From the NCBI RefSeq assembly GCF_900230225.1, contig NZ_OCNH01000005.1, positions 124,001 through 188,000 on the forward strand: DNA of 64,000 bases, given 5' to 3'. Source of the DNA: Spirosoma fluviale. Its GTDB lineage: Bacteria > Bacteroidota > Bacteroidia > Cytophagales > Spirosomataceae. Position 1 is the stretch's first letter. Each line of letters opens with the position of its first letter. Below are positions 1-64,000 of the stretch, in pieces. The notes beneath the pieces are model-generated. The model made no database searches, had not been told where the DNA came from, and was given only the letters and a program-made list of their open reading frames with translations. The translations under genes were made by a program, and so were the position numbers.

Positions 1-93
1 TTTTATGATTTCCTTAACTGACCAGTATTCATTGAATATTTGCGAAGGTCCCGCAAATCGAATCATAGTCAGTCAATAAAATCATAAAAATCC
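1..93. repeat. Palindromic repeat, left edge of window
   Basis: The right arm at about 61-93 reads (complement) GGATTTTTATGATTTT followed by TTGACTGACTATGATT, which closely matches the arms of the perfect inverted repeat at 3812-3912. The left arm begins at base 1 with TTTTATGATTT and is imperfect, and its outer end is cut off by the window boundary. The centre holds its own small hairpin (TTTGCG at 39-44 against CGCAAA at 52-57). The two copies share arm sequence but not centre, as expected for a dispersed palindromic family. It lies downstream of the minus-strand TPR gene. Confidence 0.6.
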
Positions 94-107
94 AGGTTAA
101 GACAAAC

Positions 108-143
108 AAAAAAAAGGACAAAACCGGGTCGGCCTTGTCCTTT
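108..143 (-). terminator. Rho-independent terminator for the TPR gene
   Basis: Read on the minus strand, AAAGGACAA (complement of 135-143) pairs with TTGTCCTTT (complement of 113-121) and is followed by a run of eight T (complement of 108-115). It is placed 25 bases past the stop codon of the gene at 169-864. Confidence 0.75.
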
Positions 144-168
144 GCTGTATTGATTTGTTCAAGTACGC

Positions 169-864
169 TTACGACTCACCGACCGCTGCTTCAAGTACGG
201 ATTTATACTTTTTGGCAGTAGGTGCTTCAGCCGATTGATTGTACTTCTCGATGATCTCGTTGTAAGCAGCAATTGCTTTATCATTCTGTTTCGCCTGTTC
301 ATAGGCAACTCCTAACTTAAGCAGGTAGCCTGGCGAAAAGAATTTGTTTGACTTATAATCAGCCGCTTTCCGATAATGATCGGCGGCTTCGTCAAAGCTT
401 TTCTTTTCCATATAGGCATCGCCAATGAGTGCATAAGCACGCGCCTGCACCAACAGATCAGAAGAGCTAAACCCTTTCAGATGGTCAATGGCTTCATCGT
501 ACTTACCTTCTTTCAACAAGCCAAGGCCGGCATAGAATTCGGCCAGGTTACCACCGGGCGTTGACCCGTAATTATCAGCAACAGCTAACAAACCGGGATT
601 TCGTCCGTCGCCGTTGAGCGCTTTTTTCAATGAATCGGCTTCGAGCTGATAAAGTGAGGGGAACATCTCGACCTGGGCCGTTTCGTCCTGCGTGCTGATG
701 TAGTACCGATAGCCGAAGAAACCAACGACCAAGAGTACGATGCCGCCAAGGATGCCGAGCACAATATTTTTGTTCTGCTGGAAATAATCACCAACGTCCT
801 CTAATTTTCCTTCTAATGCGTCTGGATCTTCCAGAAAATCCAGGCCTGGGTTCTTCTTGCTCAT
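169..864 (-). CDS. Membrane-anchored tetratricopeptide repeat protein (YfgM-like layout)
   Basis: 231 residues. A short charged N-terminal cytoplasmic segment (1-32) is followed by one membrane helix at about 33-53 (rich in Gly, Ile, Val, Leu), and the rest is a soluble domain with TPR-like helices, including segments around residues 110-135, 140-175 and 180-215. This order (N-in helix, then periplasmic TPRs) resembles YfgM-type proteins, which in Proteobacteria work with the SecYEG/PpiD envelope chaperone machinery. That function is inference by layout only. The start ATG is preceded by a perfect Bacteroidota -7 box on the minus strand (884-891). Its product is more safely called a TPR protein of unknown partner. 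Confidence 0.85.
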   Translation of the reverse strand: MSKKNPGLDFLEDPDALEGKLEDVGDYFQQNKNIVLGILGGIVLLVVGFFGYRYYISTQDETAQVEMFPSLYQLEADSLKKALNGDGRNPGLLAVADNYGSTPGGNLAEFYAGLGLLKEGKYDEAIDHLKGFSSSDLLVQARAYALIGDAYMEKKSFDEAADHYRKAADYKSNKFFSPGYLLKLGVAYEQAKQNDKAIAAYNEIIEKYNQSAEAPTAKKYKSVLEAAVGES

Positions 865-883
865 GCTTTTGCAATTTGGAGTG

Positions 884-891
884 CAAAATTA
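884..891 (-). promoter_or_regulatory. Bacteroidota -7 box for the TPR gene
   Basis: The complement reads TAATTTTG, a full match to TAnnTTTG, about 20 bases upstream of the start codon at 864. No good -33 element was found, only a TTTT at the right distance. Confidence 0.45.
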
Positions 892-943
892 GGAATATTT
901 ACTATCATGGAAAAGGGTATGGGTCAAAAGTTTATGATTCATT

Positions 944-1174
944 TTATTCCTGTAGCGCCATATCGCGCACAGCTAATACTTCCGATGATCGAACCGGCCT
1001 GATTTGATGCGCCAGAAGCGTCTCAACGGCCACAGATTCGCCGGTTAACGTCACAAATTCGACTTCAAAGCCTTTCCCTTCATTATAGACAGTTAAAATC
1101 GTGCCAACATCACCTACTCGTAAGCGTCCGTTAGCTGTATCCTCCTGTAAAACAACTAAATCAAACTCATTCAT
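944..1174 (-). CDS. DUF4926 domain protein
   Basis: 76 residues and small acidic. It opens MNEFDLVVLQEDTANGRLRVGDVGTI and continues with a short beta-strand pattern ending in a VRSSEV-type segment. The pattern (a promise of VVL..D, then GDVGTIVxVY, then EVEFV) matches the DUF4926 family, whose members are small beta-barrel-like proteins often found near toxin or restriction genes. No partner is adjacent here: the neighbours are a TPR gene on the same strand and the divergent riboswitch-controlled receptor. Function is unknown. Confidence 0.75.
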   Translation of the reverse strand: MNEFDLVVLQEDTANGRLRVGDVGTILTVYNEGKGFEVEFVTLTGESVAVETLLAHQIRPVRSSEVLAVRDMALQE

Positions 1175-1239
1175 ACGTCAATACACTAGTTCGAAACAAA
1201 AACGACCAAGGACGAAATCTTGTTTTGTTAAAATTAAGT

Positions 1240-1247
1240 TAACTTTG
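1240..1247 (+). promoter_or_regulatory. -7 box of the riboswitch/TonB receptor transcript
   Basis: TAACTTTG matches TAnnTTTG. Transcription would start about 1252-1254, immediately before the TPP aptamer, which is the expected arrangement. A -33 element is weak (TTG at 1220-1222, spacing 17). Confidence 0.5.
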
Positions 1248-1256
1248 TCCCGCTAA

Positions 1257-1337
1257 TCTTCTAAGGGGTGCCCTAACCTAACGGGCTGAGATTATACCCA
1301 TTGAACCTGCGCGGGTAATGCCGCGAAGGGAAATGAA
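1257..1337 (+). ncRNA. TPP (thiamine pyrophosphate) riboswitch, THI-box
   Basis: All conserved THI-box blocks are present in order: GGGGTGCC (1265-1272), GGGCTGAGA (1283-1291), ACCC then GAACCTG (about 1297-1309), GGGTAATGCCG (1313-1323) and GAAGGGAAATGA (1325-1336). TPP binding by this aptamer class normally represses downstream expression. Downstream are a CACAGA/TCTGTG hairpin (1340-1356) and an AGGC/GCCT hairpin (1394-1406), either of which may be part of the expression platform. The regulated gene is the TonB-dependent receptor at 1426. Confidence 0.95.
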
Positions 1338-1425
1338 TTCACAGATTGTGTCTGTGAGTAAATACAACCATCATACCTAAAAACAGGTAGGACAGGCCCC
1401 TTGCCTATCGTCATGCTTTTTCGTC

Positions 1426-3807
1426 ATGAAAAAACCGACGACCTATTCTTTTCTTACGATAGCGCTTTTGTGGCTATCGACGTTGCCCGCCTGGGCTCAA
1501 CTCACCATTTTGGGTACTGTCAGCGATGCCGATGGCGGTCCATTGCCCGGTGCTTCTATTGTCCTTACAGGTACGTATAAAGGTACCTTCACGGATGCCT
1601 CAGGCGCTTTTCGTCTGACTAATCTTAAATCTGCCCCCGCATCAATACAGGTATCTATGCTGGGCTATGAAACTAAAAACCAGACGATTGATCCTACTCA
1701 AAACGCTTCATTGTCGATAAAATTATTCAAAACGGCTGTTGCAGTCGATGAAGTCGTTGTCAGTGCTACGCGGGCGAATCAGAAATCGGCCATTGCCTAC
1801 ACGGATGTTACGCGCCGGGATCTTAATAAATTGAACCTGGGGCAGGATATTCCACAACTGCTCAATTTCACGCCATCCATCGTCACAACCTCCGATGCTG
1901 GGGCAGGTGTGGGCTACACAGGCATTCGTATTCGCGGGTCCGATGCCACGCGGGTAAACGTGACGTTGAACGGGATTCCATACAATGATGCCGAGTCGCA
2001 GGGTACCTTCTTTGTCAATATGCCGGACTTTGCGTCGTCTGTCAGTACGATTCAGATTCAGCGCGGGGTGGGTACATCGACCAACGGAGCCGGGGCGTTT
2101 GGCGCTTCGGTCAATATCCAAACCAACAAACTGGAAGAGAAACCGTATGCTGAGGTAAACCTGTCGGGTGGTTCGTTCGGGACACGAAAGGTGAATGTGC
2201 TGGCTGGAACGGGCCTTCTTAATAACCACTTCGTGCTGGATGCCCGGCTGTCCAAAATTCATTCGGATGGCTACATCGACCGCGCTTCCTCCGATCTGAA
2301 GTCTTTTTATCTATCGGGTGGCTACTACACTAAAAAGAGTTTCTTTCGGCTGAATGTGTTTTCGGGTCAGGAGAAAACGTATCAGGCCTGGAATGGAGTG
2401 CCGGAGCAATTTCTTAAAACGAACCGAACGTATAATTCCTTCACCTACGATAACCAGACGGATAATTATCAGCAGGACAATTACCAGTTGATCACTTCGC
2501 ATGAGTTAACCAAAAACTGGCGGGCCAATTTGTCGTTCTTTTACACGAAAGGGAAAGGGTATTATGAAGAATATAAAGCAGACGACCCGTTCAGCAAGTA
2601 CGGACTGCCCGATGTTGTCATTGGCGATTCGACTATCAAGAGTACGGATTTGATCCGGCGGCTGTGGCTCGACAACGATTTTTACGGCACCGTTTTCTCG
2701 TTCGACTACAACAGTTTCGGGAAGTTGACGGCCAATATTGGTGGTGGCTGGAATCAGTACAAAGGCATTCACTACGGTGAAATAATCTGGTCGCGGATGG
2801 CCGGAGCCAGCAATATCCGGGACCGCTATTATCAGGACGATGCGACCAAACGTGATTTCAACCTGTTTGCCAAAACGTTTTACCAATTCACGCCCCAACT
2901 GAACGGCTTTGTCGACGCTCAGATTCGGACCATCAATTATTCATTTTTGGGCTTTAACAGCCAGTTGCAGAACGTTCAGCAGAACGCTACTCTCACGTTC
3001 TTCAACCCGAAGGCCGGTTTTACCTACACGATCAACGACCGCAGCACAGTGTACGCGTCGGTGGGTGTGGGGCAGCGGGAACCAAACCGCAACGATTACA
3101 CCCAGTCGACACCCGAAAGTCGACCAAAAGCCGAGAAGTTGATTGATTACGAAGCCGGTTATAAAGTTCAGAATGAAAAGCTGGCGTTTACGGCTAATGC
3201 GTATTTTATGAACTACAGGGACCAGTTGGTTTTATCGGGTCAGTTGAACGACGTAGGCGCGTATAACCGGGTGAATATACCAAGTAGTTACCGGACCGGC
3301 ATTGAATTGGAAGCGGGGGCGCGTTTAGCTCAGCAATTGCGCTGGAACGTTAACGCGACCTTCAGCCAAAACAAAGTGAAGAATTTTACCGAGTACCTGG
3401 ATAATTTCGACAACGGCGAACAGGAAAGTCGGCAGTACCGTGAGACGGACATTTCGTTTTCGCCAAACGTCATTGCCGGTTCACAGTTGTTGTTTACTCC
3501 CGCAAAGGGATTAGAACTCGGTCTGCTCTCGAAGTACGTCGGCAAACAGTACATGGACAACACCTCGAACGAAAGTCGTAAGTTGAACTCGTATTTTACG
3601 AATGATATTCGAGTGATTTATAGTCTGAAGCCCAAATTCGCACAGGAAATCGCGTTCACGTTGCTGTTCAACAATGTACTCAACGAGCTTTACGAGTCGA
3701 ACGGCTTCACGGTTCCGTACATTGCCGAAGGCAAAGTAACCGCCGATAATAGCTATTATCCGCAAGCCGGTCGGAATTTCCTGGCTGGCGTTCGGGTAAG
3801 GTTCTAG
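1426..3807 (+). CDS. TonB-dependent receptor, probably for thiamine or a thiamine precursor
   Basis: 793 residues. A signal peptide (1-24, cleavage after AWA) is followed by a CarboxypepD_reg-like beta domain (about 26-105, with the GYETKNQ block), a plug domain (about 115-235, with IRIRGSDATRVNV) and a C-terminal 22-strand barrel ending in RVRF with the typical terminal Phe. Outer-membrane receptors of this type take up ligands using TonB energy. The substrate call rests on the TPP riboswitch directly upstream; in Bacteroidota such riboswitch-controlled receptors are thought to carry thiamine. No SusD partner is adjacent. ATG at 1426 is chosen because it begins the signal peptide; an earlier ATG at 1412 is out of frame. 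Confidence 0.9.
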   Translation: MKKPTTYSFLTIALLWLSTLPAWAQLTILGTVSDADGGPLPGASIVLTGTYKGTFTDASGAFRLTNLKSAPASIQVSMLGYETKNQTIDPTQNASLSIKLFKTAVAVDEVVVSATRANQKSAIAYTDVTRRDLNKLNLGQDIPQLLNFTPSIVTTSDAGAGVGYTGIRIRGSDATRVNVTLNGIPYNDAESQGTFFVNMPDFASSVSTIQIQRGVGTSTNGAGAFGASVNIQTNKLEEKPYAEVNLSGGSFGTRKVNVLAGTGLLNNHFVLDARLSKIHSDGYIDRASSDLKSFYLSGGYYTKKSFFRLNVFSGQEKTYQAWNGVPEQFLKTNRTYNSFTYDNQTDNYQQDNYQLITSHELTKNWRANLSFFYTKGKGYYEEYKADDPFSKYGLPDVVIGDSTIKSTDLIRRLWLDNDFYGTVFSFDYNSFGKLTANIGGGWNQYKGIHYGEIIWSRMAGASNIRDRYYQDDATKRDFNLFAKTFYQFTPQLNGFVDAQIRTINYSFLGFNSQLQNVQQNATLTFFNPKAGFTYTINDRSTVYASVGVGQREPNRNDYTQSTPESRPKAEKLIDYEAGYKVQNEKLAFTANAYFMNYRDQLVLSGQLNDVGAYNRVNIPSSYRTGIELEAGARLAQQLRWNVNATFSQNKVKNFTEYLDNFDNGEQESRQYRETDISFSPNVIAGSQLLFTPAKGLELGLLSKYVGKQYMDNTSNESRKLNSYFTNDIRVIYSLKPKFAQEIAFTLLFNNVLNELYESNGFTVPYIAEGKVTADNSYYPQAGRNFLAGVRVRF

Positions 3808-3811
3808 ACTG

Positions 3812-3912
3812 GGATTTTTATGATTTTTTTGACGGACTATGATCTTGAAATTTCTGCTTTCACAGAAGCTTAATCTAAAAATCATAGTCCGTCAAAAAAA
3901 TCATAAAAATCC
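3812..3912. repeat. Perfect 32-bp inverted repeat, also likely bidirectional terminator
   Basis: The left arm 3812-3843 (begins GGATTTTTATGATTTTTTTG) and right arm 3881-3912 are exact reverse complements over 32 bases, separated by 37 bases that contain a smaller TTCTG/CAGAA hairpin. It sits between two convergent genes, 4 bases past the receptor stop and 9 bases past the end of the PLP enzyme gene, and the arms contain T-runs in both directions, so it can end transcription both ways. A diverged copy of the arms lies at 1-93. Confidence 0.85.
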
Positions 3913-3921
3913 TGGTTCAGA

Positions 3922-5061
3922 CTAATTTATTGCCCGCTCCAGATCCTGAATCAAATCTTCCACATCCTCAATACCCACACTGAGCCGGATAAGGATGTCT
4001 TTGAGGCCGTTTTTGATTCGCTCTTCTTTCGGAATGCTGGCGTGCGTCATGCTGGCGGGGTGCGTACACAACGATTCAACGCCACCCAACGATTCGCCCA
4101 GCGAAAACACTTCGAAGCTCTCCATAACCCGAACGGCTTCGGGCATCGAATCGCCTTTCAATTCAAATGATAACATACCGCCAAAGCCACGCATCTGCTT
4201 CTTCGCCAGCTCATGGCCGATGTGCGAAGGCAGGCCGGGGTAATAGACCTGGCTCACTTTAGGGTGCTGCTGCAAATATTCGGCTACTTTCTGTGCGTTC
4301 TCGCAATGGCGCTGCATCCGGACGTGCAGCGTTTTGATGCCGCGTAGTACCAGAAAACAATCCTGCGGGCCAGGTACCGCGCCACAGGCATTTTGAATGA
4401 ATGCCAGTCGCTGGGCGGTTTCGTCGTCGTTCAGGACGATAGCACCCATGACGGTATCTGAGTGGCCACCGAGGTATTTCGTCACCGAGTGCATGACAAT
4501 GTCGGCCCCTAAATCGAGCGGATTTTGCAGATAGGGCGAAGCAAAGGTGTTATCGACGACTAGCTGAATACCGTGTTGCTTGGTAATGGCCGCTACAGCC
4601 GTTATATCCACTAAACGAAGTAGGGGGTTGGTTGGCGTTTCGATCCAAACCATCTTTGTGGCGGGCGTAATGGCCGCTTCCAGCTTCGAGGCATCCGATA
4701 AATCGACAAAGTTGAACTTCAGCCCGAATTCCTGAAAAACACGTACCATAATGCGGTAAGTGCCGCCGTAGAGGTCATTACTGGCAATGATTTCGTCGCC
4801 GGGTTTGAACAGTTTCAGGATTGCGTCTGTTGCGCCCAGACCCGATGAGTAGCAAATGCCATATTTCCCGTTTTCGAGGGCAGCGAGGTTATTTTGCAGG
4901 ACTGTTCGGGTTGGGTTTTGCGTGCGGGCGTATTCGTAGCCTTTATGCTTACCCGGCGACTCCTGGACGTAGGTCGATGTTTGATAAATGGGCGTCATAA
5001 TCGCGCCCGTTGTGGGGTCCGGCTCAATACCGGCATGGATGGCTTTGGTTCCGAATTTCAT
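3922..5061 (-). CDS. Trans-sulfuration PLP enzyme (cystathionine gamma-synthase/lyase family)
   Basis: 379 residues from ATG at 5061; an in-frame TTG at 5067 is less likely. Cys/Met metabolism PLP-dependent fold: [11 protein letters not shown] near residue 43, the cofactor-stacking YGGTYR region, [13 protein letters not shown], and [11 protein letters not shown] containing the Schiff-base lysine. Near the C-terminus [11 protein letters not shown] and RLSVGIED are typical. Family members make cystathionine from O-acyl homoserine and cysteine or split cystathionine to cysteine; sequence alone does not separate the two. Convergent with the TonB receptor, divergent from the VTT gene with an 86-base gap. 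Confidence 0.9.
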
Positions 5062-5147
5062 AATCAAATGTAACGAAGATTGTAACGCAGAGCGGTACGT
5101 CGCCCGACAACTAAAACCAGAACGGCCCTTAACCCGTTTGATACAGT

Positions 5148-5861
5148 GTGAAGTTATCTATTCCAAAATCCGTTACCGGTCCGGCCCTTCTGGGAGTTCT
5201 ATTGTCGGTAACGCCCATCGTCTTTACCTCGCTATTGACCTACTTTTCGGTAGTTCACGAAGCCACCATTGCGAACTTTACCACCTGGGAGTGGGCACTT
5301 ATCACACTTGTCTGTTCCATAACATCGGCCGGGCTTACCCCGCCCACCATGCTGGCGCTTATTTTTGGGTATTTTCTAGGCTGGGGTGCTGTGCTCCCTA
5401 TTTTCATCATCAATTTCGGCGGTATCCTCTTTATAAACATGCTGGTTCACTGGCTCGACCACGACCGATTTATCGCTTTTTTGAAGCGTAATCCCAAAGC
5501 TCAGTCGGTACTGGATCGAATCCTGAATAATGAACTGGAAGTTATTTTCTTCGCCAAACTATCGCCCATTCTGCCCTTTGGCCTGACAAATTTGCTTTTC
5601 GCTTTATCGGGAGCGAAGCTGAGAAATATTTTGCTGGGTGGTTTTTTGGGGATGACCCCCCGAACGCTGATCGCTATCTGGTCGGGCCACGAAGCCCGGG
5701 AAATAAAAGCGTTGCTTGAGAATCCCAACCAGAGCTCCTGGACCCAAATTATTATCGTTGTCCTGATTCTGGTTTCCATTGCCGGGCTCTGGCAAGTTAT
5801 CCAACGGTCCCTGAGTACTACCAACGACCGTCGACCTGTCGATCCCCCCGCCGGGCCTTAA
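5148..5861 (+). CDS. VTT/DedA-like (SNARE-associated) membrane protein
   Basis: 237 residues with about five or six hydrophobic segments and a short Pro-rich tail. The block around residues 125-165 (FFAKLSPILPFGLTNLLFA, then GFLGMTPRT) matches the VTT domain, with its conserved F/R-x-x-P-x-P-x-G pattern. VTT/DedA proteins are implicated in phospholipid or undecaprenyl-phosphate translocation. Translation starts with GTG at 5148, the only start giving the full first helix. Convergent with the hydrolase at 5878, 16 bases apart. Confidence 0.75.
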   Translation: MKLSIPKSVTGPALLGVLLSVTPIVFTSLLTYFSVVHEATIANFTTWEWALITLVCSITSAGLTPPTMLALIFGYFLGWGAVLPIFIINFGGILFINMLVHWLDHDRFIAFLKRNPKAQSVLDRILNNELEVIFFAKLSPILPFGLTNLLFALSGAKLRNILLGGFLGMTPRTLIAIWSGHEAREIKALLENPNQSSWTQIIIVVLILVSIAGLWQVIQRSLSTTNDRRPVDPPAGP

Positions 5862-5877
5862 TAGTTCAGTACCTAAC

Positions 5878-6681
5878 TTACGCTAATTTCTCTCCCGTCA
5901 TTTCGATCAATCGATTGTGCCCCGTTTTTAACACCGTTAGCTCGTAGTGTGGAAGTTGGTCTGTTAAGGGAAGAATGTACGAGCCGGGAATAATCCGATC
6001 AAAAGCACCGGTAAAAAAACGAACCTGCACCGAATGCTCCCTGAGTGTTTTGGCAATAGCATTCAGATTCGGGCGGATCAACCGAAATTGCGTCCAGCTC
6101 CGGTATACCAGCGCTCGTTGTTCCGGGGTTGCCAGTGAAATTTCGGCAAAGCGCATAATGGTCTTATTCAAAAAGCCGAGCCGTGTCAATAGATGGCCGA
6201 ACGTGCTTAGCATAGATAGATGGTGCATTACGTAGCGAAATAACGCACGTCCTACCACAGAACTCGTTGCCAGTAGATACCAGCCATTACGAGTAATACC
6301 ATCAGGAGCAATCAGGATTAATTGATCGAGTCGGTTTGCGAAGGCCTCTGCGGTTACAAGGGCAAATCGTCCGCCCAGGCTAAAGCCCATCAGAGAAAAT
6401 CGATCGATAGCGTGTGCCTGCAAAAACTGCCCGATCAACTGGCACCAGACGGCTTTGGTTAGCAATTGGTGGCCGAGGTAATGACTATTTCCGTGAAAGA
6501 ATAAATCGATGGCGAAAATGGTAAATTGCCCCTGTGTAGAGTTTTCCAGCGTCTTGAAAACATGACTGCTTTGTCCGAAACCATGAAACGCCAGTAGAAT
6601 AACAGGCCCATTACCAAATTTCTGGTAAGTAATGCGGCTATCCTGAAACGTAAACTGTTGACTATCGGCAGTTTCAAACAT
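5878..6681 (-). CDS. Alpha/beta hydrolase
   Basis: 267 residues. The fold is shown by AFHGFGQSSHVF (oxyanion HG near residue 33), the nucleophile elbow GFSLGG (Ser near residue 99), an acid candidate in GAFDRIIP and the catalytic His in TGHNRLIE near the C-terminus. No signal peptide, so it is probably cytoplasmic. Substrate unknown. It is divergent from the MaoC hydratase gene (59 bases between starts), which leaves room for a shared promoter region. Confidence 0.85.
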   Translation of the reverse strand: MFETADSQQFTFQDSRITYQKFGNGPVILLAFHGFGQSSHVFKTLENSTQGQFTIFAIDLFFHGNSHYLGHQLLTKAVWCQLIGQFLQAHAIDRFSLMGFSLGGRFALVTAEAFANRLDQLILIAPDGITRNGWYLLATSSVVGRALFRYVMHHLSMLSTFGHLLTRLGFLNKTIMRFAEISLATPEQRALVYRSWTQFRLIRPNLNAIAKTLREHSVQVRFFTGAFDRIIPGSYILPLTDQLPHYELTVLKTGHNRLIEMTGEKLA

Positions 6682-6740
6682 ATTGACAAAATTACGTACG
6701 AAGTTGATAATCCTGCTTAACTCTCTTATTCGATTACACG

Positions 6741-7196
6741 ATGAAGATATTCACTGATCTGGCCCGCTTTTCAGCCCATGCCGGGCACTCCTTGGGCGAA
6801 ACCGACTACCTCACAATTACCCAGGAAATGGTAAATCTGTTTGCTGAGGCTACCGGCGATCATCAGTGGATTCATACGAACCCGGCACGAGCTGAGCAGG
6901 AATCGCCGTTCAAAGCACCCATTGCGCATGGGTTTCTGACGCTTTCACTGGCACCAAAATTTATGGCCCAACTCTACCGGATCGATTCTGTCAGGATGGG
7001 CATTAATTACGGGGCTAATAAAATCCGGTTTACAAATGTTGTGCCGGTAGGTAGTCGTTTACGAATGAGAGCAACTCTTAAAACGGTGGAACCACAGGAT
7101 AAAGGGCTTCGTGTAACTATGGAATGCACGTTTGAACTGGAACATTCGCCCAAGCCAGCTTGTGTTGCCGAACTGATCACCTTACTCTTCGAATAA
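6741..7196 (+). CDS. MaoC family (R)-hydratase
   Basis: 151 residues, single hot-dog domain. The catalytic hydratase motif ATGDHQWIHTNPARA (residues about 36-50) supplies the Asp and His of R-specific enoyl-CoA hydratases, followed by PIAHGFLTLSL. These enzymes hydrate trans-2-enoyl-CoA to (R)-3-hydroxyacyl-CoA. It is followed 89 bases later by an acyl-CoA dehydrogenase, which fits a role in fatty acyl-CoA or branched-chain metabolism. Confidence 0.9.
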   Translation: MKIFTDLARFSAHAGHSLGETDYLTITQEMVNLFAEATGDHQWIHTNPARAEQESPFKAPIAHGFLTLSLAPKFMAQLYRIDSVRMGINYGANKIRFTNVVPVGSRLRMRATLKTVEPQDKGLRVTMECTFELEHSPKPACVAELITLLFE

Positions 7197-7202
7197 GTAA
7201 AC

Positions 7203-7218
7203 AGTATGCATGCATACT
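7203..7218. promoter_or_regulatory. Perfect 16-bp palindrome, candidate operator
   Basis: AGTATGCATGCATACT reads the same on both strands and lies between the MaoC and acyl-CoA dehydrogenase genes, 68 bases before the latter. Its size suits a dimeric repressor site. No regulator for it can be named from the window. Confidence 0.35.
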
Positions 7219-7285
7219 ATTGTATCTTTTTTACTTACTTTTACGTTACTCTCAACAATCAACAATACTAAACCACACAATTCAG

Positions 7286-8455
7286 ATGGCATCAGCAACG
7301 CTGGAGTTACAGGGGTTGAATTTTAATTTATCCGAAGAGCATCTTGCCGTGCAGGAGGCTGCTCGCGATTTTGCCCAAACCGAGCTATTACCCGGCATTG
7401 TCGAGCGTGATAACGAAGCCCGTTTTCCGGCCGAGCAGGTTAAGCGCATGGGCGAATTAGGTTTTATGGGCATGATGGTGTCGCCCGACTACGGTGGGGG
7501 TGGTATGGACACAGTTTCTTATGTACTGGCTATGGAAGAAATTTCCAAGGTCGATGCCTCGGCTTCGGTCGTCATGTCAGTTAATAATTCGCTGGTTTGT
7601 TATGGCCTCGAAGCATTTGGAACCGAAGAACAAAAGCAGAAGTACCTGACCCGGCTGGCATCGGGCGAAACCCTGGGTGCTTTTTGCCTGTCGGAACCTG
7701 AAGCGGGCTCCGATGCGACTTCGCAAGCCACCAGCGCTGAAGATAAAGGAGATTATTATTTAGTTAACGGTACCAAGAACTGGATCACCAACGGGGGTTC
7801 GTCCGGAATATGTCTGGTGATTGCACAAACTGACCGTGAGAAAAAACACCGGGGTATCAACTGTCTCATCATTGAGAAGGGAACGCCCGGTTTTGTTGTT
7901 GGTAAGAAAGAAGATAAAATGGGTATTCGTGCCTCCGACACGCACTCGCTGCTGTTTACAGATGTGCAGGTACCCAAGGAGAACCGGATTGGTGAAGACG
8001 GATTTGGTTTTAAATTCGCCATGTCGACGCTTAACGGCGGTCGTATCGGTATTGCTGCCCAAGCCTTGGGTATTGCCGCTGGTGCTTACGAACTGGCCTT
8101 GAAATATAGCCAGGAACGGAAAGCATTCGGAAAGCAAATATTTGACCATCAGGCTATTCAGTTTAAATTGGCCGAAATGGTGACCAAAATTGAAGCGGCC
8201 CGGTTATTGGTATACAAAGCCGCCCGTCTTAAAGATGAACACAAGGATTACGTACAGGCTGCTGCAATGGCCAAATTATTCGCATCGGATGTCGCGATGT
8301 GGGCGACAACAGAGGCTGTACAGATTCATGGTGGATACGGATATGTGAAAGAATTTCACGTGGAGCGCATGATGCGGGATGCTAAAATCACCCAGATATA
8401 TGAAGGTACATCTGAAATACAAAAACTTGTGATAGCCCGCGAACTCATTCGCTAG
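7286..8455 (+). CDS. Acyl-CoA dehydrogenase
   Basis: 389 residues from ATG at 7286; the frame is open further upstream but the extra 42 residues are unlike the family and cross the palindrome at 7203. The three-domain ACAD pattern is intact: FCLSEPEAGSDA (FAD/substrate region, near residue 135), KNWITNGG, FDHQAIQFKLAEM, and QIHGGYGYVKEFHVERMMRD. The catalytic base is the Glu in QIYEGTSEIQ, at the position used by short-chain/butyryl-type enzymes. It oxidises acyl-CoA to 2-enoyl-CoA and passes electrons to ETF. Ends before a strong terminator at 8492. Confidence 0.95.
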   Translation: MASATLELQGLNFNLSEEHLAVQEAARDFAQTELLPGIVERDNEARFPAEQVKRMGELGFMGMMVSPDYGGGGMDTVSYVLAMEEISKVDASASVVMSVNNSLVCYGLEAFGTEEQKQKYLTRLASGETLGAFCLSEPEAGSDATSQATSAEDKGDYYLVNGTKNWITNGGSSGICLVIAQTDREKKHRGINCLIIEKGTPGFVVGKKEDKMGIRASDTHSLLFTDVQVPKENRIGEDGFGFKFAMSTLNGGRIGIAAQALGIAAGAYELALKYSQERKAFGKQIFDHQAIQFKLAEMVTKIEAARLLVYKAARLKDEHKDYVQAAAMAKLFASDVAMWATTEAVQIHGGYGYVKEFHVERMMRDAKITQIYEGTSEIQKLVIARELIR

Positions 8456-8491
8456 CCCATTTCTTGGTAAAATAGAATTTTTCTAAAGGTG

Positions 8492-8528
8492 TAGTGCGTG
8501 TTCGATGCGAATACGCACTATTTTTTTT
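8492..8528 (+). terminator. Rho-independent terminator of the acyl-CoA dehydrogenase gene
   Basis: Stem TAGTGCGT plus TTCG (8492-8504) pairs with CGAA plus ACGCACTA (8508-8520), followed directly by eight T. Confidence 0.9.
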
Positions 8529-8532
8529 ATTA

Positions 8533-8586
8533 TTTGGAAACTTTTATACTTGTATTAGTTTTGTACAAATTATTAGTTTTGTGCAA
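8533..8586 (+). promoter_or_regulatory. Tandem promoters of the AraC gene within a 16-bp direct repeat
   Basis: TTTG at 8533-8536 and TAGTTTTG at 8556-8563 are 19 bases apart, a full Bacteroidota promoter. The 16-bp segment TATTAGTTTTGTACAA (8553-8568) is repeated with one change at 8571-8586, so a second -7 box TAGTTTTG occurs at 8574-8581, with TTG at 8550-8552 spaced 21 bases. The repeat contains the palindrome TTTGTACAAA (8560-8569). Confidence 0.6.
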
Positions 8587-8627
8587 CTTTACGCACGAAT
8601 ACAATCTAGGAGACGAACCTTTCAGCT

Positions 8628-9554
8628 ATGGAAGACTACAATAAAATTATCGAATCACTGGGCGTGAAGTTTATTAAGGCCCGCAACATTCGGATTCTAC
8701 AGCCTATCACCATCAAAAATTTTTACGATGTTGAGAATACGCTACTCATTCTTTTCAATGGAGATGTTTCAATTGGAGACGAAAAGATAAAAGTGGATGT
8801 AGGGGATATGCTGTTCATTCCGGGTGGCAAACACGTTACCGTAACGTACGGCGACCCCACAAACCCCAAAATCGTTTCGAATGAGGAGTTCATGACGCAT
8901 CGGGAATCGTATTGGGAAGGAAACCACGACCCCAAGCTAATCGGGCATCTGCCTAATTCCTTTGGCTATGTGTCCTTCGAAGCGAAGGTGTTCGACTCGG
9001 TTAACTTCTTCAACTCACTCGACGTACCCCCCTTCATTATCAAGCGGGAAGAACATCTGGCCACAACCATCGATCAGATTCTGGCCGAAGAGATGACCGA
9101 TTTGGCGGGTAAGGGGCGGATTATTAAGATCAAAACCGAAGAAATCGTTATTGAGGTTGTTCGCTACATTCTGAAAAACCACCTCTTTGTTGAGCAACTG
9201 GTTACCAACAGCACCTACTTCAAAGACCCACGACTGATCGACATCTTCGCGTACATCAAGGAAAATCTGGGTGGCGACCTGTCGAACAAAGTGCTAGCAA
9301 ACGTAGCCAACGTATCGGAAGATTACGTTGGGCAGTATTTTAAAATGCTAACAGGTATCAATCCGCAGGATTATATTGAGTACCAGCGCATGGAAGCGGC
9401 CGTTGGCTTGCTACGGACGAGCAAAAAGAGCATCCGGGCCATCGGTGCCGAAGTGGGCTATAAAGACACCGCCTACTTCTGCCGACGCTTCAAAATGATG
9501 TTCGGTATTCCGGCCGGTAAAATGCGCCGTCGAGAATCGTTGATGAATGTGTAG
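8628..9554 (+). CDS. AraC family transcriptional regulator with cupin-like sensor domain
   Basis: 308 residues. The N-terminal part (about 20-80) has a cupin-like beta pattern (NGDVSIGDEKIKVDVGDMLF then PGGKHV). The C-terminal region (about 205-300) holds two helix-turn-helix units: LSNKVLANVANVSEDYVGQYFKMLTG and IRAIGAEVGYKDTAYFCRRFKM, the latter typical of AraC family. The target genes are unknown; the promoter repeats upstream suggest autoregulation. Highly conserved AraC proteins of this type are common as lone genes in Cytophagales. Confidence 0.9.
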   Translation: MEDYNKIIESLGVKFIKARNIRILQPITIKNFYDVENTLLILFNGDVSIGDEKIKVDVGDMLFIPGGKHVTVTYGDPTNPKIVSNEEFMTHRESYWEGNHDPKLIGHLPNSFGYVSFEAKVFDSVNFFNSLDVPPFIIKREEHLATTIDQILAEEMTDLAGKGRIIKIKTEEIVIEVVRYILKNHLFVEQLVTNSTYFKDPRLIDIFAYIKENLGGDLSNKVLANVANVSEDYVGQYFKMLTGINPQDYIEYQRMEAAVGLLRTSKKSIRAIGAEVGYKDTAYFCRRFKMMFGIPAGKMRRRESLMNV

Positions 9555-9573
9555 TTAAGTTTTAACGTGATTA

Positions 9574-9635
9574 AGTAATAAATGGTAAGTGGCTGGCGCA
9601 AAAGATATAGCGCCAGCCACTTACTATTTCTTACT
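9574..9635. terminator. Bidirectional terminator between convergent genes
   Basis: 26-base arms (9574-9599 and 9610-9635) pair with two mismatches, GC-rich next to a 10-base loop and AT-rich outside. The right arm overlaps the last codons of the minus-strand TonB-C gene. Confidence 0.75.
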
Positions 9636-10065
9636 GCATCGTTATCTCAATCGGCAGTGTATAAAACACCGGTACAGCTTTACCCCCTACCTGACCGGGC
9701 TGCCAGCGCGGCATCTTCTCAATAGCAGCAATAATGTTTGTTATGTAAGCCTGTACCCCTCTCAACGTTTTTTTGTCGAGGGGTTTCATCGTAATGCGCA
9801 CATCCTGAACGTAACCGATGTCATTGATAATAAATTTGGCTGCTATCGGTCCGGTGTCGTAATGTTTCCGCACCATAGATCCCGGCACTTTTATTGTTTC
9901 GGCCAGGTAACGGCTTAACGCTGTATACCCGCCGGGAAATTCTGGTTGTACTTCGGCAACGGTATACACTTTTTGAGTCGCTGATTGGGCAGCACTCTGG
10001 TGACTTAGTAGGGAACACAAGGTGACAATTACCCCAACCAGTAGGGTTCGTATAAAGTATTTCAT
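9631..10065 (-). CDS. Secreted TonB C-terminal domain protein
   Basis: 144 residues from ATG at 10065, which starts a clear signal peptide (MKYFIRTLLVGVIVTL, cleavage near SAAQ). The mature part resembles a single TonB C-terminal domain: EVQPEFPGGYTALSRYLAE, then FIINDIGYVQDVRI and MPRWQPGQVGGKAVPVFYTLPIEI. Unlike real TonB it has no Pro-rich linker or membrane helix, so it may be a periplasmic partner or a stand-alone domain. A start at 10083 would overlap the upstream gene but lacks a good signal sequence. Confidence 0.8.
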   Translation of the reverse strand: MKYFIRTLLVGVIVTLCSLLSHQSAAQSATQKVYTVAEVQPEFPGGYTALSRYLAETIKVPGSMVRKHYDTGPIAAKFIINDIGYVQDVRITMKPLDKKTLRGVQAYITNIIAAIEKMPRWQPGQVGGKAVPVFYTLPIEITMQ

Positions 10066-10069
10066 GGAT

Positions 10070-10879
10070 TTAGGCTTGAACAACGGATTGGTTAAACTCG
10101 CGCACTACAGTGGCTAATTGAGGTAATAAGTCCGGATCCTGCTCCACCCCATTACCTACAACAATCAGATCGGCACCGGCTTTCAGTGCTTCGTAGGCTT
10201 TTTCGCCGGACGTTATCCCCCCACCCACAATAATTGGGACATTAACGGCTTTGCGAACCGCAGCAATCATAGCGGTTGAGACCGGTTTGCGTGCTCCACT
10301 TCCGGCGTCGAGATACATTAACTGTAGTCCAAGCATTTCGCCTGCCAGAGCGGTACAGGCGGCTACGTCGGGTTTATCGTACGGCAACGGCATTGTACCG
10401 CTAATGTAGGATACGGTCGTTTGAGTGCCACTGTCGACTACCATGTAGCCCGTGGGTAAAATTTCCAGTCCACTTTTCTTCAGCAAAGGAGCGGCTATAA
10501 CATGCTGTCCAATCAAAAAGTCCGGATTTCGCCCGGAAATAAGCGACAGAAGAAGGATGGCATCTGCCGATGGTTCGATATGCAACGGGTTGCCGGGAAA
10601 GAGAATAACGGGCGTGTTGGCGTGTCGGCGAATTGTTGCAATTACCTCTTTATGCGAATAATCAGTAACCAGGCTACCACCTACCAGGAAAAAATCGACA
10701 GGATAATCAGCCGTGCGATTCAATAGGGTAGAAAACGCGTCTTGCTCGACCTTATCAGGGTCGAGCAAGACGGCAAATGCTTTGCGGCCAGACAGCTTAT
10801 AATCCCGGAGTATAGTCAACAGGCTCTGTTGAGGCCTGTTTGTGGTATTGGGTTGGTTGGGCAGTTGGATTGATGGCAT
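10070..10879 (-). CDS. Geranylgeranylglyceryl phosphate synthase-like protein (PcrB/GGGPS group)
   Basis: 269 residues, TIM barrel. Diagnostic segments are KAFAVLLDPDKV (near residue 33), FFLVGGSLVTD, ILFPGNPLHI, LYLDAGSGA and PIIVGGGITSGEKA with the phosphate-binding loop, and ADLIVVGNG. The family joins sn-glycerol-1-phosphate to a polyprenyl diphosphate, the first ether-lipid step in archaea. Many Bacteroidota carry a homologue, and its lipid product there is poorly known. The first 28 residues overlap the end of the upstream gene by 83 bases; no later ATG keeps the first strand. Confidence 0.85.
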   Translation of the reverse strand: MPSIQLPNQPNTTNRPQQSLLTILRDYKLSGRKAFAVLLDPDKVEQDAFSTLLNRTADYPVDFFLVGGSLVTDYSHKEVIATIRRHANTPVILFPGNPLHIEPSADAILLLSLISGRNPDFLIGQHVIAAPLLKKSGLEILPTGYMVVDSGTQTTVSYISGTMPLPYDKPDVAACTALAGEMLGLQLMYLDAGSGARKPVSTAMIAAVRKAVNVPIIVGGGITSGEKAYEALKAGADLIVVGNGVEQDPDLLPQLATVVREFNQSVVQA

Positions 10880-11333
10880 TATTTGTACGTATGCGGGCTA
10901 AAAATCCAGTCAACTGCTCGCGGGCTATGTTGGTCAGAACAGATGTTAGAAGACCACCAATCAACCCACTGGCTGCGGCTGACTTTTGAACTTTGTTGGC
11001 CTGCTGCTTTATGGCTTTATGCGCTGGCGCTTTAGGATGAGGGTAGTCGCTATCCTCGTCGTCGCTTTCATCATAGTCATAATCCTCGTCGTCTGGTTCA
11101 CCATATTTTTCGGCGTACCGATACTCGTCGGATTTGGGCAGAATGGCATTTACAACCAAATATACAGCTAAAGCGGCACCTGCTACAAACGCAGCCGTTT
11201 TGCCTACTTCCGTTGCATCTCCTTTAATAGCACCGACGCTATCGGTAATTGATGTTTTAAACTGCTCAGTGGCAGCCATTAGCTGGGCTCGGCGCGCAGT
11301 TGTATCGGCAAAAGGTACTTTAGGGTCTTCCAT
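10797..11333 (-). CDS. Hypothetical membrane protein with acidic middle
   Basis: 178 residues. A polar N-terminal helix (1-45) is followed by one membrane segment near 47-66 (TAAFVAGAALAVYLVVNAIL), a very acidic stretch at about 75-95 dominated by Asp, Glu and Tyr, a basic Lys/Gln region and a C-terminal amphipathic or hydrophobic helix (GLIGGLLTSVLTNIAREQL). No family was recognised. It precedes the GGGPS-like gene with an 83-base overlap and follows the holin-X-like gene, and these small membrane proteins may be stress or envelope related (inference). Confidence 0.65.
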   Translation of the reverse strand: MEDPKVPFADTTARRAQLMAATEQFKTSITDSVGAIKGDATEVGKTAAFVAGAALAVYLVVNAILPKSDEYRYAEKYGEPDDEDYDYDESDDEDSDYPHPKAPAHKAIKQQANKVQKSAAASGLIGGLLTSVLTNIAREQLTGFLARIRTNNAINPTAQPTQYHKQASTEPVDYTPGL

Positions 11334-11411
11334 TGCAAATAAGTAAGGATTCGAGTAAAAGGAATCAATAAGTACTAGATTCTTGGTTAGTTATCACTAC
11401 GCTAACGTAAC

Positions 11412-11831
11412 TCACGGGTTTGCACTGTTGCTCATTGACGATCGCGTTTGGGCCATCAACTGCTCAACGGCATCTGATTTTTCTTCAAGCTTTTTTTCCT
11501 GACTCTTCTTAAGTGCGCTATAAGCAGCTTCCCGGATTTTCGATTTAAAGAAATCTTTTGCCGCAATCCAAATTACACTTAAAAGCAGAAAAAAGGCAGC
11601 TACGATTAGAAAACCCAGATACTTACTATTTGTTACTTCGTTTAGATAAGCTGCCAGCAGACTGAATAAAAAGATGACCGTCATTGTGCCGAGCAACGCC
11701 AACACAATGCTATGAACAGCAACAACAACACCCTCTTCAATTTTTCCCCGACTCTCCAGGGTGAATAGCTCAATACGGGCTTCCAGATAGCGGAATATAT
11801 TTTCCCGAATTTCTTCCAGGCGTTCAAGCAT
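11412..11831 (-). CDS. Holin-X/DUF1469-like membrane protein
   Basis: 139 residues. An amphipathic N-terminal helix (LERLEEIRENIFRYLEARIEL) is followed by two membrane helices near 37-65 and 71-92, then a charged Lys/Glu-rich coiled tail. This arrangement matches the DUF1469 family, named Actinobacterial holin-X in databases. The name does not imply phage origin here, since no phage genes are near. It is probably an integral inner-membrane protein of unknown role. Confidence 0.75.
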   Translation of the reverse strand: MLERLEEIRENIFRYLEARIELFTLESRGKIEEGVVVAVHSIVLALLGTMTVIFLFSLLAAYLNEVTNSKYLGFLIVAAFFLLLSVIWIAAKDFFKSKIREAAYSALKKSQEKKLEEKSDAVEQLMAQTRSSMSNSANP

Positions 11832-11897
11832 GATTTCGATTAATTAAATTTTCTTCTGACCTATTTACTCGAAAGTGATTAATTTGTTTAAAATTAT

Positions 11898-11948
11898 AAG
11901 GAAAAAAAAGCTCCGGTACCTGGTAGGTACCGGAGCTTTTTTTTCCTT
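11898..11948 (-). terminator. Terminator of the DksA-like gene
   Basis: A perfect 23-bp inverted repeat (11898-11920 and 11926-11948) with a 5-base loop. The stem ends in A8/T8 tracts on both sides, so it could stop transcription in either direction; the gene reading into it is the minus-strand gene at 12005. Confidence 0.9.
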
Positions 11949-12004
11949 ACGAAAAAATAATGCTCTCTTCTTTATTGGTTGTACATAAAAGAGAAAAGAT
12001 GCCT

Positions 12005-12391
12005 TTATTTCGACTGGCGCAACTTAGCCTCAATTGTCTGTTGGGTGTGTGGTACAGCCCGAAGCCGCTCTTTAGGAATAAGCTTACCTGTATCCTTACA
12101 AATACCGTAAGTTCCGTTCTTGATCCGCACCATAGCCGCATCCAATTGCTGAATAAACTTCTGGAGCCGGGCCGCAAGCTGACTTAGGTTTTCACGCTCA
12201 CTGGTATCAGCGCCGTCTTCAAGCAGTTTTGAATTGCCAGATGTATTGTCTGTACCGCTGTCGTTGCGTTTGCTAAGCGTCTCTTTTATGTAGTTCAGCT
12301 CACTACGAGTAGCATCGAGTTTCTGACCGATCAGCTCCTCAAACTCTTTTAAATCTTCTTCTGAATAACGCTTTTTCTCGTCCTGAACCAT
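12005..12391 (-). CDS. TraR/DksA family regulator with degenerate zinc finger
   Basis: 128 residues from ATG at 12391. The frame is open to a GTG at 12433, but a strong promoter with its -7 box at 12433-12440 makes that start impossible for this transcript. The coiled-coil body (about 1-85) carries acidic residues, and the finger region reads YGICKDTGKLIPKERLRAVPH. Of the four cysteines of the classical DksA finger only one remains; this loss is usual in Bacteroidota DksA-like proteins. Such proteins bind the RNA polymerase secondary channel, with ppGpp in DksA itself. Confidence 0.85.
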   Translation of the reverse strand: MVQDEKKRYSEEDLKEFEELIGQKLDATRSELNYIKETLSKRNDSGTDNTSGNSKLLEDGADTSERENLSQLAARLQKFIQQLDAAMVRIKNGTYGICKDTGKLIPKERLRAVPHTQQTIEAKLRQSK

Positions 12392-12432
12392 ATCAAGTAC
12401 TACGTTAAATGGTGCGTACCTTATTTTGGCCA

Positions 12433-12463
12433 CAAAATTAATGTTTATTAACCATTATTTCAA
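12433..12463 (-). promoter_or_regulatory. Promoter of the DksA-like gene
   Basis: On the minus strand TTG (complement of 12461-12463) is 20 bases from TAATTTTG (complement of 12433-12440). Start of transcription would be near 12426, giving a leader of about 35 bases before ATG at 12391. Confidence 0.65.
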
Positions 12464-12726
12464 TCTACTAGTTAGCTATTGCTTATTTTTTTAGAAAAAT
12501 CATCGAATGGACAATTCCTATTTTAACAGATTAAAATTTGGAACTTGTGAATAATAGTGATAAATACGTTTTAAAAGACCTAAAAATCAAGAATGTTCCT
12601 ATGGTTTATTGTTATTATATTAATCTTAGGAAAAATAGACTTTTCGCAATGTGACCGTTGATTTATTAAGTTTGCGGGACACTTCACCAACAAATTTGTT
12701 TCATACAAAGAAGTTAAAGTAAAGAC
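12464..12726 (+). promoter_or_regulatory. Intergenic region with glutamate dehydrogenase promoter
   Basis: The gap between the divergent DksA-like and dehydrogenase genes is about 335 bases and AT-rich. A candidate promoter is TTTC at 12642-12645 with TAAGTTTG at 12667-12674, spacing 21, placing transcription about 50 bases before ATG at 12727. Nothing else was recognised in the gap: no hairpin with a T-run and no further coding frame. Confidence 0.45.
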
Positions 12727-14001
12727 ATGGGATATATTGAACCAGCTCCAATAAAAGACAAGGAAAATCCGCTTGAGTCAATGATGTCGCGTTTCGATGC
12801 CGCTGCCAAATTGGTGGGCATATCGGACGAAATGTATGATATATTGAAAGTGCCGGCCCGGCAGGTGATTGTAGGGCTACCCGTTACCATGGATAATGGG
12901 TCTATTAAGGTTTTTGAAGGTTATCGGGTCATTCACTCCAATATTTTGGGACCAGCCAAGGGAGGTATTCGGCTCGATCCGGGTGTTCACCTCGATGAAG
13001 TCCGCGCTCTGGCTGCCTGGATGACCTGGAAGTGCGCCGTCGTTGATATTCCCTACGGCGGAGCCAAGGGCGGAATCGCCTGTAACCCCCGCGAAATGTC
13101 GGCCGGTGAAATCGAACGGCTTATTCGGCAATACACCGTTGCGATGCTCGATGTGATTGGGCCCGACCGCGATATTCCGGCTCCCGATATGGGCACCGGT
13201 CCCCGCGAAATGGCCTGGATTGTCGATGAATACTCGAAAGCAAAAGGTATGACCGTCAACAACGTTGTAACGGGGAAACCACTCGTTTTGGGCGGGTCGC
13301 TGGGCCGTACCGAAGCAACGGGTCGGGGCGTTACCGTGGCGGCTCTGGCGGCTATGGACAAAATGCGCATGAATCCTTACCGGGCTACGGCCGCTATTCA
13401 GGGATTTGGAAACGTGGGCTCCTTTGCGGCTGAACTACTGCACGAACGGGGTGTTACGGTAGTGGCCGTAAGCGATATTTCGGGTGGCTATTACAACAAG
13501 AGCGGTATTGACATCACGGCGGCTGTAGAGTATCGCAATAAAAATAAAGGAACGCTGGAAGGATTTGGCGGGGCCGAGAAGATTTCGAACGAAGAGTTGC
13601 TGTCGCTGGCGGTAGATGTACTGGTTCCGGCGGCTAAAGAAGACGTCATTACGGAAGATAATGCAGCCTCCATTCAGGCCAAGATGATCGTGGAAGGTGC
13701 TAACGGCCCAACCTCAGCCAGCGCCGATGAAATTATCAACAGCAAAGGTATTCTGGTCGTGCCCGATATTCTGGCCAATGCTGGTGGCGTTACGGTTTCT
13801 TACTTCGAATGGGTGCAAAATCGCATTGGTTATAAATGGACCCTCGACCGGATCAATCGCCGGGCCGACCGGGTTATGAAAGACGCCTTCGATCGGGTAT
13901 TTGATACGTCGCAACGCTATCAGGTACCGCTGCGGCTGGCCGCTTACGTTGTCGCTATAGACAAAGTGTCAAGCACCTACAAGTTCCGTGGAGGATATTG
14001 A
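12727..14001 (+). CDS. Glu/Leu/Phe/Val family dehydrogenase (glutamate dehydrogenase)
   Basis: 424 residues, usual size for hexameric GDH. The N-terminal dimerisation domain contains GGIRLDPGVHLDEVRALAAWMTWK and the catalytic lysine loop PYGGAKGGI (residues about 111-119) followed by APDMGTG. The NAD(P)-binding domain has GFGNVGSFAA with VVAVSDISGG, and a C-terminal VPDILANAGGV. It interconverts glutamate and 2-oxoglutarate plus ammonium. The acidic residue after the second NAD strand (SDISG) does not settle cofactor preference. Monocistronic, with its own promoter. Confidence 0.93.
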   Translation: MGYIEPAPIKDKENPLESMMSRFDAAAKLVGISDEMYDILKVPARQVIVGLPVTMDNGSIKVFEGYRVIHSNILGPAKGGIRLDPGVHLDEVRALAAWMTWKCAVVDIPYGGAKGGIACNPREMSAGEIERLIRQYTVAMLDVIGPDRDIPAPDMGTGPREMAWIVDEYSKAKGMTVNNVVTGKPLVLGGSLGRTEATGRGVTVAALAAMDKMRMNPYRATAAIQGFGNVGSFAAELLHERGVTVVAVSDISGGYYNKSGIDITAAVEYRNKNKGTLEGFGGAEKISNEELLSLAVDVLVPAAKEDVITEDNAASIQAKMIVEGANGPTSASADEIINSKGILVVPDILANAGGVTVSYFEWVQNRIGYKWTLDRINRRADRVMKDAFDRVFDTSQRYQVPLRLAAYVVAIDKVSSTYKFRGGY

Positions 14002-14116
14002 TTTGCCATAAAAAATATGATGTATACTGTATGATGTCTATTTTTGCTCATACTTGATGCATTAGCAACACATCATACCACACGGGCGATCCCGATCATT
14101 CATTATACATTTTATT

Positions 14117-14788
14117 ATGCGCTTACACCGCGAAGGCAAAACCATAATGATTACGACAGGGCTGGTGCTACTGGCCCTGAACCTGCTTGCTTATTTTTAT
14201 TTGTTCTCCGATAATTCAACAGCCATTGTCTTATTGGCCGTAATAAGTCTGATTCTGTTTTTGCTGGTTGTACAGTTCTTTCGTATTCCAACACGCCTAC
14301 TAACAACCGGCGAAACGCAGATAATTGCTCCGGCTGATGGAAAGGTGGTTGTTATTGAGGAAACCGTTGAAAGTGAATACTTTAACGATAGACGTCGGCA
14401 AGTGTCGATTTTCATGTCGCCACTAAACGTACACGTCAATCGGAATCCGATTACAGGTGTTGTAAAGTATTTTAAGTATTTCCCTGGGAAGTATTTAGTG
14501 GCCTGGCACCCGAAATCAAGTACGGAAAACGAACGCACTACGGTGGTTGTTCAGGCCGCAAGCGGGACAGAGATTTTGTTCAGGCAAATTGCCGGTGCAG
14601 TAGCCCGACGGATCATCTGGTACGTAAAAGAAGGACAGCCCGTTAAACAGGGCGATGAGTTCGGCTTTATTAAATTTGGCTCCCGGGTAGATCTGTTTCT
14701 CCCATTAGATGCCGAAATCAAAGTAAACATTGGCGATGTAACCAAGGGTGGTGTTACAGTAATTGCTGAGTTGCCGGAAAAAGAATAA
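14117..14788 (+). CDS. psd: Phosphatidylserine decarboxylase proenzyme (short type)
   Basis: 223 residues. Two N-terminal membrane helices (about 10-30 and 34-52) are followed by the catalytic core: IIAPADGKVVVIEE, SIFMSPLNVHVNRNPITG, and the autoprocessing site FGSR near residue 187 where Gly-Ser cleavage creates the pyruvoyl group. This enzyme converts phosphatidylserine to phosphatidylethanolamine in the inner membrane. It ends at a strong inverted-repeat terminator at 14798. Confidence 0.92.
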   Translation: MRLHREGKTIMITTGLVLLALNLLAYFYLFSDNSTAIVLLAVISLILFLLVVQFFRIPTRLLTTGETQIIAPADGKVVVIEETVESEYFNDRRRQVSIFMSPLNVHVNRNPITGVVKYFKYFPGKYLVAWHPKSSTENERTTVVVQAASGTEILFRQIAGAVARRIIWYVKEGQPVKQGDEFGFIKFGSRVDLFLPLDAEIKVNIGDVTKGGVTVIAELPEKE

Positions 14789-14797
14789 ACAAAGGTT

Positions 14798-14856
14798 AAC
14801 AAGAATGCGGCCTTAGAAGTAGACAGGCCATCTACTTCTAAGGCCGCATTCTTGTT
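14798..14856. terminator. Perfect 26-bp inverted-repeat terminator after psd
   Basis: Arms 14798-14823 and 14831-14856 are exact reverse complements with a 7-base loop, stem GC-rich in the middle, followed by TTTTG. Ten bases past the psd stop. The stem is longer than most rho-independent terminators. Confidence 0.85.
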
Positions 14857-14910
14857 TTGTGCTTATTTTTAGAAATAGTTGTAATTTATGACCCTAAAAC
14901 CTTCTCTGTT

Positions 14911-16590
14911 ATGGACGTCGATTACATTATTATTGGGGCCGGCTCGGCTGGTTGCGTATTAGCCAATCGGCTCTCAGCCGATCCGACAAATTCAGTTCTG
15001 TTGCTGGAAGCGGGTGGCCCTGATACGAAAATGGAGATTCAGATTCCGGCGGCTTACACCAAATTACATGGATCGACCGTTGACTGGGGATTCTGGACCG
15101 AACCGCAACAAGCCCTCAACGGACGGCGAATGTATCAGCCTCGCGGGAAAACACTGGGCGGCTGCTCATCGACTAATGCAATGGCTTACGTACGCGGCAA
15201 CCGACTCGACTACGACGACTGGGCTTCGTTTGGTAATCCGGGGTGGGGGTACAACGACGTGTTGCCTTACTTTATCCGGTCAGAGCATAATGAGCAATTC
15301 GCTCAGCTCGACTCGCGCTACCACGGTAAGGACGGGCCGTTGAATGTTACGTTTGCTACCCGGTTTCAAACACCGCTTGCCGGCGCTTTTGTCAATGCCT
15401 GTATGCAATCGGGCATTCGGAAAAATGATGATTATAACGGAGCCGACCAGGGAGGCACGGGTTTGTTTCAATTCACGATCAAGGACGGTCGACGACATAG
15501 TGCCGCAACGGCCTTTTTAAAGCCCGCCCTGACCCGTCCCAATCTTAAAGTCATTACCCACGCGCATACAAAGCAGATTCTGATTGAGCAGGATCGGGCA
15601 ACCGGGGTCGAGTTTATAATTGGTAAGAACCAGACCCAGCACGCCAGAGCACGAAAGGAAGTTATTTTATCGGCAGGCTCATTTCAGTCACCTCAATTGT
15701 TGATGCTATCCGGTATTGGACCTGCCGATGTGCTGCAGTCGGCGGGGGTGTCCGTCAAGAAAGAGCTGCCCGGTGTGGGGCAAAACTTGCAGGATCATCT
15801 TTTCTCGGGGGTTAGCAGTTTGTGCTCGCAACGGGGTATTTCGGCTAATTTTCACCTCAAGCCTTTGAACCAGCTGAAAGGACTGGCTCAGTTCCTGATC
15901 AGTAAAAAAGGGCCAATGACCATAAGCCCGCTCGAAGCTGTTGCCTTCTACCAAACCGATCTGCTGAGCATCGCCGATGCCGATGCGGGCCGCATCGACA
16001 TGCAGCTTCACTTTGCCCCGGTTCATTTTGATACTGGCGATAAGACGGACTTCTATGATCTGTCAACTTACCCCGTAACGGATGGCTATACCGTTCTGCC
16101 AACCTTACTCAAGCCCAGAAGCCGGGGCTATGTTGGACTGCGTTCCAATAACCCACTCGATGCTCCCCTTATTCAGCCGAATTACCTGACCGACGAACAA
16201 GATAGGCAGGTGTTGCTGAGCGGTCTTCGAAAAACGATTGACGTGATGCAAGCCGACGCCTTCGGTCCCTACAGCCGGGGTATTAATGTACCAGCGGTCC
16301 ATGCATCGGACGATGATCTGTGGCAACATATACTTAGTATATTGGAAACGGTTTACCATCCGGTTGGCACTTGTAAAATGGGACCCTCGTCCGATGAACT
16401 GGCCGTTGTGGATGCAGATTTGCGGGTGAGGGGTATTGACGGGCTACGGGTAGTCGATGCTTCCATCATACCGACGATCGTGTCGGGCAATACCAACGCA
16501 CCGGTTATTATGATTGCCGAAAAAGCTGCCGATCTGATTTTGGGGAAGACTTTCCAGCATAATGAACACCAGTATGAAAGCACTCGGTAA
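14911..16590 (+). CDS. GMC family FAD-dependent oxidoreductase (choline dehydrogenase-like)
   Basis: 559 residues from ATG at 14911; the frame extends to a TTG at 14857 but that lies at the terminator and lacks homology. The FAD-binding Rossmann motif GAGSAGCVLANRLS is near residue 8, then PRGKTLGGCSSTNAMAYVRGN (GMC signature 1), LSAGSFQSPQLLMLSGIGP (signature 2), and the catalytic His in YHPVGTCKMG with the Asn of GNTNAPVIMIAEKAAD. Family enzymes oxidise primary alcohols such as choline or sugars. No aldehyde dehydrogenase is adjacent, so the substrate is unknown. Convergent with the GH3 gene, 22 bases apart. Confidence 0.9.
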   Translation: MDVDYIIIGAGSAGCVLANRLSADPTNSVLLLEAGGPDTKMEIQIPAAYTKLHGSTVDWGFWTEPQQALNGRRMYQPRGKTLGGCSSTNAMAYVRGNRLDYDDWASFGNPGWGYNDVLPYFIRSEHNEQFAQLDSRYHGKDGPLNVTFATRFQTPLAGAFVNACMQSGIRKNDDYNGADQGGTGLFQFTIKDGRRHSAATAFLKPALTRPNLKVITHAHTKQILIEQDRATGVEFIIGKNQTQHARARKEVILSAGSFQSPQLLMLSGIGPADVLQSAGVSVKKELPGVGQNLQDHLFSGVSSLCSQRGISANFHLKPLNQLKGLAQFLISKKGPMTISPLEAVAFYQTDLLSIADADAGRIDMQLHFAPVHFDTGDKTDFYDLSTYPVTDGYTVLPTLLKPRSRGYVGLRSNNPLDAPLIQPNYLTDEQDRQVLLSGLRKTIDVMQADAFGPYSRGINVPAVHASDDDLWQHILSILETVYHPVGTCKMGPSSDELAVVDADLRVRGIDGLRVVDASIIPTIVSGNTNAPVIMIAEKAADLILGKTFQHNEHQYESTR

Positions 16591-16612
16591 AAGAGCTAAA
16601 GGCATTTGACGC

Positions 16613-18136
16613 CTATACCTCAAAAACTTTCCGCAGAATATCGTCCAGGTACTCCCTTGAATTTGCCAGACGGGGCACTTTGTGCTGACCGCCTACTTTG
16701 CCACGCTGTTTCATCCAGGCGTAGAACGTACCCGGTGGCACTATGTGGATACGGGGCCGTTTGAGCACCATATCGTTATACCGTTTAGCGTCGTAGTCGG
16801 AATTGATCCGGCGAAGGGTGTCGTCGAGAATTTGATTGAACCGCTGCTGGTCGTTTGGCTCCTGCGAAAATTCGATGACCCACTCGTGGCATCCATTGGC
16901 ACCGTTGCTCATGTAGCTCGGTCCGGCGGTATAATCGGTGATGACTGCTCCCGTAGCTTCACAGGCCTGGGTAATGGCCGTTTCGGCGTTTTCAACGATT
17001 ACTTCTTCGCCAAAGGCGTTGATGAAATGCTTGGTCCGGCCGCTGACCTTTAACCGATGCGGATAGAGCGAGGTAAATCGGACGGTGTCGCCCACTTTGT
17101 AGCGCCAAAGGCCGCCATTGGTGGAAACGACGAGCGCGTAATTTTTATCCAGCTCTACTTCTTCGATGGTCAACGCTTTAGGAAATGGCTGGTCGGCTTC
17201 GTGAATGGGCACAAACTCATAGAAAATACCGTAATCGAGCATGAGCAGCATTTCGCCCACACGCGAAAGGTCGTCCTGAATGGCAAAAAAACCTTCCGAC
17301 GCATTGTAAACTTCCTGATACCGGACGCTTTTGGAAGGGAAAACGTGTTGCTGAAACAGCTCGCGGTACGGTTGGAAATTAACGGCCCCGTGCATCATCA
17401 CCTCAAAGTTGGGCCATACTTCCAGAATGTTCGATTTACCCGTTCGGGTCAGGATTCGATCGATGAGCACCATGCCCCAGGTGGGCGTTCCCAACATGCT
17501 GGTCACGTTTTCCTGCGACGTAATGTCGACCATGCGTTCCAGTTTGGCTTCCCATTCGTCCATCAGGGCGACCTGGAGGGAAGGCGTGCGGATATACTGT
17601 GCCCAGCTGGGCAGATTTTTCATGACTACAGCCGACACATCGCCAGCCGCACTGTTATTTCCGTACGGATTCTGATGAAGACTGCCACCAATGGATAACC
17701 CTTTGCCTTCAAACGCCCGGCTATCGGGGTTGTTGGCAATGTACAGGGCCATCATATCCTTGCCCCCTTTGAAGTGACTCTCATCCAGCGACTCGGTCGT
17801 GACCGGAATGAATTTGCTCCGTGCGTTGGTCGTTCCGGACGACTTGGAAAACCAGCGTACGGGCGATGGCCAGAGAACTTTATTCTCCCCTTTCAGCACC
17901 CGTTCGATGTAAGGAAACAGGTCTTCGTAACTTGAGACCGGCACCTGTTTCTGAAAATCCTGAATGGTTTGAATGGATTTGTACGCGTGTTTTTTGCCCC
18001 AATCCGTCCGACGACCGGCCCGAATCAGTTGATTAAAGACTTTTTGCTGCACCACTCCGGGGTTTTGCTTCATAGCCTCAATGCGCGGCAGTCGCCGTTG
18101 AAGGAGCCATTTGAGCGTGGTATTTAGAAAAGTCAT
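16613..18136 (-). CDS. GH3 auxin-responsive promoter family protein (acyl-adenylate type)
   Basis: 507 residues from ATG at 18136; an upstream extension of 40 residues is open but unlike the family. The GH3 fold of the acyl-adenylate-forming superfamily is shown by VRWFSKSSGTTNARSKFIPVT (phosphate-loop region near residue 90), TPTWGMVLIDRIL, YNASEGFFAIQDD and GLWRYKVGDTVRFTSLYPHRLKVSGRTKHFINAFGE. Plant members conjugate amino acids to hormones; the bacterial role is unknown. It is the last gene of a minus-strand run after the glycerophosphodiesterase. Confidence 0.88.
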   Translation of the reverse strand: MTFLNTTLKWLLQRRLPRIEAMKQNPGVVQQKVFNQLIRAGRRTDWGKKHAYKSIQTIQDFQKQVPVSSYEDLFPYIERVLKGENKVLWPSPVRWFSKSSGTTNARSKFIPVTTESLDESHFKGGKDMMALYIANNPDSRAFEGKGLSIGGSLHQNPYGNNSAAGDVSAVVMKNLPSWAQYIRTPSLQVALMDEWEAKLERMVDITSQENVTSMLGTPTWGMVLIDRILTRTGKSNILEVWPNFEVMMHGAVNFQPYRELFQQHVFPSKSVRYQEVYNASEGFFAIQDDLSRVGEMLLMLDYGIFYEFVPIHEADQPFPKALTIEEVELDKNYALVVSTNGGLWRYKVGDTVRFTSLYPHRLKVSGRTKHFINAFGEEVIVENAETAITQACEATGAVITDYTAGPSYMSNGANGCHEWVIEFSQEPNDQQRFNQILDDTLRRINSDYDAKRYNDMVLKRPRIHIVPPGTFYAWMKQRGKVGGQHKVPRLANSREYLDDILRKVFEV

Positions 18137-18206
18137 GGGGCTAAAATAACATAAACTAACCATATAGAAGAGGTTAGTGATGAAAACGTAAAACCAAAGA
18201 ATCTGT

Positions 18207-19112
18207 TTACAAGCCGCTTGCCCGGTCTGGATAATCCGTAATGAGCCCATCGACACCCCACCGTTTCAGCCGTTCCATGTCGGCCCGTTGGTTAATCGTC
18301 CATGGAATAACCCGAATACCCTGATCGTGCAACCAGGTAATTTTTCGTTGGCTAAGCAGACGGAAATTGGGGCTGTAAATGTCGGGTTTGAAGCCAAGTT
18401 CATTAAGATTGGTTGACGGACTTCGCAGGTTCTCTACCAAAGCCGATAGCCGAACAGGTGGATAATTGCTCTCCGCAACGCCTTTCTTCCACTGCTTCAG
18501 CATGGCAAAATCAAAGCTTTGAATAACAATCCGGTCTGGGTTAACACGCCCAGTCGGAAACTGTTTTTTTAAGACCATCTGGACAAGGTCACAAAACTCC
18601 GCCGGTTCGGGTTGACTTTTCCCGTACTCGGATGGCTCACTTTTGATTTCGATGTTATACGAAAATTGGGGGAGATTATGTGATGCACGATACGCTTCGG
18701 TCTGCTCAATAACCTCACTCAACAGAGGCTTGTATACCTTAAGCTTTTGCTGTTCGGGATAAGCTGGATTTCCATTGGAGCCCACATCATAGCGTTTGAT
18801 GGTGGCATAATCCAGTTTATAAAGAATCAGATTCTTCTGCTCTTTCTTATTAACCGGCACGCCGTCCGGAGCAATACTGAATGCCGCGTTGAAATACGGT
18901 TCGTGCGACACAACCACTTGCCGGTCTTTACTGATTACTACATCCATTTCGAGGGTTGTCACGCCAAGATCCAGCGCTTTCAGAAAAGCAGGAGCGGTAT
19001 TCTCTGGCATTAAACCCCGGCAACCCCGATGCCCCTGTATATCGAACGTAGGTGAATCTGACGAAACAAGAGCATTTATAAGCATAGTAACCAATACGAA
19101 CAAAAAGCGCAT
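18207..19112 (-). CDS. Glycerophosphodiester phosphodiesterase (GDPD), secreted
   Basis: 301 residues. A signal peptide at 1-20 leads to the GDPD TIM barrel. The catalytic site is visible as IQGHRGCRGLMPENTAPAF (His and Arg near residue 27), LEMDVVISKDRQVVVSHEP (metal-binding Glu/Asp and His), and a C-terminal GVDGLITDYPD. It splits glycerophosphodiesters to glycerol-3-phosphate and an alcohol, probably in the periplasm. It follows the FG-GAP lipoprotein in the nutrient-utilisation run and a -7 box lies at 19133-19140. Confidence 0.92.
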   Translation of the reverse strand: MRFLFVLVTMLINALVSSDSPTFDIQGHRGCRGLMPENTAPAFLKALDLGVTTLEMDVVISKDRQVVVSHEPYFNAAFSIAPDGVPVNKKEQKNLILYKLDYATIKRYDVGSNGNPAYPEQQKLKVYKPLLSEVIEQTEAYRASHNLPQFSYNIEIKSEPSEYGKSQPEPAEFCDLVQMVLKKQFPTGRVNPDRIVIQSFDFAMLKQWKKGVAESNYPPVRLSALVENLRSPSTNLNELGFKPDIYSPNFRLLSQRKITWLHDQGIRVIPWTINQRADMERLKRWGVDGLITDYPDRASGL

Positions 19113-19132
19113 GAGGCAGATGGAATGGCTTC

Positions 19133-19140
19133 CAAATGTA
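19133..19140 (-). promoter_or_regulatory. -7 box upstream of GDPD gene
   Basis: Complement reads TACATTTG, a full TAnnTTTG match about 21 bases upstream of the ATG at 19112. No matching -33 was found, so the gene may also be read from the operon promoter. Confidence 0.35.
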
Positions 19141-19151
19141 CAATTTCTTTT

Positions 19152-22100
19152 TTAGTTGTGATTTTTTTCTGAAATCGTCCTGAGCTGTACCCACGATGAT
19201 TGAGATAGGTAGCTGTTGCCGTAGTTAAATTCCTGTTTTCGCTGGGTAACACCAGTTGCCGGGTGTAGGCTGGCAGGGTTTAGGCGATGATAGACCGCTT
19301 CGGGTGCTGTTGCCGTAAATACCCGCAGCGGGCCATTGTTCTGTGTTGCTATGTACCACAACTGTCCATTCGCCACCAGGAGACTGGCCAGTGCTTTGGC
19401 ATCACCATCAACGACAAAGCCGGATTTGGCTAGTGAAAGTGGTCTGAAATTGCCCCGTCCATCGCCCAGCAAGCCTAACCCAAGCCCCGCATCCTGCCAG
19501 CCCGAAAGGACTTCGGTTGCGTAATCGTTACCTACCAAGAGAATATCCAGATTGCCGTCGTGGTTAAGGTCTGTAACCGAACTGCCGAACATGGGTGAAA
19601 ATTGAGCTTCAAGGGGTAAATCATGTACCAAAAAAGTGCCCGCCCGATTTTCAATGTAAGCAGATGCCAGAAAAGTAGCGCGCTTAACCTGTGCAAGCGT
19701 TTTTTTCTCGGTTGATAACAGGCTGGGTAAGGTCGTTTTTCCGTAAGCGGCATAGGTCGTCATCTTCTTTTTGAAAGAAGGGATTTGATCCGTCAGCACA
19801 TCGCGCGGGTGAACCGGATATTCGACGCCCCCGTTGAAAAAACTCAGGATAGGGTCCAGCGTGCCGTTTTTGTCGTAATCCGCTGCGTAGACGGATATAG
19901 GTTGCTCAACTGACGCCCGTAATCGGCTATTCAGACCATTATTTCCCGCTATATAGTCCATGTCGCCGTCGTTGTCGAAATCCCCCGCTGAAAGGCTGTT
20001 CCAGAAACCAACGGCTTTAGCCAGTTCAGGCGTGTTAACGGGCGAAAACGCGCGGCCCTGTTGATTCCTAAAGATAATAATGGGCATAAACTCACCCGCC
20101 AGCATGAGATCGGGCCAGTTGTCGTTGTCAACGTCGGTCCAAAGCGCCGAACAGATCAAGCCCGCCCGGCTCAGGCCTGGAGCCAATTGATTCGTAACGT
20201 TGGTGAAGCGGACTGAGCCCGGTTTGCTGTCATTGCGTAACAAGTAGCTTCGGGCGGGCTCCGGATAGCGCTGCGGTACGATACGGCCGCCGATGAACAG
20301 GTCCAGGTCGCCGTCGTGGTCAAAGTCGGTGGCAATGACGCACGAGCCGCTGGACATGGTGTTGGGCAGCGCAGTTGACGACGCTCGAAAATTGCCTTTT
20401 CCGTCATTCAGGTATAGACTGTCCTGACAGACTTTTTCATCCCGACCAAACTCAGTGCTGCCATGAACGGTATAGAGGTCGAGGTCTCCGTCGTTATCGG
20501 CGTCAAAGAGGAGTACGCCGGTTTCTTCCGGCTTTTTTGCCAGCCGGTCTTTCCGCCGAAAGGAGACGGGTCCTCCGGTTTGGCTTTTCTGTTGCAGAAA
20601 GAACGTACCTCCTTTGTAGGCGCTGCCTGCGATGTAAACATCATCTAGGCCGTTGCCATCCACATCGCCAACCGCGAGCCCCGGCCCAATCTGCGAATGT
20701 TTATGGGCGAGAAGTGTTTGCTGGGCTTTATAATCGACAAAGTCGTCTTCCTGATGCTGATAGTCCAGACCCGCCAGTTTGGTCGAGACTTCAGTGAGTA
20801 AAGGCTTCGCCAGGAGCTGTAACTGCATAAACGAAGGTGACTGAGGAGTGGCTTTTCGCTCATCCAGGGTCAGGACTTGGTTCGTTTTTATAGTCCGAAT
20901 GAGCTGACCGTTGCCCGTTGGCCAGACGATCTTCAACGAGTCGATGCGTTTGGCAGAACCCAGCCCCACATGAATACCCGACGCCATCGTGGATAGGTAG
21001 CCACGTTGCCGGGTATATTCGGTGTAGTGCAACTGCCCGTTCGCCCAGACGGCAATTTTAGCACCAAGGCCCTCCAGATTACCGGGTTTCCCACGCAACT
21101 GTATCGTTAGAAAATGCCCGTCCGACGAATCTTTGACACGCTCAACGATCTGATTTCGATAAATGAAGGCCGGGTCGTTGATGTTATTCATGACCAGATC
21201 CAGATCGCCGTCGTTGTCGAAGTCGGCGTAGGCGGTGCCGTTCGTGAAGGAGGATTCGGTCAGGCCCCAGTCAGCAGCGACATTGGTAAAGTGGAGGTCG
21301 CCGGTATTGTGAAAAAGGAAATTTGGTTTGTAAACGGGCTCCAGATCAACAATCCGTTTCAGGAGCTGGGCACGCCTGTCGGCATCGGTGCCGAAGTTGC
21401 CATCATCCCGGTTATAGCTGGTAAAGTCCAGATCAGTAATGTCTTTGCGGTAGCCGTTTGTAATCAGCAAGTCCGAAAAGCCATCGTTGTCCAGATCCGA
21501 AAACAGGGCGCTCCAGCTCCAGTCGGTTGCCGCCGTCCCGGCCAGGTAGCCAATGTCGGAGAAGTGGGGGAGGGCAGAGGGTAGGGGGTTCGGGGCAGGG
21601 GGCATAGGGGTTTGGGCATAGGGGGTAGGGTTGGGGCTTTCTTTGTTACCCTTTACCCCTTGTCCCACGCCTTCTGCCCTCTGCCCTCTGCCCTCTGCCC
21701 CAAACCCACTGTTCAGTTGAAGGACATTTCGAATGTATTGCGGCTGGTAACCGAGCCGACGAGCCATCTGAAAACGGTCGTAGGGAATGGTGGAGAACAT
21801 GGTTTTCTGCCGAAGGTTATCATCGGGCAGCATGTCCACCACGGCGAAGTCGATCAGTCCATCGTTATTAATGTCGGCCATGTCCATGCCCATGCTGTTG
21901 TGGCTCTGGTGTTTCAGGGTTTCGGCAATGCGATTACTAAACGTTCCATCCCGATTATTGACGAGCCAGACATCGTTCGACTGAAAATCATTGGCCACAT
22001 AAATATCCGGCCACCCATCCTGATTTACATCGTTCACCATCACGCCCAGTCCCCAACCTTCATGAACAAGCCCCGCCTGAGCGGAAACATCTTTGTATTG

Positions 22101-22892
22101 AGGAGTGAGTTGTTTAGGAGTTAGTAGCGAGGAGCGAGGAGTGAGGAGCCTGCCGGGAGCAGTGGCTGAACGCGATAGCGTTTTCTCCGCCGGATGGCTC
22201 CTCACTTCTCGATCCTCGCTACTAACTCCTAAATTCTCATACAGCTTATCCACACTCCGGGCGGAGCCGTCGTTTCTGGGGCCGATGACGTTGTTTCGAT
22301 TGAAGTTTTCGAGGGCGTTGGTTAACAGGAACAGGTCAAGGTCACCGTCGCGGTCGTAGTCGAGAAAGGTGGCTTGCGTGGAGTAGCTCGAATCGGCTAA
22401 TCCGGCGGCTTTAGCCGATTCGACAAAATGAGGAATGCCGTTGGCGTCGTTGCCCTGATTAAGGAAAAGCAGGTTAGGGACGGCCTTGTTGCGGTCGGGG
22501 TGAATAGTCGATACGTAAATGTCCTGTCGCCCGTCCTGGTTAATATCGGCCACAGCTACGCCCGTACACCAGTAGGTCGTGCCAACGCCCGCTGAGTCGG
22601 TTATATCCTCGAAGTTGAAATCACCTTTATTGAGGTACATCCGGCTGGAAACCTGATTCCCGGCAAAGAACACATCGGGTTGGCCATCGCCGTTGAAATC
22701 GCCAACGCCAACGCCACCCCCATTGTAGAGATACTCAAATTCCAGCACATTCAGGGAGTCACTTTCTGTAATGGTATTGGCAAAGTCAATACCCGTTCGA
22801 CTGGCTGTCAGCCGCTCAAATCGTGACGATGAATGCGTACAGCCGACCAATGTAAGTGCCGAAAACGCGGCCAGTCTGAGTAAGTGATGCAT
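19152..22892 (-). CDS. CRTAC1/ASPIC-type FG-GAP repeat lipoprotein with two repeat insertions
   Basis: 1246 residues from ATG at 22892, which begins a lipoprotein signal (MHHLLRLAAFSALTLVGC, lipobox Cys at 18). At least 14 calcium-binding FG-GAP/VCBS motifs of the form DxDxDGxxD are present, for example DFNGDGQPD, DYDRDGDLD, DFDNDGDLD, DFDHDGDLD and DLNHDGNLD, plus one UnbV/ASPIC domain (SLKIVWPTGNGQ). The protein is probably an outer-membrane-anchored beta-propeller. It follows SusD by 86 bases; such proteins often accompany SusCD pairs in Cytophagales. Two stretches of about 45 residues are low-complexity insertions encoded by repeats at 21564-21704 and 22113-22233. Confidence 0.9.
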   Translation of the reverse strand: MHHLLRLAAFSALTLVGCTHSSSRFERLTASRTGIDFANTITESDSLNVLEFEYLYNGGGVGVGDFNGDGQPDVFFAGNQVSSRMYLNKGDFNFEDITDSAGVGTTYWCTGVAVADINQDGRQDIYVSTIHPDRNKAVPNLLFLNQGNDANGIPHFVESAKAAGLADSSYSTQATFLDYDRDGDLDLFLLTNALENFNRNNVIGPRNDGSARSVDKLYENLGVSSEDREVRSHPAEKTLSRSATAPGRLLTPRSSLLTPKQLTPQYKDVSAQAGLVHEGWGLGVMVNDVNQDGWPDIYVANDFQSNDVWLVNNRDGTFSNRIAETLKHQSHNSMGMDMADINNDGLIDFAVVDMLPDDNLRQKTMFSTIPYDRFQMARRLGYQPQYIRNVLQLNSGFGAEGRGQRAEGVGQGVKGNKESPNPTPYAQTPMPPAPNPLPSALPHFSDIGYLAGTAATDWSWSALFSDLDNDGFSDLLITNGYRKDITDLDFTSYNRDDGNFGTDADRRAQLLKRIVDLEPVYKPNFLFHNTGDLHFTNVAADWGLTESSFTNGTAYADFDNDGDLDLVMNNINDPAFIYRNQIVERVKDSSDGHFLTIQLRGKPGNLEGLGAKIAVWANGQLHYTEYTRQRGYLSTMASGIHVGLGSAKRIDSLKIVWPTGNGQLIRTIKTNQVLTLDERKATPQSPSFMQLQLLAKPLLTEVSTKLAGLDYQHQEDDFVDYKAQQTLLAHKHSQIGPGLAVGDVDGNGLDDVYIAGSAYKGGTFFLQQKSQTGGPVSFRRKDRLAKKPEETGVLLFDADNDGDLDLYTVHGSTEFGRDEKVCQDSLYLNDGKGNFRASSTALPNTMSSGSCVIATDFDHDGDLDLFIGGRIVPQRYPEPARSYLLRNDSKPGSVRFTNVTNQLAPGLSRAGLICSALWTDVDNDNWPDLMLAGEFMPIIIFRNQQGRAFSPVNTPELAKAVGFWNSLSAGDFDNDGDMDYIAGNNGLNSRLRASVEQPISVYAADYDKNGTLDPILSFFNGGVEYPVHPRDVLTDQIPSFKKKMTTYAAYGKTTLPSLLSTEKKTLAQVKRATFLASAYIENRAGTFLVHDLPLEAQFSPMFGSSVTDLNHDGNLDILLVGNDYATEVLSGWQDAGLGLGLLGDGRGNFRPLSLAKSGFVVDGDAKALASLLVANGQLWYIATQNNGPLRVFTATAPEAVYHRLNPASLHPATGVTQRKQEFNYGNSYLSQSSWVQLRTISEKNHN
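21564..21704. repeat. G-rich/heptamer repeat element inside the FG-GAP gene
   Basis: The plus strand is G-rich at 21564-21636 (blocks such as GGGGGAGGGCAGAGGG) and C-rich at 21647-21700, forming an imperfect inverted repeat. Four tandem heptamers TCTGCCC occupy 21673-21700. It is in frame and encodes a Gly/Arg/Glu- then Pro-rich segment between NSGFG and PHFSDIG, where FG-GAP relatives normally have only a short loop. Confidence 0.8.
22113..22233. repeat. Palindromic element inserted in frame in the FG-GAP gene
   Basis: Arms 22113-22150 and 22196-22233 (38 bases each, beginning TTTAGGAGTTAGTAGCGAGG) pair with two mismatches around a 45-base loop. The element keeps the frame open and codes for a Ser/Leu/Arg/Pro-rich stretch that splits the normally contiguous KLYEN...YKDVSAQAG segment of the FG-GAP family. 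Confidence 0.85.
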
Positions 22893-22978
22893 ACTTGAAA
22901 TATAGACAAAATCCCCGATTGACAACAAGGCCAGCCGGGGATTCACTATTTACATTAGGTTGGTAATTCGTAAGGATA

Positions 22979-24514
22979 TTAATACCCCGGATTCTGGTCT
23001 TGCTGGGACAATTTACTGTTGTTGTCCAGTTCCTGCTGTGGAATGGGCAGTAGCTCCTGTTTTCCCTTCGCGAAGTACGAAATCGGCTCGGCCGGTAGCT
23101 TATTTTGGGCCCTCCAGCGCAGAATGTCCCGGTTGCGAATCTGTTCGCCCGCTTGCTCGACTCGTTTCTCGTGGACAACGGCGCGGAACACTTCGGCTTT
23201 GCTGTTAACGGGGTATTTGGCCGTTGGGTAGGCGGGCATAGCCACGCTCGCCCGCCCCCGCACCTGGTTGAGCAGCGCAATGGCGTTGGCGCTGTTACCG
23301 GTTTCGTTCTCGGCTTCGGCCATCATGAGTAGCACTTCAGCATACCGGATCAGCCGCATGTTGATGCCCGATGTGTAGAAGGTTTCGTTGTTTTTATACA
23401 TGGCCGTATACTTCCGCCAGCTAACTTTCTGCGTCACTCCATTTACAACCGAAGTGTTGCCCTGCACCTGCGATTCGCCCAGTGTGTTCAAACCATTATT
23501 GTAGGTGTCGCCAATGAAGTAAAAATTATACCTCAGGCGCGGGTCCGTTTTGGAATCGCCTTTAACCGTGTTTTCGTATTCGTTCAGCAGACCGTCTGAA
23601 GGAATCAGATTTCGCCAGCCAATAGCTGAATACTCCTGGCTGCGGGTCATTGTTTCGTTGGCACCGTTATCGTTGCCGTCGGCATCCCAGTTGAAGTCAC
23701 CGATTTTGGAGAACCCTATTTCGAGGAGCGACTCCGAGTTGAATTCGGCTTCTTCGATAAAGTTATCGAGGTAGTTATCCGTCAGCTTATATAGCCCCGA
23801 ACTGATGATCGACTGAAGCTGGGTTTTGGCATTGGCATAATCGCCTTTCTGCATATAGATCCGTGCCAGCAATCCTTGGGCCGCTCCTTTCGTAGCCCGG
23901 CCGAGGTCGGCGCCGGTAGCTGTAGCGGGCAGATCAGCCTGAACGGCCAGCAGATCAGCGATGAGCAGCGTGTAAATTTCATCGACCGATGATTTCGCTT
24001 TTGTGCCATCTACTTCGGTAACATAGTTGGTATACAGTGGTACTGCACCCCAAAACGTGGTTAGATCGAAATAGGCCATGGCGCGGAGAAACTTCGCTTC
24101 GGCCACCACCCGCTTTGCCAAAGTTGGATTGTCTGTAACGGCGGGGCCATTGTCAATTACAACGTTTGCCCGATGAACGACGCGGTAAAGGCCGTTCCAG
24201 ACCGACAGTGAAACGCCGTTTCCGGGGTTTTGGGCACCCGATAGAATCTGATTTCGGGGCGCTTCCAACTGCCCGCCACCCGAGGCTACGTCGTCGGAGC
24301 GGAGATCGTGGAGGAAGAACCATTCACGGCCGGTCAGGTTGGCGCTTTGCCAGACGGCGTAGACCGAGTTGACGCCTTTGAGCAACTCGGCGGAGTCTTT
24401 GTAATAATTAGCGGTAATGACCTGATTAGGGTTTACTTTATCCAGACTGCTGGTGCTGCATCCGAAGAACAGCCCCATTGCCACGATACCCGAGGTCCAA
24501 TATGTCGATTTCAT
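22979..24514 (-). CDS. RagB/SusD family outer-membrane lipoprotein
   Basis: 511 residues with a lipoprotein signal (GLFFGCSTSSLD, Cys near 19). The N-terminal SusD-like TPR domain begins LDKVNPNQVITANYYKDSAELLKGVN, and the C-terminal RagB/SusD domain includes RLIRYAEVLLMMAEAENETG and VRGRASV with a VHEKRVEQAGE helix. It forms the ligand-capturing lid over the SusC barrel encoded just upstream (24-base gap). The glycan or other ligand cannot be read from sequence. Confidence 0.95.
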   Translation of the reverse strand: MKSTYWTSGIVAMGLFFGCSTSSLDKVNPNQVITANYYKDSAELLKGVNSVYAVWQSANLTGREWFFLHDLRSDDVASGGGQLEAPRNQILSGAQNPGNGVSLSVWNGLYRVVHRANVVIDNGPAVTDNPTLAKRVVAEAKFLRAMAYFDLTTFWGAVPLYTNYVTEVDGTKAKSSVDEIYTLLIADLLAVQADLPATATGADLGRATKGAAQGLLARIYMQKGDYANAKTQLQSIISSGLYKLTDNYLDNFIEEAEFNSESLLEIGFSKIGDFNWDADGNDNGANETMTRSQEYSAIGWRNLIPSDGLLNEYENTVKGDSKTDPRLRYNFYFIGDTYNNGLNTLGESQVQGNTSVVNGVTQKVSWRKYTAMYKNNETFYTSGINMRLIRYAEVLLMMAEAENETGNSANAIALLNQVRGRASVAMPAYPTAKYPVNSKAEVFRAVVHEKRVEQAGEQIRNRDILRWRAQNKLPAEPISYFAKGKQELLPIPQQELDNNSKLSQQDQNPGY

Positions 24515-24538
24515 AGTGACGTTGTTTATCTGTGTTTC

Positions 24539-27500
24539 TTAAAAACCAAGTTGAAGGCCTACCATGAAGGTGCGGGCCTGCGGAAACTGTCCGTAATCGA
24601 TACCGTTAGTCAGCGTTGGGTTGGTGTTGCTGGTTCGCGAGCCAACTTCGGGGTCGTAGCCGGTATATTTGGTGAACGTCAGCAGGTTGGTCGACGCTAC
24701 ATAAATCCGCGCCCGGCTCAGGGTTCCACGAGAAAACGTCTGTAAAGCACCCGCTGGTATCGAATAGCCAATGCTCAGGTTTTTCAGCCGTAAATAGGAG
24801 CCATCTTCAATAAACCGGTCCGAAGTGCGCGAGTTGCCATTGGGGTCGCCATCGACGGCACGGGGTACGTCCGTGACCGTATTGGTTGGTGTCCAGGCCC
24901 GCAGCACATCCGTGCCAGCGTTGAACAACCGGAGCATACCCTGCTCAAGAACTTTTACGCCGTTGTAAATTTTGTTACCCTGCACACCCTGAAAAAACAG
25001 CGACATATCGAAGCCCCGGTAATTGGCCGACAGGTTCAGGCCATACGTGAACTTGGGCAGGAAGCTGCCCAGATTGACCCGGTCGCTAGCGTCAATTCGG
25101 CCATCGCCATTTGCATCAACAAAGCGAAGGTCGCCGGGCGCAGCGTTATCCTGCGTTGGGGCCGCTTTGATTTCGTCGGCGTTCTGGAAAATACCCGCTA
25201 CCCGCCAGCCGTAGAAATATTGAATTGGCTGACCGGCTTCGGTGCGGGTAATGTCAAATCCGCCGTAATCGGCATTAGCACCATTGAGCAGGGGCGAAAC
25301 GGTGGGTCCGAGGCTCAGCACTTTATTGTTAATAAAGCTAATGTTGCCCGATGCGTTGAACCGCAGCGCGCCCTTCGTTTTGTTGTAGCCGAGTTGCATT
25401 TCGACACCCGTATTTCGCATACTGCCCACGTTGACAATGGGGGATTGCGAGTAGCCAATGGAGGGTGCAATAGGTTGGTTCAGGATCAGCCCGTCCGTGT
25501 TTCGCTGGTAAACTTCAGCCGAGAGGGTGATGCTATTGTTGAATAATCCCAGGTCGAGCCCAACGTTGCTCATCTTCGTAACTTCCCACCGAAGGTCGGT
25601 GTTGCCCAGACGGTCAAAGTACGTTCCCTGCGAGCGGTCGCCCCCGATGATGGCGTTGGTATTCTGCGAAACGGCCACCTGCCAGGAGTAATCGCCGATG
25701 CCGTTGAAGCCCATGGTACCGTAGCTGGCACGAAGTTTCAACTCCGAAATGGCGGGTACATTTTTCAGGAACGCTTCTTCGCTGATTCGCCAGCCTGCCG
25801 ATACCGATGGAAAATTCCCCCATTTGTTGCCCGGTGCAAACCGCGACGAGCCATCCCGCCGGAACGATGCACCCAAGAGATACTTGCCCGCGTATTCGTA
25901 ATTAAGGCGCCCCAGATACGACAGCAGCACGTTTTGAGAGCGGGTGCCGTTTAAACCCGCGCTCGTACTGATCACGGCACTTAACTCGCGGATGGTATTG
26001 GATGCCGCCTGCCCCGTACCCACTATCTGAAGGCTGTTACCCGCCTGTCGTTCGGCCACAGCTACCACGTTTAAACTATGCTTGCCAAAGGTTTTCTCGT
26101 AGGTCAACTGGTTAGAAATCAAGGGCGATGAGTACGTCAGCCGGTCGTCGGAAATGTTGGCCAGTGCCCGGGCGTTGAAACTCTCGCTATAGATCGGCAG
26201 GAATGAAAAAGTGCGTGCCGTTACGTAGTCTATACCTCCGCGCAGCCGGTATGTTAGACCATCAATGAGTTTAACGTCAACATAGGCGCTTCCCAGAATT
26301 TTCATACGCTGCGTGTTGCTCTGGTCCTGTAGTGCCGCACGAACCGGGTTTTGGGGGTCGGAACCGTCCGAGCCGTCTGGCCCACGGTAGCCACCCACCA
26401 GATTAGGGTCTTCAATGGGCATGTAGGGTGTCATGCGGATCATGTTCTGCACCTGAGTCCGGCCGCCGGCGCTTACTTCGTTGAGCTTATCGTCGTACGA
26501 GATGGTCAGCGTTTGGCCGAATGAAAAGCGCTTGCTAATGGTGTGGTCGGAGTTGATGCGGAAGTTGCCGCGCTTGTACCCTGTACCGATCATAATCCCC
26601 TGCTGATTGAAATAACCAACGGACGAATAGAACCGCGACTTTTCATTACCACCTGACAACTGCACGCTGTGCTGCGTAATGGGTGCAGCCTGGAACACGG
26701 CCTTCTGCCAGTCTGTATCCGTTTGGGCATACGTTTGTGATGCACTGGCGTAAATGGGCTGATTCAGGTTACCGAACCGCGTTGGTACTGGCTGACCAGC
26801 ATTGGTTCGGAGAGCTGTTCCATACTGGATGTACTCGTCCCGATTCAACAAGTCGAGTTGACGCCAAGCGCTTTGTGTGCCTACGTAGCCATCGTAATTA
26901 ACGTGCAGTTTACCATCGCTGGTACCTTTTTTAGTGGTTACGATGATAACGCCATTGGCGGCCCGTGATCCGTAGATAGCCGCCGAGGAGGCATCCTTCA
27001 ATACATCGACGGACTCGATGTCGCGGGTGTCGAAGTTATTCAGATCGCTCGTTGGGAAGCCGTCGATAACATACAGGGGGTTGGCTGCATAGTTGATCGA
27101 GCCTATTCCCCGGATACGCACAATGGGCGTTTCGCCGGGGGAGCCGTTACTCACGACCGTTACACCCGGTACGCGTCCCTGAATGGCCTGTTCTACACTC
27201 GGTACGGGTAATTGCGTGACTTCCTGCGCCGATACCGACGAGATAGCACCCGTTACAGACGCCCGTTTCTGGGTTCCGTACCCGACAACTACCACTTCGC
27301 TGATGGATTTTACATCGTCCAGCAGGGTAATGTTAATGCGACTTCGGTTAGCTACGGCTACCTCCTGCGAGGCATAGCCCACAAAACTGAACACCAGCAC
27401 CGCGTTGTTTGGGGCATTCAAATTGTATTCTCCTTCTACGTTTGTGGTGGTGCCCCGCGTGGTGCCTTTGATAACGACACTCACCCCCGGAATCCCCTGC

Positions 27501-28033
27501 CCGTTTTTGTCGAGCACTTTGCCCGTGATGTCGGCCAGGGGCTGGGCCGATGTGGTAGACCACCCGATGCGTTCCAGTTTGTCGATGGTCCGGTCGGGTA
27601 ATCTTACGGCTTCGGTCGATGGATCGGTGGTGGTTTTGGTTTCGATCTGTTCGATTTTACGAAAAAGCCGCGTACTTTTTTCCTTTTCCGGAACAATAGC
27701 GTAAAAGCGGGGCTGCACCTTTCGGTACGTCAGCCCAGTGCTGGTCAGCAAATTGGCGAGTTCTGTTTCCAGATTCAGATTGCGCTGATTAACCATCAAC
27801 ACTTTAGTGTTAACCAGGTTGGTTGGGTAAATAAATGAAACGCTGTAGTGCTGTTCAAGCTCACTTAACGCACTTTTCAACGTAATCAGGCGCGTGTCTG
27901 TTGGTTGCTTTTGATAGGAAGTGAACCGACTGCTGGAAGCCACAAGCTGGGCCCGGGTCGGTAGTATTCCAATCAACAGCAATGAACCAAGCGCAATTAA
28001 TTGTTTAGTCATGGCAGTAAGAGGTTGCGTCAT
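24539..28033 (-). CDS. SusC/RagA-type TonB-dependent transporter with STN domain
   Basis: 1164 residues. The signal peptide (cleavage near PTRAQ) is followed by an STN domain at about 50-115, a CarboxypepD_reg-like domain (about 165-240, DITGKVLDKNGQGIPGVSV), the SusC signature SEVVVVGYGTQKR, a plug (VRIRGIGSINYAANPLYVIDG, then YGSRAANGVIIVTTKKG) and the large barrel. The STN domain normally signals to the FecR anti-sigma factor. The ATG at 28033 overlaps the FecR stop as ATGA, supporting this start and translational coupling. Confidence 0.95.
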   Translation of the reverse strand: MTQPLTAMTKQLIALGSLLLIGILPTRAQLVASSSRFTSYQKQPTDTRLITLKSALSELEQHYSVSFIYPTNLVNTKVLMVNQRNLNLETELANLLTSTGLTYRKVQPRFYAIVPEKEKSTRLFRKIEQIETKTTTDPSTEAVRLPDRTIDKLERIGWSTTSAQPLADITGKVLDKNGQGIPGVSVVIKGTTRGTTTNVEGEYNLNAPNNAVLVFSFVGYASQEVAVANRSRINITLLDDVKSISEVVVVGYGTQKRASVTGAISSVSAQEVTQLPVPSVEQAIQGRVPGVTVVSNGSPGETPIVRIRGIGSINYAANPLYVIDGFPTSDLNNFDTRDIESVDVLKDASSAAIYGSRAANGVIIVTTKKGTSDGKLHVNYDGYVGTQSAWRQLDLLNRDEYIQYGTALRTNAGQPVPTRFGNLNQPIYASASQTYAQTDTDWQKAVFQAAPITQHSVQLSGGNEKSRFYSSVGYFNQQGIMIGTGYKRGNFRINSDHTISKRFSFGQTLTISYDDKLNEVSAGGRTQVQNMIRMTPYMPIEDPNLVGGYRGPDGSDGSDPQNPVRAALQDQSNTQRMKILGSAYVDVKLIDGLTYRLRGGIDYVTARTFSFLPIYSESFNARALANISDDRLTYSSPLISNQLTYEKTFGKHSLNVVAVAERQAGNSLQIVGTGQAASNTIRELSAVISTSAGLNGTRSQNVLLSYLGRLNYEYAGKYLLGASFRRDGSSRFAPGNKWGNFPSVSAGWRISEEAFLKNVPAISELKLRASYGTMGFNGIGDYSWQVAVSQNTNAIIGGDRSQGTYFDRLGNTDLRWEVTKMSNVGLDLGLFNNSITLSAEVYQRNTDGLILNQPIAPSIGYSQSPIVNVGSMRNTGVEMQLGYNKTKGALRFNASGNISFINNKVLSLGPTVSPLLNGANADYGGFDITRTEAGQPIQYFYGWRVAGIFQNADEIKAAPTQDNAAPGDLRFVDANGDGRIDASDRVNLGSFLPKFTYGLNLSANYRGFDMSLFFQGVQGNKIYNGVKVLEQGMLRLFNAGTDVLRAWTPTNTVTDVPRAVDGDPNGNSRTSDRFIEDGSYLRLKNLSIGYSIPAGALQTFSRGTLSRARIYVASTNLLTFTKYTGYDPEVGSRTSNTNPTLTNGIDYGQFPQARTFMVGLQLGF

Positions 28034-29022
28034 TGTATAATAATCTGATTTGATTGTTGAGTAATATGCAGGTCGAATAAAGTGGTAAGGCCGTTGAGTA
28101 TTGTTTGCATAGATTGATTGGGGATAGTTCCAGAGATTGTTTGCCGCTGAAGGGCTGGGTCGGTAATAATCACCTTCACGCCATAGGTATCTTCCAGCAT
28201 CTGCGCGACCTCCTGCAGGGTGGTGCCATCGAATGTCAGCTTTCCAGACTGCCAGGCCGACTGCGCGGCCGCATCGACGTGTTTGCGGTAATAGACTTTC
28301 GCTTTCACATCGGCATAAAACAAATCGCCGGGGCGCATAACCAGCTTTTCTTTGGCCTGTTCGCCAACATCAAGCCGGATTTTACCCGTATTCAGTACCA
28401 CCTTAGCCCGCGCTTGCCGGGCCATCACGTTAAACTGAGTACCGAGCACTTCGATGTTCAGTTTGTTAGGCAGGTGGACTACAAACCGTTCGTGATTTTG
28501 TTTGTGGGTCACCCGAAAATAACCTTCCCCGTCGAGCCATACTTCACGGGTCTGGTGGCTGGCCCAGCGGGGCGCATACCGTAAACGGCTGTTGCCATTC
28601 AGGGTAACCGTTGAGCCGTCGGGCAAAGTCAGCGTCGACATTTTGCCGAAGGCCGTCTGGCGAACGAGGTCGTCGGGATACCACTGCCGATAGGCCATAA
28701 ATGCGCCCGTTGCCAGCAGGATAAAACCTGCCAGCGCAGCGGCCCAACGCAGCGGTCGTGCCCAGGTCGTGAGTTGTCGAACGGGTATTTCAGTTGGTGT
28801 TGTAGCGGGTTCCATTCGCCCACGAATGGCGTTTAGCATTCGTTCGGCATCGGGTGCCGGAACAATAGCCGGTGCCAGCCAGGCTAGTTCGTCAAACTGG
28901 GCGTCGAGCCGGGTTTGTAAATACGTCTGACCAGCCTCTGTATTGAACCAGTCCAGCACGCGCCGGGCTTCGTCGGGTGTGACCTGATTAGCAAAATAGC
29001 GTTGAAGTAGTTGTTCTGTCAT
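28030..29022 (-). CDS. FecR family anti-sigma factor
   Basis: 330 residues. The N-terminal cytoplasmic part includes DUF4880-like TPDEARRVLDWFNTE, a membrane helix lies near 93-112 (LRWAAALAGFILLATGAFMAY), then the periplasmic FecR domain (FGKMSTLTLPDGSTVTLNGNSRL) and a C-terminal DUF4974-like STN-related domain (LEDTYGVKVIITDPALQ). It holds the adjacent ECF sigma factor until SusC signals ligand. The ATGA overlap with SusC shows coupled translation. Confidence 0.95.
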   Translation of the reverse strand: MTEQLLQRYFANQVTPDEARRVLDWFNTEAGQTYLQTRLDAQFDELAWLAPAIVPAPDAERMLNAIRGRMEPATTPTEIPVRQLTTWARPLRWAAALAGFILLATGAFMAYRQWYPDDLVRQTAFGKMSTLTLPDGSTVTLNGNSRLRYAPRWASHQTREVWLDGEGYFRVTHKQNHERFVVHLPNKLNIEVLGTQFNVMARQARAKVVLNTGKIRLDVGEQAKEKLVMRPGDLFYADVKAKVYYRKHVDAAAQSAWQSGKLTFDGTTLQEVAQMLEDTYGVKVIITDPALQRQTISGTIPNQSMQTILNGLTTLFDLHITQQSNQIIIQ

Positions 29023-29100
29023 GGGTATAGGAATGCTATGTGCTACCTATACACCACCCGGTAAGGAAAGTATTATCGGAAAGAAAAAAATAATTCAGGA

Positions 29101-29691
29101 TTAACTGCAAAAAGCAGCCATGATGAGGAGCATCGCTTCAATACCCGCGTGTTGACGCAGATAGTCGCGGAGGAACCGGCAGGCCTGGTAATACTGCACC
29201 TTGACCGTATTGATGGAAATATGGAGTTTAGACGCTACCTCCTCGTTGGATAAACCCTGCTCGGATCGGAGGGTGAAAACCAGCCGCCGTTGGGCCGAAA
29301 GCTTACGCAGCCCTTCCCGAAAAACGGAGCTGTATTCGTTAAGCAGGAGGGTTTCTTCGGTGGTGGTGTCGGTATCAGATTGGCTTACCTGGTGCGTAAT
29401 GTGCCGCAAAATGGCCCGCTTGTTGTCCCGAATACTGTTTAAGACCTGATGCCGCATGGCGGTAGCCAGGTAGCTCCGAACGGATTGCAATTCGTCCAGT
29501 TGAGAACGGTTCACCCATAATTTAAGGTAGATTTCCTGAAGGGCATCTTCAGCCAGCGCGGGGTCCTTTACGTATTGAACAGCAATGCTATACAGATAAT
29601 GGTAGTACCGTCGAAACAACGTTTCGAACGCTACTTCATCATCTTGTTTGAGACGAATCACTAAATCCTTATCCGTCAGTTCCATATCCAT
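29101..29691 (-). CDS. ECF RNA polymerase sigma factor of the SusCD locus
   Basis: 196 residues from ATG at 29691 (another ATG at 29685; an in-frame TTG at 29724 is less likely). Sigma-70 region 2 is FETLFRRYYHYLYSIAVQYV with DALQEIYLKLW, and region 4 is LSAQRRLVFTLRSEQGLSNEEVASKLHISINTVKVQY. Its partner is FecR, 78 bases downstream, so it should turn on susC and the rest of the operon when ligand binds. A promoter for it is at 29752-29759. Confidence 0.93.
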   Translation of the reverse strand: MDMELTDKDLVIRLKQDDEVAFETLFRRYYHYLYSIAVQYVKDPALAEDALQEIYLKLWVNRSQLDELQSVRSYLATAMRHQVLNSIRDNKRAILRHITHQVSQSDTDTTTEETLLLNEYSSVFREGLRKLSAQRRLVFTLRSEQGLSNEEVASKLHISINTVKVQYYQACRFLRDYLRQHAGIEAMLLIMAAFCS

Positions 29692-29751
29692 TTTTCTCAA
29701 GGATCTGCCAGCGACAGTGGTCAAACGCTAAATTTGAACTATCTCCATTAA

Positions 29752-29759
29752 CAAATGTA
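29752..29759 (-). promoter_or_regulatory. -7 box of the ECF sigma factor gene
   Basis: Complement reads TACATTTG, with a TTTTC about 20 bases further upstream as a -33-like element. The divergent acylase gene starts at 29854. Confidence 0.5.
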
Positions 29760-29853
29760 AAAAAGAATTACCCTCGTTAGGAAAAGAATAGTTTTTATTT
29801 GCTGTATGCAATTATGAACTTGCATTTCTAATACCCCCGTTGCTTATTTTATT

Positions 29854-32280
29854 ATGCGCTACACAAAAGCAGTTATTGTTTCATTACTTACAATCGCACT
29901 TATTTGGGCACTTAACCGGTCGTGGGGCAGCGTTCCGGCCTTTGCCCCGCTGCTCAGCCCGTTTGTTGGCTTCTGGCAAAATGCCGAATCGGTTAATAAT
30001 GCCGATGAAGAGATTACACTTAATGGGACCAAAGCACCCGTTACGGTCATTTTTGACGATTTAGCCATTCCACACGTTTTTGCGCAAAATGACGCCGACG
30101 CTTATTTCGCGCAGGGCTACCTGACCGCCCGCGACCGGCTTTGGCAGATGGAGTTCCAAACCCACGCAGCAGCCGGGCGCGTTTCGGAACTGGTTGGGGA
30201 TAAAGCCCTGGAGCTGGACCGCTATAATCGTCACCTGGGCATGGGATTCGGGGCCGAAAAATCTCTCAAAGAGTTAATGAAAGATTCGCGCACACGCGAA
30301 CAAGTTGAATCGTACACAGCTGGTATCAATGCCTATATAAAGCAGCTCTCTCCGGCTCATTATCCGCTTGAGTACAAATTACTGGGTTACGCCCCCGAGC
30401 CCTGGCAGCCCATCAAGTGTGCCTACTTCCTCAAATACATGTCGGGTGTACTGGCCCTCGGTGCCGATGACCTGAACATGAGCAATGTGCTGAAAAAATA
30501 CGGCACGGTCGTTACCAGCGATCTTTTTCCGGACTATCCCTTTCGCGAAGACCCCATCATTCCAGCCGGAACGAAGTGGGATTTCGCCCCGGTTAAAATT
30601 CCGGATGTTCCGGCTAATCCATTCCCCGATACGAAACCGCTGGCCATGAACTGGCCCGAACACGACCCGGCCATTGGCAGCAACAACTGGGCCGTTGGTC
30701 CGCAGAAATCAGCGACAGGTTACCCAATTCTGGCCAACGACCCTCACCTGACGCTTAGTTTACCGTCGATCTGGTACCAGATTCAACTGGTTACGCCAAC
30801 CATGAACGTGTATGGAGCCTCAATGCCGGGCTCACCGGGGGTAATTATTGGGTTCAATAAACAGATCGCCTGGGGCGTAACCAACGTTGGTGCCGATGTA
30901 TTGGATTTCTACCAGATTCGGTTCAAAGACGCTTCCCGGCGTGAGTATTGGCACGACAACAGGTGGAAGCCGATAACTCGTCGGTTGGAGGTGATCAAAG
31001 TAAAGGGACGTGCCGATGTGATTGATACTGTTTTATATACGCATCATGGTCCAATTATGTACGAAGTGGGCCAGAAGCCGTTCGCGAAAAACGTTCCGGT
31101 GGGGTATGCCGCCCGCTGGATCGCCCACGAAGCGTCTAATGATTTTCTGACGTATTATTTACTCGACCGCGCCAAAAACCACGACGATTACCGAAAAGCG
31201 TTGAGTTATTACGGTGCTCCAGCTCAGAATTTCGTCTTTGCCGATGTTGCTAAGGACATTGCTATTTCGCCAAACGGCCGGTTTCCATTAAAGTGGAAAG
31301 ATCAGGGCAAGTTCTTGCTCGATGGCACAAACCCCGCCCACGACTGGCAGGGCTGGATTCCGGCGGCCCATAACCCACACGTTAAAAACCCGCCCAGAAG
31401 TTTTGTCAGCTCGGCCAATCAATCATCAACCGACCCTGCTTATCCGTATTACATCAACTGGCAATTTGGCTCTTATGAGCGGGGTGCCCGGATCAATCAA
31501 CGCCTGACGGCTATGCAAGGGGCCACACCCGACAGCCTGCGTGTCTTGCAGAATGACAATCGGAATTTGCGGGCTGCTGATGCGCTTCCCGTTCTTCTGC
31601 CTTATATGCAGGAGAAGATCTTATCCGGCGAGCAAACCAAAGCACTGGCTATCATTAAAACCTGGCGGTACAATAATGACGTCGCGGAGGTAGCCCCAAC
31701 CATTTTTACAGAGTGGATGCGTCAATACATGGAGGGTGTGTGGCAAGATGATTTCCCGAGCAATGACACTACTACGCTTCGCTACCCCAGCTTTGACCGG
31801 ACGCTCCAACTTGTCGAAAAAGAACCGACGGCTCATTGGTTCGATAATCTAACAACGCCCACCCAAGAAACAATCGGTAGTGTATTGACCAAGTCATTTC
31901 AGTCAACCATCGATTCACTGACCCGCAAACATGGTCCAATAGGGGATTCGTGGCAGTGGGGCAAGCACAAAGCGACACGTATCGGACACCTGGCTCGGTT
32001 GGATGCCCTGAGCGCACTGAATGTGCAGATTGGGGGCGGGGCTGGTATCGTTAACGCCACTACCGAGCGTACCGGTCCGTCGTGGCGGATGGTGGTGGCT
32101 CTGGGGCCAACACCCAAAGCGTACGGTGTGTATCCGGGTGGGCAATCGGGCAATCCGGGTAGCCCGTACTACCTGAATATGCTCGAAACCTGGCGAACGG
32201 GTCAACTCAATGAGTTGCTTTTTCTGCAAACCCCGCAGGATAAAAACTCAAGATTAAAACGGAAGGTGACGCTGAAATAA
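29854..32280 (+). CDS. Penicillin acylase family protein (Ntn hydrolase)
   Basis: 808 residues. An N-terminal hydrophobic segment (7-20) serves as a signal or anchor. The alpha chain region includes DDLAIPHVFAQNDADAYFAQGYLTARDRLWQME. The nucleophile is Ser276 in AIGSNNWAV, where Gly-Ser autocleavage gives the beta chain and frees the N-terminal Ser. The beta chain holds NDPHLTLSLPSIWYQIQL and the usual C-terminal GQSGNPGSPYYLNM. Substrates in this family include beta-lactam side chains, acyl-homoserine lactones and other amides; the true one is unknown. Divergent from the sigma gene. Confidence 0.92.
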   Translation: MRYTKAVIVSLLTIALIWALNRSWGSVPAFAPLLSPFVGFWQNAESVNNADEEITLNGTKAPVTVIFDDLAIPHVFAQNDADAYFAQGYLTARDRLWQMEFQTHAAAGRVSELVGDKALELDRYNRHLGMGFGAEKSLKELMKDSRTREQVESYTAGINAYIKQLSPAHYPLEYKLLGYAPEPWQPIKCAYFLKYMSGVLALGADDLNMSNVLKKYGTVVTSDLFPDYPFREDPIIPAGTKWDFAPVKIPDVPANPFPDTKPLAMNWPEHDPAIGSNNWAVGPQKSATGYPILANDPHLTLSLPSIWYQIQLVTPTMNVYGASMPGSPGVIIGFNKQIAWGVTNVGADVLDFYQIRFKDASRREYWHDNRWKPITRRLEVIKVKGRADVIDTVLYTHHGPIMYEVGQKPFAKNVPVGYAARWIAHEASNDFLTYYLLDRAKNHDDYRKALSYYGAPAQNFVFADVAKDIAISPNGRFPLKWKDQGKFLLDGTNPAHDWQGWIPAAHNPHVKNPPRSFVSSANQSSTDPAYPYYINWQFGSYERGARINQRLTAMQGATPDSLRVLQNDNRNLRAADALPVLLPYMQEKILSGEQTKALAIIKTWRYNNDVAEVAPTIFTEWMRQYMEGVWQDDFPSNDTTTLRYPSFDRTLQLVEKEPTAHWFDNLTTPTQETIGSVLTKSFQSTIDSLTRKHGPIGDSWQWGKHKATRIGHLARLDALSALNVQIGGGAGIVNATTERTGPSWRMVVALGPTPKAYGVYPGGQSGNPGSPYYLNMLETWRTGQLNELLFLQTPQDKNSRLKRKVTLK

Positions 32281-32338
32281 CCAAGTCGTAGACCTATCCA
32301 AATAAATATATAAATAGGGCTTCATCTGCCTGCATACA

Positions 32339-32680
32339 ATGATTGAACTCATTCTTATTGCTATTCTGAGTCTGTTGGCTCAACTTTTTCTTCCCTGGTG
32401 GAGCCTTGCTATTGTTGCTTTTAGTATTTGCTTCTGGCGCAGCCAACGTGCCGGTGGGGCCTTTTTACAGGGGTTCGTGGGTGTAGGGGTTGTGTGGCTA
32501 GGCTACGCCCTACTAGTTCATACACAAACCGATGGCATCTTTATCGGACGCATGAGTGAACTGCTTTTCAAAACAAACACCAACGTGCTTCCCTTGCTGG
32601 TCGTTACCCTATTAAGTGGCCTTGTAGGCGGCTTGGCAGGCTTATCAGGTTTTCTGGTTAAAAAGGCAACGGCAAATTAA
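32339..32680 (+). CDS. Small hypothetical membrane protein
   Basis: 113 residues with four hydrophobic segments at about 2-20, 21-36, 41-60 and 82-107. The sequence is Gly/Leu-rich and no family was recognised. It sits 58 bases after the acylase gene and before the OmpH gene with its own promoter, so co-transcription with the acylase is likely. Confidence 0.65.
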   Translation: MIELILIAILSLLAQLFLPWWSLAIVAFSICFWRSQRAGGAFLQGFVGVGVVWLGYALLVHTQTDGIFIGRMSELLFKTNTNVLPLLVVTLLSGLVGGLAGLSGFLVKKATAN

Positions 32681-32731
32681 TCCGTTCGGATCACTACCGC
32701 TTAATCTGGTTCTTAATTCGATAAATCCCTC

Positions 32732-32739
32732 TACCTTTG
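32732..32739 (+). promoter_or_regulatory. -7 box of the OmpH gene
   Basis: TACCTTTG is a full TAnnTTTG match 35 bases before the GTG start at 32774. A TGGT at 32707-32710 is a weak -33. Confidence 0.5.
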
Positions 32740-32773
32740 TACTATAAACTGTTAACTAACTGATTCATTTCCT

Positions 32774-33370
32774 GTGAAGAATGCCTCATTAATTCTGAAC
32801 GTCGTCCTGACGATTGCCGTAGCTGTACTATACTACCTACATTTTAAAGGCCCCCAGGCAGAAGCTGACTCTGCCGTAAAAGCACCTGTAGAAGCCAAAG
32901 GCCGGGCTATTGTCTATGTAAACGTTGACTCGCTGCTAACCAAATACGATTACTTTAAAGACACGCAGAAAGTTCTTGAGAGCAAGCGTTTCCAGTTGGA
33001 AAACGATCTGGCTGCCAAAGGCCGGAATTTACAGAATAAAGTGGCTTTCTTTCAGCAACGTGCTGCTACCATGACGCAGGAGCAGGGCCGTGCTACCGAA
33101 GCATCGCTTCAGAAAGAACAGCAGGATATTCTGGCCTTTCGGGAGCGTGCCGCACAGGGTCTTGCCAGCGAAGAACAGGACAAGAACAAGCAGTTGTATG
33201 ACCAGATCTACGACTACCTCAAAAAAGAGAATGCTACCAACAAATATGAATTTGTGCTGGGCTACACAAAAGGTGGCGGTATCCTGTTCGCCGACCCATC
33301 CGGCGACCGCACCAGCAAAATTCTGGCCGGTCTGAACAAAGAATACCAGGCGAAGCAAACTAAGAAGTAA
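32774..33370 (+). CDS. OmpH/Skp family periplasmic chaperone
   Basis: 198 residues. It starts with GTG at 32774; the N-terminal segment LILNVVLTIAVAVLYYLHF is a signal or anchor, then the body is a long coiled coil rich in Lys/Glu/Gln with IVYVNVDSLLTKYDYFKDTQKVLE at its start. The Skp family holds unfolded outer-membrane proteins in a tentacle-shaped trimer. C-terminal EFVLGYTKGGGILFADP is typical for Bacteroidota members. It ends near a hairpin terminator at 33401. Confidence 0.9.
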   Translation: MKNASLILNVVLTIAVAVLYYLHFKGPQAEADSAVKAPVEAKGRAIVYVNVDSLLTKYDYFKDTQKVLESKRFQLENDLAAKGRNLQNKVAFFQQRAATMTQEQGRATEASLQKEQQDILAFRERAAQGLASEEQDKNKQLYDQIYDYLKKENATNKYEFVLGYTKGGGILFADPSGDRTSKILAGLNKEYQAKQTKK

Positions 33371-33400
33371 ATCTTCCTGCCTCTTAAGCAGGTATCGATC

Positions 33401-33443
33401 CATCCGGCTACTAAGCGAGAGTTTAGTAGCCGGATGTGCTTTT
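33401..33443 (+). terminator. Terminator of the OmpH gene
   Basis: CATCCGGCTACTAA (33401-33414) pairs exactly with 33423-33436 around an 8-base loop, followed by TGC and seven T. A smaller CCTGC/GCAGG hairpin precedes it. Confidence 0.9.
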
Positions 33444-33519
33444 TTTGTGGTCAGACAAACCTCTCTCACTTTTCGGATGTTCATGGTCTTACCAAGTTAC
33501 CTTTATGTTTCAATTATGG

Positions 33520-33598
33520 ATGTATGACGTACCCACGGGTTTCAACCCGTGTTCTTGAAAAATAAACACGGGTTGAAACCCGTGGGTACGTTATACAT
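33520..33598. repeat. Nested palindromic repeat upstream of smpB
   Basis: Arms 33520-33553 and 33565-33598 pair over 34 bases with one mismatch around an 11-base loop. Each arm contains its own palindrome ACGGGTTTCAACCCGT, so each can also fold on itself. It ends 20 bases before the smpB start. No T-run follows, so it is unlike a plain terminator. Confidence 0.85.
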
Positions 33599-33618
33599 CA
33601 CATATCCTACATCAGTAC

Positions 33619-34080
33619 ATGGCTACCGCTTCTATTGTTAAACAAGTTGATATCCGAAACCGACGGGCTTCGTTTGAGTATTCGTTTCTGGAAACCTATA
33701 CCGCTGGTATTGTCTTGACGGGTACAGAAATAAAATCCGTTCGGCAGGGTAAAGTGAACTTGCAGGACGCTTACTGCCTGATTCATGGCGATGAACTGTT
33801 TATTCGTCAGATGAGCATATCCATTTATACCGAAGGAACGCACTACAACCACGAACCCCTCCGCGACCGGAAACTGTTGCTGACAAAGCGCGAAATCCGG
33901 CGACTTGCCGAGAAACTGAAAGATCAGGGGCTCACTATCGTACCCATCCGTATGTTCACGAGCGAACGCGGGTTTGCCAAAGTCGATATTGCCTTGGCGA
34001 AAGGGAAGAAATTGTACGATAAGCGTGACAGTATCAAAGAACGTGATGTAGAACGGGAGATGCAACGGGAACGATATTAA
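33619..34080 (+). CDS. smpB: SsrA-binding protein SmpB
   Basis: 153 residues. Nucleic-acid-binding OB-like core: NRRASFEYSFLETYTAGIVLTGTEIKSVRQGKVNLQDAY with the conserved GTEIKSVR, later KLLLTKREIRRL and LTIVPIRMF. The C-terminal tail KRDSIKERDVEREMQRE is the basic helix that reads the decoding centre. SmpB carries tmRNA to stalled ribosomes. It directly follows the palindrome at 33520; the tmRNA gene itself is not in this window. Confidence 0.97.
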   Translation: MATASIVKQVDIRNRRASFEYSFLETYTAGIVLTGTEIKSVRQGKVNLQDAYCLIHGDELFIRQMSISIYTEGTHYNHEPLRDRKLLLTKREIRRLAEKLKDQGLTIVPIRMFTSERGFAKVDIALAKGKKLYDKRDSIKERDVEREMQRERY

Positions 34081-34103
34081 CCGTGATCTGTATCAAAAAA
34101 TAG

Positions 34104-34111
34104 TAGTTTTG
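34104..34111 (+). promoter_or_regulatory. Possible -7 box for the HNH gene
   Basis: TAGTTTTG matches TAnnTTTG. It would give a leader of about 140 bases before ATG at 34256. No clear -33. Confidence 0.3.
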
Positions 34112-34255
34112 TAGAGTAATAGAGTACCATTCCTTTCACTGGTGTTGTGTGTTGCTCCTTTTGTCTATTTATTACTTCGTTAATTTTTATCATAGCTATT
34201 GTCGTTATGTGGATAACTCTGTAACTTGCTACCGTACAGAGGCTCTAAACGCGAT

Positions 34256-34771
34256 ATGGGTAGGAAAGTATTAGTCTTAAATCAAGATTACAGTGCATTC
34301 AGCATCTGCTCCGTTCCCAAAGCATTCTTGCTGGTTTACTTAGATAAAGCAGAACTTGTTGCAGAATCTGAGCAGTTCATGCTTCGAACCGTTTCGGCAG
34401 AATACCCCATGCCATCGGTCATTCGTCTTCACCGGTACGTCAGTCTGCCTTACAAGGGCGTTATGCTTACCCGGCAGAATATCTTCAAGCGCGATGGGCA
34501 TCATTGCCAGTATTGCGGCACCACCGAAGACTTGACGCTGGACCACGTACTGCCAAAATCGAGAGGAGGTAAGACCAGTTGGGACAACCTGGCCACTGCC
34601 TGCAAGCGGTGCAACTCCCGAAAAGGCGATTATACGCCCGAGGAGGCAAATCTTAAATTACGGCAGAAGCCATTTAAACCAACCTTCCTGGTTTTCCTAC
34701 GTGAATTTTCAGGCTCCCTTGAGCAAAGCTGGATGCCGTTCTTGGCGAAAAAGGAAAAAGCATTCAAGTAA
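34256..34771 (+). CDS. HNH endonuclease domain protein
   Basis: 171 residues from ATG at 34256 (MGRKVLVLNQDYSAFS). The zinc-bound HNH core is CQYCGTTEDLTLDHVLPKSRGG followed by WDNLATACKRCNSRKG, with both CxxC pairs and the LDHVLP and N residues. Lone HNH proteins with this N-terminal VLNQDY block are widespread single-copy genes in Bacteroidota and elsewhere, so this is not taken as a homing nuclease. The DNA target is unknown. Confidence 0.9.
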   Translation: MGRKVLVLNQDYSAFSICSVPKAFLLVYLDKAELVAESEQFMLRTVSAEYPMPSVIRLHRYVSLPYKGVMLTRQNIFKRDGHHCQYCGTTEDLTLDHVLPKSRGGKTSWDNLATACKRCNSRKGDYTPEEANLKLRQKPFKPTFLVFLREFSGSLEQSWMPFLAKKEKAFK

Positions 34772-34851
34772 AAGGAGTAAAGGGCCGAGGGGGAGAAAGG
34801 GATCATGCCATGAGCAAACTCCTTTCTCCCCCTTGGCCTTTTCCTCCTTTT
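34770..34851 (+). terminator. Long hairpin terminator after the HNH gene
   Basis: Arms 34770-34800 and 34821-34851 (31 bases each) pair with three non-Watson-Crick positions, two of which are G-U in RNA. The loop is 20 bases. The purine-rich left arm overlaps the end of the HNH coding region. The outer right arm is T-rich. Confidence 0.7.
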
Positions 34852-34907
34852 ATCCTCTCTCTCAAAGACTTTTGCCAGTTTCGAAACTTTTTTTGGAAAG
34901 CATTTGC

Positions 34908-34915
34908 TATCTTTG
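34908..34915 (+). promoter_or_regulatory. -7 box of the rpsA transcript
   Basis: TATCTTTG (TAnnTTTG match), extended to TATCTTTGCA as in the tRNA-Cys promoter. The leader to ATG at 35010 is about 90 bases and holds a TGACCC/GGGTCA hairpin (34965-34970 and 34990-34995). Confidence 0.6.
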
Positions 34916-35009
34916 CAGTCCTTTTTCAAAAGGAAAAAATTCACAACTAAAGTCAGTCCGCCATTGACCCACGGGCTGATGTACTGAGGGGGTCAGGGAA
35001 ACTTTTTTT

Positions 35010-36797
35010 ATGAGCAAAACGCAGCAACGCGAACTGCCGGCATTTGATTGGGACCGGGCAGACAACAAAGGGTTTGGAAGCGGCTATTCGGTTGAAGAAC
35101 ACAACCGGATGTTGGAACTTTACGACAACACCTTGTCGGAAGTTAAAGAGAAAGAAGTGGTAATGGGAACCGTCGTTGGGATAACGGACCGGGAAGTACT
35201 ACTCAACATCGGCTTCAAGTCGGATGGCTTAGTGCCAGCTTCTGAATTCCGGGATATGCCGGACCTGAAGATGGGTGATGAAATTGAAGTTTACGTAGAA
35301 AATCAGGAAGACCCGAACGGCCAGCTGGTACTCTCTCGCAAAAAAGCGAAAGTGATCACCGCCTGGCAGAAAATTCAGCGTGCACTGGACGAAGACCTCG
35401 TTATCGATGGTTTCGTTAAGCGCCGGACAAAAGGTGGCCTGATCGTTGATATTTTCAGCATTGAAGCGTTCTTGCCAGGTTCGCAGATCGACGTGAAGCC
35501 AATTCGCGATTTCGACATCTTCGTTGGTAAGAAAATGGAGGTTAAAGTCGTTAAGATCAACTATGCAAACGACAACGTAGTCGTTTCGCACAAAGTCCTG
35601 ATCGAGAAAGACCTCGAAGCACAACGTGCTCAAATCCTGAACAACCTTGAAAAAGGTCAGGTACTGGAAGGCGTTATCAAGAACATGACAAACTTCGGTG
35701 TGTTCATCGATCTTGGTGGCGTAGATGGTCTGTTGCACATCACGGATATTTCGTGGGGTCGTATCAGCCATCCATCCGAAGTGCTGCACCTCGACCAGAA
35801 GGTCAACGTGGTTGTACTCGACTTCGACGAAGACAAGAAGCGTATTTCGCTGGGTATGAAGCAACTGCAGGCTCACCCCTGGGATGCTCTGGCTGAAGAC
35901 ATTCAGGTTGGTTCGAAAGTGAAGGGTAAAATCGTGAACGTAGCTGATTACGGCGCGTTCCTCGAAATTCAACCGGGTGTTGAAGGGCTGATCCACGTGT
36001 CAGAAATGTCGTGGTCGCAGCACCTGCGCAACCCACAGGAGTTCCTGAAAGTTGGTGACGAAGTAGAAGCACAAGTGCTGACGCTGGACCGCAACGATCG
36101 TAAAATGTCGTTAGGCATCAAACAACTGACGGAAGATCCCTGGACTCGTCCAGAACTGCGTACGAAATACGCCGTTGGCACGAAGCACAAAGGCATGGTA
36201 CGTAACCTGACAAACTTCGGCCTGTTCCTCGAACTGGAAGAAGGTATCGATGGTCTGGTACACGTGTCTGACCTATCGTGGACGAAGAAGGTGAAACACC
36301 CTTCGGACTTCATCAAGGTTGGTGACGAACTCGAAGTACTGGTACTTGAACTGGACGTCGATAACCGTCGTCTGGCTTTAGGTCACAAGCAACTCGAAGA
36401 GAACCCATGGGATACGTTCGAAACCGTATTCGCTGTTGGAACCATTCACCGTTGCACGATTCTGAACAAGAACGACAAGATGGCCACTCTCGAACTGCCC
36501 TACGGCATCGAAGGCTTCTCGTCGCTTAAGAATTTGGGCAAAGAAGACGGTACCTTCGCTGAAGTTGGCGAAACGCTCGACTTCAAAGTAACAGAGTTCT
36601 CCAAAGAAGAGAAGCGCATCATGCTCTCTCACACGAAAACGTGGGGTGAGAAAAATGAGCCTGTTAAGGAAGCCAAAGCTCCCAAAGTTGCCGCTCCGAA
36701 AGCAGCATCAGCACCGGCTCAGGCCGATCGTGGAGCTACCCTGGGCGACCTCGATGCACTGGCTGCATTGAAAGAGCAACTGGAAGGCCGGAACTAA
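35010..36797 (+). CDS. rpsA: 30S ribosomal protein S1
   Basis: 595 residues with six S1/OB repeats, seen as repeated blocks such as MGTVVGITDREVLLNIGFKS, GVIKNMTNFGVFIDLGGVDG, GKIVNVADYGAFLEIQPG and GMVRNLTNFGLFLELEEG, each with a VLxxDxxxRRxSLGxKQL-type ending. A short Ala/Lys/Pro-rich tail (about 545-595) ends the protein. S1 binds mRNA leaders and delivers them to the ribosome; in Bacteroidota mRNAs seldom have Shine-Dalgarno sites. Codons are strongly biased as in highly expressed genes. It ends before a terminator and the tRNA-Cys gene. Confidence 0.97.
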   Translation: MSKTQQRELPAFDWDRADNKGFGSGYSVEEHNRMLELYDNTLSEVKEKEVVMGTVVGITDREVLLNIGFKSDGLVPASEFRDMPDLKMGDEIEVYVENQEDPNGQLVLSRKKAKVITAWQKIQRALDEDLVIDGFVKRRTKGGLIVDIFSIEAFLPGSQIDVKPIRDFDIFVGKKMEVKVVKINYANDNVVVSHKVLIEKDLEAQRAQILNNLEKGQVLEGVIKNMTNFGVFIDLGGVDGLLHITDISWGRISHPSEVLHLDQKVNVVVLDFDEDKKRISLGMKQLQAHPWDALAEDIQVGSKVKGKIVNVADYGAFLEIQPGVEGLIHVSEMSWSQHLRNPQEFLKVGDEVEAQVLTLDRNDRKMSLGIKQLTEDPWTRPELRTKYAVGTKHKGMVRNLTNFGLFLELEEGIDGLVHVSDLSWTKKVKHPSDFIKVGDELEVLVLELDVDNRRLALGHKQLEENPWDTFETVFAVGTIHRCTILNKNDKMATLELPYGIEGFSSLKNLGKEDGTFAEVGETLDFKVTEFSKEEKRIMLSHTKTWGEKNEPVKEAKAPKVAAPKAASAPAQADRGATLGDLDALAALKEQLEGRN

Positions 36798-36819
36798 GCC
36801 GTTTCGCCTTAAACGATAT

Positions 36820-36857
36820 AAAATGCCCCTGGCCTTTGTGGCTTAGGGGCATTTTTT
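36820..36857 (+). terminator. Terminator of rpsA
   Basis: AAATGCCCCT (36821-36830) pairs with AGGGGCATTT (36845-36854), with an inner GCC/GGC pair, then a run of T to 36857. Confidence 0.92.
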
Positions 36858-36890
36858 TGAGAAAGCGTTTCCTTATAAAGGATAAAGTCC

Positions 36891-36898
36891 TATCTTTG
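36891..36898 (+). promoter_or_regulatory. -7 box of the tRNA-Cys gene
   Basis: TATCTTTG, TAnnTTTG match, 41 bases before the tRNA; identical extended sequence TATCTTTGCA occurs at the rpsA promoter. Confidence 0.55.
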
Positions 36899-36938
36899 CA
36901 CTCCCGGACGCTTGACTCGTCATCTTTGGGGTCAAATT

Positions 36939-37009
36939 GGTTCCGTGGCCGAGTGGCTAGGCAGAGGTCTGCAAAACCTCCTACAGCGGTTCGAATCCGC
37001 TCGGAACCT
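36939..37009 (+). tRNA. tRNA-Cys (anticodon GCA)
   Basis: The 71-nt cloverleaf is complete. Acceptor GGTTCCG (36939-36945) pairs with CGGAACC (37002-37008), discriminator T at 37009. Anticodon arm is GAGGT-CTGCAAA-ACCTC with anticodon GCA. The T arm includes GCGG-TTCGAAT-CCGC. CCA is not encoded. It is followed by a strong terminator at 37020. Confidence 0.97.
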
Positions 37010-37019
37010 CACTTACTTT

Positions 37020-37073
37020 AAATGCCATTTAACTAGCTTTCTATATCAGAGGCCGGTTAAATGGCATTTTTTT
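37020..37073 (+). terminator. Terminator of the tRNA-Cys gene
   Basis: AAATGCCATTTAAC (37020-37033) pairs exactly with GTTAAATGGCATTT (37056-37069), followed by T residues. Confidence 0.9.
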
Positions 37074-37177
37074 ATGGTTGATTAGCATTACTCTATAGAA
37101 AGAGAAGGAAAGGTTACAAGGTTCTTAATTAGAAACAATATAAATAAAATGGGCTTTGAAATAACTAAAGATCAATT

Positions 37178-37209
37178 TTTGCCTATACAGCAATCGTGTC
37201 GTACTTTTG
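37178..37209 (+). promoter_or_regulatory. Promoter of the ACIII/cytochrome oxidase operon
   Basis: TTTG at 37178-37181, 20-base spacer, TACTTTTG at 37202-37209: a full Bacteroidota consensus promoter. Predicted transcription start near 37215. The region 37010-37177 holds only the tRNA terminator and AT-rich sequence. Confidence 0.75.
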
Positions 37210-37269
37210 GGGGCTAATAAAATAGCAGTGCTGATTATGTTGATCAACTCAAAAAATATAGTTCATAAA

Positions 37270-38562
37270 ATGAGTCGCTTCTATAAGCTTTGCGTGGCTA
37301 TCGTCCTATCGCTGACGCTGTTGGTTTCCAGCAGTCAGGTGAAAGCGCAGGATGCGGCAGCAGGTGGTGCTCCAGCCGCAGACGCGGCTGCCCCTGCGGG
37401 CGGTGGTGATGTTGAAAAAGGAAAGTCGCTGTTTACCAATAACTGCGCACAATGCCATGCGGTAACCGCTGAGAAAGTTGTTGGACCTGGTCTGAAAGGA
37501 ATTGAAGAGCGGGCACCAAGTAAAGACTGGCTGCACAAGTGGATTCGGAACTCTTCGGCTCTGATTGCCTCGGGTGATGCCTACGCTAATCAGGTATTCA
37601 ATGCCAATGGTAAAGTTCAGATGTCGAGCTTTCCGAACTTGTCCGACGCTGACATCGATGGAATTCTCGCTTACGTTGATCAGGCCAGTAAGCCGGCAGC
37701 TGTTGCCTCGGTAGCCGGTGCTGACAATACTAAAAACGCCGGCGGTGCTGGCGGAGCAGGTCCATCAACTGGTGGCCCTTCAGAACTCTTCACGTTCGTT
37801 CTGGTTGCTCTGCTGATCGTTATGTTATTAGTGCTTGGCGTTTTACTAGCAATCGTAACAATCCTGTCGAAAGCGGTAACGCCAGCGACAGCTGATGGTA
37901 CACTGGCAGCTTCGTCGTTCGGTCAGCGGTTAAAAACGGGTCTGTCCGATGCATTCAATAACCCAACACTTCGCTCAATCGTAATCTGGTTGTTTCTGTT
38001 AGTTGTAACGAAAGCAACCATCGACGGTGCCTATAGCGTTGGTGTACAGCAGGGTTATGCGCCAAAGCAACCAATCGCCTACTCGCACAAACTGCACGCC
38101 GGTCAATACAAAATTGACTGTAATTACTGCCATACAGGAGCACAAAAGGGTAAGAGTGCAACGATTCCTTCGGCCAACATCTGTATGAACTGCCACGGCG
38201 TCATCAAGAAAGAGTCGCCAGAAATTCAGAAGATTTATACGGCTATCGAAAAGAATCAGCCAATTGAATGGGTTCGGGTGCACAACCTCCCTGATCTGGC
38301 TTACTTCAACCACGCTCAGCACGTAAACGTTGGTAACGTAGCGTGTCAAACCTGTCACGGCGAAATCGAGAAGATGGAAGTGGTAGAACAGCGGTCGTCG
38401 TTAACGATGGGCTGGTGTATCGACTGCCACCGCCGGACGGAAGTAAACACCAAAGACAACGCGTACTACGATAAGTTAGTGGCTTTACACAAGAAAGAAA
38501 GTAAAGACGCACTTAAAGTAGCCAACATTGGTGGTCTGGAATGTTCTAAATGTCACTATTAA
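37270..38562 (+). CDS. actA: ActA: multiheme cytochrome c subunit of alternative complex III, with an extra cytochrome domain
   Basis: 430 residues from ATG at 37270; upstream in-frame ATGs lie at or before the transcription start. Signal peptide 1-26, then a class I cytochrome c domain (about 40-135, CAQCH with a Met in KVQMSSFPNLSD), two membrane helices (about 173-205 and 236-258), then five CxxCH motifs (CNYCH, CMNCH, CQTCH, CIDCH, CSKCH). Total six heme sites. ACIII oxidises menaquinol and passes electrons to the oxidase; ActA carries the electron exit wire. First gene of a 17-gene operon. Confidence 0.9.
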   Translation: MSRFYKLCVAIVLSLTLLVSSSQVKAQDAAAGGAPAADAAAPAGGGDVEKGKSLFTNNCAQCHAVTAEKVVGPGLKGIEERAPSKDWLHKWIRNSSALIASGDAYANQVFNANGKVQMSSFPNLSDADIDGILAYVDQASKPAAVASVAGADNTKNAGGAGGAGPSTGGPSELFTFVLVALLIVMLLVLGVLLAIVTILSKAVTPATADGTLAASSFGQRLKTGLSDAFNNPTLRSIVIWLFLLVVTKATIDGAYSVGVQQGYAPKQPIAYSHKLHAGQYKIDCNYCHTGAQKGKSATIPSANICMNCHGVIKKESPEIQKIYTAIEKNQPIEWVRVHNLPDLAYFNHAQHVNVGNVACQTCHGEIEKMEVVEQRSSLTMGWCIDCHRRTEVNTKDNAYYDKLVALHKKESKDALKVANIGGLECSKCHY

Positions 38563-38652
38563 TTTAATGTATAGGAACAGTTGAAAGGAAGCTGATTCCG
38601 TTTCATTTTGTCGTATACATTCTCATTTTAACCATTGCCGCATACAACACGC

Positions 38653-41600
38653 ATGGAAAATACATCTAAACGGTATTGGAAAGGGGTTGAAGAATTACGC
38701 AATGACGCGACGTTTGTCAAGAACGCCAATAGCGAATTTGCTAATCCAGACCTAAGTGAATCATCGAATGACCTGGACGGTTTGCTCGGTGGCTCAAATA
38801 CCCAACGCCGTGACTTTTTGAAAGTAATGGGCTTTGGTATGGCAGCCGTATCGCTGGCAGCTTGCGAAGCACCAGTTCACAAGGCCATTCCGTACATTAA
38901 TAAACCAGAGTTCACGTTCCCGTCTATTTCCGATTACTATGCGTCTACGTATAGCGAAAATGGTGATTATGCGGCTGTATTGGTTGAAACACGGGAAGGT
39001 CGACCTATTAAAATAGAAGGTAACCCACAATCAAGCATAACGAAAGGCGGTACAACTGCCCGTGTTCAGGCCTCTGTTTTATCATTGTATGACATTGATA
39101 AACTGAAAGGCCCCAAGCGTGGCGAGACAGACATTGACTGGTCAACTGCTGACCGTGAAGTTGTCAATCAACTTAACGCAGCCGCTGCAAAAGGCGCTGG
39201 TATCCGGATTGTTACATCAACGATCCTGAGTCCGGCTACGAAAGCGGTTGTAGCTGATTTCGTAGCTAAATACCCGACGGCGCGTCACATCATGTACGAT
39301 GCTAACTCGGTATTTGGTCTTGTTCAGGCAAACCAGACATCGTTTGGTAAAGCGGTTGTTCCTTCCTACGATTTTAGTAAAGCAGAAACGATCGTTAGCG
39401 TCGGTGCTGACTTCTTGGGTACGTGGGTAGCTCCGCTTGAGTTCATGAATGCGTATGCGAAAGGCCGTAAAATTGGTGCTGTCGGAAATGGTAAGAAAAC
39501 CATGTCGCGTCACTATCAGTTTGAAACGGGCCTGTCAATGACGGGTGCCAACGCCGATTACCGGACGCCGATCAAACCATCGCAGGAAGGTTTGGTTGTG
39601 GCTGCACTTTACAATAAAGTAGCGGCTAAGTTAGGTGGTACGGCTGTCGGTACGCCTTCGGTTACAGTTGAGCACTTAGACAAAGCAGCCGCCGATTTGG
39701 CCAAGTCACGTGGTAAGGCGCTGGTTGTTTCGGGTTCGAACGATCCTAACGTACAAGTCATTGTCAATGCTCTTAATAACCTACTGGGCAGCTATGGCAG
39801 CACGATTGATATCAATACGCCGGTCAATTACCGTCAGGGTAATGACCAGCAAATGAATGCCTTCATCAACGAGGCAAAGGCAGGTCAGGTTGGCGCGGTT
39901 CTGTTCTTTGGAGCTAATCCAGTGTATGACCACCCTCGTGGCGCTGAACTGGCAGAAGCGTTGCCGAAAATTGCTTTATCGGTGTCTTTTGCCGACCGGG
40001 CTGATGAAACGGCTTCGTTATCGAAATTTATAACCCCAGCTCCTCATTACCTCGAATGCTGGAACGATGCTGAGCCAAAGCAGGGATATTACAGCCTGAC
40101 GCAGCCAGCTATCACGCTCATTTTCAAAACTCGTCAATTTCAGTCGAGCCTACTGACATGGGCCGGTAAGCCTGCTGATTATCAGGTTTATCTGAAAAAC
40201 TTCTGGCGGACAACACGCTATCCACAGGCCACGGGCTTTAGCTCCTTCGAAGCTTTCTGGGTACAGTCGCTGAATGATGGTGTGTTTGAACCAAACAAAG
40301 CAGCTGCCGCTACGGGTGGTGCTTCATTCGCTGGTAACGTAGCTCAGGCTGCTGCTGGTATTGCTCAACGCTACAAGCCAACGACCGGTATGGAGTTATC
40401 TCTGTACGAATCGGTTGGTGTCGGTACTGGAGCTTTCGCTAATAACCCCTGGTTACAGGAACTTCCTGATCCGGTTTCGAAAGCGTGCTGGGACAATTAC
40501 GCGGCCCTGTCGCAGAAAACGGCCAATGACATGAAACTGGCCCAGAATGATCTAGTAACAGTTACGGTCAACGGCAAATCCGTTGAGTTACCGGTGCTGA
40601 TTCAACCCGGTCAGGCTGATAACACGGTGTCTATTGCGGTTGGATACGGTCGTGAAAAGGCGGGTAAGTCAGCAAACGGTGTTGGTAAGAATGCCTATCC
40701 ATTTGCGTCGGTTACCAATGGTACGGTAAACTTTGCTTCGTTCACGGCTACGGTAGCGAAGGCGAGTGGTCGTCATGAGATCGCCCAAACACAAACGCAC
40801 GATACCGTAATGGGTCGTCGGGCGGTATTGCAGGAGTCGAAACTGGCTTCTTATCAGAAGAACCCTAAGGCTGGTCGCTACGAGCCTAAAGTACAAACCT
40901 CTGTAGGACCAACCGACCCAACCGATATTACGCTCTGGAATGGTTACGGTAAGCCGAACCACTCATGGGGTATGGTTATTGACCTGAACTCCTGCGTAGG
41001 CTGCGGAACGTGCGTAGTTGCCTGTAATGCTGAAAACAATATTCAGGTTGTTGGCCGTCAGGAAGTGCTCAACCGTCGTGAAATGCACTGGATGCGTATC
41101 GACCGGTATTACAGCAGCGACGCCGAAGCTGAGGATTTCTCGGGTCTTGAAGTTGCTTCGGCCAATCCGGAGATTACTTTCCAGCCTATGCTTTGCCAGC
41201 ATTGCAGCAATGCTCCCTGCGAAACGGTATGTCCGGTATTGGCTACCACACACAGCACGGAAGGGTTGAACCAGATGACGTACAACCGTTGCGTTGGAAC
41301 CCGTTACTGCGCGAACAACTGCCCATATAAAGTGCGTCGTTTTAACTGGTTTAAATACCACGATAACGATAACTACGACTATCATTTCAATAATGACCTG
41401 GGCAAAATGGTCATTAACCCAGATGTAACGGTCCGCTCGCGTGGTGTTATTGAGAAGTGTTCGTTCTGCGTACAACGTATCCAGGAAACGAAACTGACCG
41501 CTAAGAAAGAGCGTCGTCGGTTAGCACCTGATGAAGTTCAGACCGCCTGTTCGCAAGCTTGTCCAACCGATGCGATCACATTTGGTGACATGAACAATCC

Positions 41601-41766
41601 GGAGAGTACAATCTCCAAAATTTTGGTTGAAGAACTGGAAGGCCGTGCATTCCACGTGCTGGAAGAGATCAACGTGAGACCGCAAATCTCGTACCTGACT
41701 AAGATTCGGAACAAAGACGAAGAAGCTAAGCATAACGAGAATGCTCGTCAGGAAACAAACGCATAA
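38653..41766 (+). CDS. actB: ActB: molybdopterin-like/Fe-S subunit of alternative complex III
   Basis: 1037 residues from ATG at 38653. A Tat signal RRDFLK at 52-57 runs into a lipobox-like LAAC (Cys 71), so export is by the twin-arginine route. Residues about 80-720 form the molybdopterin-oxidoreductase-like domain, which in ACIII lacks the cofactor. A ferredoxin-type region from about 775 carries four cysteine clusters: CVGCGTCVVAC, CQHCSNAPCETVC, CVGTRYCANNC, and CSFCVQ with CSQAC. These hold the Fe-S clusters that pass electrons from quinol to ActA. The two domains are fused, as usual in Bacteroidota. Confidence 0.95.
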   Translation: MENTSKRYWKGVEELRNDATFVKNANSEFANPDLSESSNDLDGLLGGSNTQRRDFLKVMGFGMAAVSLAACEAPVHKAIPYINKPEFTFPSISDYYASTYSENGDYAAVLVETREGRPIKIEGNPQSSITKGGTTARVQASVLSLYDIDKLKGPKRGETDIDWSTADREVVNQLNAAAAKGAGIRIVTSTILSPATKAVVADFVAKYPTARHIMYDANSVFGLVQANQTSFGKAVVPSYDFSKAETIVSVGADFLGTWVAPLEFMNAYAKGRKIGAVGNGKKTMSRHYQFETGLSMTGANADYRTPIKPSQEGLVVAALYNKVAAKLGGTAVGTPSVTVEHLDKAAADLAKSRGKALVVSGSNDPNVQVIVNALNNLLGSYGSTIDINTPVNYRQGNDQQMNAFINEAKAGQVGAVLFFGANPVYDHPRGAELAEALPKIALSVSFADRADETASLSKFITPAPHYLECWNDAEPKQGYYSLTQPAITLIFKTRQFQSSLLTWAGKPADYQVYLKNFWRTTRYPQATGFSSFEAFWVQSLNDGVFEPNKAAAATGGASFAGNVAQAAAGIAQRYKPTTGMELSLYESVGVGTGAFANNPWLQELPDPVSKACWDNYAALSQKTANDMKLAQNDLVTVTVNGKSVELPVLIQPGQADNTVSIAVGYGREKAGKSANGVGKNAYPFASVTNGTVNFASFTATVAKASGRHEIAQTQTHDTVMGRRAVLQESKLASYQKNPKAGRYEPKVQTSVGPTDPTDITLWNGYGKPNHSWGMVIDLNSCVGCGTCVVACNAENNIQVVGRQEVLNRREMHWMRIDRYYSSDAEAEDFSGLEVASANPEITFQPMLCQHCSNAPCETVCPVLATTHSTEGLNQMTYNRCVGTRYCANNCPYKVRRFNWFKYHDNDNYDYHFNNDLGKMVINPDVTVRSRGVIEKCSFCVQRIQETKLTAKKERRRLAPDEVQTACSQACPTDAITFGDMNNPESTISKILVEELEGRAFHVLEEINVRPQISYLTKIRNKDEEAKHNENARQETNA

Positions 41767-41863
41767 ATAAATCACAAGTTACGTGGGTTGGTTTTAGAAC
41801 AATCTGGGGTCACAAAGCGTAATTTGTCTATCGTAAATCATACATCGTAAATCAGTAAATTAT

Positions 41864-43294
41864 ATGTCGCATGTTACATCAGCCGTAAGAACTCCCCTCG
41901 TCACCGGTGGTAAAACCTACGCCGACGTGACGGAGGATATCAGCAGACAGGTTGAGGGAAAACCCACTCGCGAGTGGACGATTGCCTTTACCATCTCGGT
42001 GATTGTGCTACTTTACGGAACCGCCTGTGTATTCTGGACCTGGTGGGAAGGCCTGGGTGTTTGGGGTCTTAACAAGACTGTTGGCTGGGCGTGGGATATT
42101 ACCAACTTTGTATGGTGGGTAGGTATCGGTCACGCCGGAACATTGATCTCGGCTATTTTGCTTTTATTCCGTCAGAAGTGGCGGACAGCAGTAAACCGGG
42201 CGGCTGAAGCCATGACGATCTTCGCGGTATTGTGTGCAGCAAGCTTCATTCTAATGCACATGGGTCGGCCTTGGTTGGCTTATTGGGCGCTACCGTTGCC
42301 TAACACATTTGGGTCGTTGTGGGTGAACTTCAAATCCCCTCTTGTATGGGACGTATTTGCTATCAGCACGTACTTTACTGTATCCCTCGTGTTCTGGTAC
42401 ATGGGTTTGATTCCTGATCTGGCTACTATTCGTGATCGTGCCCGGAGCAAAGTATCCCGGTATATCTATGGCGCATTTGCTATGGGTTGGAACGGTTCGG
42501 CAAAGACATGGGCTCGTTATGAATACATGAGTTTGATTCTGGCCGGTCTGTCGACACCTCTTGTACTTTCGGTACACACGATTGTAAGTATGGACTTTGC
42601 TACGTCGGTTATTCCAGGATGGCACACTACTATTTTCCCTCCTTACTTCGTAGCTGGTGCTATCTTTTCGGGATTTGCCATGGTGCAGAACCTAGTGTTA
42701 ATCATCCGGGTCGTTTTCAAACTGGAAGATTACATTACCATCGAGCACATTGAGTCAATGAACAAGGTCATCACGCTAACCGGCTCTATTGTTGGTGTGG
42801 CTTACCTGACAGAGTTTTTCATTGCCTGGTACTCGGGTGTTGAATTTGAAAGTTATGCGTTCATCAACCGGGCAACCGGTCCATACTGGTGGGCTTACTG
42901 GGCCATGATGACTTGTAACGTAATTACGCCACAGTTATTCTGGTCACGGGCTATCCGCCGGAGCATCGTCTGGACGTTCGTTCTGTCGGTTATTGTGAAC
43001 ATCGGTATGTGGTTCGAACGATTCGTAATTATCGTTACATCGCTGCATCGCGATTACCTGCCATCAAGCTGGGCGATGTTCCACCCAACACTGTTTGACA
43101 TAAGCGATTATATTTTCTCGTTCGGTTTCTTCTTCACCCTGTTCCTACTGTTTGCGAAATTCCTGCCGGTAGTTAACATGGCCGAAGTTAAAACGATCAT
43201 TAAATCATCGTCCGAGAAACTGCCGGTTTCAGTATCGGGAGTGGCAAAAGGAGAACGCGTCGCCAATCCGACGTTCAATAAAGACGTAGAATAA
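41864..43294 (+). CDS. actC: ActC: NrfD/polysulfide reductase-like quinol-binding membrane subunit
   Basis: 476 residues with about ten membrane helices and a polar C-terminal tail. NrfD family features include GLGVWGLNKTVGWAWDITNFVWWVGIGHAGT, with the His near residue 91 conserved for quinol oxidation and proton transfer in ACIII, and IVSMDFATSVIPGWH. ActC and ActF flank ActB and ActD in the complex. A hairpin with a second, competing partner lies between this gene and actD. Confidence 0.95.
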   Translation: MSHVTSAVRTPLVTGGKTYADVTEDISRQVEGKPTREWTIAFTISVIVLLYGTACVFWTWWEGLGVWGLNKTVGWAWDITNFVWWVGIGHAGTLISAILLLFRQKWRTAVNRAAEAMTIFAVLCAASFILMHMGRPWLAYWALPLPNTFGSLWVNFKSPLVWDVFAISTYFTVSLVFWYMGLIPDLATIRDRARSKVSRYIYGAFAMGWNGSAKTWARYEYMSLILAGLSTPLVLSVHTIVSMDFATSVIPGWHTTIFPPYFVAGAIFSGFAMVQNLVLIIRVVFKLEDYITIEHIESMNKVITLTGSIVGVAYLTEFFIAWYSGVEFESYAFINRATGPYWWAYWAMMTCNVITPQLFWSRAIRRSIVWTFVLSVIVNIGMWFERFVIIVTSLHRDYLPSSWAMFHPTLFDISDYIFSFGFFFTLFLLFAKFLPVVNMAEVKTIIKSSSEKLPVSVSGVAKGERVANPTFNKDVE

Positions 43295-43305
43295 GATAGT
43301 TTTAG

Positions 43306-43366
43306 GTTTGCAGTTCCCGGAGGATTGATGCGCAGGCAACCGGGAACTGTAAACGAAACTGCAAAC
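43306..43366 (+). promoter_or_regulatory. Intercistronic hairpins between actC and actD
   Basis: CAGTTCCCGG (43311-43320) pairs exactly with CCGGGAACTG (43340-43349). The overlapping GTTTGCAGTT (43306-43315) can instead pair with AACTGCAAAC (43357-43366). No T-run follows, so termination is unlikely; an mRNA stability or processing role is possible. Confidence 0.45.
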
Positions 43367-43376
43367 TGAATTAATC

Positions 43377-43910
43377 ATGTCAGATGTAAATGGTAACGGT
43401 AAGTTCTTAGTCGGCATCTATGATGATGACGATGTAGTGCTGAGTGCCGTTAAAGAAGTTAAAGGAGCGGGCGTTCGGATTCAGGAAGTCTACTCGCCGT
43501 TTCCGATTCACGGATTAGATGTTGCCCTTGGGCACCCTCGTAGTCGCTTAGGCATTGCTGCTTTCTTGTTTGGGCTAAGTGGTACCCTTACTGCATTGGC
43601 ACTGACATATTACACGGAAGGTTTTGACTGGCCAATGATTGTTGGTGGCAAGGATTCGTACTCGCCCGTAATCTATGTACCGATTATTTTTGAATTAACG
43701 GTATTATTCTGTGCGCTGGGTATGGTCGGTACATTCCTAATCTCGAATGGTATGGGACCAACAGTTAAGCCATTAATGTATGACCTCCGAACCACTGATA
43801 ACAAATTTGCGATGGCCATTGACCTGAGCAAAAACAATATTGGCGAAGGTGATATAGAGCAGATTTTGAGAAAATCAGGTGCTGCTGAAGTCAACATCAA
43901 GCAGTTCTAA
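43377..43910 (+). CDS. actD: ActD: DUF3341 subunit of alternative complex III
   Basis: 177 residues. A soluble alpha/beta N-terminal part (FLVGIYDDDDVVLSAVKEVKG, VYSPFPIHGLD) is followed by two membrane helices near 62-82 and 101-125. This DUF3341 protein is the constant small membrane subunit of ACIII. It starts 82 bases after actC and precedes actE by 14 bases. Confidence 0.95.
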   Translation: MSDVNGNGKFLVGIYDDDDVVLSAVKEVKGAGVRIQEVYSPFPIHGLDVALGHPRSRLGIAAFLFGLSGTLTALALTYYTEGFDWPMIVGGKDSYSPVIYVPIIFELTVLFCALGMVGTFLISNGMGPTVKPLMYDLRTTDNKFAMAIDLSKNNIGEGDIEQILRKSGAAEVNIKQF

Positions 43911-43924
43911 CGATCAGTATAAGG

Positions 43925-44539
43925 ATGATAACTAACCATAAAAGTGTTACTACAGCACTAGCTATTATCGGACTGTTAATCACGGGTACGTCCTGTGAAA
44001 GAGGTCATGATGATACGGGGACTGTTTATGCCCCTAACATGTACGAATCTGTTGGATACGAGCCTTACCGTCAGATCCGCCCGAATACAATAAATGTAAG
44101 GGAGAATGGTCTCAACATGCGTTTGCCGGCTCAGGGTACTGTTGCACGTCCTAATTACCATACAACATTTAATGAAGGGGCTTTTAAGACCACAGATTTG
44201 ATGATGTATAATATTCCGGCTGACAGCATAGGTATTGCAGAACGTGTTTTAACAAATCCCATTCAGGATTCGGAGAAGACGCTGGCTGAAGGTCAAGTGC
44301 TATATACCCGTTATTGCAGCCATTGTCATGGTGCAACGGGCAAGGGTGATGGACCTGTAGCTGCTCAGTATAAAGGTGTTCCAAACTACTCGGCAGATGC
44401 GTACAAGACTATGAATGACGGACATGTTTTTCACGTCATTACCCATGGTAAAGGTCGGATGTGGCCACATGGCTCGCAAATCACACCAGAAGATCGGTGG
44501 AAGATTGTACAATACGTTCACAAACTCCAACAAGGATAA
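43925..44539 (+). CDS. actE: ActE: monoheme cytochrome c lipoprotein subunit
   Basis: 204 residues. A lipoprotein signal (LLITGTSCERGHD, Cys near 20) is followed by a class I cytochrome c domain with one CSHCH heme site near residue 128 and a Met ligand in GKGRMWPHG. It carries electrons within ACIII to cytochrome c oxidase or soluble carriers. Positions and order match the known ACIII gene set. Confidence 0.95.
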   Translation: MITNHKSVTTALAIIGLLITGTSCERGHDDTGTVYAPNMYESVGYEPYRQIRPNTINVRENGLNMRLPAQGTVARPNYHTTFNEGAFKTTDLMMYNIPADSIGIAERVLTNPIQDSEKTLAEGQVLYTRYCSHCHGATGKGDGPVAAQYKGVPNYSADAYKTMNDGHVFHVITHGKGRMWPHGSQITPEDRWKIVQYVHKLQQG

Positions 44540-44624
44540 ATGACGGTGAATGCACCAGCCAATACTAATTCAGTTTTGGCTGTAAGCATCCAGGGTCTTT
44601 AAATTAATTGACAAACCAATAAGA

Positions 44625-45932
44625 ATGGCATCGGCTCACGCAATACCGTCCTTAGACGAAGAATTTGAATTTACTGCGGACTCCAAACGTCGGTTAATGA
44701 TCGGTATTGGAGCCGGAGTCGCGTTAGTAGCAATTGGCGCATACCTGTTGGCATCGGGCGTTGGATCACATGAAACCCATGTGGTACATGAAGCTGGTGC
44801 TGGCGCTCATGAAGGCGGTGGTCATCATGCATACAAATGGACTAACCGTTTGTGGGCTAACGTATGGCTAAACGCTGTCTATTTTGCAGGGGCTTCGGTT
44901 ATCGGGATGTTTTTTATCTCGTATAATTATTTAGCCCAGGCAGGCTGGTCATCGGCATTTAAGCGTATCCCCGAGGCTCTACCCGCTTTTTTACCGTTTA
45001 CCGGCATTGCCATACTGGCGGTATTCTTTTTAGCGGGACATGATTTGTTTCACTGGCTGAACCCTGCCTTATTTGACCCATCGAGCGCTGAATTTGACCC
45101 GATCATTAATGGTAAAAAAGGCTTTTTAAATATGCCCTTCTACCTAACCCGTATCGTTCTCTATTTTGCCTTGTGGTACATGATGTGGCGTGTTATTCGG
45201 AACTACTCAATTCAGGAAGACCTGGAAGGTGGTACAGAATATTACGATAAGAGTATTAAACTGGGAACGGCCTTCCTGTTAGTGTTTGGCGTTACTTCGT
45301 CAACATCGGCGTGGGACTTCGTTATGTCGATTGATACCCACTGGTTCAGTACTATGTTTGGCTGGTACACGCTGGCTAGCTGGCACGTGACTGGCTTGGC
45401 AATAATTACCTTAACGGTTGTTTCATTAAAGGAAAAAGGCTACTTAAAAATTGTCAATGAAAGCCATTTACATGACCTTGGCAAGTTCATGTTTGCTTTC
45501 AGTATCTTCTGGACGTATGTATGGTTCGCACAGTTTATGCTGATCTACTACGCCAACTTACCGGAAGAAACAATCTATTATCGTGAGCGTTTTAGCGGGT
45601 TTGGCGGGATTTATAAAGCGCCATTCTTTGTTACTTTATTCCTGAACTTCGTGTGTCCATTCTTAATCTTGATGACACGCGATGCCAAGCGTACGTACAT
45701 AATTTTGAAGCTGGCTGCCTGGTGTATTATTATCGGTCACTACTTTGATTTCTACGTTAATATTATGCCAGGAACGGTAGGTGAGCACGGTGGTTTTGGT
45801 CCGATTGAATTCGGTATGATTCTTATTTTCGCGTGTGGTTTTATCTGGAGTGTTTCTAGTCAGTTAACAAAGGCGAATTTGATTCCAAAGAATCACCCGA
45901 TGCTGGTAGAGACATTACACCATGATATTTAA
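44625..45932 (+). CDS. actF: ActF: second NrfD-like membrane subunit
   Basis: 435 residues with about ten membrane helices. The N-terminal half has a His/Gly-rich loop at about 45-70, then FISYNYLAQAGWSSAFKRIPEALP and FLAGHDLFHWLNP. It is paralogous in fold to ActC and occupies the other side of ActB. It is followed 18 bases later by oxidase subunit II, so ACIII and oxidase are translated from one transcript. Confidence 0.93.
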   Translation: MASAHAIPSLDEEFEFTADSKRRLMIGIGAGVALVAIGAYLLASGVGSHETHVVHEAGAGAHEGGGHHAYKWTNRLWANVWLNAVYFAGASVIGMFFISYNYLAQAGWSSAFKRIPEALPAFLPFTGIAILAVFFLAGHDLFHWLNPALFDPSSAEFDPIINGKKGFLNMPFYLTRIVLYFALWYMMWRVIRNYSIQEDLEGGTEYYDKSIKLGTAFLLVFGVTSSTSAWDFVMSIDTHWFSTMFGWYTLASWHVTGLAIITLTVVSLKEKGYLKIVNESHLHDLGKFMFAFSIFWTYVWFAQFMLIYYANLPEETIYYRERFSGFGGIYKAPFFVTLFLNFVCPFLILMTRDAKRTYIILKLAAWCIIIGHYFDFYVNIMPGTVGEHGGFGPIEFGMILIFACGFIWSVSSQLTKANLIPKNHPMLVETLHHDI

Positions 45933-45950
45933 TTTCTAACCTGTAAAAAA

Positions 45951-47072
45951 ATGGTCTATATAGTCGCATTATTAGCAGTAGTCTTTTTAGGATTGGCCGC
46001 GATGGTTGTGTCCAAAATGGCAGCTGTTGTTAAAACCGCAGGTGGCCCTAAAGAAGAGGGTGAGATTGGTTTGAGCAACAAGATCAATGGGGCTCTGTTT
46101 GTTGTGTTTTTTGTAGTTGGCTTAATAGCCGCTGTTTGGTCGTTTATGTATGCCCGGCAGTTCTTCTTACCCGAAGCTTCATCTCCTCACGGACGGCGTA
46201 CGGATAACCTGTTCTGGATTTCGATGGCGATGATCACTGCTGCGTTTGTTCTGACGAATGCTTTGCTCTTCATATTTGCATGGATGTACCAGCACAGAGA
46301 AGGATATAAGGCAGCTTATTATCCGGAAAACCACAAGTTGGAGTTGATCTGGACAATTGTTCCGGCCGTTATCATGGCCGTAATGGTGTTCACCGGTTGG
46401 AGAGCATGGCGCGATATTATGTCAGAAGCACCAGCAAATGCCCAGGTATTCGAAATTGTTGGTAAGCAGTTTAACTGGATTGCCCGCTATCCTGGAGTTG
46501 ACAACAATAAGCTGGGCAATTTCAACTACAAGTTGATCGACAATAATAACGAGACTGGGATCGACTACACGGATGAATCTTCTTTTGATGATTTCGTATC
46601 TACTTCGGAGCTACACATTCCAGCTAACAAGCCCGTTTTGTTGAAAATTCGTGCTCGTGATGTTCTGCACAGCGTATTTATTCCTCACCTGCGTGTGAAG
46701 ATGGACGCTGTTCCAGGTATGCCAACCCGTTTTTGGTTCATAGCCGATAAGACGACGGACGAAATGCGTAACCTCACCGGAAATCCTGATTTTACCTACG
46801 AAATTGCCTGCACAGAAGTATGTGGACAAGGGCACTTTTCAATGCGTATTCGCCTTATTGTTGAAGATGAGGCAAGTTGGGAAGCTTGGTGCAAGCAGCA
46901 AAAACCGCTGTTAACCTCAACTCCTGAATTGGCTACTCGTATTCCAGCAAATTTGAAAGCAAAAGCAGCAAAGTATCTGCCTGCTGATGCCACTGCTGCG
47001 CCATCCGATAGTTCTACCGCATTAATACCACGCCAAGGTGGAGTTTCTGTAGCAACCACTACACTTCGTTAA
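45951..47072 (+). CDS. coxB: Cytochrome c oxidase subunit II
   Basis: 373 residues. Three N-terminal hydrophobic segments (about 2-25, 44-62, 82-107), one more than in simple subunit II, precede a periplasmic cupredoxin domain. The CuA site CTEVCGQGHFSMRI supplies the two Cys, His and Met ligands, and SELHIPANKPVLLKIRARDVLHSVFIP the second His. No cytochrome c domain is fused at the C-terminus, so it is not a caa3-type subunit II; it accepts electrons from ActE or ActA. Confidence 0.95.
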   Translation: MVYIVALLAVVFLGLAAMVVSKMAAVVKTAGGPKEEGEIGLSNKINGALFVVFFVVGLIAAVWSFMYARQFFLPEASSPHGRRTDNLFWISMAMITAAFVLTNALLFIFAWMYQHREGYKAAYYPENHKLELIWTIVPAVIMAVMVFTGWRAWRDIMSEAPANAQVFEIVGKQFNWIARYPGVDNNKLGNFNYKLIDNNNETGIDYTDESSFDDFVSTSELHIPANKPVLLKIRARDVLHSVFIPHLRVKMDAVPGMPTRFWFIADKTTDEMRNLTGNPDFTYEIACTEVCGQGHFSMRIRLIVEDEASWEAWCKQQKPLLTSTPELATRIPANLKAKAAKYLPADATAAPSDSSTALIPRQGGVSVATTTLR

Positions 47073-47098
47073 TTTTTAACTTACAACAAACCAATACG

Positions 47099-48982
47099 AT
47101 GGCGACTGTATCAGCTAACCCGGTAATTGTGGCACATGCAACAGAGCATGACCATCACGAGCCGCAAAGTTTTTGGCGCAAGTATATTTTCTCTGAAGAC
47201 CACAAGACGATTGCAAAACAGTACCTGATCTCTGGTATTCTGTGGTCAATCATAGGAATTAGCTTGTCCGTAATGTTCCGGCTTCAGTTGGGTTTCCCAA
47301 ACCTGAAGTTGGGTTTCCTGCGCCCGGTATTGGGTAGCTGGATCAATGAGACTGATAAACTTGACCCTGATTTTTACCTGGCATTAGTTACCATGCACGG
47401 TACAATCATGGTGTTCTTCGTACTAACGGCTGGTTTGAGCGGTACTTTCTCAAACTTCCTGATTCCGTTGCAGGTGGGAGCTCGTGATATGGCATCTGGC
47501 TTTTTGAATATGCTGTCATATTGGTTCTTCTTTATCGCCAGTGTTGTCATGTTCTCTTCGATGTTCATCGAAACGGGTCCGGCAGCTGGTGGATGGGTCA
47601 TTTATCCTCCACTGAGTGCATTACCACAGGCTCACAAAGGTTCTGAACTGGGAATGACACTATGGCTGATTAGTATGGCCTTGTTCATTGTCTCACAATT
47701 GCTGGGTGGTATTAACTACATCACTACAGTGATCAACCTGCGGACTCGGGGGATGTCATTCAGCAAATTGCCCCTGACGATCTGGGCGTTTTTGCTAACG
47801 GCTATTCTGGGATTAATTTCTTTCCCTGTATTATTGTCGGCTGCTCTGCTGCTTATCTTCGACCGTAGCTTCGGTACCAGTTTCTACTTGTCTGAGATTT
47901 ATATTAAAGGCGAAGCATTACCGAACGTAGGGGGTAGTCCAATCTTATTCCAACACTTATTCTGGTTCCTAGGTCACCCGGAGGTATACATCGTTATCCT
48001 GCCAGCGCTGGGTATGACATCGGAAATTATTGCGACCAATGCTCGTAAGCCAATTTTTGGATACCGTGCCATGATTGCATCTATGATGGGTATTGCCTTC
48101 CTGGCGTTCATCGTATGGGCTCACCACATGTTTGTGACCGGGATGAACCCATTCTTAGGGTCTATCTTTATGTTCCTGACATTGATCATTGCGGTTCCAT
48201 CGGCTGTAAAAGCGTTTAACTACATTACGACACTATGGCGTGGTAACATTCGCTTTACGCCTGCCATGTTGTTCTCGATTGGTCTGGTATCGTTCTTTAT
48301 CTCGGGTGGTATCACTGGTCTGATTTTAGGTAACTCGGCTCTTGACATTCAATTGCACGATACATACTTCGTAGTCGCTCACTTCCACCTTGTGATGGGT
48401 GCTGCTTCAGCCTTTGGTTTGCTGGCGGGTGTGTACCACTGGTTCCCCAAGATGTTTGGCCGGATGATGGACGAGAAACTGGGTTATATCCACTTCTGGT
48501 TAACTTTCATTGGTATTTACCTTGTGTTCTTCCCAATGCACTATGTAGGTATTGCTGGTTTTCCACGTCGTTACTATGCATTCACCAGCTATGATTTCAC
48601 GAAGAATATCTTTGCTGACATGAATGCATTTATCAGCCTGGCGGCAATCTTCACCTTTGTAGCCCAGTGGGTATTTATCTATAATTTTGTTAATAGCTTA
48701 ATTAGAGGTAAAAGAGCAACGCAGAATCCATGGAAGTCGAATACACTCGAATGGACAACGCCAATCGTTCCAGGTCATGGTAACTGGGTAGGTGAGATAC
48801 CAGCCGTTTACCGCTGGCCATATGATTACAGCAAACCAGGTGCAAAGGATGACTTCATCCCACAAAACGTACCTTACTCTCAAACGCCAGAATCAAATCT
48901 TCCACACGAGAATGAATTGATTAGCCTGGAAAGTGAGATCGAGGCACAAAACCTGAATGATCAGTTCAAACAGCCTCATTAA
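47099..48982 (+). CDS. coxA: Cytochrome c oxidase subunit I
   Basis: 627 residues with at least 12 membrane helices. The catalytic centre is intact: HLFWFLGHPEVYIVILPALGM gives the CuB His and the cross-linked Tyr, WAHHMFVTGMNP gives the other two CuB His, and LHDTYFVVAHFHLVMGAA gives the heme a3 and heme a His. An early low-spin heme His is in VTMHGTIMVFF. Its final 26 bases overlap the start of the heme A synthase gene. Confidence 0.97.
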   Translation: MATVSANPVIVAHATEHDHHEPQSFWRKYIFSEDHKTIAKQYLISGILWSIIGISLSVMFRLQLGFPNLKLGFLRPVLGSWINETDKLDPDFYLALVTMHGTIMVFFVLTAGLSGTFSNFLIPLQVGARDMASGFLNMLSYWFFFIASVVMFSSMFIETGPAAGGWVIYPPLSALPQAHKGSELGMTLWLISMALFIVSQLLGGINYITTVINLRTRGMSFSKLPLTIWAFLLTAILGLISFPVLLSAALLLIFDRSFGTSFYLSEIYIKGEALPNVGGSPILFQHLFWFLGHPEVYIVILPALGMTSEIIATNARKPIFGYRAMIASMMGIAFLAFIVWAHHMFVTGMNPFLGSIFMFLTLIIAVPSAVKAFNYITTLWRGNIRFTPAMLFSIGLVSFFISGGITGLILGNSALDIQLHDTYFVVAHFHLVMGAASAFGLLAGVYHWFPKMFGRMMDEKLGYIHFWLTFIGIYLVFFPMHYVGIAGFPRRYYAFTSYDFTKNIFADMNAFISLAAIFTFVAQWVFIYNFVNSLIRGKRATQNPWKSNTLEWTTPIVPGHGNWVGEIPAVYRWPYDYSKPGAKDDFIPQNVPYSQTPESNLPHENELISLESEIEAQNLNDQFKQPH

Positions 48983-49976
48983 TAAAAAAGAACAGCGCTT
49001 CCAGAGCCTGGCTTTTCTGACGGTAATTGTCATCTATCTGCTAATTCTTGCTGGTGGAATCGTTAGAGGCACAGGCTCTGGAATGGGCTGTCCTGATTGG
49101 CCCAAGTGCTTTGGCCAATGGATTCCTCCCACAGAGATTTCGCAGCTTCCTGCTAATTACCAAGAAGTTTATGGAGCAAAACTCAAAGGTGAAATTGAAT
49201 TTAACGCCGTTAAGACCTGGATTGAATATATTAACCGCTTATTAGGTGTTCTTTCAGGCTTTCTCGTCTTTGCTACCCTAATTAACTCCTTCACTTATTT
49301 ACGGAAAGACAAATCAATTGTTATAGGAAGCCTGGTGGCTTTTTTAATGATTGGTGTCAATGGCTGGTTAGGCTCACGTGTTGTTGCTACTGAATTAGCA
49401 CAACACATGATCACTTTACACCTGTTACTGGCTATTGTTGTCGTCTTTGCACTATTATTTGTACTCATTCGCGCAAATGCTGTAAAGCTAAAGGACGAGC
49501 GTAACACGAGTAATATAGGTGGATTGAGAGGACTGGTAGTATTAGTAATGATACTAACATTGGGGCAAATCATACTCGGTGCCCAAGTTCGGGATGCGCT
49601 TGATTTCGTTGTAAAACGATTAGGATACGCGCAACGAAACAGCTGGATTGAAGGGTTAGACTGGCGCTTTTATATTCACCGCTCCTTCTCATTAGTGCTG
49701 TTTGGCTTACATGTGCTTGTGCTCTACCGGCTAAGAAAGTTAAGTACATCAATAGTAATTCGTCGACTGACCAACTATCTCATTATACTAGTTGTTGCAG
49801 AGATAGGCACGGGTGTAATTATGGCTTATCTGGGCGTGCCTGCTGCAGCTCAACCAATCCACCTTTTGTTAGCCATATTGATTGTAGGGTTGCAGTTTTC
49901 GGTTAGCATCCTGCTAACCCCCAAACTTCTAATAGCTCAGGACAAGCAAGACATGTCCCAATTAGTACAAGCTTAG
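48957..49976 (+). CDS. ctaA: Heme A synthase (COX15/CtaA)
   Basis: 339 residues with eight membrane helices. Family signatures are GGIVRGTGSGMGCPDWPKCFG near residue 30 and His-bearing helices (AQHMITLHLLLA, and IHRSFSLVLFGLHVL). It oxidises heme O to heme A for subunit I, whose gene it overlaps by 26 bases. It is followed one base later by heme O synthase. Confidence 0.95.
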   Translation: MISSNSLINKKEQRFQSLAFLTVIVIYLLILAGGIVRGTGSGMGCPDWPKCFGQWIPPTEISQLPANYQEVYGAKLKGEIEFNAVKTWIEYINRLLGVLSGFLVFATLINSFTYLRKDKSIVIGSLVAFLMIGVNGWLGSRVVATELAQHMITLHLLLAIVVVFALLFVLIRANAVKLKDERNTSNIGGLRGLVVLVMILTLGQIILGAQVRDALDFVVKRLGYAQRNSWIEGLDWRFYIHRSFSLVLFGLHVLVLYRLRKLSTSIVIRRLTNYLIILVVAEIGTGVIMAYLGVPAAAQPIHLLLAILIVGLQFSVSILLTPKLLIAQDKQDMSQLVQA

Positions 49977-49977
49977 T

Positions 49978-50856
49978 ATGGAAAAAATACTGGCAATCGC
50001 CACTCTTAACGGGAAAGCAAAAGCGTATATCGAGTTAATCAAGCTTAAACTAACACTGGCGGTCGTTTTTTCGGGCGTCTTTGGGTACTGTCTGGCCTCA
50101 GACAATGTGGTTTGGTGGAAAATTGCTGTATTGACGATTGCTTCAATCTGCATCACCGGAGCAGCAAACATTATCAACCAAATTATAGAGAAAGAGTCGG
50201 ATAAAGTAATGAAACGTACAGCTGTGCGGCCATTACCGACTGAGCGTCTATCCGTCAATGAGGCTGCTGTATTTGCCTTTTTGTTATTCAGTATTGGATG
50301 CTATTTATTCGTAGAAGTCTTTAACATACGGGCGGCTGCATTGGCCGTACTTTCGTTGTTACTGTACGGATTCGTTTATACACCACTAAAGCAGAAAGGA
50401 CAGATTGCTGTGTTTGTGGGAGCCTTACCGGGCGCATTTCCGCCAATGATTGGCTGGGTTGCCGCTACAAACCATTTTGGCTGGGCTCCAGGAATATTAT
50501 TCGCCATTCAGTTCTTTTGGCAGTTCCCTCACTTCTGGGCCATTGGCTGGCTTGCTTTTGACGAGTACAAGAAAGCAGGTATTCAAATGATGCCGGGTGA
50601 CGGAAAAACAGCCGAAACAGCTTATAAGATCATGATCTACACACTGTTTCTAATACCTGTGGGATGGTTACCTTATTTGCTCGGTATGACGGGTATTAAT
50701 TCAGCGCTGGTAGCAATGGTTGGCGGAATCTTGTTTCTGGCACAAACGTTTCACTTAATGAGAACCTGTACCGACAAAGCAGCTTTGCAAATGATGTTTG
50801 GTTCATTGCTGTATTTGCCCATTGTACAGATTGTTTATCTACTAGATAAAGTATAA
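49978..50856 (+). CDS. ctaB: Heme O synthase (protoheme IX farnesyltransferase)
   Basis: 292 residues, UbiA-type prenyltransferase with about nine helices. The first Asp-rich site is seen as NIINQIIEKESDKVMKRTAVRPLP (the DxxxD-type region) and a second in FDEYKKAGIQMMP. It farnesylates heme B to heme O, the substrate of the heme A synthase encoded upstream. Confidence 0.95.
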   Translation: MEKILAIATLNGKAKAYIELIKLKLTLAVVFSGVFGYCLASDNVVWWKIAVLTIASICITGAANIINQIIEKESDKVMKRTAVRPLPTERLSVNEAAVFAFLLFSIGCYLFVEVFNIRAAALAVLSLLLYGFVYTPLKQKGQIAVFVGALPGAFPPMIGWVAATNHFGWAPGILFAIQFFWQFPHFWAIGWLAFDEYKKAGIQMMPGDGKTAETAYKIMIYTLFLIPVGWLPYLLGMTGINSALVAMVGGILFLAQTFHLMRTCTDKAALQMMFGSLLYLPIVQIVYLLDKV

Positions 50857-50865
50857 CAACAAATC

Positions 50866-51456
50866 ATGAGTGAGTTAGTCAACGATATTTCAATTGCCGA
50901 AGAGCCACAGGAAACGCTCTCAATGAACCCCCGCAAGTTTATCATGTGGTTGTTTGTTGTTAGTATTATCATGCTCTTTGCCGCTATGACCAGTGCTTAT
51001 CTGGTGCGTAGAGCGGAAGGTAACTGGCTTGAATATGATATTCCAGCCGTCTTCTCGTACAGTACAATTGTTTTGGTCATTAGTAGTCTGACAATGCACT
51101 GGGCTTATCTGGCCGCAAAAAAAGACAACTTTCCGAGCTTGAAAATAGCGATATCTATTACTTTTGTACTCGGAGCAATATTTTTATACATGCAGTTCCA
51201 GGGTTGGGTTGAATTAGTAAACGAAAATGTATTCTTCGTTGGCAACCCGGCTGGTTCTTTTATGTACATTTTTACCGGTCTACACGGCTTTCACCTTATT
51301 TCCGGTTTAGTCGTTTTACTAGTTGCCTTGATTGCTTCGTTCCGACTCCGTATTCATGCTAAAAGCCTGAATCAGATAGAAATAGCGGCAACGTATTGGC
51401 ATTTTTTAGACATTTTGTGGTTGTATTTGTTTTTCTTTTTAGTCTATTTTCATTGA
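50866..51456 (+). CDS. Cytochrome c oxidase subunit III (first copy)
   Basis: 196 residues with five membrane helices. Subunit III features are GLHGFHLISGLVVLLVAL and a C-terminal YWHFLDILWLYLFFF. It is the shorter of two adjacent subunit III-type genes. Such heme-copper oxidase subunit III pairs are usual in Bacteroidota. Confidence 0.92.
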   Translation: MSELVNDISIAEEPQETLSMNPRKFIMWLFVVSIIMLFAAMTSAYLVRRAEGNWLEYDIPAVFSYSTIVLVISSLTMHWAYLAAKKDNFPSLKIAISITFVLGAIFLYMQFQGWVELVNENVFFVGNPAGSFMYIFTGLHGFHLISGLVVLLVALIASFRLRIHAKSLNQIEIAATYWHFLDILWLYLFFFLVYFH

Positions 51457-51471
51457 TAATCTTTTAGACGC

Positions 51472-52269
51472 ATGGCGGCTACTGTAACGCACGATACCCT
51501 GACGACCGATTCGGATCAAGTGTTCGATAAGAAAACCTGGATGGGTGGAGTTGAACCTATGAAAGTGAGCTACGGCAAGCTGATGATGTGGTTCTTCTTA
51601 ATTTCGGATACTTTCACCTTTTCGGCGCTATTAGTAACGTATGGCCTGATTCGGTACAGCTACCCGGCCTGGGATCCAGCAGTATTCGGCGAGGTGTTCA
51701 AATTTTCCAACCTTTACTGGCCAACACCAGAGAAGGTGTATAATTCAGTACCATTTTTGCATGGCGTTGATCTACCCCTGATTTTTGTGGGTATCATGAC
51801 GTTCATTCTTATCTTCAGTAGCGTAACGATGGTATTGGCCGTTGAAGCTGGTCACCGGATGGATCGTAAGGATGTTGAGAAGTATATGCTATGGACTATC
51901 CTGGGAGGTTTTACTTTTTTGGGTAGCCAGGCTTGGGAATGGAGCCACTTTATTCACGGTACGGAGACTGGTACAACCATTACCGAGCTGATCAATGGTC
52001 AGGCCGTTCAACGTACTATCTTTGGCGCTAACTTGGTCGAAAACCAGTATGGACCGCCAGCCTTTGCTGACTTGTTCTTCTTTATTACGGGTTTTCACGG
52101 AACGCACGTATTTAGTGGAGTTGTTCTGAACATCCTGATTTTCTATCGGGCATCTACCGGCCTGTACGAACGTCGGGGCCATTATGAAATGGTTGAGAAA
52201 GTTGGTCTTTACTGGCACTTTGTTGATCTGGTTTGGGTATTCGTCTTTACATTTTTCTATCTGGTTTAA
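51472..52269 (+). CDS. Cytochrome c oxidase subunit III (second copy)
   Basis: 265 residues with five or more helices. It shares GFHGTHVFSGVVLNILIFY and YWHFVDLVWVFVFTFFY with the first copy but is longer at the N-terminus and between helices 3 and 4. Whether both enter one complex or one replaces the other is unknown. Confidence 0.92.
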   Translation: MAATVTHDTLTTDSDQVFDKKTWMGGVEPMKVSYGKLMMWFFLISDTFTFSALLVTYGLIRYSYPAWDPAVFGEVFKFSNLYWPTPEKVYNSVPFLHGVDLPLIFVGIMTFILIFSSVTMVLAVEAGHRMDRKDVEKYMLWTILGGFTFLGSQAWEWSHFIHGTETGTTITELINGQAVQRTIFGANLVENQYGPPAFADLFFFITGFHGTHVFSGVVLNILIFYRASTGLYERRGHYEMVEKVGLYWHFVDLVWVFVFTFFYLV

Positions 52270-52281
52270 TTACCCTGAGTC

Positions 52282-52605
52282 ATGTCTGATCATTCACACG
52301 GAACCCACGAGGTTGGTGAAATTCCACCAGCTAATACAGGCCTTATCTGGCGCACGTTTTTCATTCTGTCGGCTATAACCGCTGTTGAATTTACCCTGGC
52401 TTACTTTATGAAAGCGGGTGGTTTGAGAACGTCGATTTTCGTAATCATGACGTTGGTGAAAGCCTTCTACATTGTTGGTGAGTTCATGCACTTAAAGCAT
52501 GAGGTGAAAAGCCTCATCTGGGCAATCGTTATCCCTATTGTCTTTATCATCTGGCTACTTGTGGCTTTATTGACCGAAGGCGGTTCTATTTTTCAATTAC
52601 GATAA
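52282..52605 (+). CDS. Cytochrome c oxidase subunit IV
   Basis: 107 residues with three membrane helices and an N-terminal His-rich tail. The pattern (TFFILSAITAVEFTLAY, MTLVKAFYIVGEFMHLKHE) matches the prokaryotic subunit IV family. It lies 12 bases after the second subunit III gene and 3 bases before the SCO gene. Confidence 0.9.
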   Translation: MSDHSHGTHEVGEIPPANTGLIWRTFFILSAITAVEFTLAYFMKAGGLRTSIFVIMTLVKAFYIVGEFMHLKHEVKSLIWAIVIPIVFIIWLLVALLTEGGSIFQLR

Positions 52606-52608
52606 CTA

Positions 52609-53319
52609 ATGACGGTTAATCGAAAAGCCGGGATCCTGCTCGTTACGTTGCTGGTCCCGGCTTTGCTGTATGTATTCCTTCGATTTGGAACGCAAAATCA
52701 CTATGCGTTACCCCGCTATTTGCCTAAAATCGACTCAACAAACGGTGAGCCGTTAATGGGTAAAGTTAATCTTCCCGATGGAAGTCAGGTAACGGATACC
52801 ATCTTCAACCAAATCCCACCCTTCAAGCTGATTGATCAGGACGGGAAGACGGTTGATCAGTCGATTGTAAAGAACAAAATCTACGTAGCCGATTTCTTCT
52901 TTACCCGGTGCGGGACCATCTGTCCGCGCATTTCATCCCAGCTAACCAGGGTACAGGATATCTTTCGCAACAACCCGGATATTGTGTTTCTTTCGCATAC
53001 GGTAGACCCCGAACATGACCGGCCAGCCCAGTTGAAGGCCTATGCAACCAAGTATGAGGCTATACCGGGAAAGTGGTACTTCTTAACGGGGAATAAAGCA
53101 GATATTTACGATCTGGCGATGCATGGCTATTATTTGCCTACGGTAGATGCAGGGGTGAAAGAGGGTAAGCCGGACGAAACTTTTATTCACAGCGAGAAGT
53201 TGGTATTAGTAGATAAACAGGGGATTGTCAGAGGGTTCTACGATGGAACCGACAAAGAAGACGTTGATCGTCTGGTCCTTGAAATTCGCGTGTTACTGGA
53301 CATTTACAGCAAAGAATAA
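52609..53319 (+). CDS. SCO family copper chaperone/redox protein
   Basis: 236 residues. An N-terminal anchor (8-24) leads to a thioredoxin-like domain. The copper-binding CxxxC is in FFTRCGTICPRIS and the third ligand His is in IHSEKLVLVD, with SHTVDPEHDRP before it. It helps load the CuA site of subunit II. Located in the oxidase operon just before DUF420. Confidence 0.93.
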   Translation: MTVNRKAGILLVTLLVPALLYVFLRFGTQNHYALPRYLPKIDSTNGEPLMGKVNLPDGSQVTDTIFNQIPPFKLIDQDGKTVDQSIVKNKIYVADFFFTRCGTICPRISSQLTRVQDIFRNNPDIVFLSHTVDPEHDRPAQLKAYATKYEAIPGKWYFLTGNKADIYDLAMHGYYLPTVDAGVKEGKPDETFIHSEKLVLVDKQGIVRGFYDGTDKEDVDRLVLEIRVLLDIYSKE

Positions 53320-53329
53320 TCAGGAATTT

Positions 53330-53872
53330 ATGGAAGCGTTGAAACCCGTTCAGGAACAAAAAGCTAATCGGGTTATTAATGTGCTCTCGATAGCTATTCC
53401 GGTGGCCGTGGCTATTCTGCTCGGCATTCGGCAAAAGGTTGATTTGGGTAGCTGGACGACCGTCCTGCCCCATCTAAATGCGGTTATCAACTCACTCACA
53501 GCGTTACTGCTGCTGATAGGCTTTTACTTCATACGTAAGGGAAATATTGCGGCCCACAAACGGACTATGTTGATGGCGTTTGCGCTAGGCTCGGTATTCC
53601 TGGTCAGTTACGTGCTCTATCATCTAACCAATCAGTCAACGCCGTTTGGCGGTAAAGGCTGGATAAGACCAGTATATTACTTTTTACTGGTATCTCACAT
53701 CTTTCTTTCGATTGTAGTTGTTTGGTTTGTATTACGAGCCGTTTATTTTGCATTAAGTGGTCAAATAGAAAAACACAGGCAAACTGTAAAGTATGCCTTT
53801 CCCATCTGGTTGTACGTAAGTATAACAGGTGTAATTGTCTATTTTTTGATCGAACCTTATTACATTTATTAA
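53330..53872 (+). CDS. DUF420 membrane protein
   Basis: 180 residues from ATG at 53330; the frame extends upstream inside the SCO gene but that part is a shadow. Four membrane helices alternate with His residues at the membrane edge (AHKRTMLMAFALGS, LYHLTNQSTPFGG, ILVSHIFLSIVVV-type). DUF420 proteins occur next to oxidase genes and are thought to help assembly, like CtaM. Exact role unknown. Confidence 0.85.
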   Translation: MEALKPVQEQKANRVINVLSIAIPVAVAILLGIRQKVDLGSWTTVLPHLNAVINSLTALLLLIGFYFIRKGNIAAHKRTMLMAFALGSVFLVSYVLYHLTNQSTPFGGKGWIRPVYYFLLVSHIFLSIVVVWFVLRAVYFALSGQIEKHRQTVKYAFPIWLYVSITGVIVYFLIEPYYIY

Positions 53873-53885
53873 CACGGAGAAAATC

Positions 53886-54161
53886 ATGAGAACCTGGAAG
53901 GTGTGGCTCGTAATTGTTATTCTGTTAGCTGTTTCTCCTGAATTAATGGCTCAGTGTGCCATGTGTCGGGGAACGGTTGAAAGTACTGTAAGCAATGGCC
54001 GAAGTGTGGTTGCTTCGAACCTGAACCTTGGCATTGTCTATTTATTAATGATTCCGTACCTGATTGTAGTATCAATTGCTTATTTGTGGTACAGGAACAG
54101 CAAACGTGAGTATGGAAGACGTCTCGAAATCGCAGGCCGCGTTAAAAGGGCTATGTCCTAG
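53886..54161 (+). CDS. Small membrane protein with CxxC motif
   Basis: 91 residues. A signal-like segment (6-22) ends with AQ, then a conserved-looking CAMC at 24-27 (exported side), then a second helix near 47-68 and a basic C-terminus. It lies inside the oxidase operon between DUF420 and DUF983, 13 bases after the first and overlapping the second by 50 bases. It may be a redox or metal-binding assembly factor (inference). Confidence 0.7.
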   Translation: MRTWKVWLVIVILLAVSPELMAQCAMCRGTVESTVSNGRSVVASNLNLGIVYLLMIPYLIVVSIAYLWYRNSKREYGRRLEIAGRVKRAMS

Positions 54162-54489
54162 ATGTAGACAGGGCAAAATATTTAAAAAGCCTTTCTACTC
54201 GCCCACGGGCTTTGATGAGATGTACGAACTGTGCCCTCATTGCGGATTACGCTATGAAATTGAACCCGGTTACTTTATCGGAGCCATGTATGTTAGCTAT
54301 GCCATATCAGGTGGCGTTGCCTTAGTCTTGGGATTTCTGATATTTTATTTGGGGGGCGATCCGGACGGTTGGGTATATGCTAGCATTATAGCACCGGTCA
54401 TGGTCGTAATTGCACCGGTTAACTTTCGAATATCACGGGTAATCTGGCTCCATTATGTTGCCGGTATCAAATATGTAAAAGGGCTGTAA
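54112..54489 (+). CDS. DUF983 membrane protein with zinc-ribbon
   Basis: 125 residues from ATG at 54112. An N-terminal zinc-ribbon-like pair (CPRCRQGKIF and CPHCGLRYE) is followed by two membrane helices (about 50-80 and 84-105). DUF983 proteins are found beside cytochrome oxidase genes; function unknown. Its start overlaps the end of the CxxC gene by 50 bases in another frame. Last gene of the oxidase operon. Confidence 0.85.
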   Translation: MEDVSKSQAALKGLCPRCRQGKIFKKPFYSPTGFDEMYELCPHCGLRYEIEPGYFIGAMYVSYAISGGVALVLGFLIFYLGGDPDGWVYASIIAPVMVVIAPVNFRISRVIWLHYVAGIKYVKGL

Positions 54490-54502
54490 TGGCCCTTTTT
54501 TT
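54478..54502 (+). terminator. Terminator of the oxidase operon
   Basis: AAAGGGC and GCCCTTT flank an 8-base loop and are followed by a T-run; the stem includes the last codons of DUF983. A second hairpin with ATAATCAC/GTGATTAT-type pairing at 54514-54535 and more T follows. Confidence 0.8.
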
Positions 54503-54538
54503 ATTGCCCGAAAAAATAATCACTGGGTGATTATTTTT

Positions 54539-54572
54539 TTTGACCTCATGCAACCAGCCTCCCTTAACTTGC
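54539..54572 (+). promoter_or_regulatory. Candidate promoter of the sigma factor cassette
   Basis: TTTG at 54539-54542 and TAACTTGC at 54565-54572, spacing 22. The -7 box departs from consensus in the last two positions. Confidence 0.35.
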
Positions 54573-54597
54573 ATCTACTCAATGAACCTGAACGAAT

Positions 54598-55197
54598 ATG
54601 CTTCGAATTATACCGTTTTTTACAACAGAAGCTAAGCTGATTGGAGCGCTGAAACGGGGCGAAAGCCGCGCGCACAAGGTCATCTATGAACGGTATGCTG
54701 GTAAAATGCTGGCTGTTTGCACACGGTATTGCGCGAACAGGGCGGATGCCGAAGAAGTAATGCTGGACGGTTTTATGAAGGTTTTTGAGAAAATAGAGCA
54801 GTTCCGGGAAGATGGTAGTTTTGAAGGGTGGATCAGACGTATTATGGTGACAGAGTCGTTAATGTTTCTGCGAAAAGCAAAACAATGGCGACAGGAGGTA
54901 CCTCTTGAAGATATTACCGTTGAACCGGATTATGAATGGGCCGATACAGCCGTCAATGAAAATGATTTACTGCGGTTAGTGAATCAAATGCCCGATGGAT
55001 ACCGTACAGTATTTAATCTGTATGCTATTGAGGGATACTCACATGCCGAAATAGCGGAAATGCTTGGAATCTCGGAGGGGACGTCAAAGTCTCAGCTGAG
55101 TCGTGCGCGGGTGTTGCTGCAAACGAACTTGAAGAAAATGGAACAGGAAATTCGATCTGAATCCTATGAAAAAAAATACAGAAAAACTGCCAATTGA
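54598..55197 (+). CDS. ECF-type RNA polymerase sigma factor
   Basis: 199 residues. Region 2 is KVIYERYAGKMLAVCTRYCANRADAEEVMLDGFMKVFEKI and region 4 is GYRTVFNLYAIEGYSHAEIAEMLGISEGTSKSQLSRAR. The next gene overlaps by 32 bases and encodes a single-pass membrane protein, which suggests a sigma/anti-sigma pair, though no zinc-binding anti-sigma motif is seen. Unlike the sigma factor at 29101 it has no FecR/SusC partner. Confidence 0.92.
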   Translation: MLRIIPFFTTEAKLIGALKRGESRAHKVIYERYAGKMLAVCTRYCANRADAEEVMLDGFMKVFEKIEQFREDGSFEGWIRRIMVTESLMFLRKAKQWRQEVPLEDITVEPDYEWADTAVNENDLLRLVNQMPDGYRTVFNLYAIEGYSHAEIAEMLGISEGTSKSQLSRARVLLQTNLKKMEQEIRSESYEKKYRKTAN

Positions 55198-56104
55198 CGA
55201 TTTGTTTGCCCGAAAGCTGGGTAACATGTCACTTCCGCCCAGTGCCGATGGCTTTGAGCGACTACAGGCACGTATGAACCAGCAGAAACCGGAACCACGC
55301 CTGGTTTTCTGGCGAGGTCCGGCTGTGCAACCGTATTTGGCGGCAGCGGCCTGTATAGCGATAGTTTGCCTGTTTGGCTGGCTATATTGGCCATCAGGGG
55401 CTGGCAATAATTCAGAACAAAACAGTGTAGCGGTGAAGGGGAATGTGCTTGAAAAACAAAAGCTGGACAATCAACGGCCATCAGGTACTCAGCCACAATC
55501 CAAAGAGACTGAGGAGACCCCTGCTGGATTGCAACCCGCAGCCAATACGCCACAGCTTGCCGATAACAATGAACCGGTGACGGTGAACGAGAAGGTAACG
55601 AATCCGGCGTCAGAAAGCGTGAAGAGGGCAAAAGTGGTTGACAATGCACCATCGGTAATAACGCAGGTACAGAACGAAGCGGTAATGGCGCAAACAAAAA
55701 CCGTTGAAAACAAGGGAAATGCGACCCATAATGCGCCCGTCTATGTAACCCCAATAACCCCAATAGAAACGGTAAATACGGATCGTGTCGCCGAAAACAA
55801 AGCCGTGGCTAAGCCAACTCCTACTGCTGAACGCGTATTGGAAGTAACAATTGCAGAGCCACAGGCATTGGTAGCGGCCCGTCTGGAAGCGAAAGCAATT
55901 ATCGAAGAAAAAACAGCAGTGGCCCAAACTGATAAAGCGGAGAAGGAAACGAAAGGAAGTTTGTGGCAACAAGTGAAGCGTATTAAGCAAGGCGAAGTAT
56001 TTGCCCGGCAGGATGATGTAAATAACGAAGACCGTGGCCTGCTCGGACGGGCTTATAGTGGCCTGAAAAATAGTTTAGATAAAGAGAAAGCAGCAAAACA
56101 ATGA
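55166..56104 (+). CDS. Single-pass membrane protein, candidate anti-sigma factor
   Basis: 312 residues. A cytoplasmic N-terminal 50 residues (IDDLFARKLGNMSLPPSADGFERL) precede one membrane helix near 55-72 (PYLAAAACIAIVCLFGWLYW), then a long low-complexity exported region rich in Ala, Val, Thr, Asn, Glu and Lys (about 75-260), and a charged C-terminus. No known domain. The place right after a sigma factor with a 32-base overlap makes an anti-sigma role likely. Confidence 0.7.
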   Translation: MKKNTEKLPIDDLFARKLGNMSLPPSADGFERLQARMNQQKPEPRLVFWRGPAVQPYLAAAACIAIVCLFGWLYWPSGAGNNSEQNSVAVKGNVLEKQKLDNQRPSGTQPQSKETEETPAGLQPAANTPQLADNNEPVTVNEKVTNPASESVKRAKVVDNAPSVITQVQNEAVMAQTKTVENKGNATHNAPVYVTPITPIETVNTDRVAENKAVAKPTPTAERVLEVTIAEPQALVAARLEAKAIIEEKTAVAQTDKAEKETKGSLWQQVKRIKQGEVFARQDDVNNEDRGLLGRAYSGLKNSLDKEKAAKQ

Positions 56105-57126
56105 CCCCACGAATACATAAACTAATCATGCTGGTACTGGCTATTCCGATGTTTGCCAGCGCTGGAACCAGGTCAACCCATCCAACCGATTCGCTGGTAA
56201 TTCGCTTTGCGAACCGGACTCGCTTGGTAATTTATGCACCCGACAAGGCCGCTATTCAGGCGCTATCCAGTTACGACCTGAACAAGATTGTTCGGGAGAT
56301 GGGTATGAAACTTGATTCGGTGCCGGATGGAAAGACCGCTATTTCGAAAGATGGAGGCCAGTTTCTGAAAGACACCGTTCTTGTTGTAACGAAGAAGAAA
56401 GACGGAGTCACCATTGTTATAAACAATACAGGTGATACGCTTACCAACCCATCCCGGAAAACCGATAAGCAAGACGAGGATTATCAACGGGCCAAACGTC
56501 GGAAAAATGACCGAAACAGAAGCAGCTTTGATTATGGCTTGAGTATTGGCCTCAATAATTTTATTCAGCAGAGTTCAAGTCCGGCTTATCCCGAAGATAA
56601 TTATGATTTACGGCCAATAGGGTCGCGGTACGTGGCGTTGTCGATGGGAGCCATGCCAACTCTAATACGCGGTAAATACGCGTCGCTGAAGCTCTATTAT
56701 GGCGTTGAAGTGGCCTGGAACAATTTCATGTTCCAGGGAGACAACATTGCTGAAAAGACGCCAACGGGAGTCGCATTCCCAGATGCCGGTCGTGATCTGC
56801 AAAAAAGTAAACTGACCGTTTGCACCATTGGCGTACCCGTAGTGCCCCGCGTAACGTTTTACAACAGCGACGGCCGGAAAATATGCCATCTCGGAGTGGG
56901 AGGTTATGTAAACTATCGACTAGACAGCTATCGGAAAATAAAAGAGGCCGATGGCAGCAAAGATCGTCGTCACTCCGACTATTACCTGAATAACTATCGC
57001 TACGGTCTCATGGCACACCTGGGCCTGCGTAGCCTCGACTTCTTTGTGAAATACGATTTAAATCCACTTTTTCAAGCCGAAAAAGGCCCCGATGTTCGAA
57101 CACTCACGTTTGGGATCGGTTTTTAA
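56101..57126 (+). CDS. Outer-membrane beta-barrel protein (PorT-like layout)
   Basis: 341 residues. Signal peptide 1-22 (cleavage near ASA), a periplasmic part to about 130, then a region of alternating polar/nonpolar strands (residues about 140-341: FDYGLSIGLNNF, YVALSMGAMP, KLYYGVEVAW, HLGVGGYVNYR) ending with TFGIGF and a terminal Phe. It starts by an ATGA overlap with the preceding gene, so all three genes of the cassette are coupled. Specific function unknown. Confidence 0.75.
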   Translation: MTPRIHKLIMLVLAIPMFASAGTRSTHPTDSLVIRFANRTRLVIYAPDKAAIQALSSYDLNKIVREMGMKLDSVPDGKTAISKDGGQFLKDTVLVVTKKKDGVTIVINNTGDTLTNPSRKTDKQDEDYQRAKRRKNDRNRSSFDYGLSIGLNNFIQQSSSPAYPEDNYDLRPIGSRYVALSMGAMPTLIRGKYASLKLYYGVEVAWNNFMFQGDNIAEKTPTGVAFPDAGRDLQKSKLTVCTIGVPVVPRVTFYNSDGRKICHLGVGGYVNYRLDSYRKIKEADGSKDRRHSDYYLNNYRYGLMAHLGLRSLDFFVKYDLNPLFQAEKGPDVRTLTFGIGF

Positions 57127-57129
57127 GCT

Positions 57130-57960
57130 ATGCCCGACAAAACGATTGCAATTATTGGCTGTGGCTGGCTTGGATTACCGCTCGGTAGTGAGCTGGCAGC
57201 GGATGGTTACCGCGTAAAAGGAAGTACCACAACGCCCGAAAAGCTCACCAGGCTAGAACAAGCAAGTATTCAGGGACATCTGTTGCGGTTAAATCCAGAA
57301 CCGGATGGTGAACTGGAGACCTTACTGCAAGCCGATGTATTACTAATCGACATTCCGCCGAAAGCCGGTAAACAGGGAGATGCGTTTCATCCGGCCCAGA
57401 TCAAGAACCTGACAGACGCAATCCGGCAATCGTCCATAAAGCATGTTATTTATGTGAGCTCTACCTCGGTCTACTCCGAACTAAACCGGATAATGGTTGA
57501 GGAAGACGTTACAGAAGTCAGTCAATCGGCTTCTCCAGCTTTAGTACAGGCCGAACAGTATGTGCAGAGCCTGGCTCCAGATCGACTTGTGACCATCGTC
57601 CGATGCGGTGGATTAATGGGCTATGATCGTATACCCGGCAAATACGTGGCAGGACGCACTGTCGATAGCGGAGAGGTACCAGTTAACTACCTGCATCGAA
57701 ATGATGCTATAGGCCTTTTAAAAGCAGTTATAACGCAATCTTTGACGGGCGTCTACAATGCCGTTGCTCCAGAGCACCCAACGAGGGAGGCTATTTATCG
57801 CAAAAGCTGTGCTGACTTCGGTTACGCATTGCCAACGTTTATTGAGCCGGTAAATCCGGTGCCTTATAAAATAATCTCACCAGAGAAAATCATGTCTGAT
57901 ACAGGCTACCAGTTCCAATATCCAAACCCGCTGGATTTTTTGTATGAACTAGGAGCGTAG
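57130..57960 (+). CDS. NAD(P)-binding Rossmann protein (YeeZ-like/extended SDR)
   Basis: 276 residues. The dinucleotide site IIGCGWLGLPLGSELAADGY is at the N-terminus; VIYVSSTSVYSE and a later ARCGGLMGYDR-type segment follow the SDR extended layout, although the YxxxK catalytic pair is not clear. Could act on a sugar nucleotide. It ends 11 bases inside the convergent glycosyltransferase gene. Confidence 0.8.
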   Translation: MPDKTIAIIGCGWLGLPLGSELAADGYRVKGSTTTPEKLTRLEQASIQGHLLRLNPEPDGELETLLQADVLLIDIPPKAGKQGDAFHPAQIKNLTDAIRQSSIKHVIYVSSTSVYSELNRIMVEEDVTEVSQSASPALVQAEQYVQSLAPDRLVTIVRCGGLMGYDRIPGKYVAGRTVDSGEVPVNYLHRNDAIGLLKAVITQSLTGVYNAVAPEHPTREAIYRKSCADFGYALPTFIEPVNPVPYKIISPEKIMSDTGYQFQYPNPLDFLYELGA

Positions 57961-59097
57961 CAGATGCCGGACCCGAGGCCGGAAAAAGCCGCCCGAAGGT
58001 TTTCCCGTAGGCATAACCGCCCGGTTCAATGCGGCCAGAAACAGGAAGTAACCCCGTGCATGCCAGGCACGGAAACGCTCGCTTAACCGGGTGTCGTACT
58101 GCAGCATAAAATCCGACAGCTTGTTCAGATCGAACGTGTCCGAAGCAACACCAACGCCCGCCCGCTGCCCATCAATGGCATTACAGGCCTGCTCGAAATG
58201 ATTCGGTTGCGGAATCATCAGGACGGGTTTACCCAAAAAAGCCGCTTCACAAACCGATTCAAAACCGGCCGTAGTGACAATCGCTTTGCAGCGGGCCATG
58301 AACTCCAGAAACCGTTTACCATCAATCGCATGATACGTCAGGGTGTCGTCAATAACTTGGTCTGGCCCGGTAGCATCTGCGTGAAAAGCATCCATCTTTT
58401 GCATAAGATGCTGCTGATGGGCCTTTTGTAATTCAACCTTCAGACCGGGCTGGGTTACGTAAGCCAGCAAAAAATCGGTAGTGAACGATGGTTTCAATTC
58501 GGTGACCTCCTGGCGAAGCAGCGGGGGCACCACTCGTAGCCGCTCGCGCGGTTCGTCTGCCTGGGCGTCGAACGACAGAGCAAGTAATTCCTTAGCGCCA
58601 AAGCAGGTAAGCCGGGTGTTTAATTTAAAGGCCTGCTCGTAGAACCACTGGCCTTTTGGGCGTTGAAAATTAGGGTGAAAGGCCATGTACTGATGAGCAA
58701 TGCAGACCATCGGCACGGAAGGACGCAGCAGCGCGTAGGTCATTCCTCCCAGCATTTCGTAGAAATTAACAACCACATCCGGCCGCTCTGTCTCAATATG
58801 ATCGCGTACTTGCTGTAGACTACGCCAGAATGGCTTCATCGTTTTGAGTGCCAGCAACGTAGTCTTGAATGGGTCCAGTGCATTGGTACCCGCATTATAC
58901 ACAAGACCCGGACTGAATACAGGCAGAATAGGTGCCGTAAACTTCTCGGCAAAAAAAGCAGGAACGCTGCGCTCAGCTGTAACGCCAACTATTGCGCCAA
59001 TCACTTCATGACCGGCCATGTGTAAAATCTGGGCCAGCGACAGAGCCTGCGTTAAATGGCCCCGACCTTCACCTTGCACTAAAAATAAAACGCGCAT
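57949..59097 (-). CDS. Glycosyltransferase family protein (MurG/UGT-like GT-B fold)
   Basis: 382 residues. The N-terminal Rossmann-like half begins MRVLFLVQGEGRGHLTQALSLAQIL, the typical acceptor-side Gly-rich GEGRGH pattern. The C-terminal half holds VTTAGFESVCEAAFLGKPVLMIPQPNHFEQACNA, the nucleotide-sugar side of GT-B enzymes. It probably modifies envelope lipids or glycans; donor and acceptor unknown. It precedes no gene on its own strand except nothing adjacent, and follows the LpxH-like gene by 10 bases, so they form an operon. Confidence 0.85.
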   Translation of the reverse strand: MRVLFLVQGEGRGHLTQALSLAQILHMAGHEVIGAIVGVTAERSVPAFFAEKFTAPILPVFSPGLVYNAGTNALDPFKTTLLALKTMKPFWRSLQQVRDHIETERPDVVVNFYEMLGGMTYALLRPSVPMVCIAHQYMAFHPNFQRPKGQWFYEQAFKLNTRLTCFGAKELLALSFDAQADEPRERLRVVPPLLRQEVTELKPSFTTDFLLAYVTQPGLKVELQKAHQQHLMQKMDAFHADATGPDQVIDDTLTYHAIDGKRFLEFMARCKAIVTTAGFESVCEAAFLGKPVLMIPQPNHFEQACNAIDGQRAGVGVASDTFDLNKLSDFMLQYDTRLSERFRAWHARGYFLFLAALNRAVMPTGKPSGGFFRPRVRHLLRS

Positions 59098-59107
59098 GAT
59101 AAGAGAA

Positions 59108-59935
59108 TTAATTTATCTGAACGGATTCGTTGCTCTTTACGGGTTGACGCTCCCGATTAGTGGGAGAAGTATCTGAATCATCATTGCTCAGATCGCAGGT
59201 GTAGTATAGGAGACTCCAGTTCCCGGCATGGTCTTCTACCAGGGCACTGAGGGATTCAACCCAGTCGCCGGAGTTCATGTAAATGATGCCGTCAAATTCG
59301 TGAATGGCAGGTTGGTGAATATGACCGCAAATAACCCCGTTGCAGTGGCGGGCGCGGGCCAGCTCGGTTAGCTTCTGTTCGTAGTCGGAGATGTAGCTAA
59401 CGGCTTTCTTTATGCGGGATTTTATTTGTTGAGAGAGAGAATAGTACGGTAAGCCCCGCCGGGTACGGTAGTGATTGTAAAATTTATTTACCCATAAAAG
59501 AAAAGTATAGCCAATGTCGCCCAGGTAGGCCAGCCATTTCATTTGTGAGGTAATAGAATCGAATACATCACCGTGCGTAACATAAAACTTTTTGGTTCCG
59601 GAGGTCAGGGTGTAATCCTTCCGGATCGAAAAATTCCTGCCCACCTTAAGCGGCATCACCTGATCGAGAAAGTCGTCGTGATTGCCCCGGAGATAGATAA
59701 CTTTGGTGTCGTAATGAACGATTTGCTTTAAAACCGTTTTAAAAAAGGCGGTGTGTTTCTTTTTCCAGGTTCCGTACTGCTTCAACTGCCAACCGTCAAT
59801 GATGTCGCCATTAAGAATAAGTTTTTGACAGGAGTAATTACGCAAAAACTCAGTAGCTTCTTTGGCCTTCGACCCGGCGGTGCCCAGGTGAATGTCAGAC
59901 ATAACGATGGTGCGGAAGTGCGTACTTGATTTCAT
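59108..59935 (-). CDS. UDP-2,3-diacylglucosamine diphosphatase-like metallophosphoesterase
   Basis: 275 residues. All metallophosphoesterase blocks are present: SDIHLGT, NGDIIDGW, LRGNHDDFLDQ, VTHGDVFDS and GHIHQPA. The LpxH/LpxG-like order and the ISDYEQ-type helical insert fit lipid A synthesis in Bacteroidota, giving lipid X from UDP-diacylglucosamine. Operon partner of the glycosyltransferase downstream. Substrate assignment is by family only. Confidence 0.85.
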   Translation of the reverse strand: MKSSTHFRTIVMSDIHLGTAGSKAKEATEFLRNYSCQKLILNGDIIDGWQLKQYGTWKKKHTAFFKTVLKQIVHYDTKVIYLRGNHDDFLDQVMPLKVGRNFSIRKDYTLTSGTKKFYVTHGDVFDSITSQMKWLAYLGDIGYTFLLWVNKFYNHYRTRRGLPYYSLSQQIKSRIKKAVSYISDYEQKLTELARARHCNGVICGHIHQPAIHEFDGIIYMNSGDWVESLSALVEDHAGNWSLLYYTCDLSNDDSDTSPTNRERQPVKSNESVQIN

Positions 59936-60048
59936 GAACGAAACTACTGTTCATGAATGAATTAGGATTTACCGGAATGTTACCAAATTGACAAGCTTAT
60001 AGCGTTGTTAAACAGATGCTTAACATTGACTTAACACAATAAGAATAG

Positions 60049-60681
60049 ATGGAAAACCCAGTGCTTATTTTTGGAGCCGGTAGCCTCGGAATGACGGCTT
60101 TAGACATATTTCAGCGAAATACTGTAGTTGTCTATGGTCTATTAGATGATAATAAAGAACTGCACGGCAAAGAATTCAGTGATGTTTCTGTGCTTGGCGA
60201 AACAGACGATGATGGATTTCTAAAACTGATTGGCCAGAAATGCGAAGCCTTTGTCGCGATTAGTGACGGACGGGTTCGCAAGCGGCTGGTCAAGATGCTT
60301 AACGAACGACGCAAGATTCAGCCCGTAAATGCGATCCATGATACCGCAACCGTATCGGGTATGGCAACTATCGGGCATGGTAACCTTATTGCGGCCCGTG
60401 TGGTCATCAACCCCCTGGCCGAAGTAGGGCAGCATTGCATCCTGCAATCGGGAGTGATTATTGACAGCCAGGCTAAAGTGGGCGACTACGTTCTGCTTGG
60501 TACCGGAAGCGTTGTTAACAGTGGGGCAATTATCGAAGAAGGGGCTTTTATTGGCACCGGTGCCACGATTATTGGCGGGGTGACAATTGGCAAAAACGCC
60601 CGCATTGGCGCGGGATCAGTGGTGATAGAGAACGTAGAAGCCGGAACGACCGTATTCGGGAATCCGGCCAAAAAATTGTAA
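60049..60681 (+). CDS. NeuD/PglD-type sugar O/N-acetyltransferase
   Basis: 210 residues. An N-terminal Rossmann-like substrate domain (VLIFGAGSLGMTALDIF) is followed by a left-handed beta-helix of hexapeptide repeats (about 110-205, for example VGDYVLLGTGSVVNSGAI and IGKNARIGAGSVVIEN). Uses acetyl-CoA to acetylate a sugar nucleotide or sialic/legionaminic-type sugar. A palindrome lies directly downstream. Confidence 0.9.
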   Translation: MENPVLIFGAGSLGMTALDIFQRNTVVVYGLLDDNKELHGKEFSDVSVLGETDDDGFLKLIGQKCEAFVAISDGRVRKRLVKMLNERRKIQPVNAIHDTATVSGMATIGHGNLIAARVVINPLAEVGQHCILQSGVIIDSQAKVGDYVLLGTGSVVNSGAIIEEGAFIGTGATIIGGVTIGKNARIGAGSVVIENVEAGTTVFGNPAKKL

Positions 60682-60684
60682 TCC

Positions 60685-60798
60685 GTAGAGACGCGATACC
60701 TCGCGTCTCCTGTGCGTCAGCCATTAATTTCTTAGTGAAACGTCTAATAATGAGACTAGTGGCTGACGCACAGAAGACGCGAGGTATCGCGTCTCTAC
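60685..60798. repeat. Nested palindromic repeat between convergent genes
   Basis: Arms 60685-60723 and 60760-60798 (39 bases each) pair with one mismatch around a 36-base loop. Each arm begins with its own palindrome GAGACGCGATACCTCGCGTC plus TC (60688-60709). It lies 4 bases past the acetyltransferase stop and 12 bases past the end of fcl. No clear T-run. Confidence 0.88.
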
Positions 60799-60809
60799 AA
60801 AAGAACGGT

Positions 60810-61751
60810 TTATTCAACGTATAAAACCTCGTTGGTCAGGAAATCCTGATAGGTGCGTTCCAAACCATCTTTTAATTCGGTGGTGTGTTTCCAGCCCATA
60901 TTATGGAGTCGCGAAACATCCATAAGTTTTCGAGGTGTACCATCGGGTTTATCGGTGTTCCAGCGCAATTCACCCGTAAAGCCAACCGTTTCTTTTATCA
61001 ATTCCGCTACTTCACGAATCGTGACGTCTTCGCCAGTACCGATGTTGACAAATAAGGCATCGTTGTAATTCTCCATCAGAAAGAAACAGGCAGCGGCCAG
61101 ATCGTCGGCATGAAGAAACTCGCGTTTTGGCGAGCCAGTTCCCCATACTTCAACCGTCGGCTGACCATTTACTTTAGCCTCATGAAACTTACGAATCAGT
61201 GCAGGCAGTACGTGCGAACCCTGTAAATCGTAATTGTCATTAGGGCCGTACAGGTTCGTTGGCATTGCCGAAATGAAATTACAGCCATATTGACTCCGGT
61301 ACGCTTCGCAAAGTTTAATACCCGTAATTTTGGCAATAGCATACGGCTCATTTGTTTCCTCAAGAAAACCGCTTAGCAAATACTCTTCTTTCAAAGGCTG
61401 GGGTGCTAACTTTGGATAAATACAGGAAGAGCCCAAAAACAATAATTTTTTGACGGCTGACTGATAAGCGCTGTGGATAATGTTGGCCTCAATCATCAGG
61501 TTGTCGTAGAGGAATTCGGCACGATAGATGTTATTGGCCATGATGCCGCCTACTTTCGCAGCCGCCAGAAAAACGTATTCGGGTTGCTCCTGTTGGAAAA
61601 AATCACTCACAGCAGCCTGATTACGCAAATCCAGTTCAGATGACGTGCGGGTAATGATGTTGGTAAAGCCTTCTGTCTGAAGCTTACGAACGAGAGCCGA
61701 ACCAACCATACCCCGGTGTCCGGCAACATAAATGCGAGCGTGTTTTTCCAC
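60810..61751 (-). CDS. fcl: GDP-L-fucose synthase
   Basis: 313 residues, extended SDR. NADP site [16 protein letters not shown]; catalytic Ser in [18 protein letters not shown] and the Tyr/Lys pair in [18 protein letters not shown]; later [16 protein letters not shown] and [14 protein letters not shown] are diagnostic of GDP-fucose synthase. It converts GDP-4-keto-6-deoxymannose to GDP-L-fucose for surface polysaccharide. The dehydratase gene (gmd) is not in the window. Confidence 0.96.
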
Positions 61752-61827
61752 GTTAATTGAAGATGGACATAACCGCCTGACTAGTAGACGGACAGATTAT
61801 AAAATAATATGACTTTGTATATCGTTG

Positions 61828-61835
61828 CAAAACTA
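61828..61835 (-). promoter_or_regulatory. -7 box for fcl
   Basis: Complement reads TAGTTTTG, a full match, with a leader of about 70 bases to the ATG at 61751. The divergent gene start at 61869 lies beyond it. Confidence 0.35.
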
Positions 61836-61868
61836 ACAAACTTCAGGCACCAATCGTTTGCCAATGCC

Positions 61869-62999
61869 ATGTTTGCTTCTGACTTGAAACAACGGATTGT
61901 ACTCATATTATTTACTGGTCTTTTGGCGTTTACAACACACGCACAAACGGCCCCGGCTTCGCTTACGACGGCGACTAAACCGGTTTTAGCGCCTTCGGGC
62001 GCGGCACCGTCGTTGTTGGATGGGTTTTCTTCCGTTCCTTCGTCGCTGACAACCCTGGGCTTACCAACACCAGCTTCGGTAAAGTCGTCGGTGAAAGCAA
62101 AAAAAGATGCTTTGGGTTCGCTGACATCACCCACATCAGGGACTTCTTCCGTACCATCATCGCTTACGACGCTGGGTTTACCAACTATGTCCTCTCTTAA
62201 AGATCAGAAAGATACCTATCTGAATGGGATCATGCCTGATCTGGGATTGAAGGTGAAGCAGCTTAAAAAACTGAAAGCCGACCGAAAGAGTAAGAGCAAA
62301 CTGTCGAAGACGGAATACGAAGGACTATCGATGGTGAAAGCATACACCAAATTTGGGAGTGGTGATCGGACTGTGATCGAGGAGTTCTTTGTCCTGCGCG
62401 ACAACGATGCCGTAAAACCACTGGCTTATGTTCGCGAGATCTACCGGTATTATCAGAAGTCTGCACGTGTAACCAGTTCTATTGTGCGGGATGAAGGAGC
62501 CGGATTGCTACTTCACGGGCCTTACAAACGCTATCAGAACAGCGATCTGGTTGAAGAAGGATATTATTATGCCGGTATGAAAGATGGCCGTTGGGAAAAA
62601 TACGACAGTAAATTTATGCTGGTCGATAAAACCCGCTGGCATCGGGGCGTTCCGGCCGAGTCACGTCTGGTTTATTACGACTCTACACATCGGAAAGTAA
62701 AAGAAATCATTCCGATGGAGTACGGGAAAGTAAAGGGAACATACATGGCCTTTTACGAAAACGGACTACTGGCCGAGGAAGGGAAATACGATAATGGAAT
62801 AAAAATTGGCCGATGGACGGAATACTACCCGCTCAATCCGAATGGCCGTCGAATGCGCCGAAAACTGTCACAATACGCCAAAGATCAGTGGGACACGGAG
62901 TTCGAGCCGTATACAGTAACCGAGTGGGATGAAAAAGGCAAGGTAACCTTCGAGCGTGCCAAAGAAAAAGTAATCCAGGAAGAAGAAACGGAGAATTAG
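61869..62999 (+). CDS. MORN/YwqK-type repeat protein, exported
   Basis: 376 residues from ATG at 61869, which begins a signal peptide (VLILFTGLLAFTTHAQ); the open frame starts 20 codons earlier but the extension lacks it. A Ser/Thr/Leu-rich region of about 80 residues holds a duplicated SSVPSSLTTLGLPT block. The C-terminal half carries MORN/YwqK-like repeats (GPYKRYQNSDLVEEGYYYAGMKDGRWEKY, FYENGLLAEEGKYDNGIKIGRWTEY). Databases call such repeats YwqK antitoxin, but an antitoxin role here has no support. Confidence 0.85.
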   Translation: MFASDLKQRIVLILFTGLLAFTTHAQTAPASLTTATKPVLAPSGAAPSLLDGFSSVPSSLTTLGLPTPASVKSSVKAKKDALGSLTSPTSGTSSVPSSLTTLGLPTMSSLKDQKDTYLNGIMPDLGLKVKQLKKLKADRKSKSKLSKTEYEGLSMVKAYTKFGSGDRTVIEEFFVLRDNDAVKPLAYVREIYRYYQKSARVTSSIVRDEGAGLLLHGPYKRYQNSDLVEEGYYYAGMKDGRWEKYDSKFMLVDKTRWHRGVPAESRLVYYDSTHRKVKEIIPMEYGKVKGTYMAFYENGLLAEEGKYDNGIKIGRWTEYYPLNPNGRRMRRKLSQYAKDQWDTEFEPYTVTEWDEKGKVTFERAKEKVIQEEETEN

Positions 63000-63016
63000 T
63001 GATTGCTTAAGTCGTT

Positions 63017-63826
63017 TCACTTAAATACCCGTTTGGGATCAGGATGTTTAGCCAGTAACTCGTTCAGGTAGCTTAAGTCGAGTACGGACAAATCCAGATT
63101 ACGGGCCTGATGGAAATAATCCCACGCTTTGGGATAATCAGCTTTCAAAAAATAGACAACCGACAGCTTTTGGATGGCCCCGGCGTTGTCGGGACTTAAG
63201 CTCACTGCATGGGTTAAAAATTCCTCCGCTTCGGTTAGCAAATCGGGGGTCGGTTTTTCCTGATAGTGTTTAATTTCGACGGTTGCTAAATCGGTTATCA
63301 GAGCCACGTTACTATCGGCAACAGCCAACCCTTTTTTGAGCATTCGAATGGCATTCGGCAGTTGGTTTTTCTGGTAGCACACAACGCCAAGTCCCCAATA
63401 CGCATCGGCGTTATGATCATTCAGTAACCACGACAAGTTGAATCGGTGAGCAGCGGTATCCAACTGACCGCTGGATACGTAATCCCAACCACGAGCGGCA
63501 AAAAAGTCACTGGCTTCCGGACGACTGGCAAAGTTGCGATCACAGTCGTTCAAAAAGTGGATCTCTGCATCAATCTGTTCGGCAGTTTTTGGGCGTTCTC
63601 CAAAAAGAGGAAGGATAGTAGCCGAAACACCAGCCGTTTCTGTTGCGTCTGTCGAAACAGATTCTGTAGGCTGATGAGCAATCGTCTCAAGGGATTTTTC
63701 TGCGGGCTGATTTCGTCGAATCGAATCGCCCGAACGCGCCGATATAATAAGTTGCTTCGGTTGAGCTGCCGATAAAAACGGCAACGCAACTAAAGTCCAC
63801 TGTATCAGATTCATCCGAACGTTCAT
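63017..63826 (-). CDS. Tetratricopeptide repeat protein with signal peptide
   Basis: 269 residues. Signal peptide 1-21 (MNLIQWTLVALPFLSAAQ), a polar linker, then TPR units from about 105 (WDYVSSGQLDTAAHRFNLSW, ADAYWGLGVVCYQKNQLPNAIRMLKKGL, ADYPKAWDYFHQARNL). Probably a periplasmic scaffold. Convergent with the YwqK-type gene, 17 bases apart. Confidence 0.85.
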   Translation of the reverse strand: MNVRMNLIQWTLVALPFLSAAQPKQLIISARSGDSIRRNQPAEKSLETIAHQPTESVSTDATETAGVSATILPLFGERPKTAEQIDAEIHFLNDCDRNFASRPEASDFFAARGWDYVSSGQLDTAAHRFNLSWLLNDHNADAYWGLGVVCYQKNQLPNAIRMLKKGLAVADSNVALITDLATVEIKHYQEKPTPDLLTEAEEFLTHAVSLSPDNAGAIQKLSVVYFLKADYPKAWDYFHQARNLDLSVLDLSYLNELLAKHPDPKRVFK

Positions 63827-63899
63827 AGAAAGTACTGTACCAGGGGGTTTTGTCTCGATAGAACGAAATGGGAATCCAAATTAGTACATTTTTAATGCA

Positions 63900-64000
63900 T
63901 TACCGACGTCCCCCCCGAGAACCTGAACGCTTGCCTGATCCAGTTTTTGTACTTACCGGACCACCAGATTTGCGACCAAAGCCCCCAGGGCGGCCTCCTA
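63900..64000 (-). CDS. C-terminal end of a gene truncated by the window, Gly/Arg/Ser-rich tail
   Basis: On the minus strand an open frame enters at 64000 and stops at TAA (63900-63902). The 32 visible residues are rich in Gly, Arg, Ser and Lys (GGRPGGFGRKSGGPV, then SGKRSGSRGGRR). Such RGG-type tails are common on RNA-binding proteins, DEAD-box helicases and pseudouridine synthases in Bacteroidota. The identity cannot be told from this end. Confidence 0.6.
   Translation of the reverse strand, partial: GGRPGGFGRKSGGPVSTKTGSGKRSGSRGGRR

Follow-up and report, generated by a model that had tools for sequence, protein, structure and literature searches.

In-frame palindrome of tandem heptamers in a Spirosoma FG-GAP gene belongs to a genome-wide class of hairpins that often keep their places while their sequences change

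Palindromic repeats between or inside bacterial genes have been described in several forms, summarised here from the accessible parts of the papers cited. Rickettsia palindromic elements (RPE) measure about 105-146 bp, form a long stem-loop, and occur both between genes and in frame inside conserved genes; an RPE-bearing Rickettsia guanylate kinase is translated and active, with a changed substrate affinity (PMC2229807). The GTAG and CGTC REPs lie mostly between tandem or convergent genes and near start or stop codons, and some are intragenic, for example in uvrA. They have stems of 5-13 bp and a GTAG or CGTC tag, and the GTAG type is associated with RAYT (PMC3733652). The P6b stem of the Nostoc tRNA-Leu intron consists of either of two 7-nt motifs, and one motif class has repeatedly given way to the other at the same place while the fold remained similar (PMC4476775). 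Heptamer arrays are also found in Xanthomonas, where GGGAATC arrays near ORF ends include 70 and 75 close convergent pairs with possible stem-loops (PMC4692102), and in Beggiatoaceae, Cyanobacteria and five Bacteroidetes, where TAACTGA direct repeats form intergenic arrays near start or stop codons (PMC4679880). Among the open-licence papers searched we found no description of hairpins of the kind reported below from Spirosoma or Cytophagales.

The locus studied here lies in the window, a stretch of 64,000 nucleotides from the genome of Spirosoma fluviale (G000), and has the following features.

22113..22233, no strand assigned: palindrome of AGGAGYK heptamers, with arms 22113-22150 and 22196-22233 and core 22151-22195
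19152..22946, minus strand: host gene, encoding an FG-GAP / UnbV_ASPIC protein (ORF and domain matches)
22098..22232, minus strand: in-frame stretch of 135 nt, variable among orthologues, encoding residues 239-283 between KLYEN and YKDVS
21570..21695, no strand assigned: second palindrome in the same gene, of GGGCAGA-like heptamers, with 40-nt arms that are 70-75% complementary
21561..21710, minus strand: variable linker of 150 nt that holds the second palindrome, encoding residues 413-462 between LQLN and SDIGY
3803-3921, 9569-9640, 14798-14856, 33519-33599 and 60685-60798: gene junctions, several of them convergent, that carry strong inverted repeats differing in sequence from the first palindrome

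The two arms of the first palindrome pair with two mismatches in 38 positions, and a search for longer inverted repeats gives 44-nt arms that are 91% complementary and spaced by 33 nt. The coding-strand RNA of positions 22100-22240 folds at -83.2 kcal/mol, compared with -38.2 (s.d. 3.9) for 200 dinucleotide shuffles, none of which was as stable (z -11.5). This bears out the 38-base arms proposed in an earlier sequence-only reading of the window and, together with the many copies in the genome, rules out a chance palindrome. The host ORF, of 1264 residues from a GTG or 1246 from an ATG at residue 19, runs through the palindrome without a stop, as that reading had stated for the 1246-residue form. 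We take the protein to be a lipoprotein, given its lipobox-like N-terminus. The same reading described an in-frame insert of 121 bp, and about 45 residues do separate KLYEN from YKDVS; the in-frame unit itself had to be redrawn, because 121 is not a multiple of three and the stretch that differs is 135 nt long. The five shortest of 15 FG-GAP orthologues have 8-10 residues in this gap, so the net gain here is about 36 residues. Four of the 15 species have only 24-27 nt at the site. The segment is therefore not common to all orthologues, a possibility that the sequence-only reading had raised against itself, and is an insert relative to the distant ones. An AlphaFold2 model of residues 55-540 places it in a low-confidence loop, as had been anticipated: pLDDT is under 50 at model positions 195-221 (protein 249-275, inside the stretch 239-283) and at 367-399 (protein 421-453, inside the linker 413-462). 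These are two of five such runs, the rest lying at the ends and at 445-465.

The second palindrome was absent from the earlier reading of this gene. It too is in frame, its linker (21561-21710) folds at z -5.3, and related but weaker matches to it occur at other places in the genome. Elsewhere in the window, a purine-first inverted repeat (AAAGGAGTAAAGGG...) at 34769-34852, at the end of the ORF 34226-34771, may be another hairpin of repeat units.

The arms of the first palindrome consist of tandem 7-nt units, AGGAGYK, and have many dispersed copies in the same genome, as the sequence-only reading would require of a repeated element. A search with the palindrome returned at least 108 pieces (best 40 of 70 first-look candidates scored), a second copy used as query added further places (best 40 of 77 scored), and the arm, unit-pattern and second-copy searches combined give at least about 60 related hairpins. 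With up to one mismatch, the unit pattern has at least 154 and at least 151 matches, whereas its reversal gives at least 47 and at least 45. Allowing no mismatch, a pattern of four units has hits in 12 of the 99 genomes searched, including S. fluviale (34 and 36 matches), G035 (22 and 11), G027 (9 and 8) and G025 (6 and 8). Self-identity at a lag of 7 nt is 0.61, versus 0.22-0.39 at other lags.

We surveyed the context of 56 loci, namely 55 fetched from the genome and the window itself. Most copies lie between two genes and often end about 10 nt or less from a stop or start codon, distances that are approximate since in several loci a called ORF overlaps the hairpin. The 43 intergenic copies comprise 28 between tandem, 13 between convergent and two between divergent genes, which does not differ significantly from the 52 junctions of the window (8 and 8 of the 52 were entered in this test, against 7 and 7 counted). 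Eight of the 56 loci have a copy in frame inside a gene, although two of these (L023 and L029) hold mainly one arm; a 101-aa ORF (L039) and a C-terminal tail (L094) were left out of the count. The hosts are UvrA, MiaB, an FAD-linked oxidase, an alpha/beta hydrolase, a DUF4011/AAA protein and three FG-GAP proteins, including that of the window, and several of the encoded peptides resemble one another (RSEELG..., ...SSLLAPN). Any of the six frames is open in just 13 of the 43 intergenic copies, so that filtering seems to have shaped the set of coding copies. A module, GAGCGGCCGGCGTTCC (L037, L051, L056, L193), is confined to one arm in some copies but is present in both arms at the L042 site of G035. 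An Rfam scan of eight loci matched just a tRNA, and the elements themselves matched no family. The outer flanks of several copies are T-rich before and A-rich after the hairpin, which gives a longer stem without a U-run and does not fit a simple terminator.

As far as the accessible account of RPE extends, the Spirosoma palindromes resemble them in size and build (121 nt, within their span of about 105-146 bp, and terminal inverted repeats, here arms of 38-44 nt) and in occurring in frame in some genes (8/56 loci) and mostly between genes otherwise. The likeness is one of form; the Spirosoma arms are tandem heptamers, and unit family and core are swapped between species at the same place. The precedent from Rickettsia cited in the sequence-only reading is thus apt for a tolerated in-frame loop but too narrow, since in-frame GTAG/CGTC REPs are on record from several species, uvrA being one of the host genes (PMC3733652).

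At 23 intergenic sites, picked for the presence of a hairpin in S. fluviale, we compared segments from this species (23) with those of two close species, G035 (22) and G026 (20). The sites come from 27 listed, of which 25 were searched; the comparison took in all of these 25 but L045 and L092. Each of the 65 segments contains a stem of at least 14 bp (median of the main stem, 41 pairs). Over the close species and the distant ones described below, the purine-richer arm comes first in 65/65, 30/32 and 4/4 of the segments with a stem. Within these shared hairpins the arms change in concert. An arm matches the other arm of its own hairpin better than the arms of the other species in 24 of 26 pairs, with two ties and none against (14 sites, 40 of the 65 segments usable, the pairs not being independent). 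Among copies within S. fluviale, own-arm identity is 0.82 versus 0.79 for random pairs (from the 36 of 48 copies that could be used; 27 of 2000 permutations reached this value). This is barely above random, and the arms of most copies are therefore not freshly homogenised. A unit-by-unit test of arm symmetry gave a weak signal (0.36 vs 0.28), and the arm-identity test was used instead.

Cores are often replaced between species. They differ at many sites, and include GGGCTGACGC, GTTGCTGACGC, GCCATCCGGCGG, a GTACC type and a longer type of 105-149 nt. In some hairpins of G035 and G026 (L187, L190, L184 and L205) a longer core with GGCTGGCGCGGG or similar ends lies in the middle. Four of 27 core pairs match better inverted by more than 0.15 (at L044, 0.93 vs 0.63), one is clearly better in direct orientation, and 22 have no clear orientation; seven pairs fall below 60% in either orientation and nine reach 80% or more. 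Orthologous cores average 0.70, versus 0.57 for unrelated sites, which indicates that the places still show their common descent. Even so, of 15 S. fluviale cores with an orthologue, ten find a better match at another site of S. fluviale than at the orthologous site of G035 or G026, three match both equally and two match their own genome less well. The own-genome value in this comparison is the best of many sites and is biased in its favour.

These comparisons do not support two proposals of the sequence-only reading as they were stated. A mobile unit was proposed, yet G035 and G026 share the sites, and it is within the hairpin that the sequence changes fastest; we saw no insertion event or target duplication at the sites compared (the FG-GAP gene, and 22 intergenic sites in G035 and 20 in G026). 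Nor is a single type of 121-bp element supported: copies share heptamer arms, but their cores are mosaics that have been exchanged, and at the same places other species have other units.

The pattern extends to four more distant species, for which we obtained 40 segments at 12 of 13 sites searched (L021 left out): 12 from G024, 11 each from G011 and G014, and six from G031. A stem of 14 bp or more is present in 36 of the 40, and 28 of these also fold at z<-3, compared with 9 of 32 window junctions of 15-260 nt used as a control (Fisher p 0.0008). The AGGAG pattern was found in just 4 of the 40 segments. Units read from the other sequences include AATGAAG, GGGAGGA, GGTTTTC and the 8-nt GAAAGAGC, and identity in the other species is 0.44 and 0.43 at lags of 7 and 8 nt versus 0.24-0.40 elsewhere. 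Three of the 12 sites in G024 (L040, L025 and L049) are short and have no hairpin and, by eye, no clear target duplication; one further segment among the 40 also has no stem.

A stem kept at 36 of 40 distant junctions, mostly in other letters, could mean that gene ends are selected to carry an RNA hairpin (in 3'-end protection, attenuation or termination), with letters free to drift or swap and coding copies arising as by-products. The proximity of many copies to stop or start codons (about 10 nt or less), and their arrangement of 28 tandem, 13 convergent and two divergent, fit such a role. However, this orientation is not significantly unlike that of the window's junctions, 3 of the 12 sites in G024 do without a hairpin, and many copies separate genes in tandem, a position in which strong termination should be harmful. 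Selection of this kind also gives no account of the in-frame hairpins in UvrA, MiaB and FG-GAP proteins, or of the common repeat-unit design. We regard it as possible but rather unlikely as the explanation of the class.

The coding sites were followed through orthologues of UvrA (30 loci), MiaB (30 loci, one unusable) and the FG-GAP protein (15 species). In UvrA and MiaB the same loop is filled by repeats or hairpins whose units, named by eye, differ by species: AGGAG in S. fluviale, G035 and G026, GGGCAGA-like in G021, G005 and G003, TAATGAA-like in G014 and AGAGTGA in G016. In G017 the MiaB loop has a hairpin with the C-rich arm first, and the sister species G025 and G028 have different units in this loop (z -9.3 and -2.5). 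Labels for unit families, assigned to 25 taxa partly by eye and including 'none', change 12 times for MiaB and 13 times for UvrA and are descriptive only. In the FG-GAP gene G035 has a 120-nt hairpin with a core similar to that of S. fluviale and G026 a 69-nt remnant of a hairpin, and G031 and G018 have other G-rich repeats, including at the linker of the second palindrome.

Loops fold at z<-3 in 11 of 29 MiaB and 6 of 30 UvrA orthologues, at 4 of 11 first FG-GAP sites (four more were too short to fold) and at 1 of 14 second FG-GAP sites, that of S. fluviale itself. Control windows reach this value in 0/116 (MiaB), 3/120 (UvrA) and 0/60 (FG-GAP) cases. The UvrA controls are a second set, placed further away since the first windows might overlap the loop (4/51 at z<-3); first-round controls were 0/38 for MiaB and 0/21 and 1/28 for the FG-GAP sites. 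As a minority of loops fold this strongly, our claim is one of recurrence of hairpins, not of universality. The MiaB insert maps between residues 223 and 225 of structure 7mjv and the UvrA insert between residues 558 and 564 of structure 3pih, and both places are probably surface turns. The MiaB loop is variable in other genera of the family too (20 loci, with one hairpin at z -3.2), and in a sister genus (L308) it contains a 15-nt unit repeated in tandem, which reads IPAGG. A second UvrA loop carries in-frame AGAGTGA-type repeats in S. fluviale (L028) and in G016 (L132, 1108-1186).

The repeated occupation of these loops in UvrA, MiaB and FG-GAP proteins might suggest that selection favours the peptide itself, as a useful linker or as a feature of the protein surface. 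This is very unlikely, given that the residues are not conserved, that many species have short loops, that unrelated repeats fill the same loop and that model confidence there is low. Still less credible is removal of the insert from the product by RNA splicing or ribosome bypassing, which a very stable hairpin within conserved genes could bring to mind. The compared loops are open and in frame, as a removed insert need not be, although this is partly by construction, the longest frame having been taken. Stops occur in some orthologue matches (FG-GAP in G018 and G011, UvrA in G016, MiaB in G012, and six MiaB pieces from other genera). In the UvrA gene of G016 (L132) neither loop is interrupted and the frame breaks at a place away from them, by a broken gene or a sequencing error.

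We also considered non-autonomous palindromes of MITE or REP type, moved in trans by RAYT or another IS into permissive loops and junctions. Several observations would suit such a process: copies are dispersed in the genome, which has nine Y1_Tnp matches, eight of them over the cut-off; the L100 core in G035 and G026 is REP-like by eye; G024 has three short, hairpin-free sites; and the unit differs between sister species at the MiaB loop (G025 and G028). On the other side, none of the nine Y1_Tnp loci has a heptamer array within 1.5 kb, and the palindromes present there differ; we therefore discarded RAYT as the mover. Two of these loci, L173 and L174, each carry their own palindrome in two copies (ACCGACCGTCCCGGTCGG; GTACCCGACAGCATCTTGCTGTCGG). 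Of the 86 ends of the 43 intergenic copies, 5 have GTAG nearby and none has CGTC, and the sharing of sites among species exceeds what the junctions of the window would give. Trans-mobilised palindromes seem improbable here. Relative to the accessible description of REPs, the Spirosoma palindromes are alike in lying between tandem or convergent genes, close to start or stop codons, and within some genes including uvrA; they differ in their median of 41 pairs against stems of 5-13 bp, in the near absence of the tags and in that we found no RAYT link.

Replacement of the unit at a fixed site is closer to the Nostoc P6b stem, as far as its accessible description goes, in that a stem of tandem 7-nt units changes class in place. 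That case concerns one group I intron site and a one-way change, whereas here many junctions and protein loops and more unit families are involved. From the parts of the respective papers that were accessible, the Xanthomonas repeats have another unit and are treated with a focus on G-quadruplexes, whereas the present data add the comparison of orthologous sites and in-frame loops, and the TAACTGA arrays are direct repeats (with one indirect set mentioned) rather than palindromes. On this basis the nearest parallels appear to be Nostoc P6b for unit replacement, and RPE and intragenic REPs for in-frame insertion.

Our preferred reading, to which we give slightly better than an even chance, is that the palindrome of the FG-GAP gene belongs to a class of hairpins of tandem 7-nt units spread through the genome, translated as a tolerated loop and rewritten in place by errors that palindromes provoke. 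The coding copy would simply be translated, giving a disordered loop, about 36-45 residues long, that joins two strands of the FG-GAP domain, and be tolerated rather than beneficial, which seems the simplest reading of the coding copies. Copies that break the frame would be lost, so that the coding copies are the subset with open frames. For the rewriting, template switching between repeat arms is known to homogenise the arms and invert the spacer, according to the accessible part of the source (PMC8604942). In Spirosoma it may have produced matched arms and flipped cores, alongside slippage of 7-nt units in the arms and exchange of cores with hairpin copies elsewhere in the genome. We favour template switching because it predicts both matching arms and flipped spacers, each of which is seen at part of the sites. 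It does not account well for a wholly different unit family at the same junction, or for the first spread of the hairpins. Selection for the hairpin could equally explain the conserved position, and at gene ends such selection could work alongside these mutational processes.

In-frame palindromes were already known as tolerated insertions. Here the same site can be compared over many species, and hairpins are seen whose place and shape are kept while the letters have changed, in uvrA, in miaB and at gene junctions. The Spirosoma hairpins therefore offer a natural test bed for palindrome mutation, for the gain of disordered loops and for the recurrence of 7-nt units. A broader reading, which we put forward tentatively and hold to be doubtful at present, is that in Spirosoma and its relatives junctions and a few protein loops are fixed addresses at which the form of a 7- or 8-nt-unit hairpin is inherited while its letters are rewritten repeatedly: unit family, arms and core are replaced, and place, palindromy, purine-first polarity and, within genes, reading frame are kept. 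If true, it would need a process, possibly enzyme-driven, that writes new hairpins at existing ones, and such a process would go beyond ordinary insertion and point mutation.
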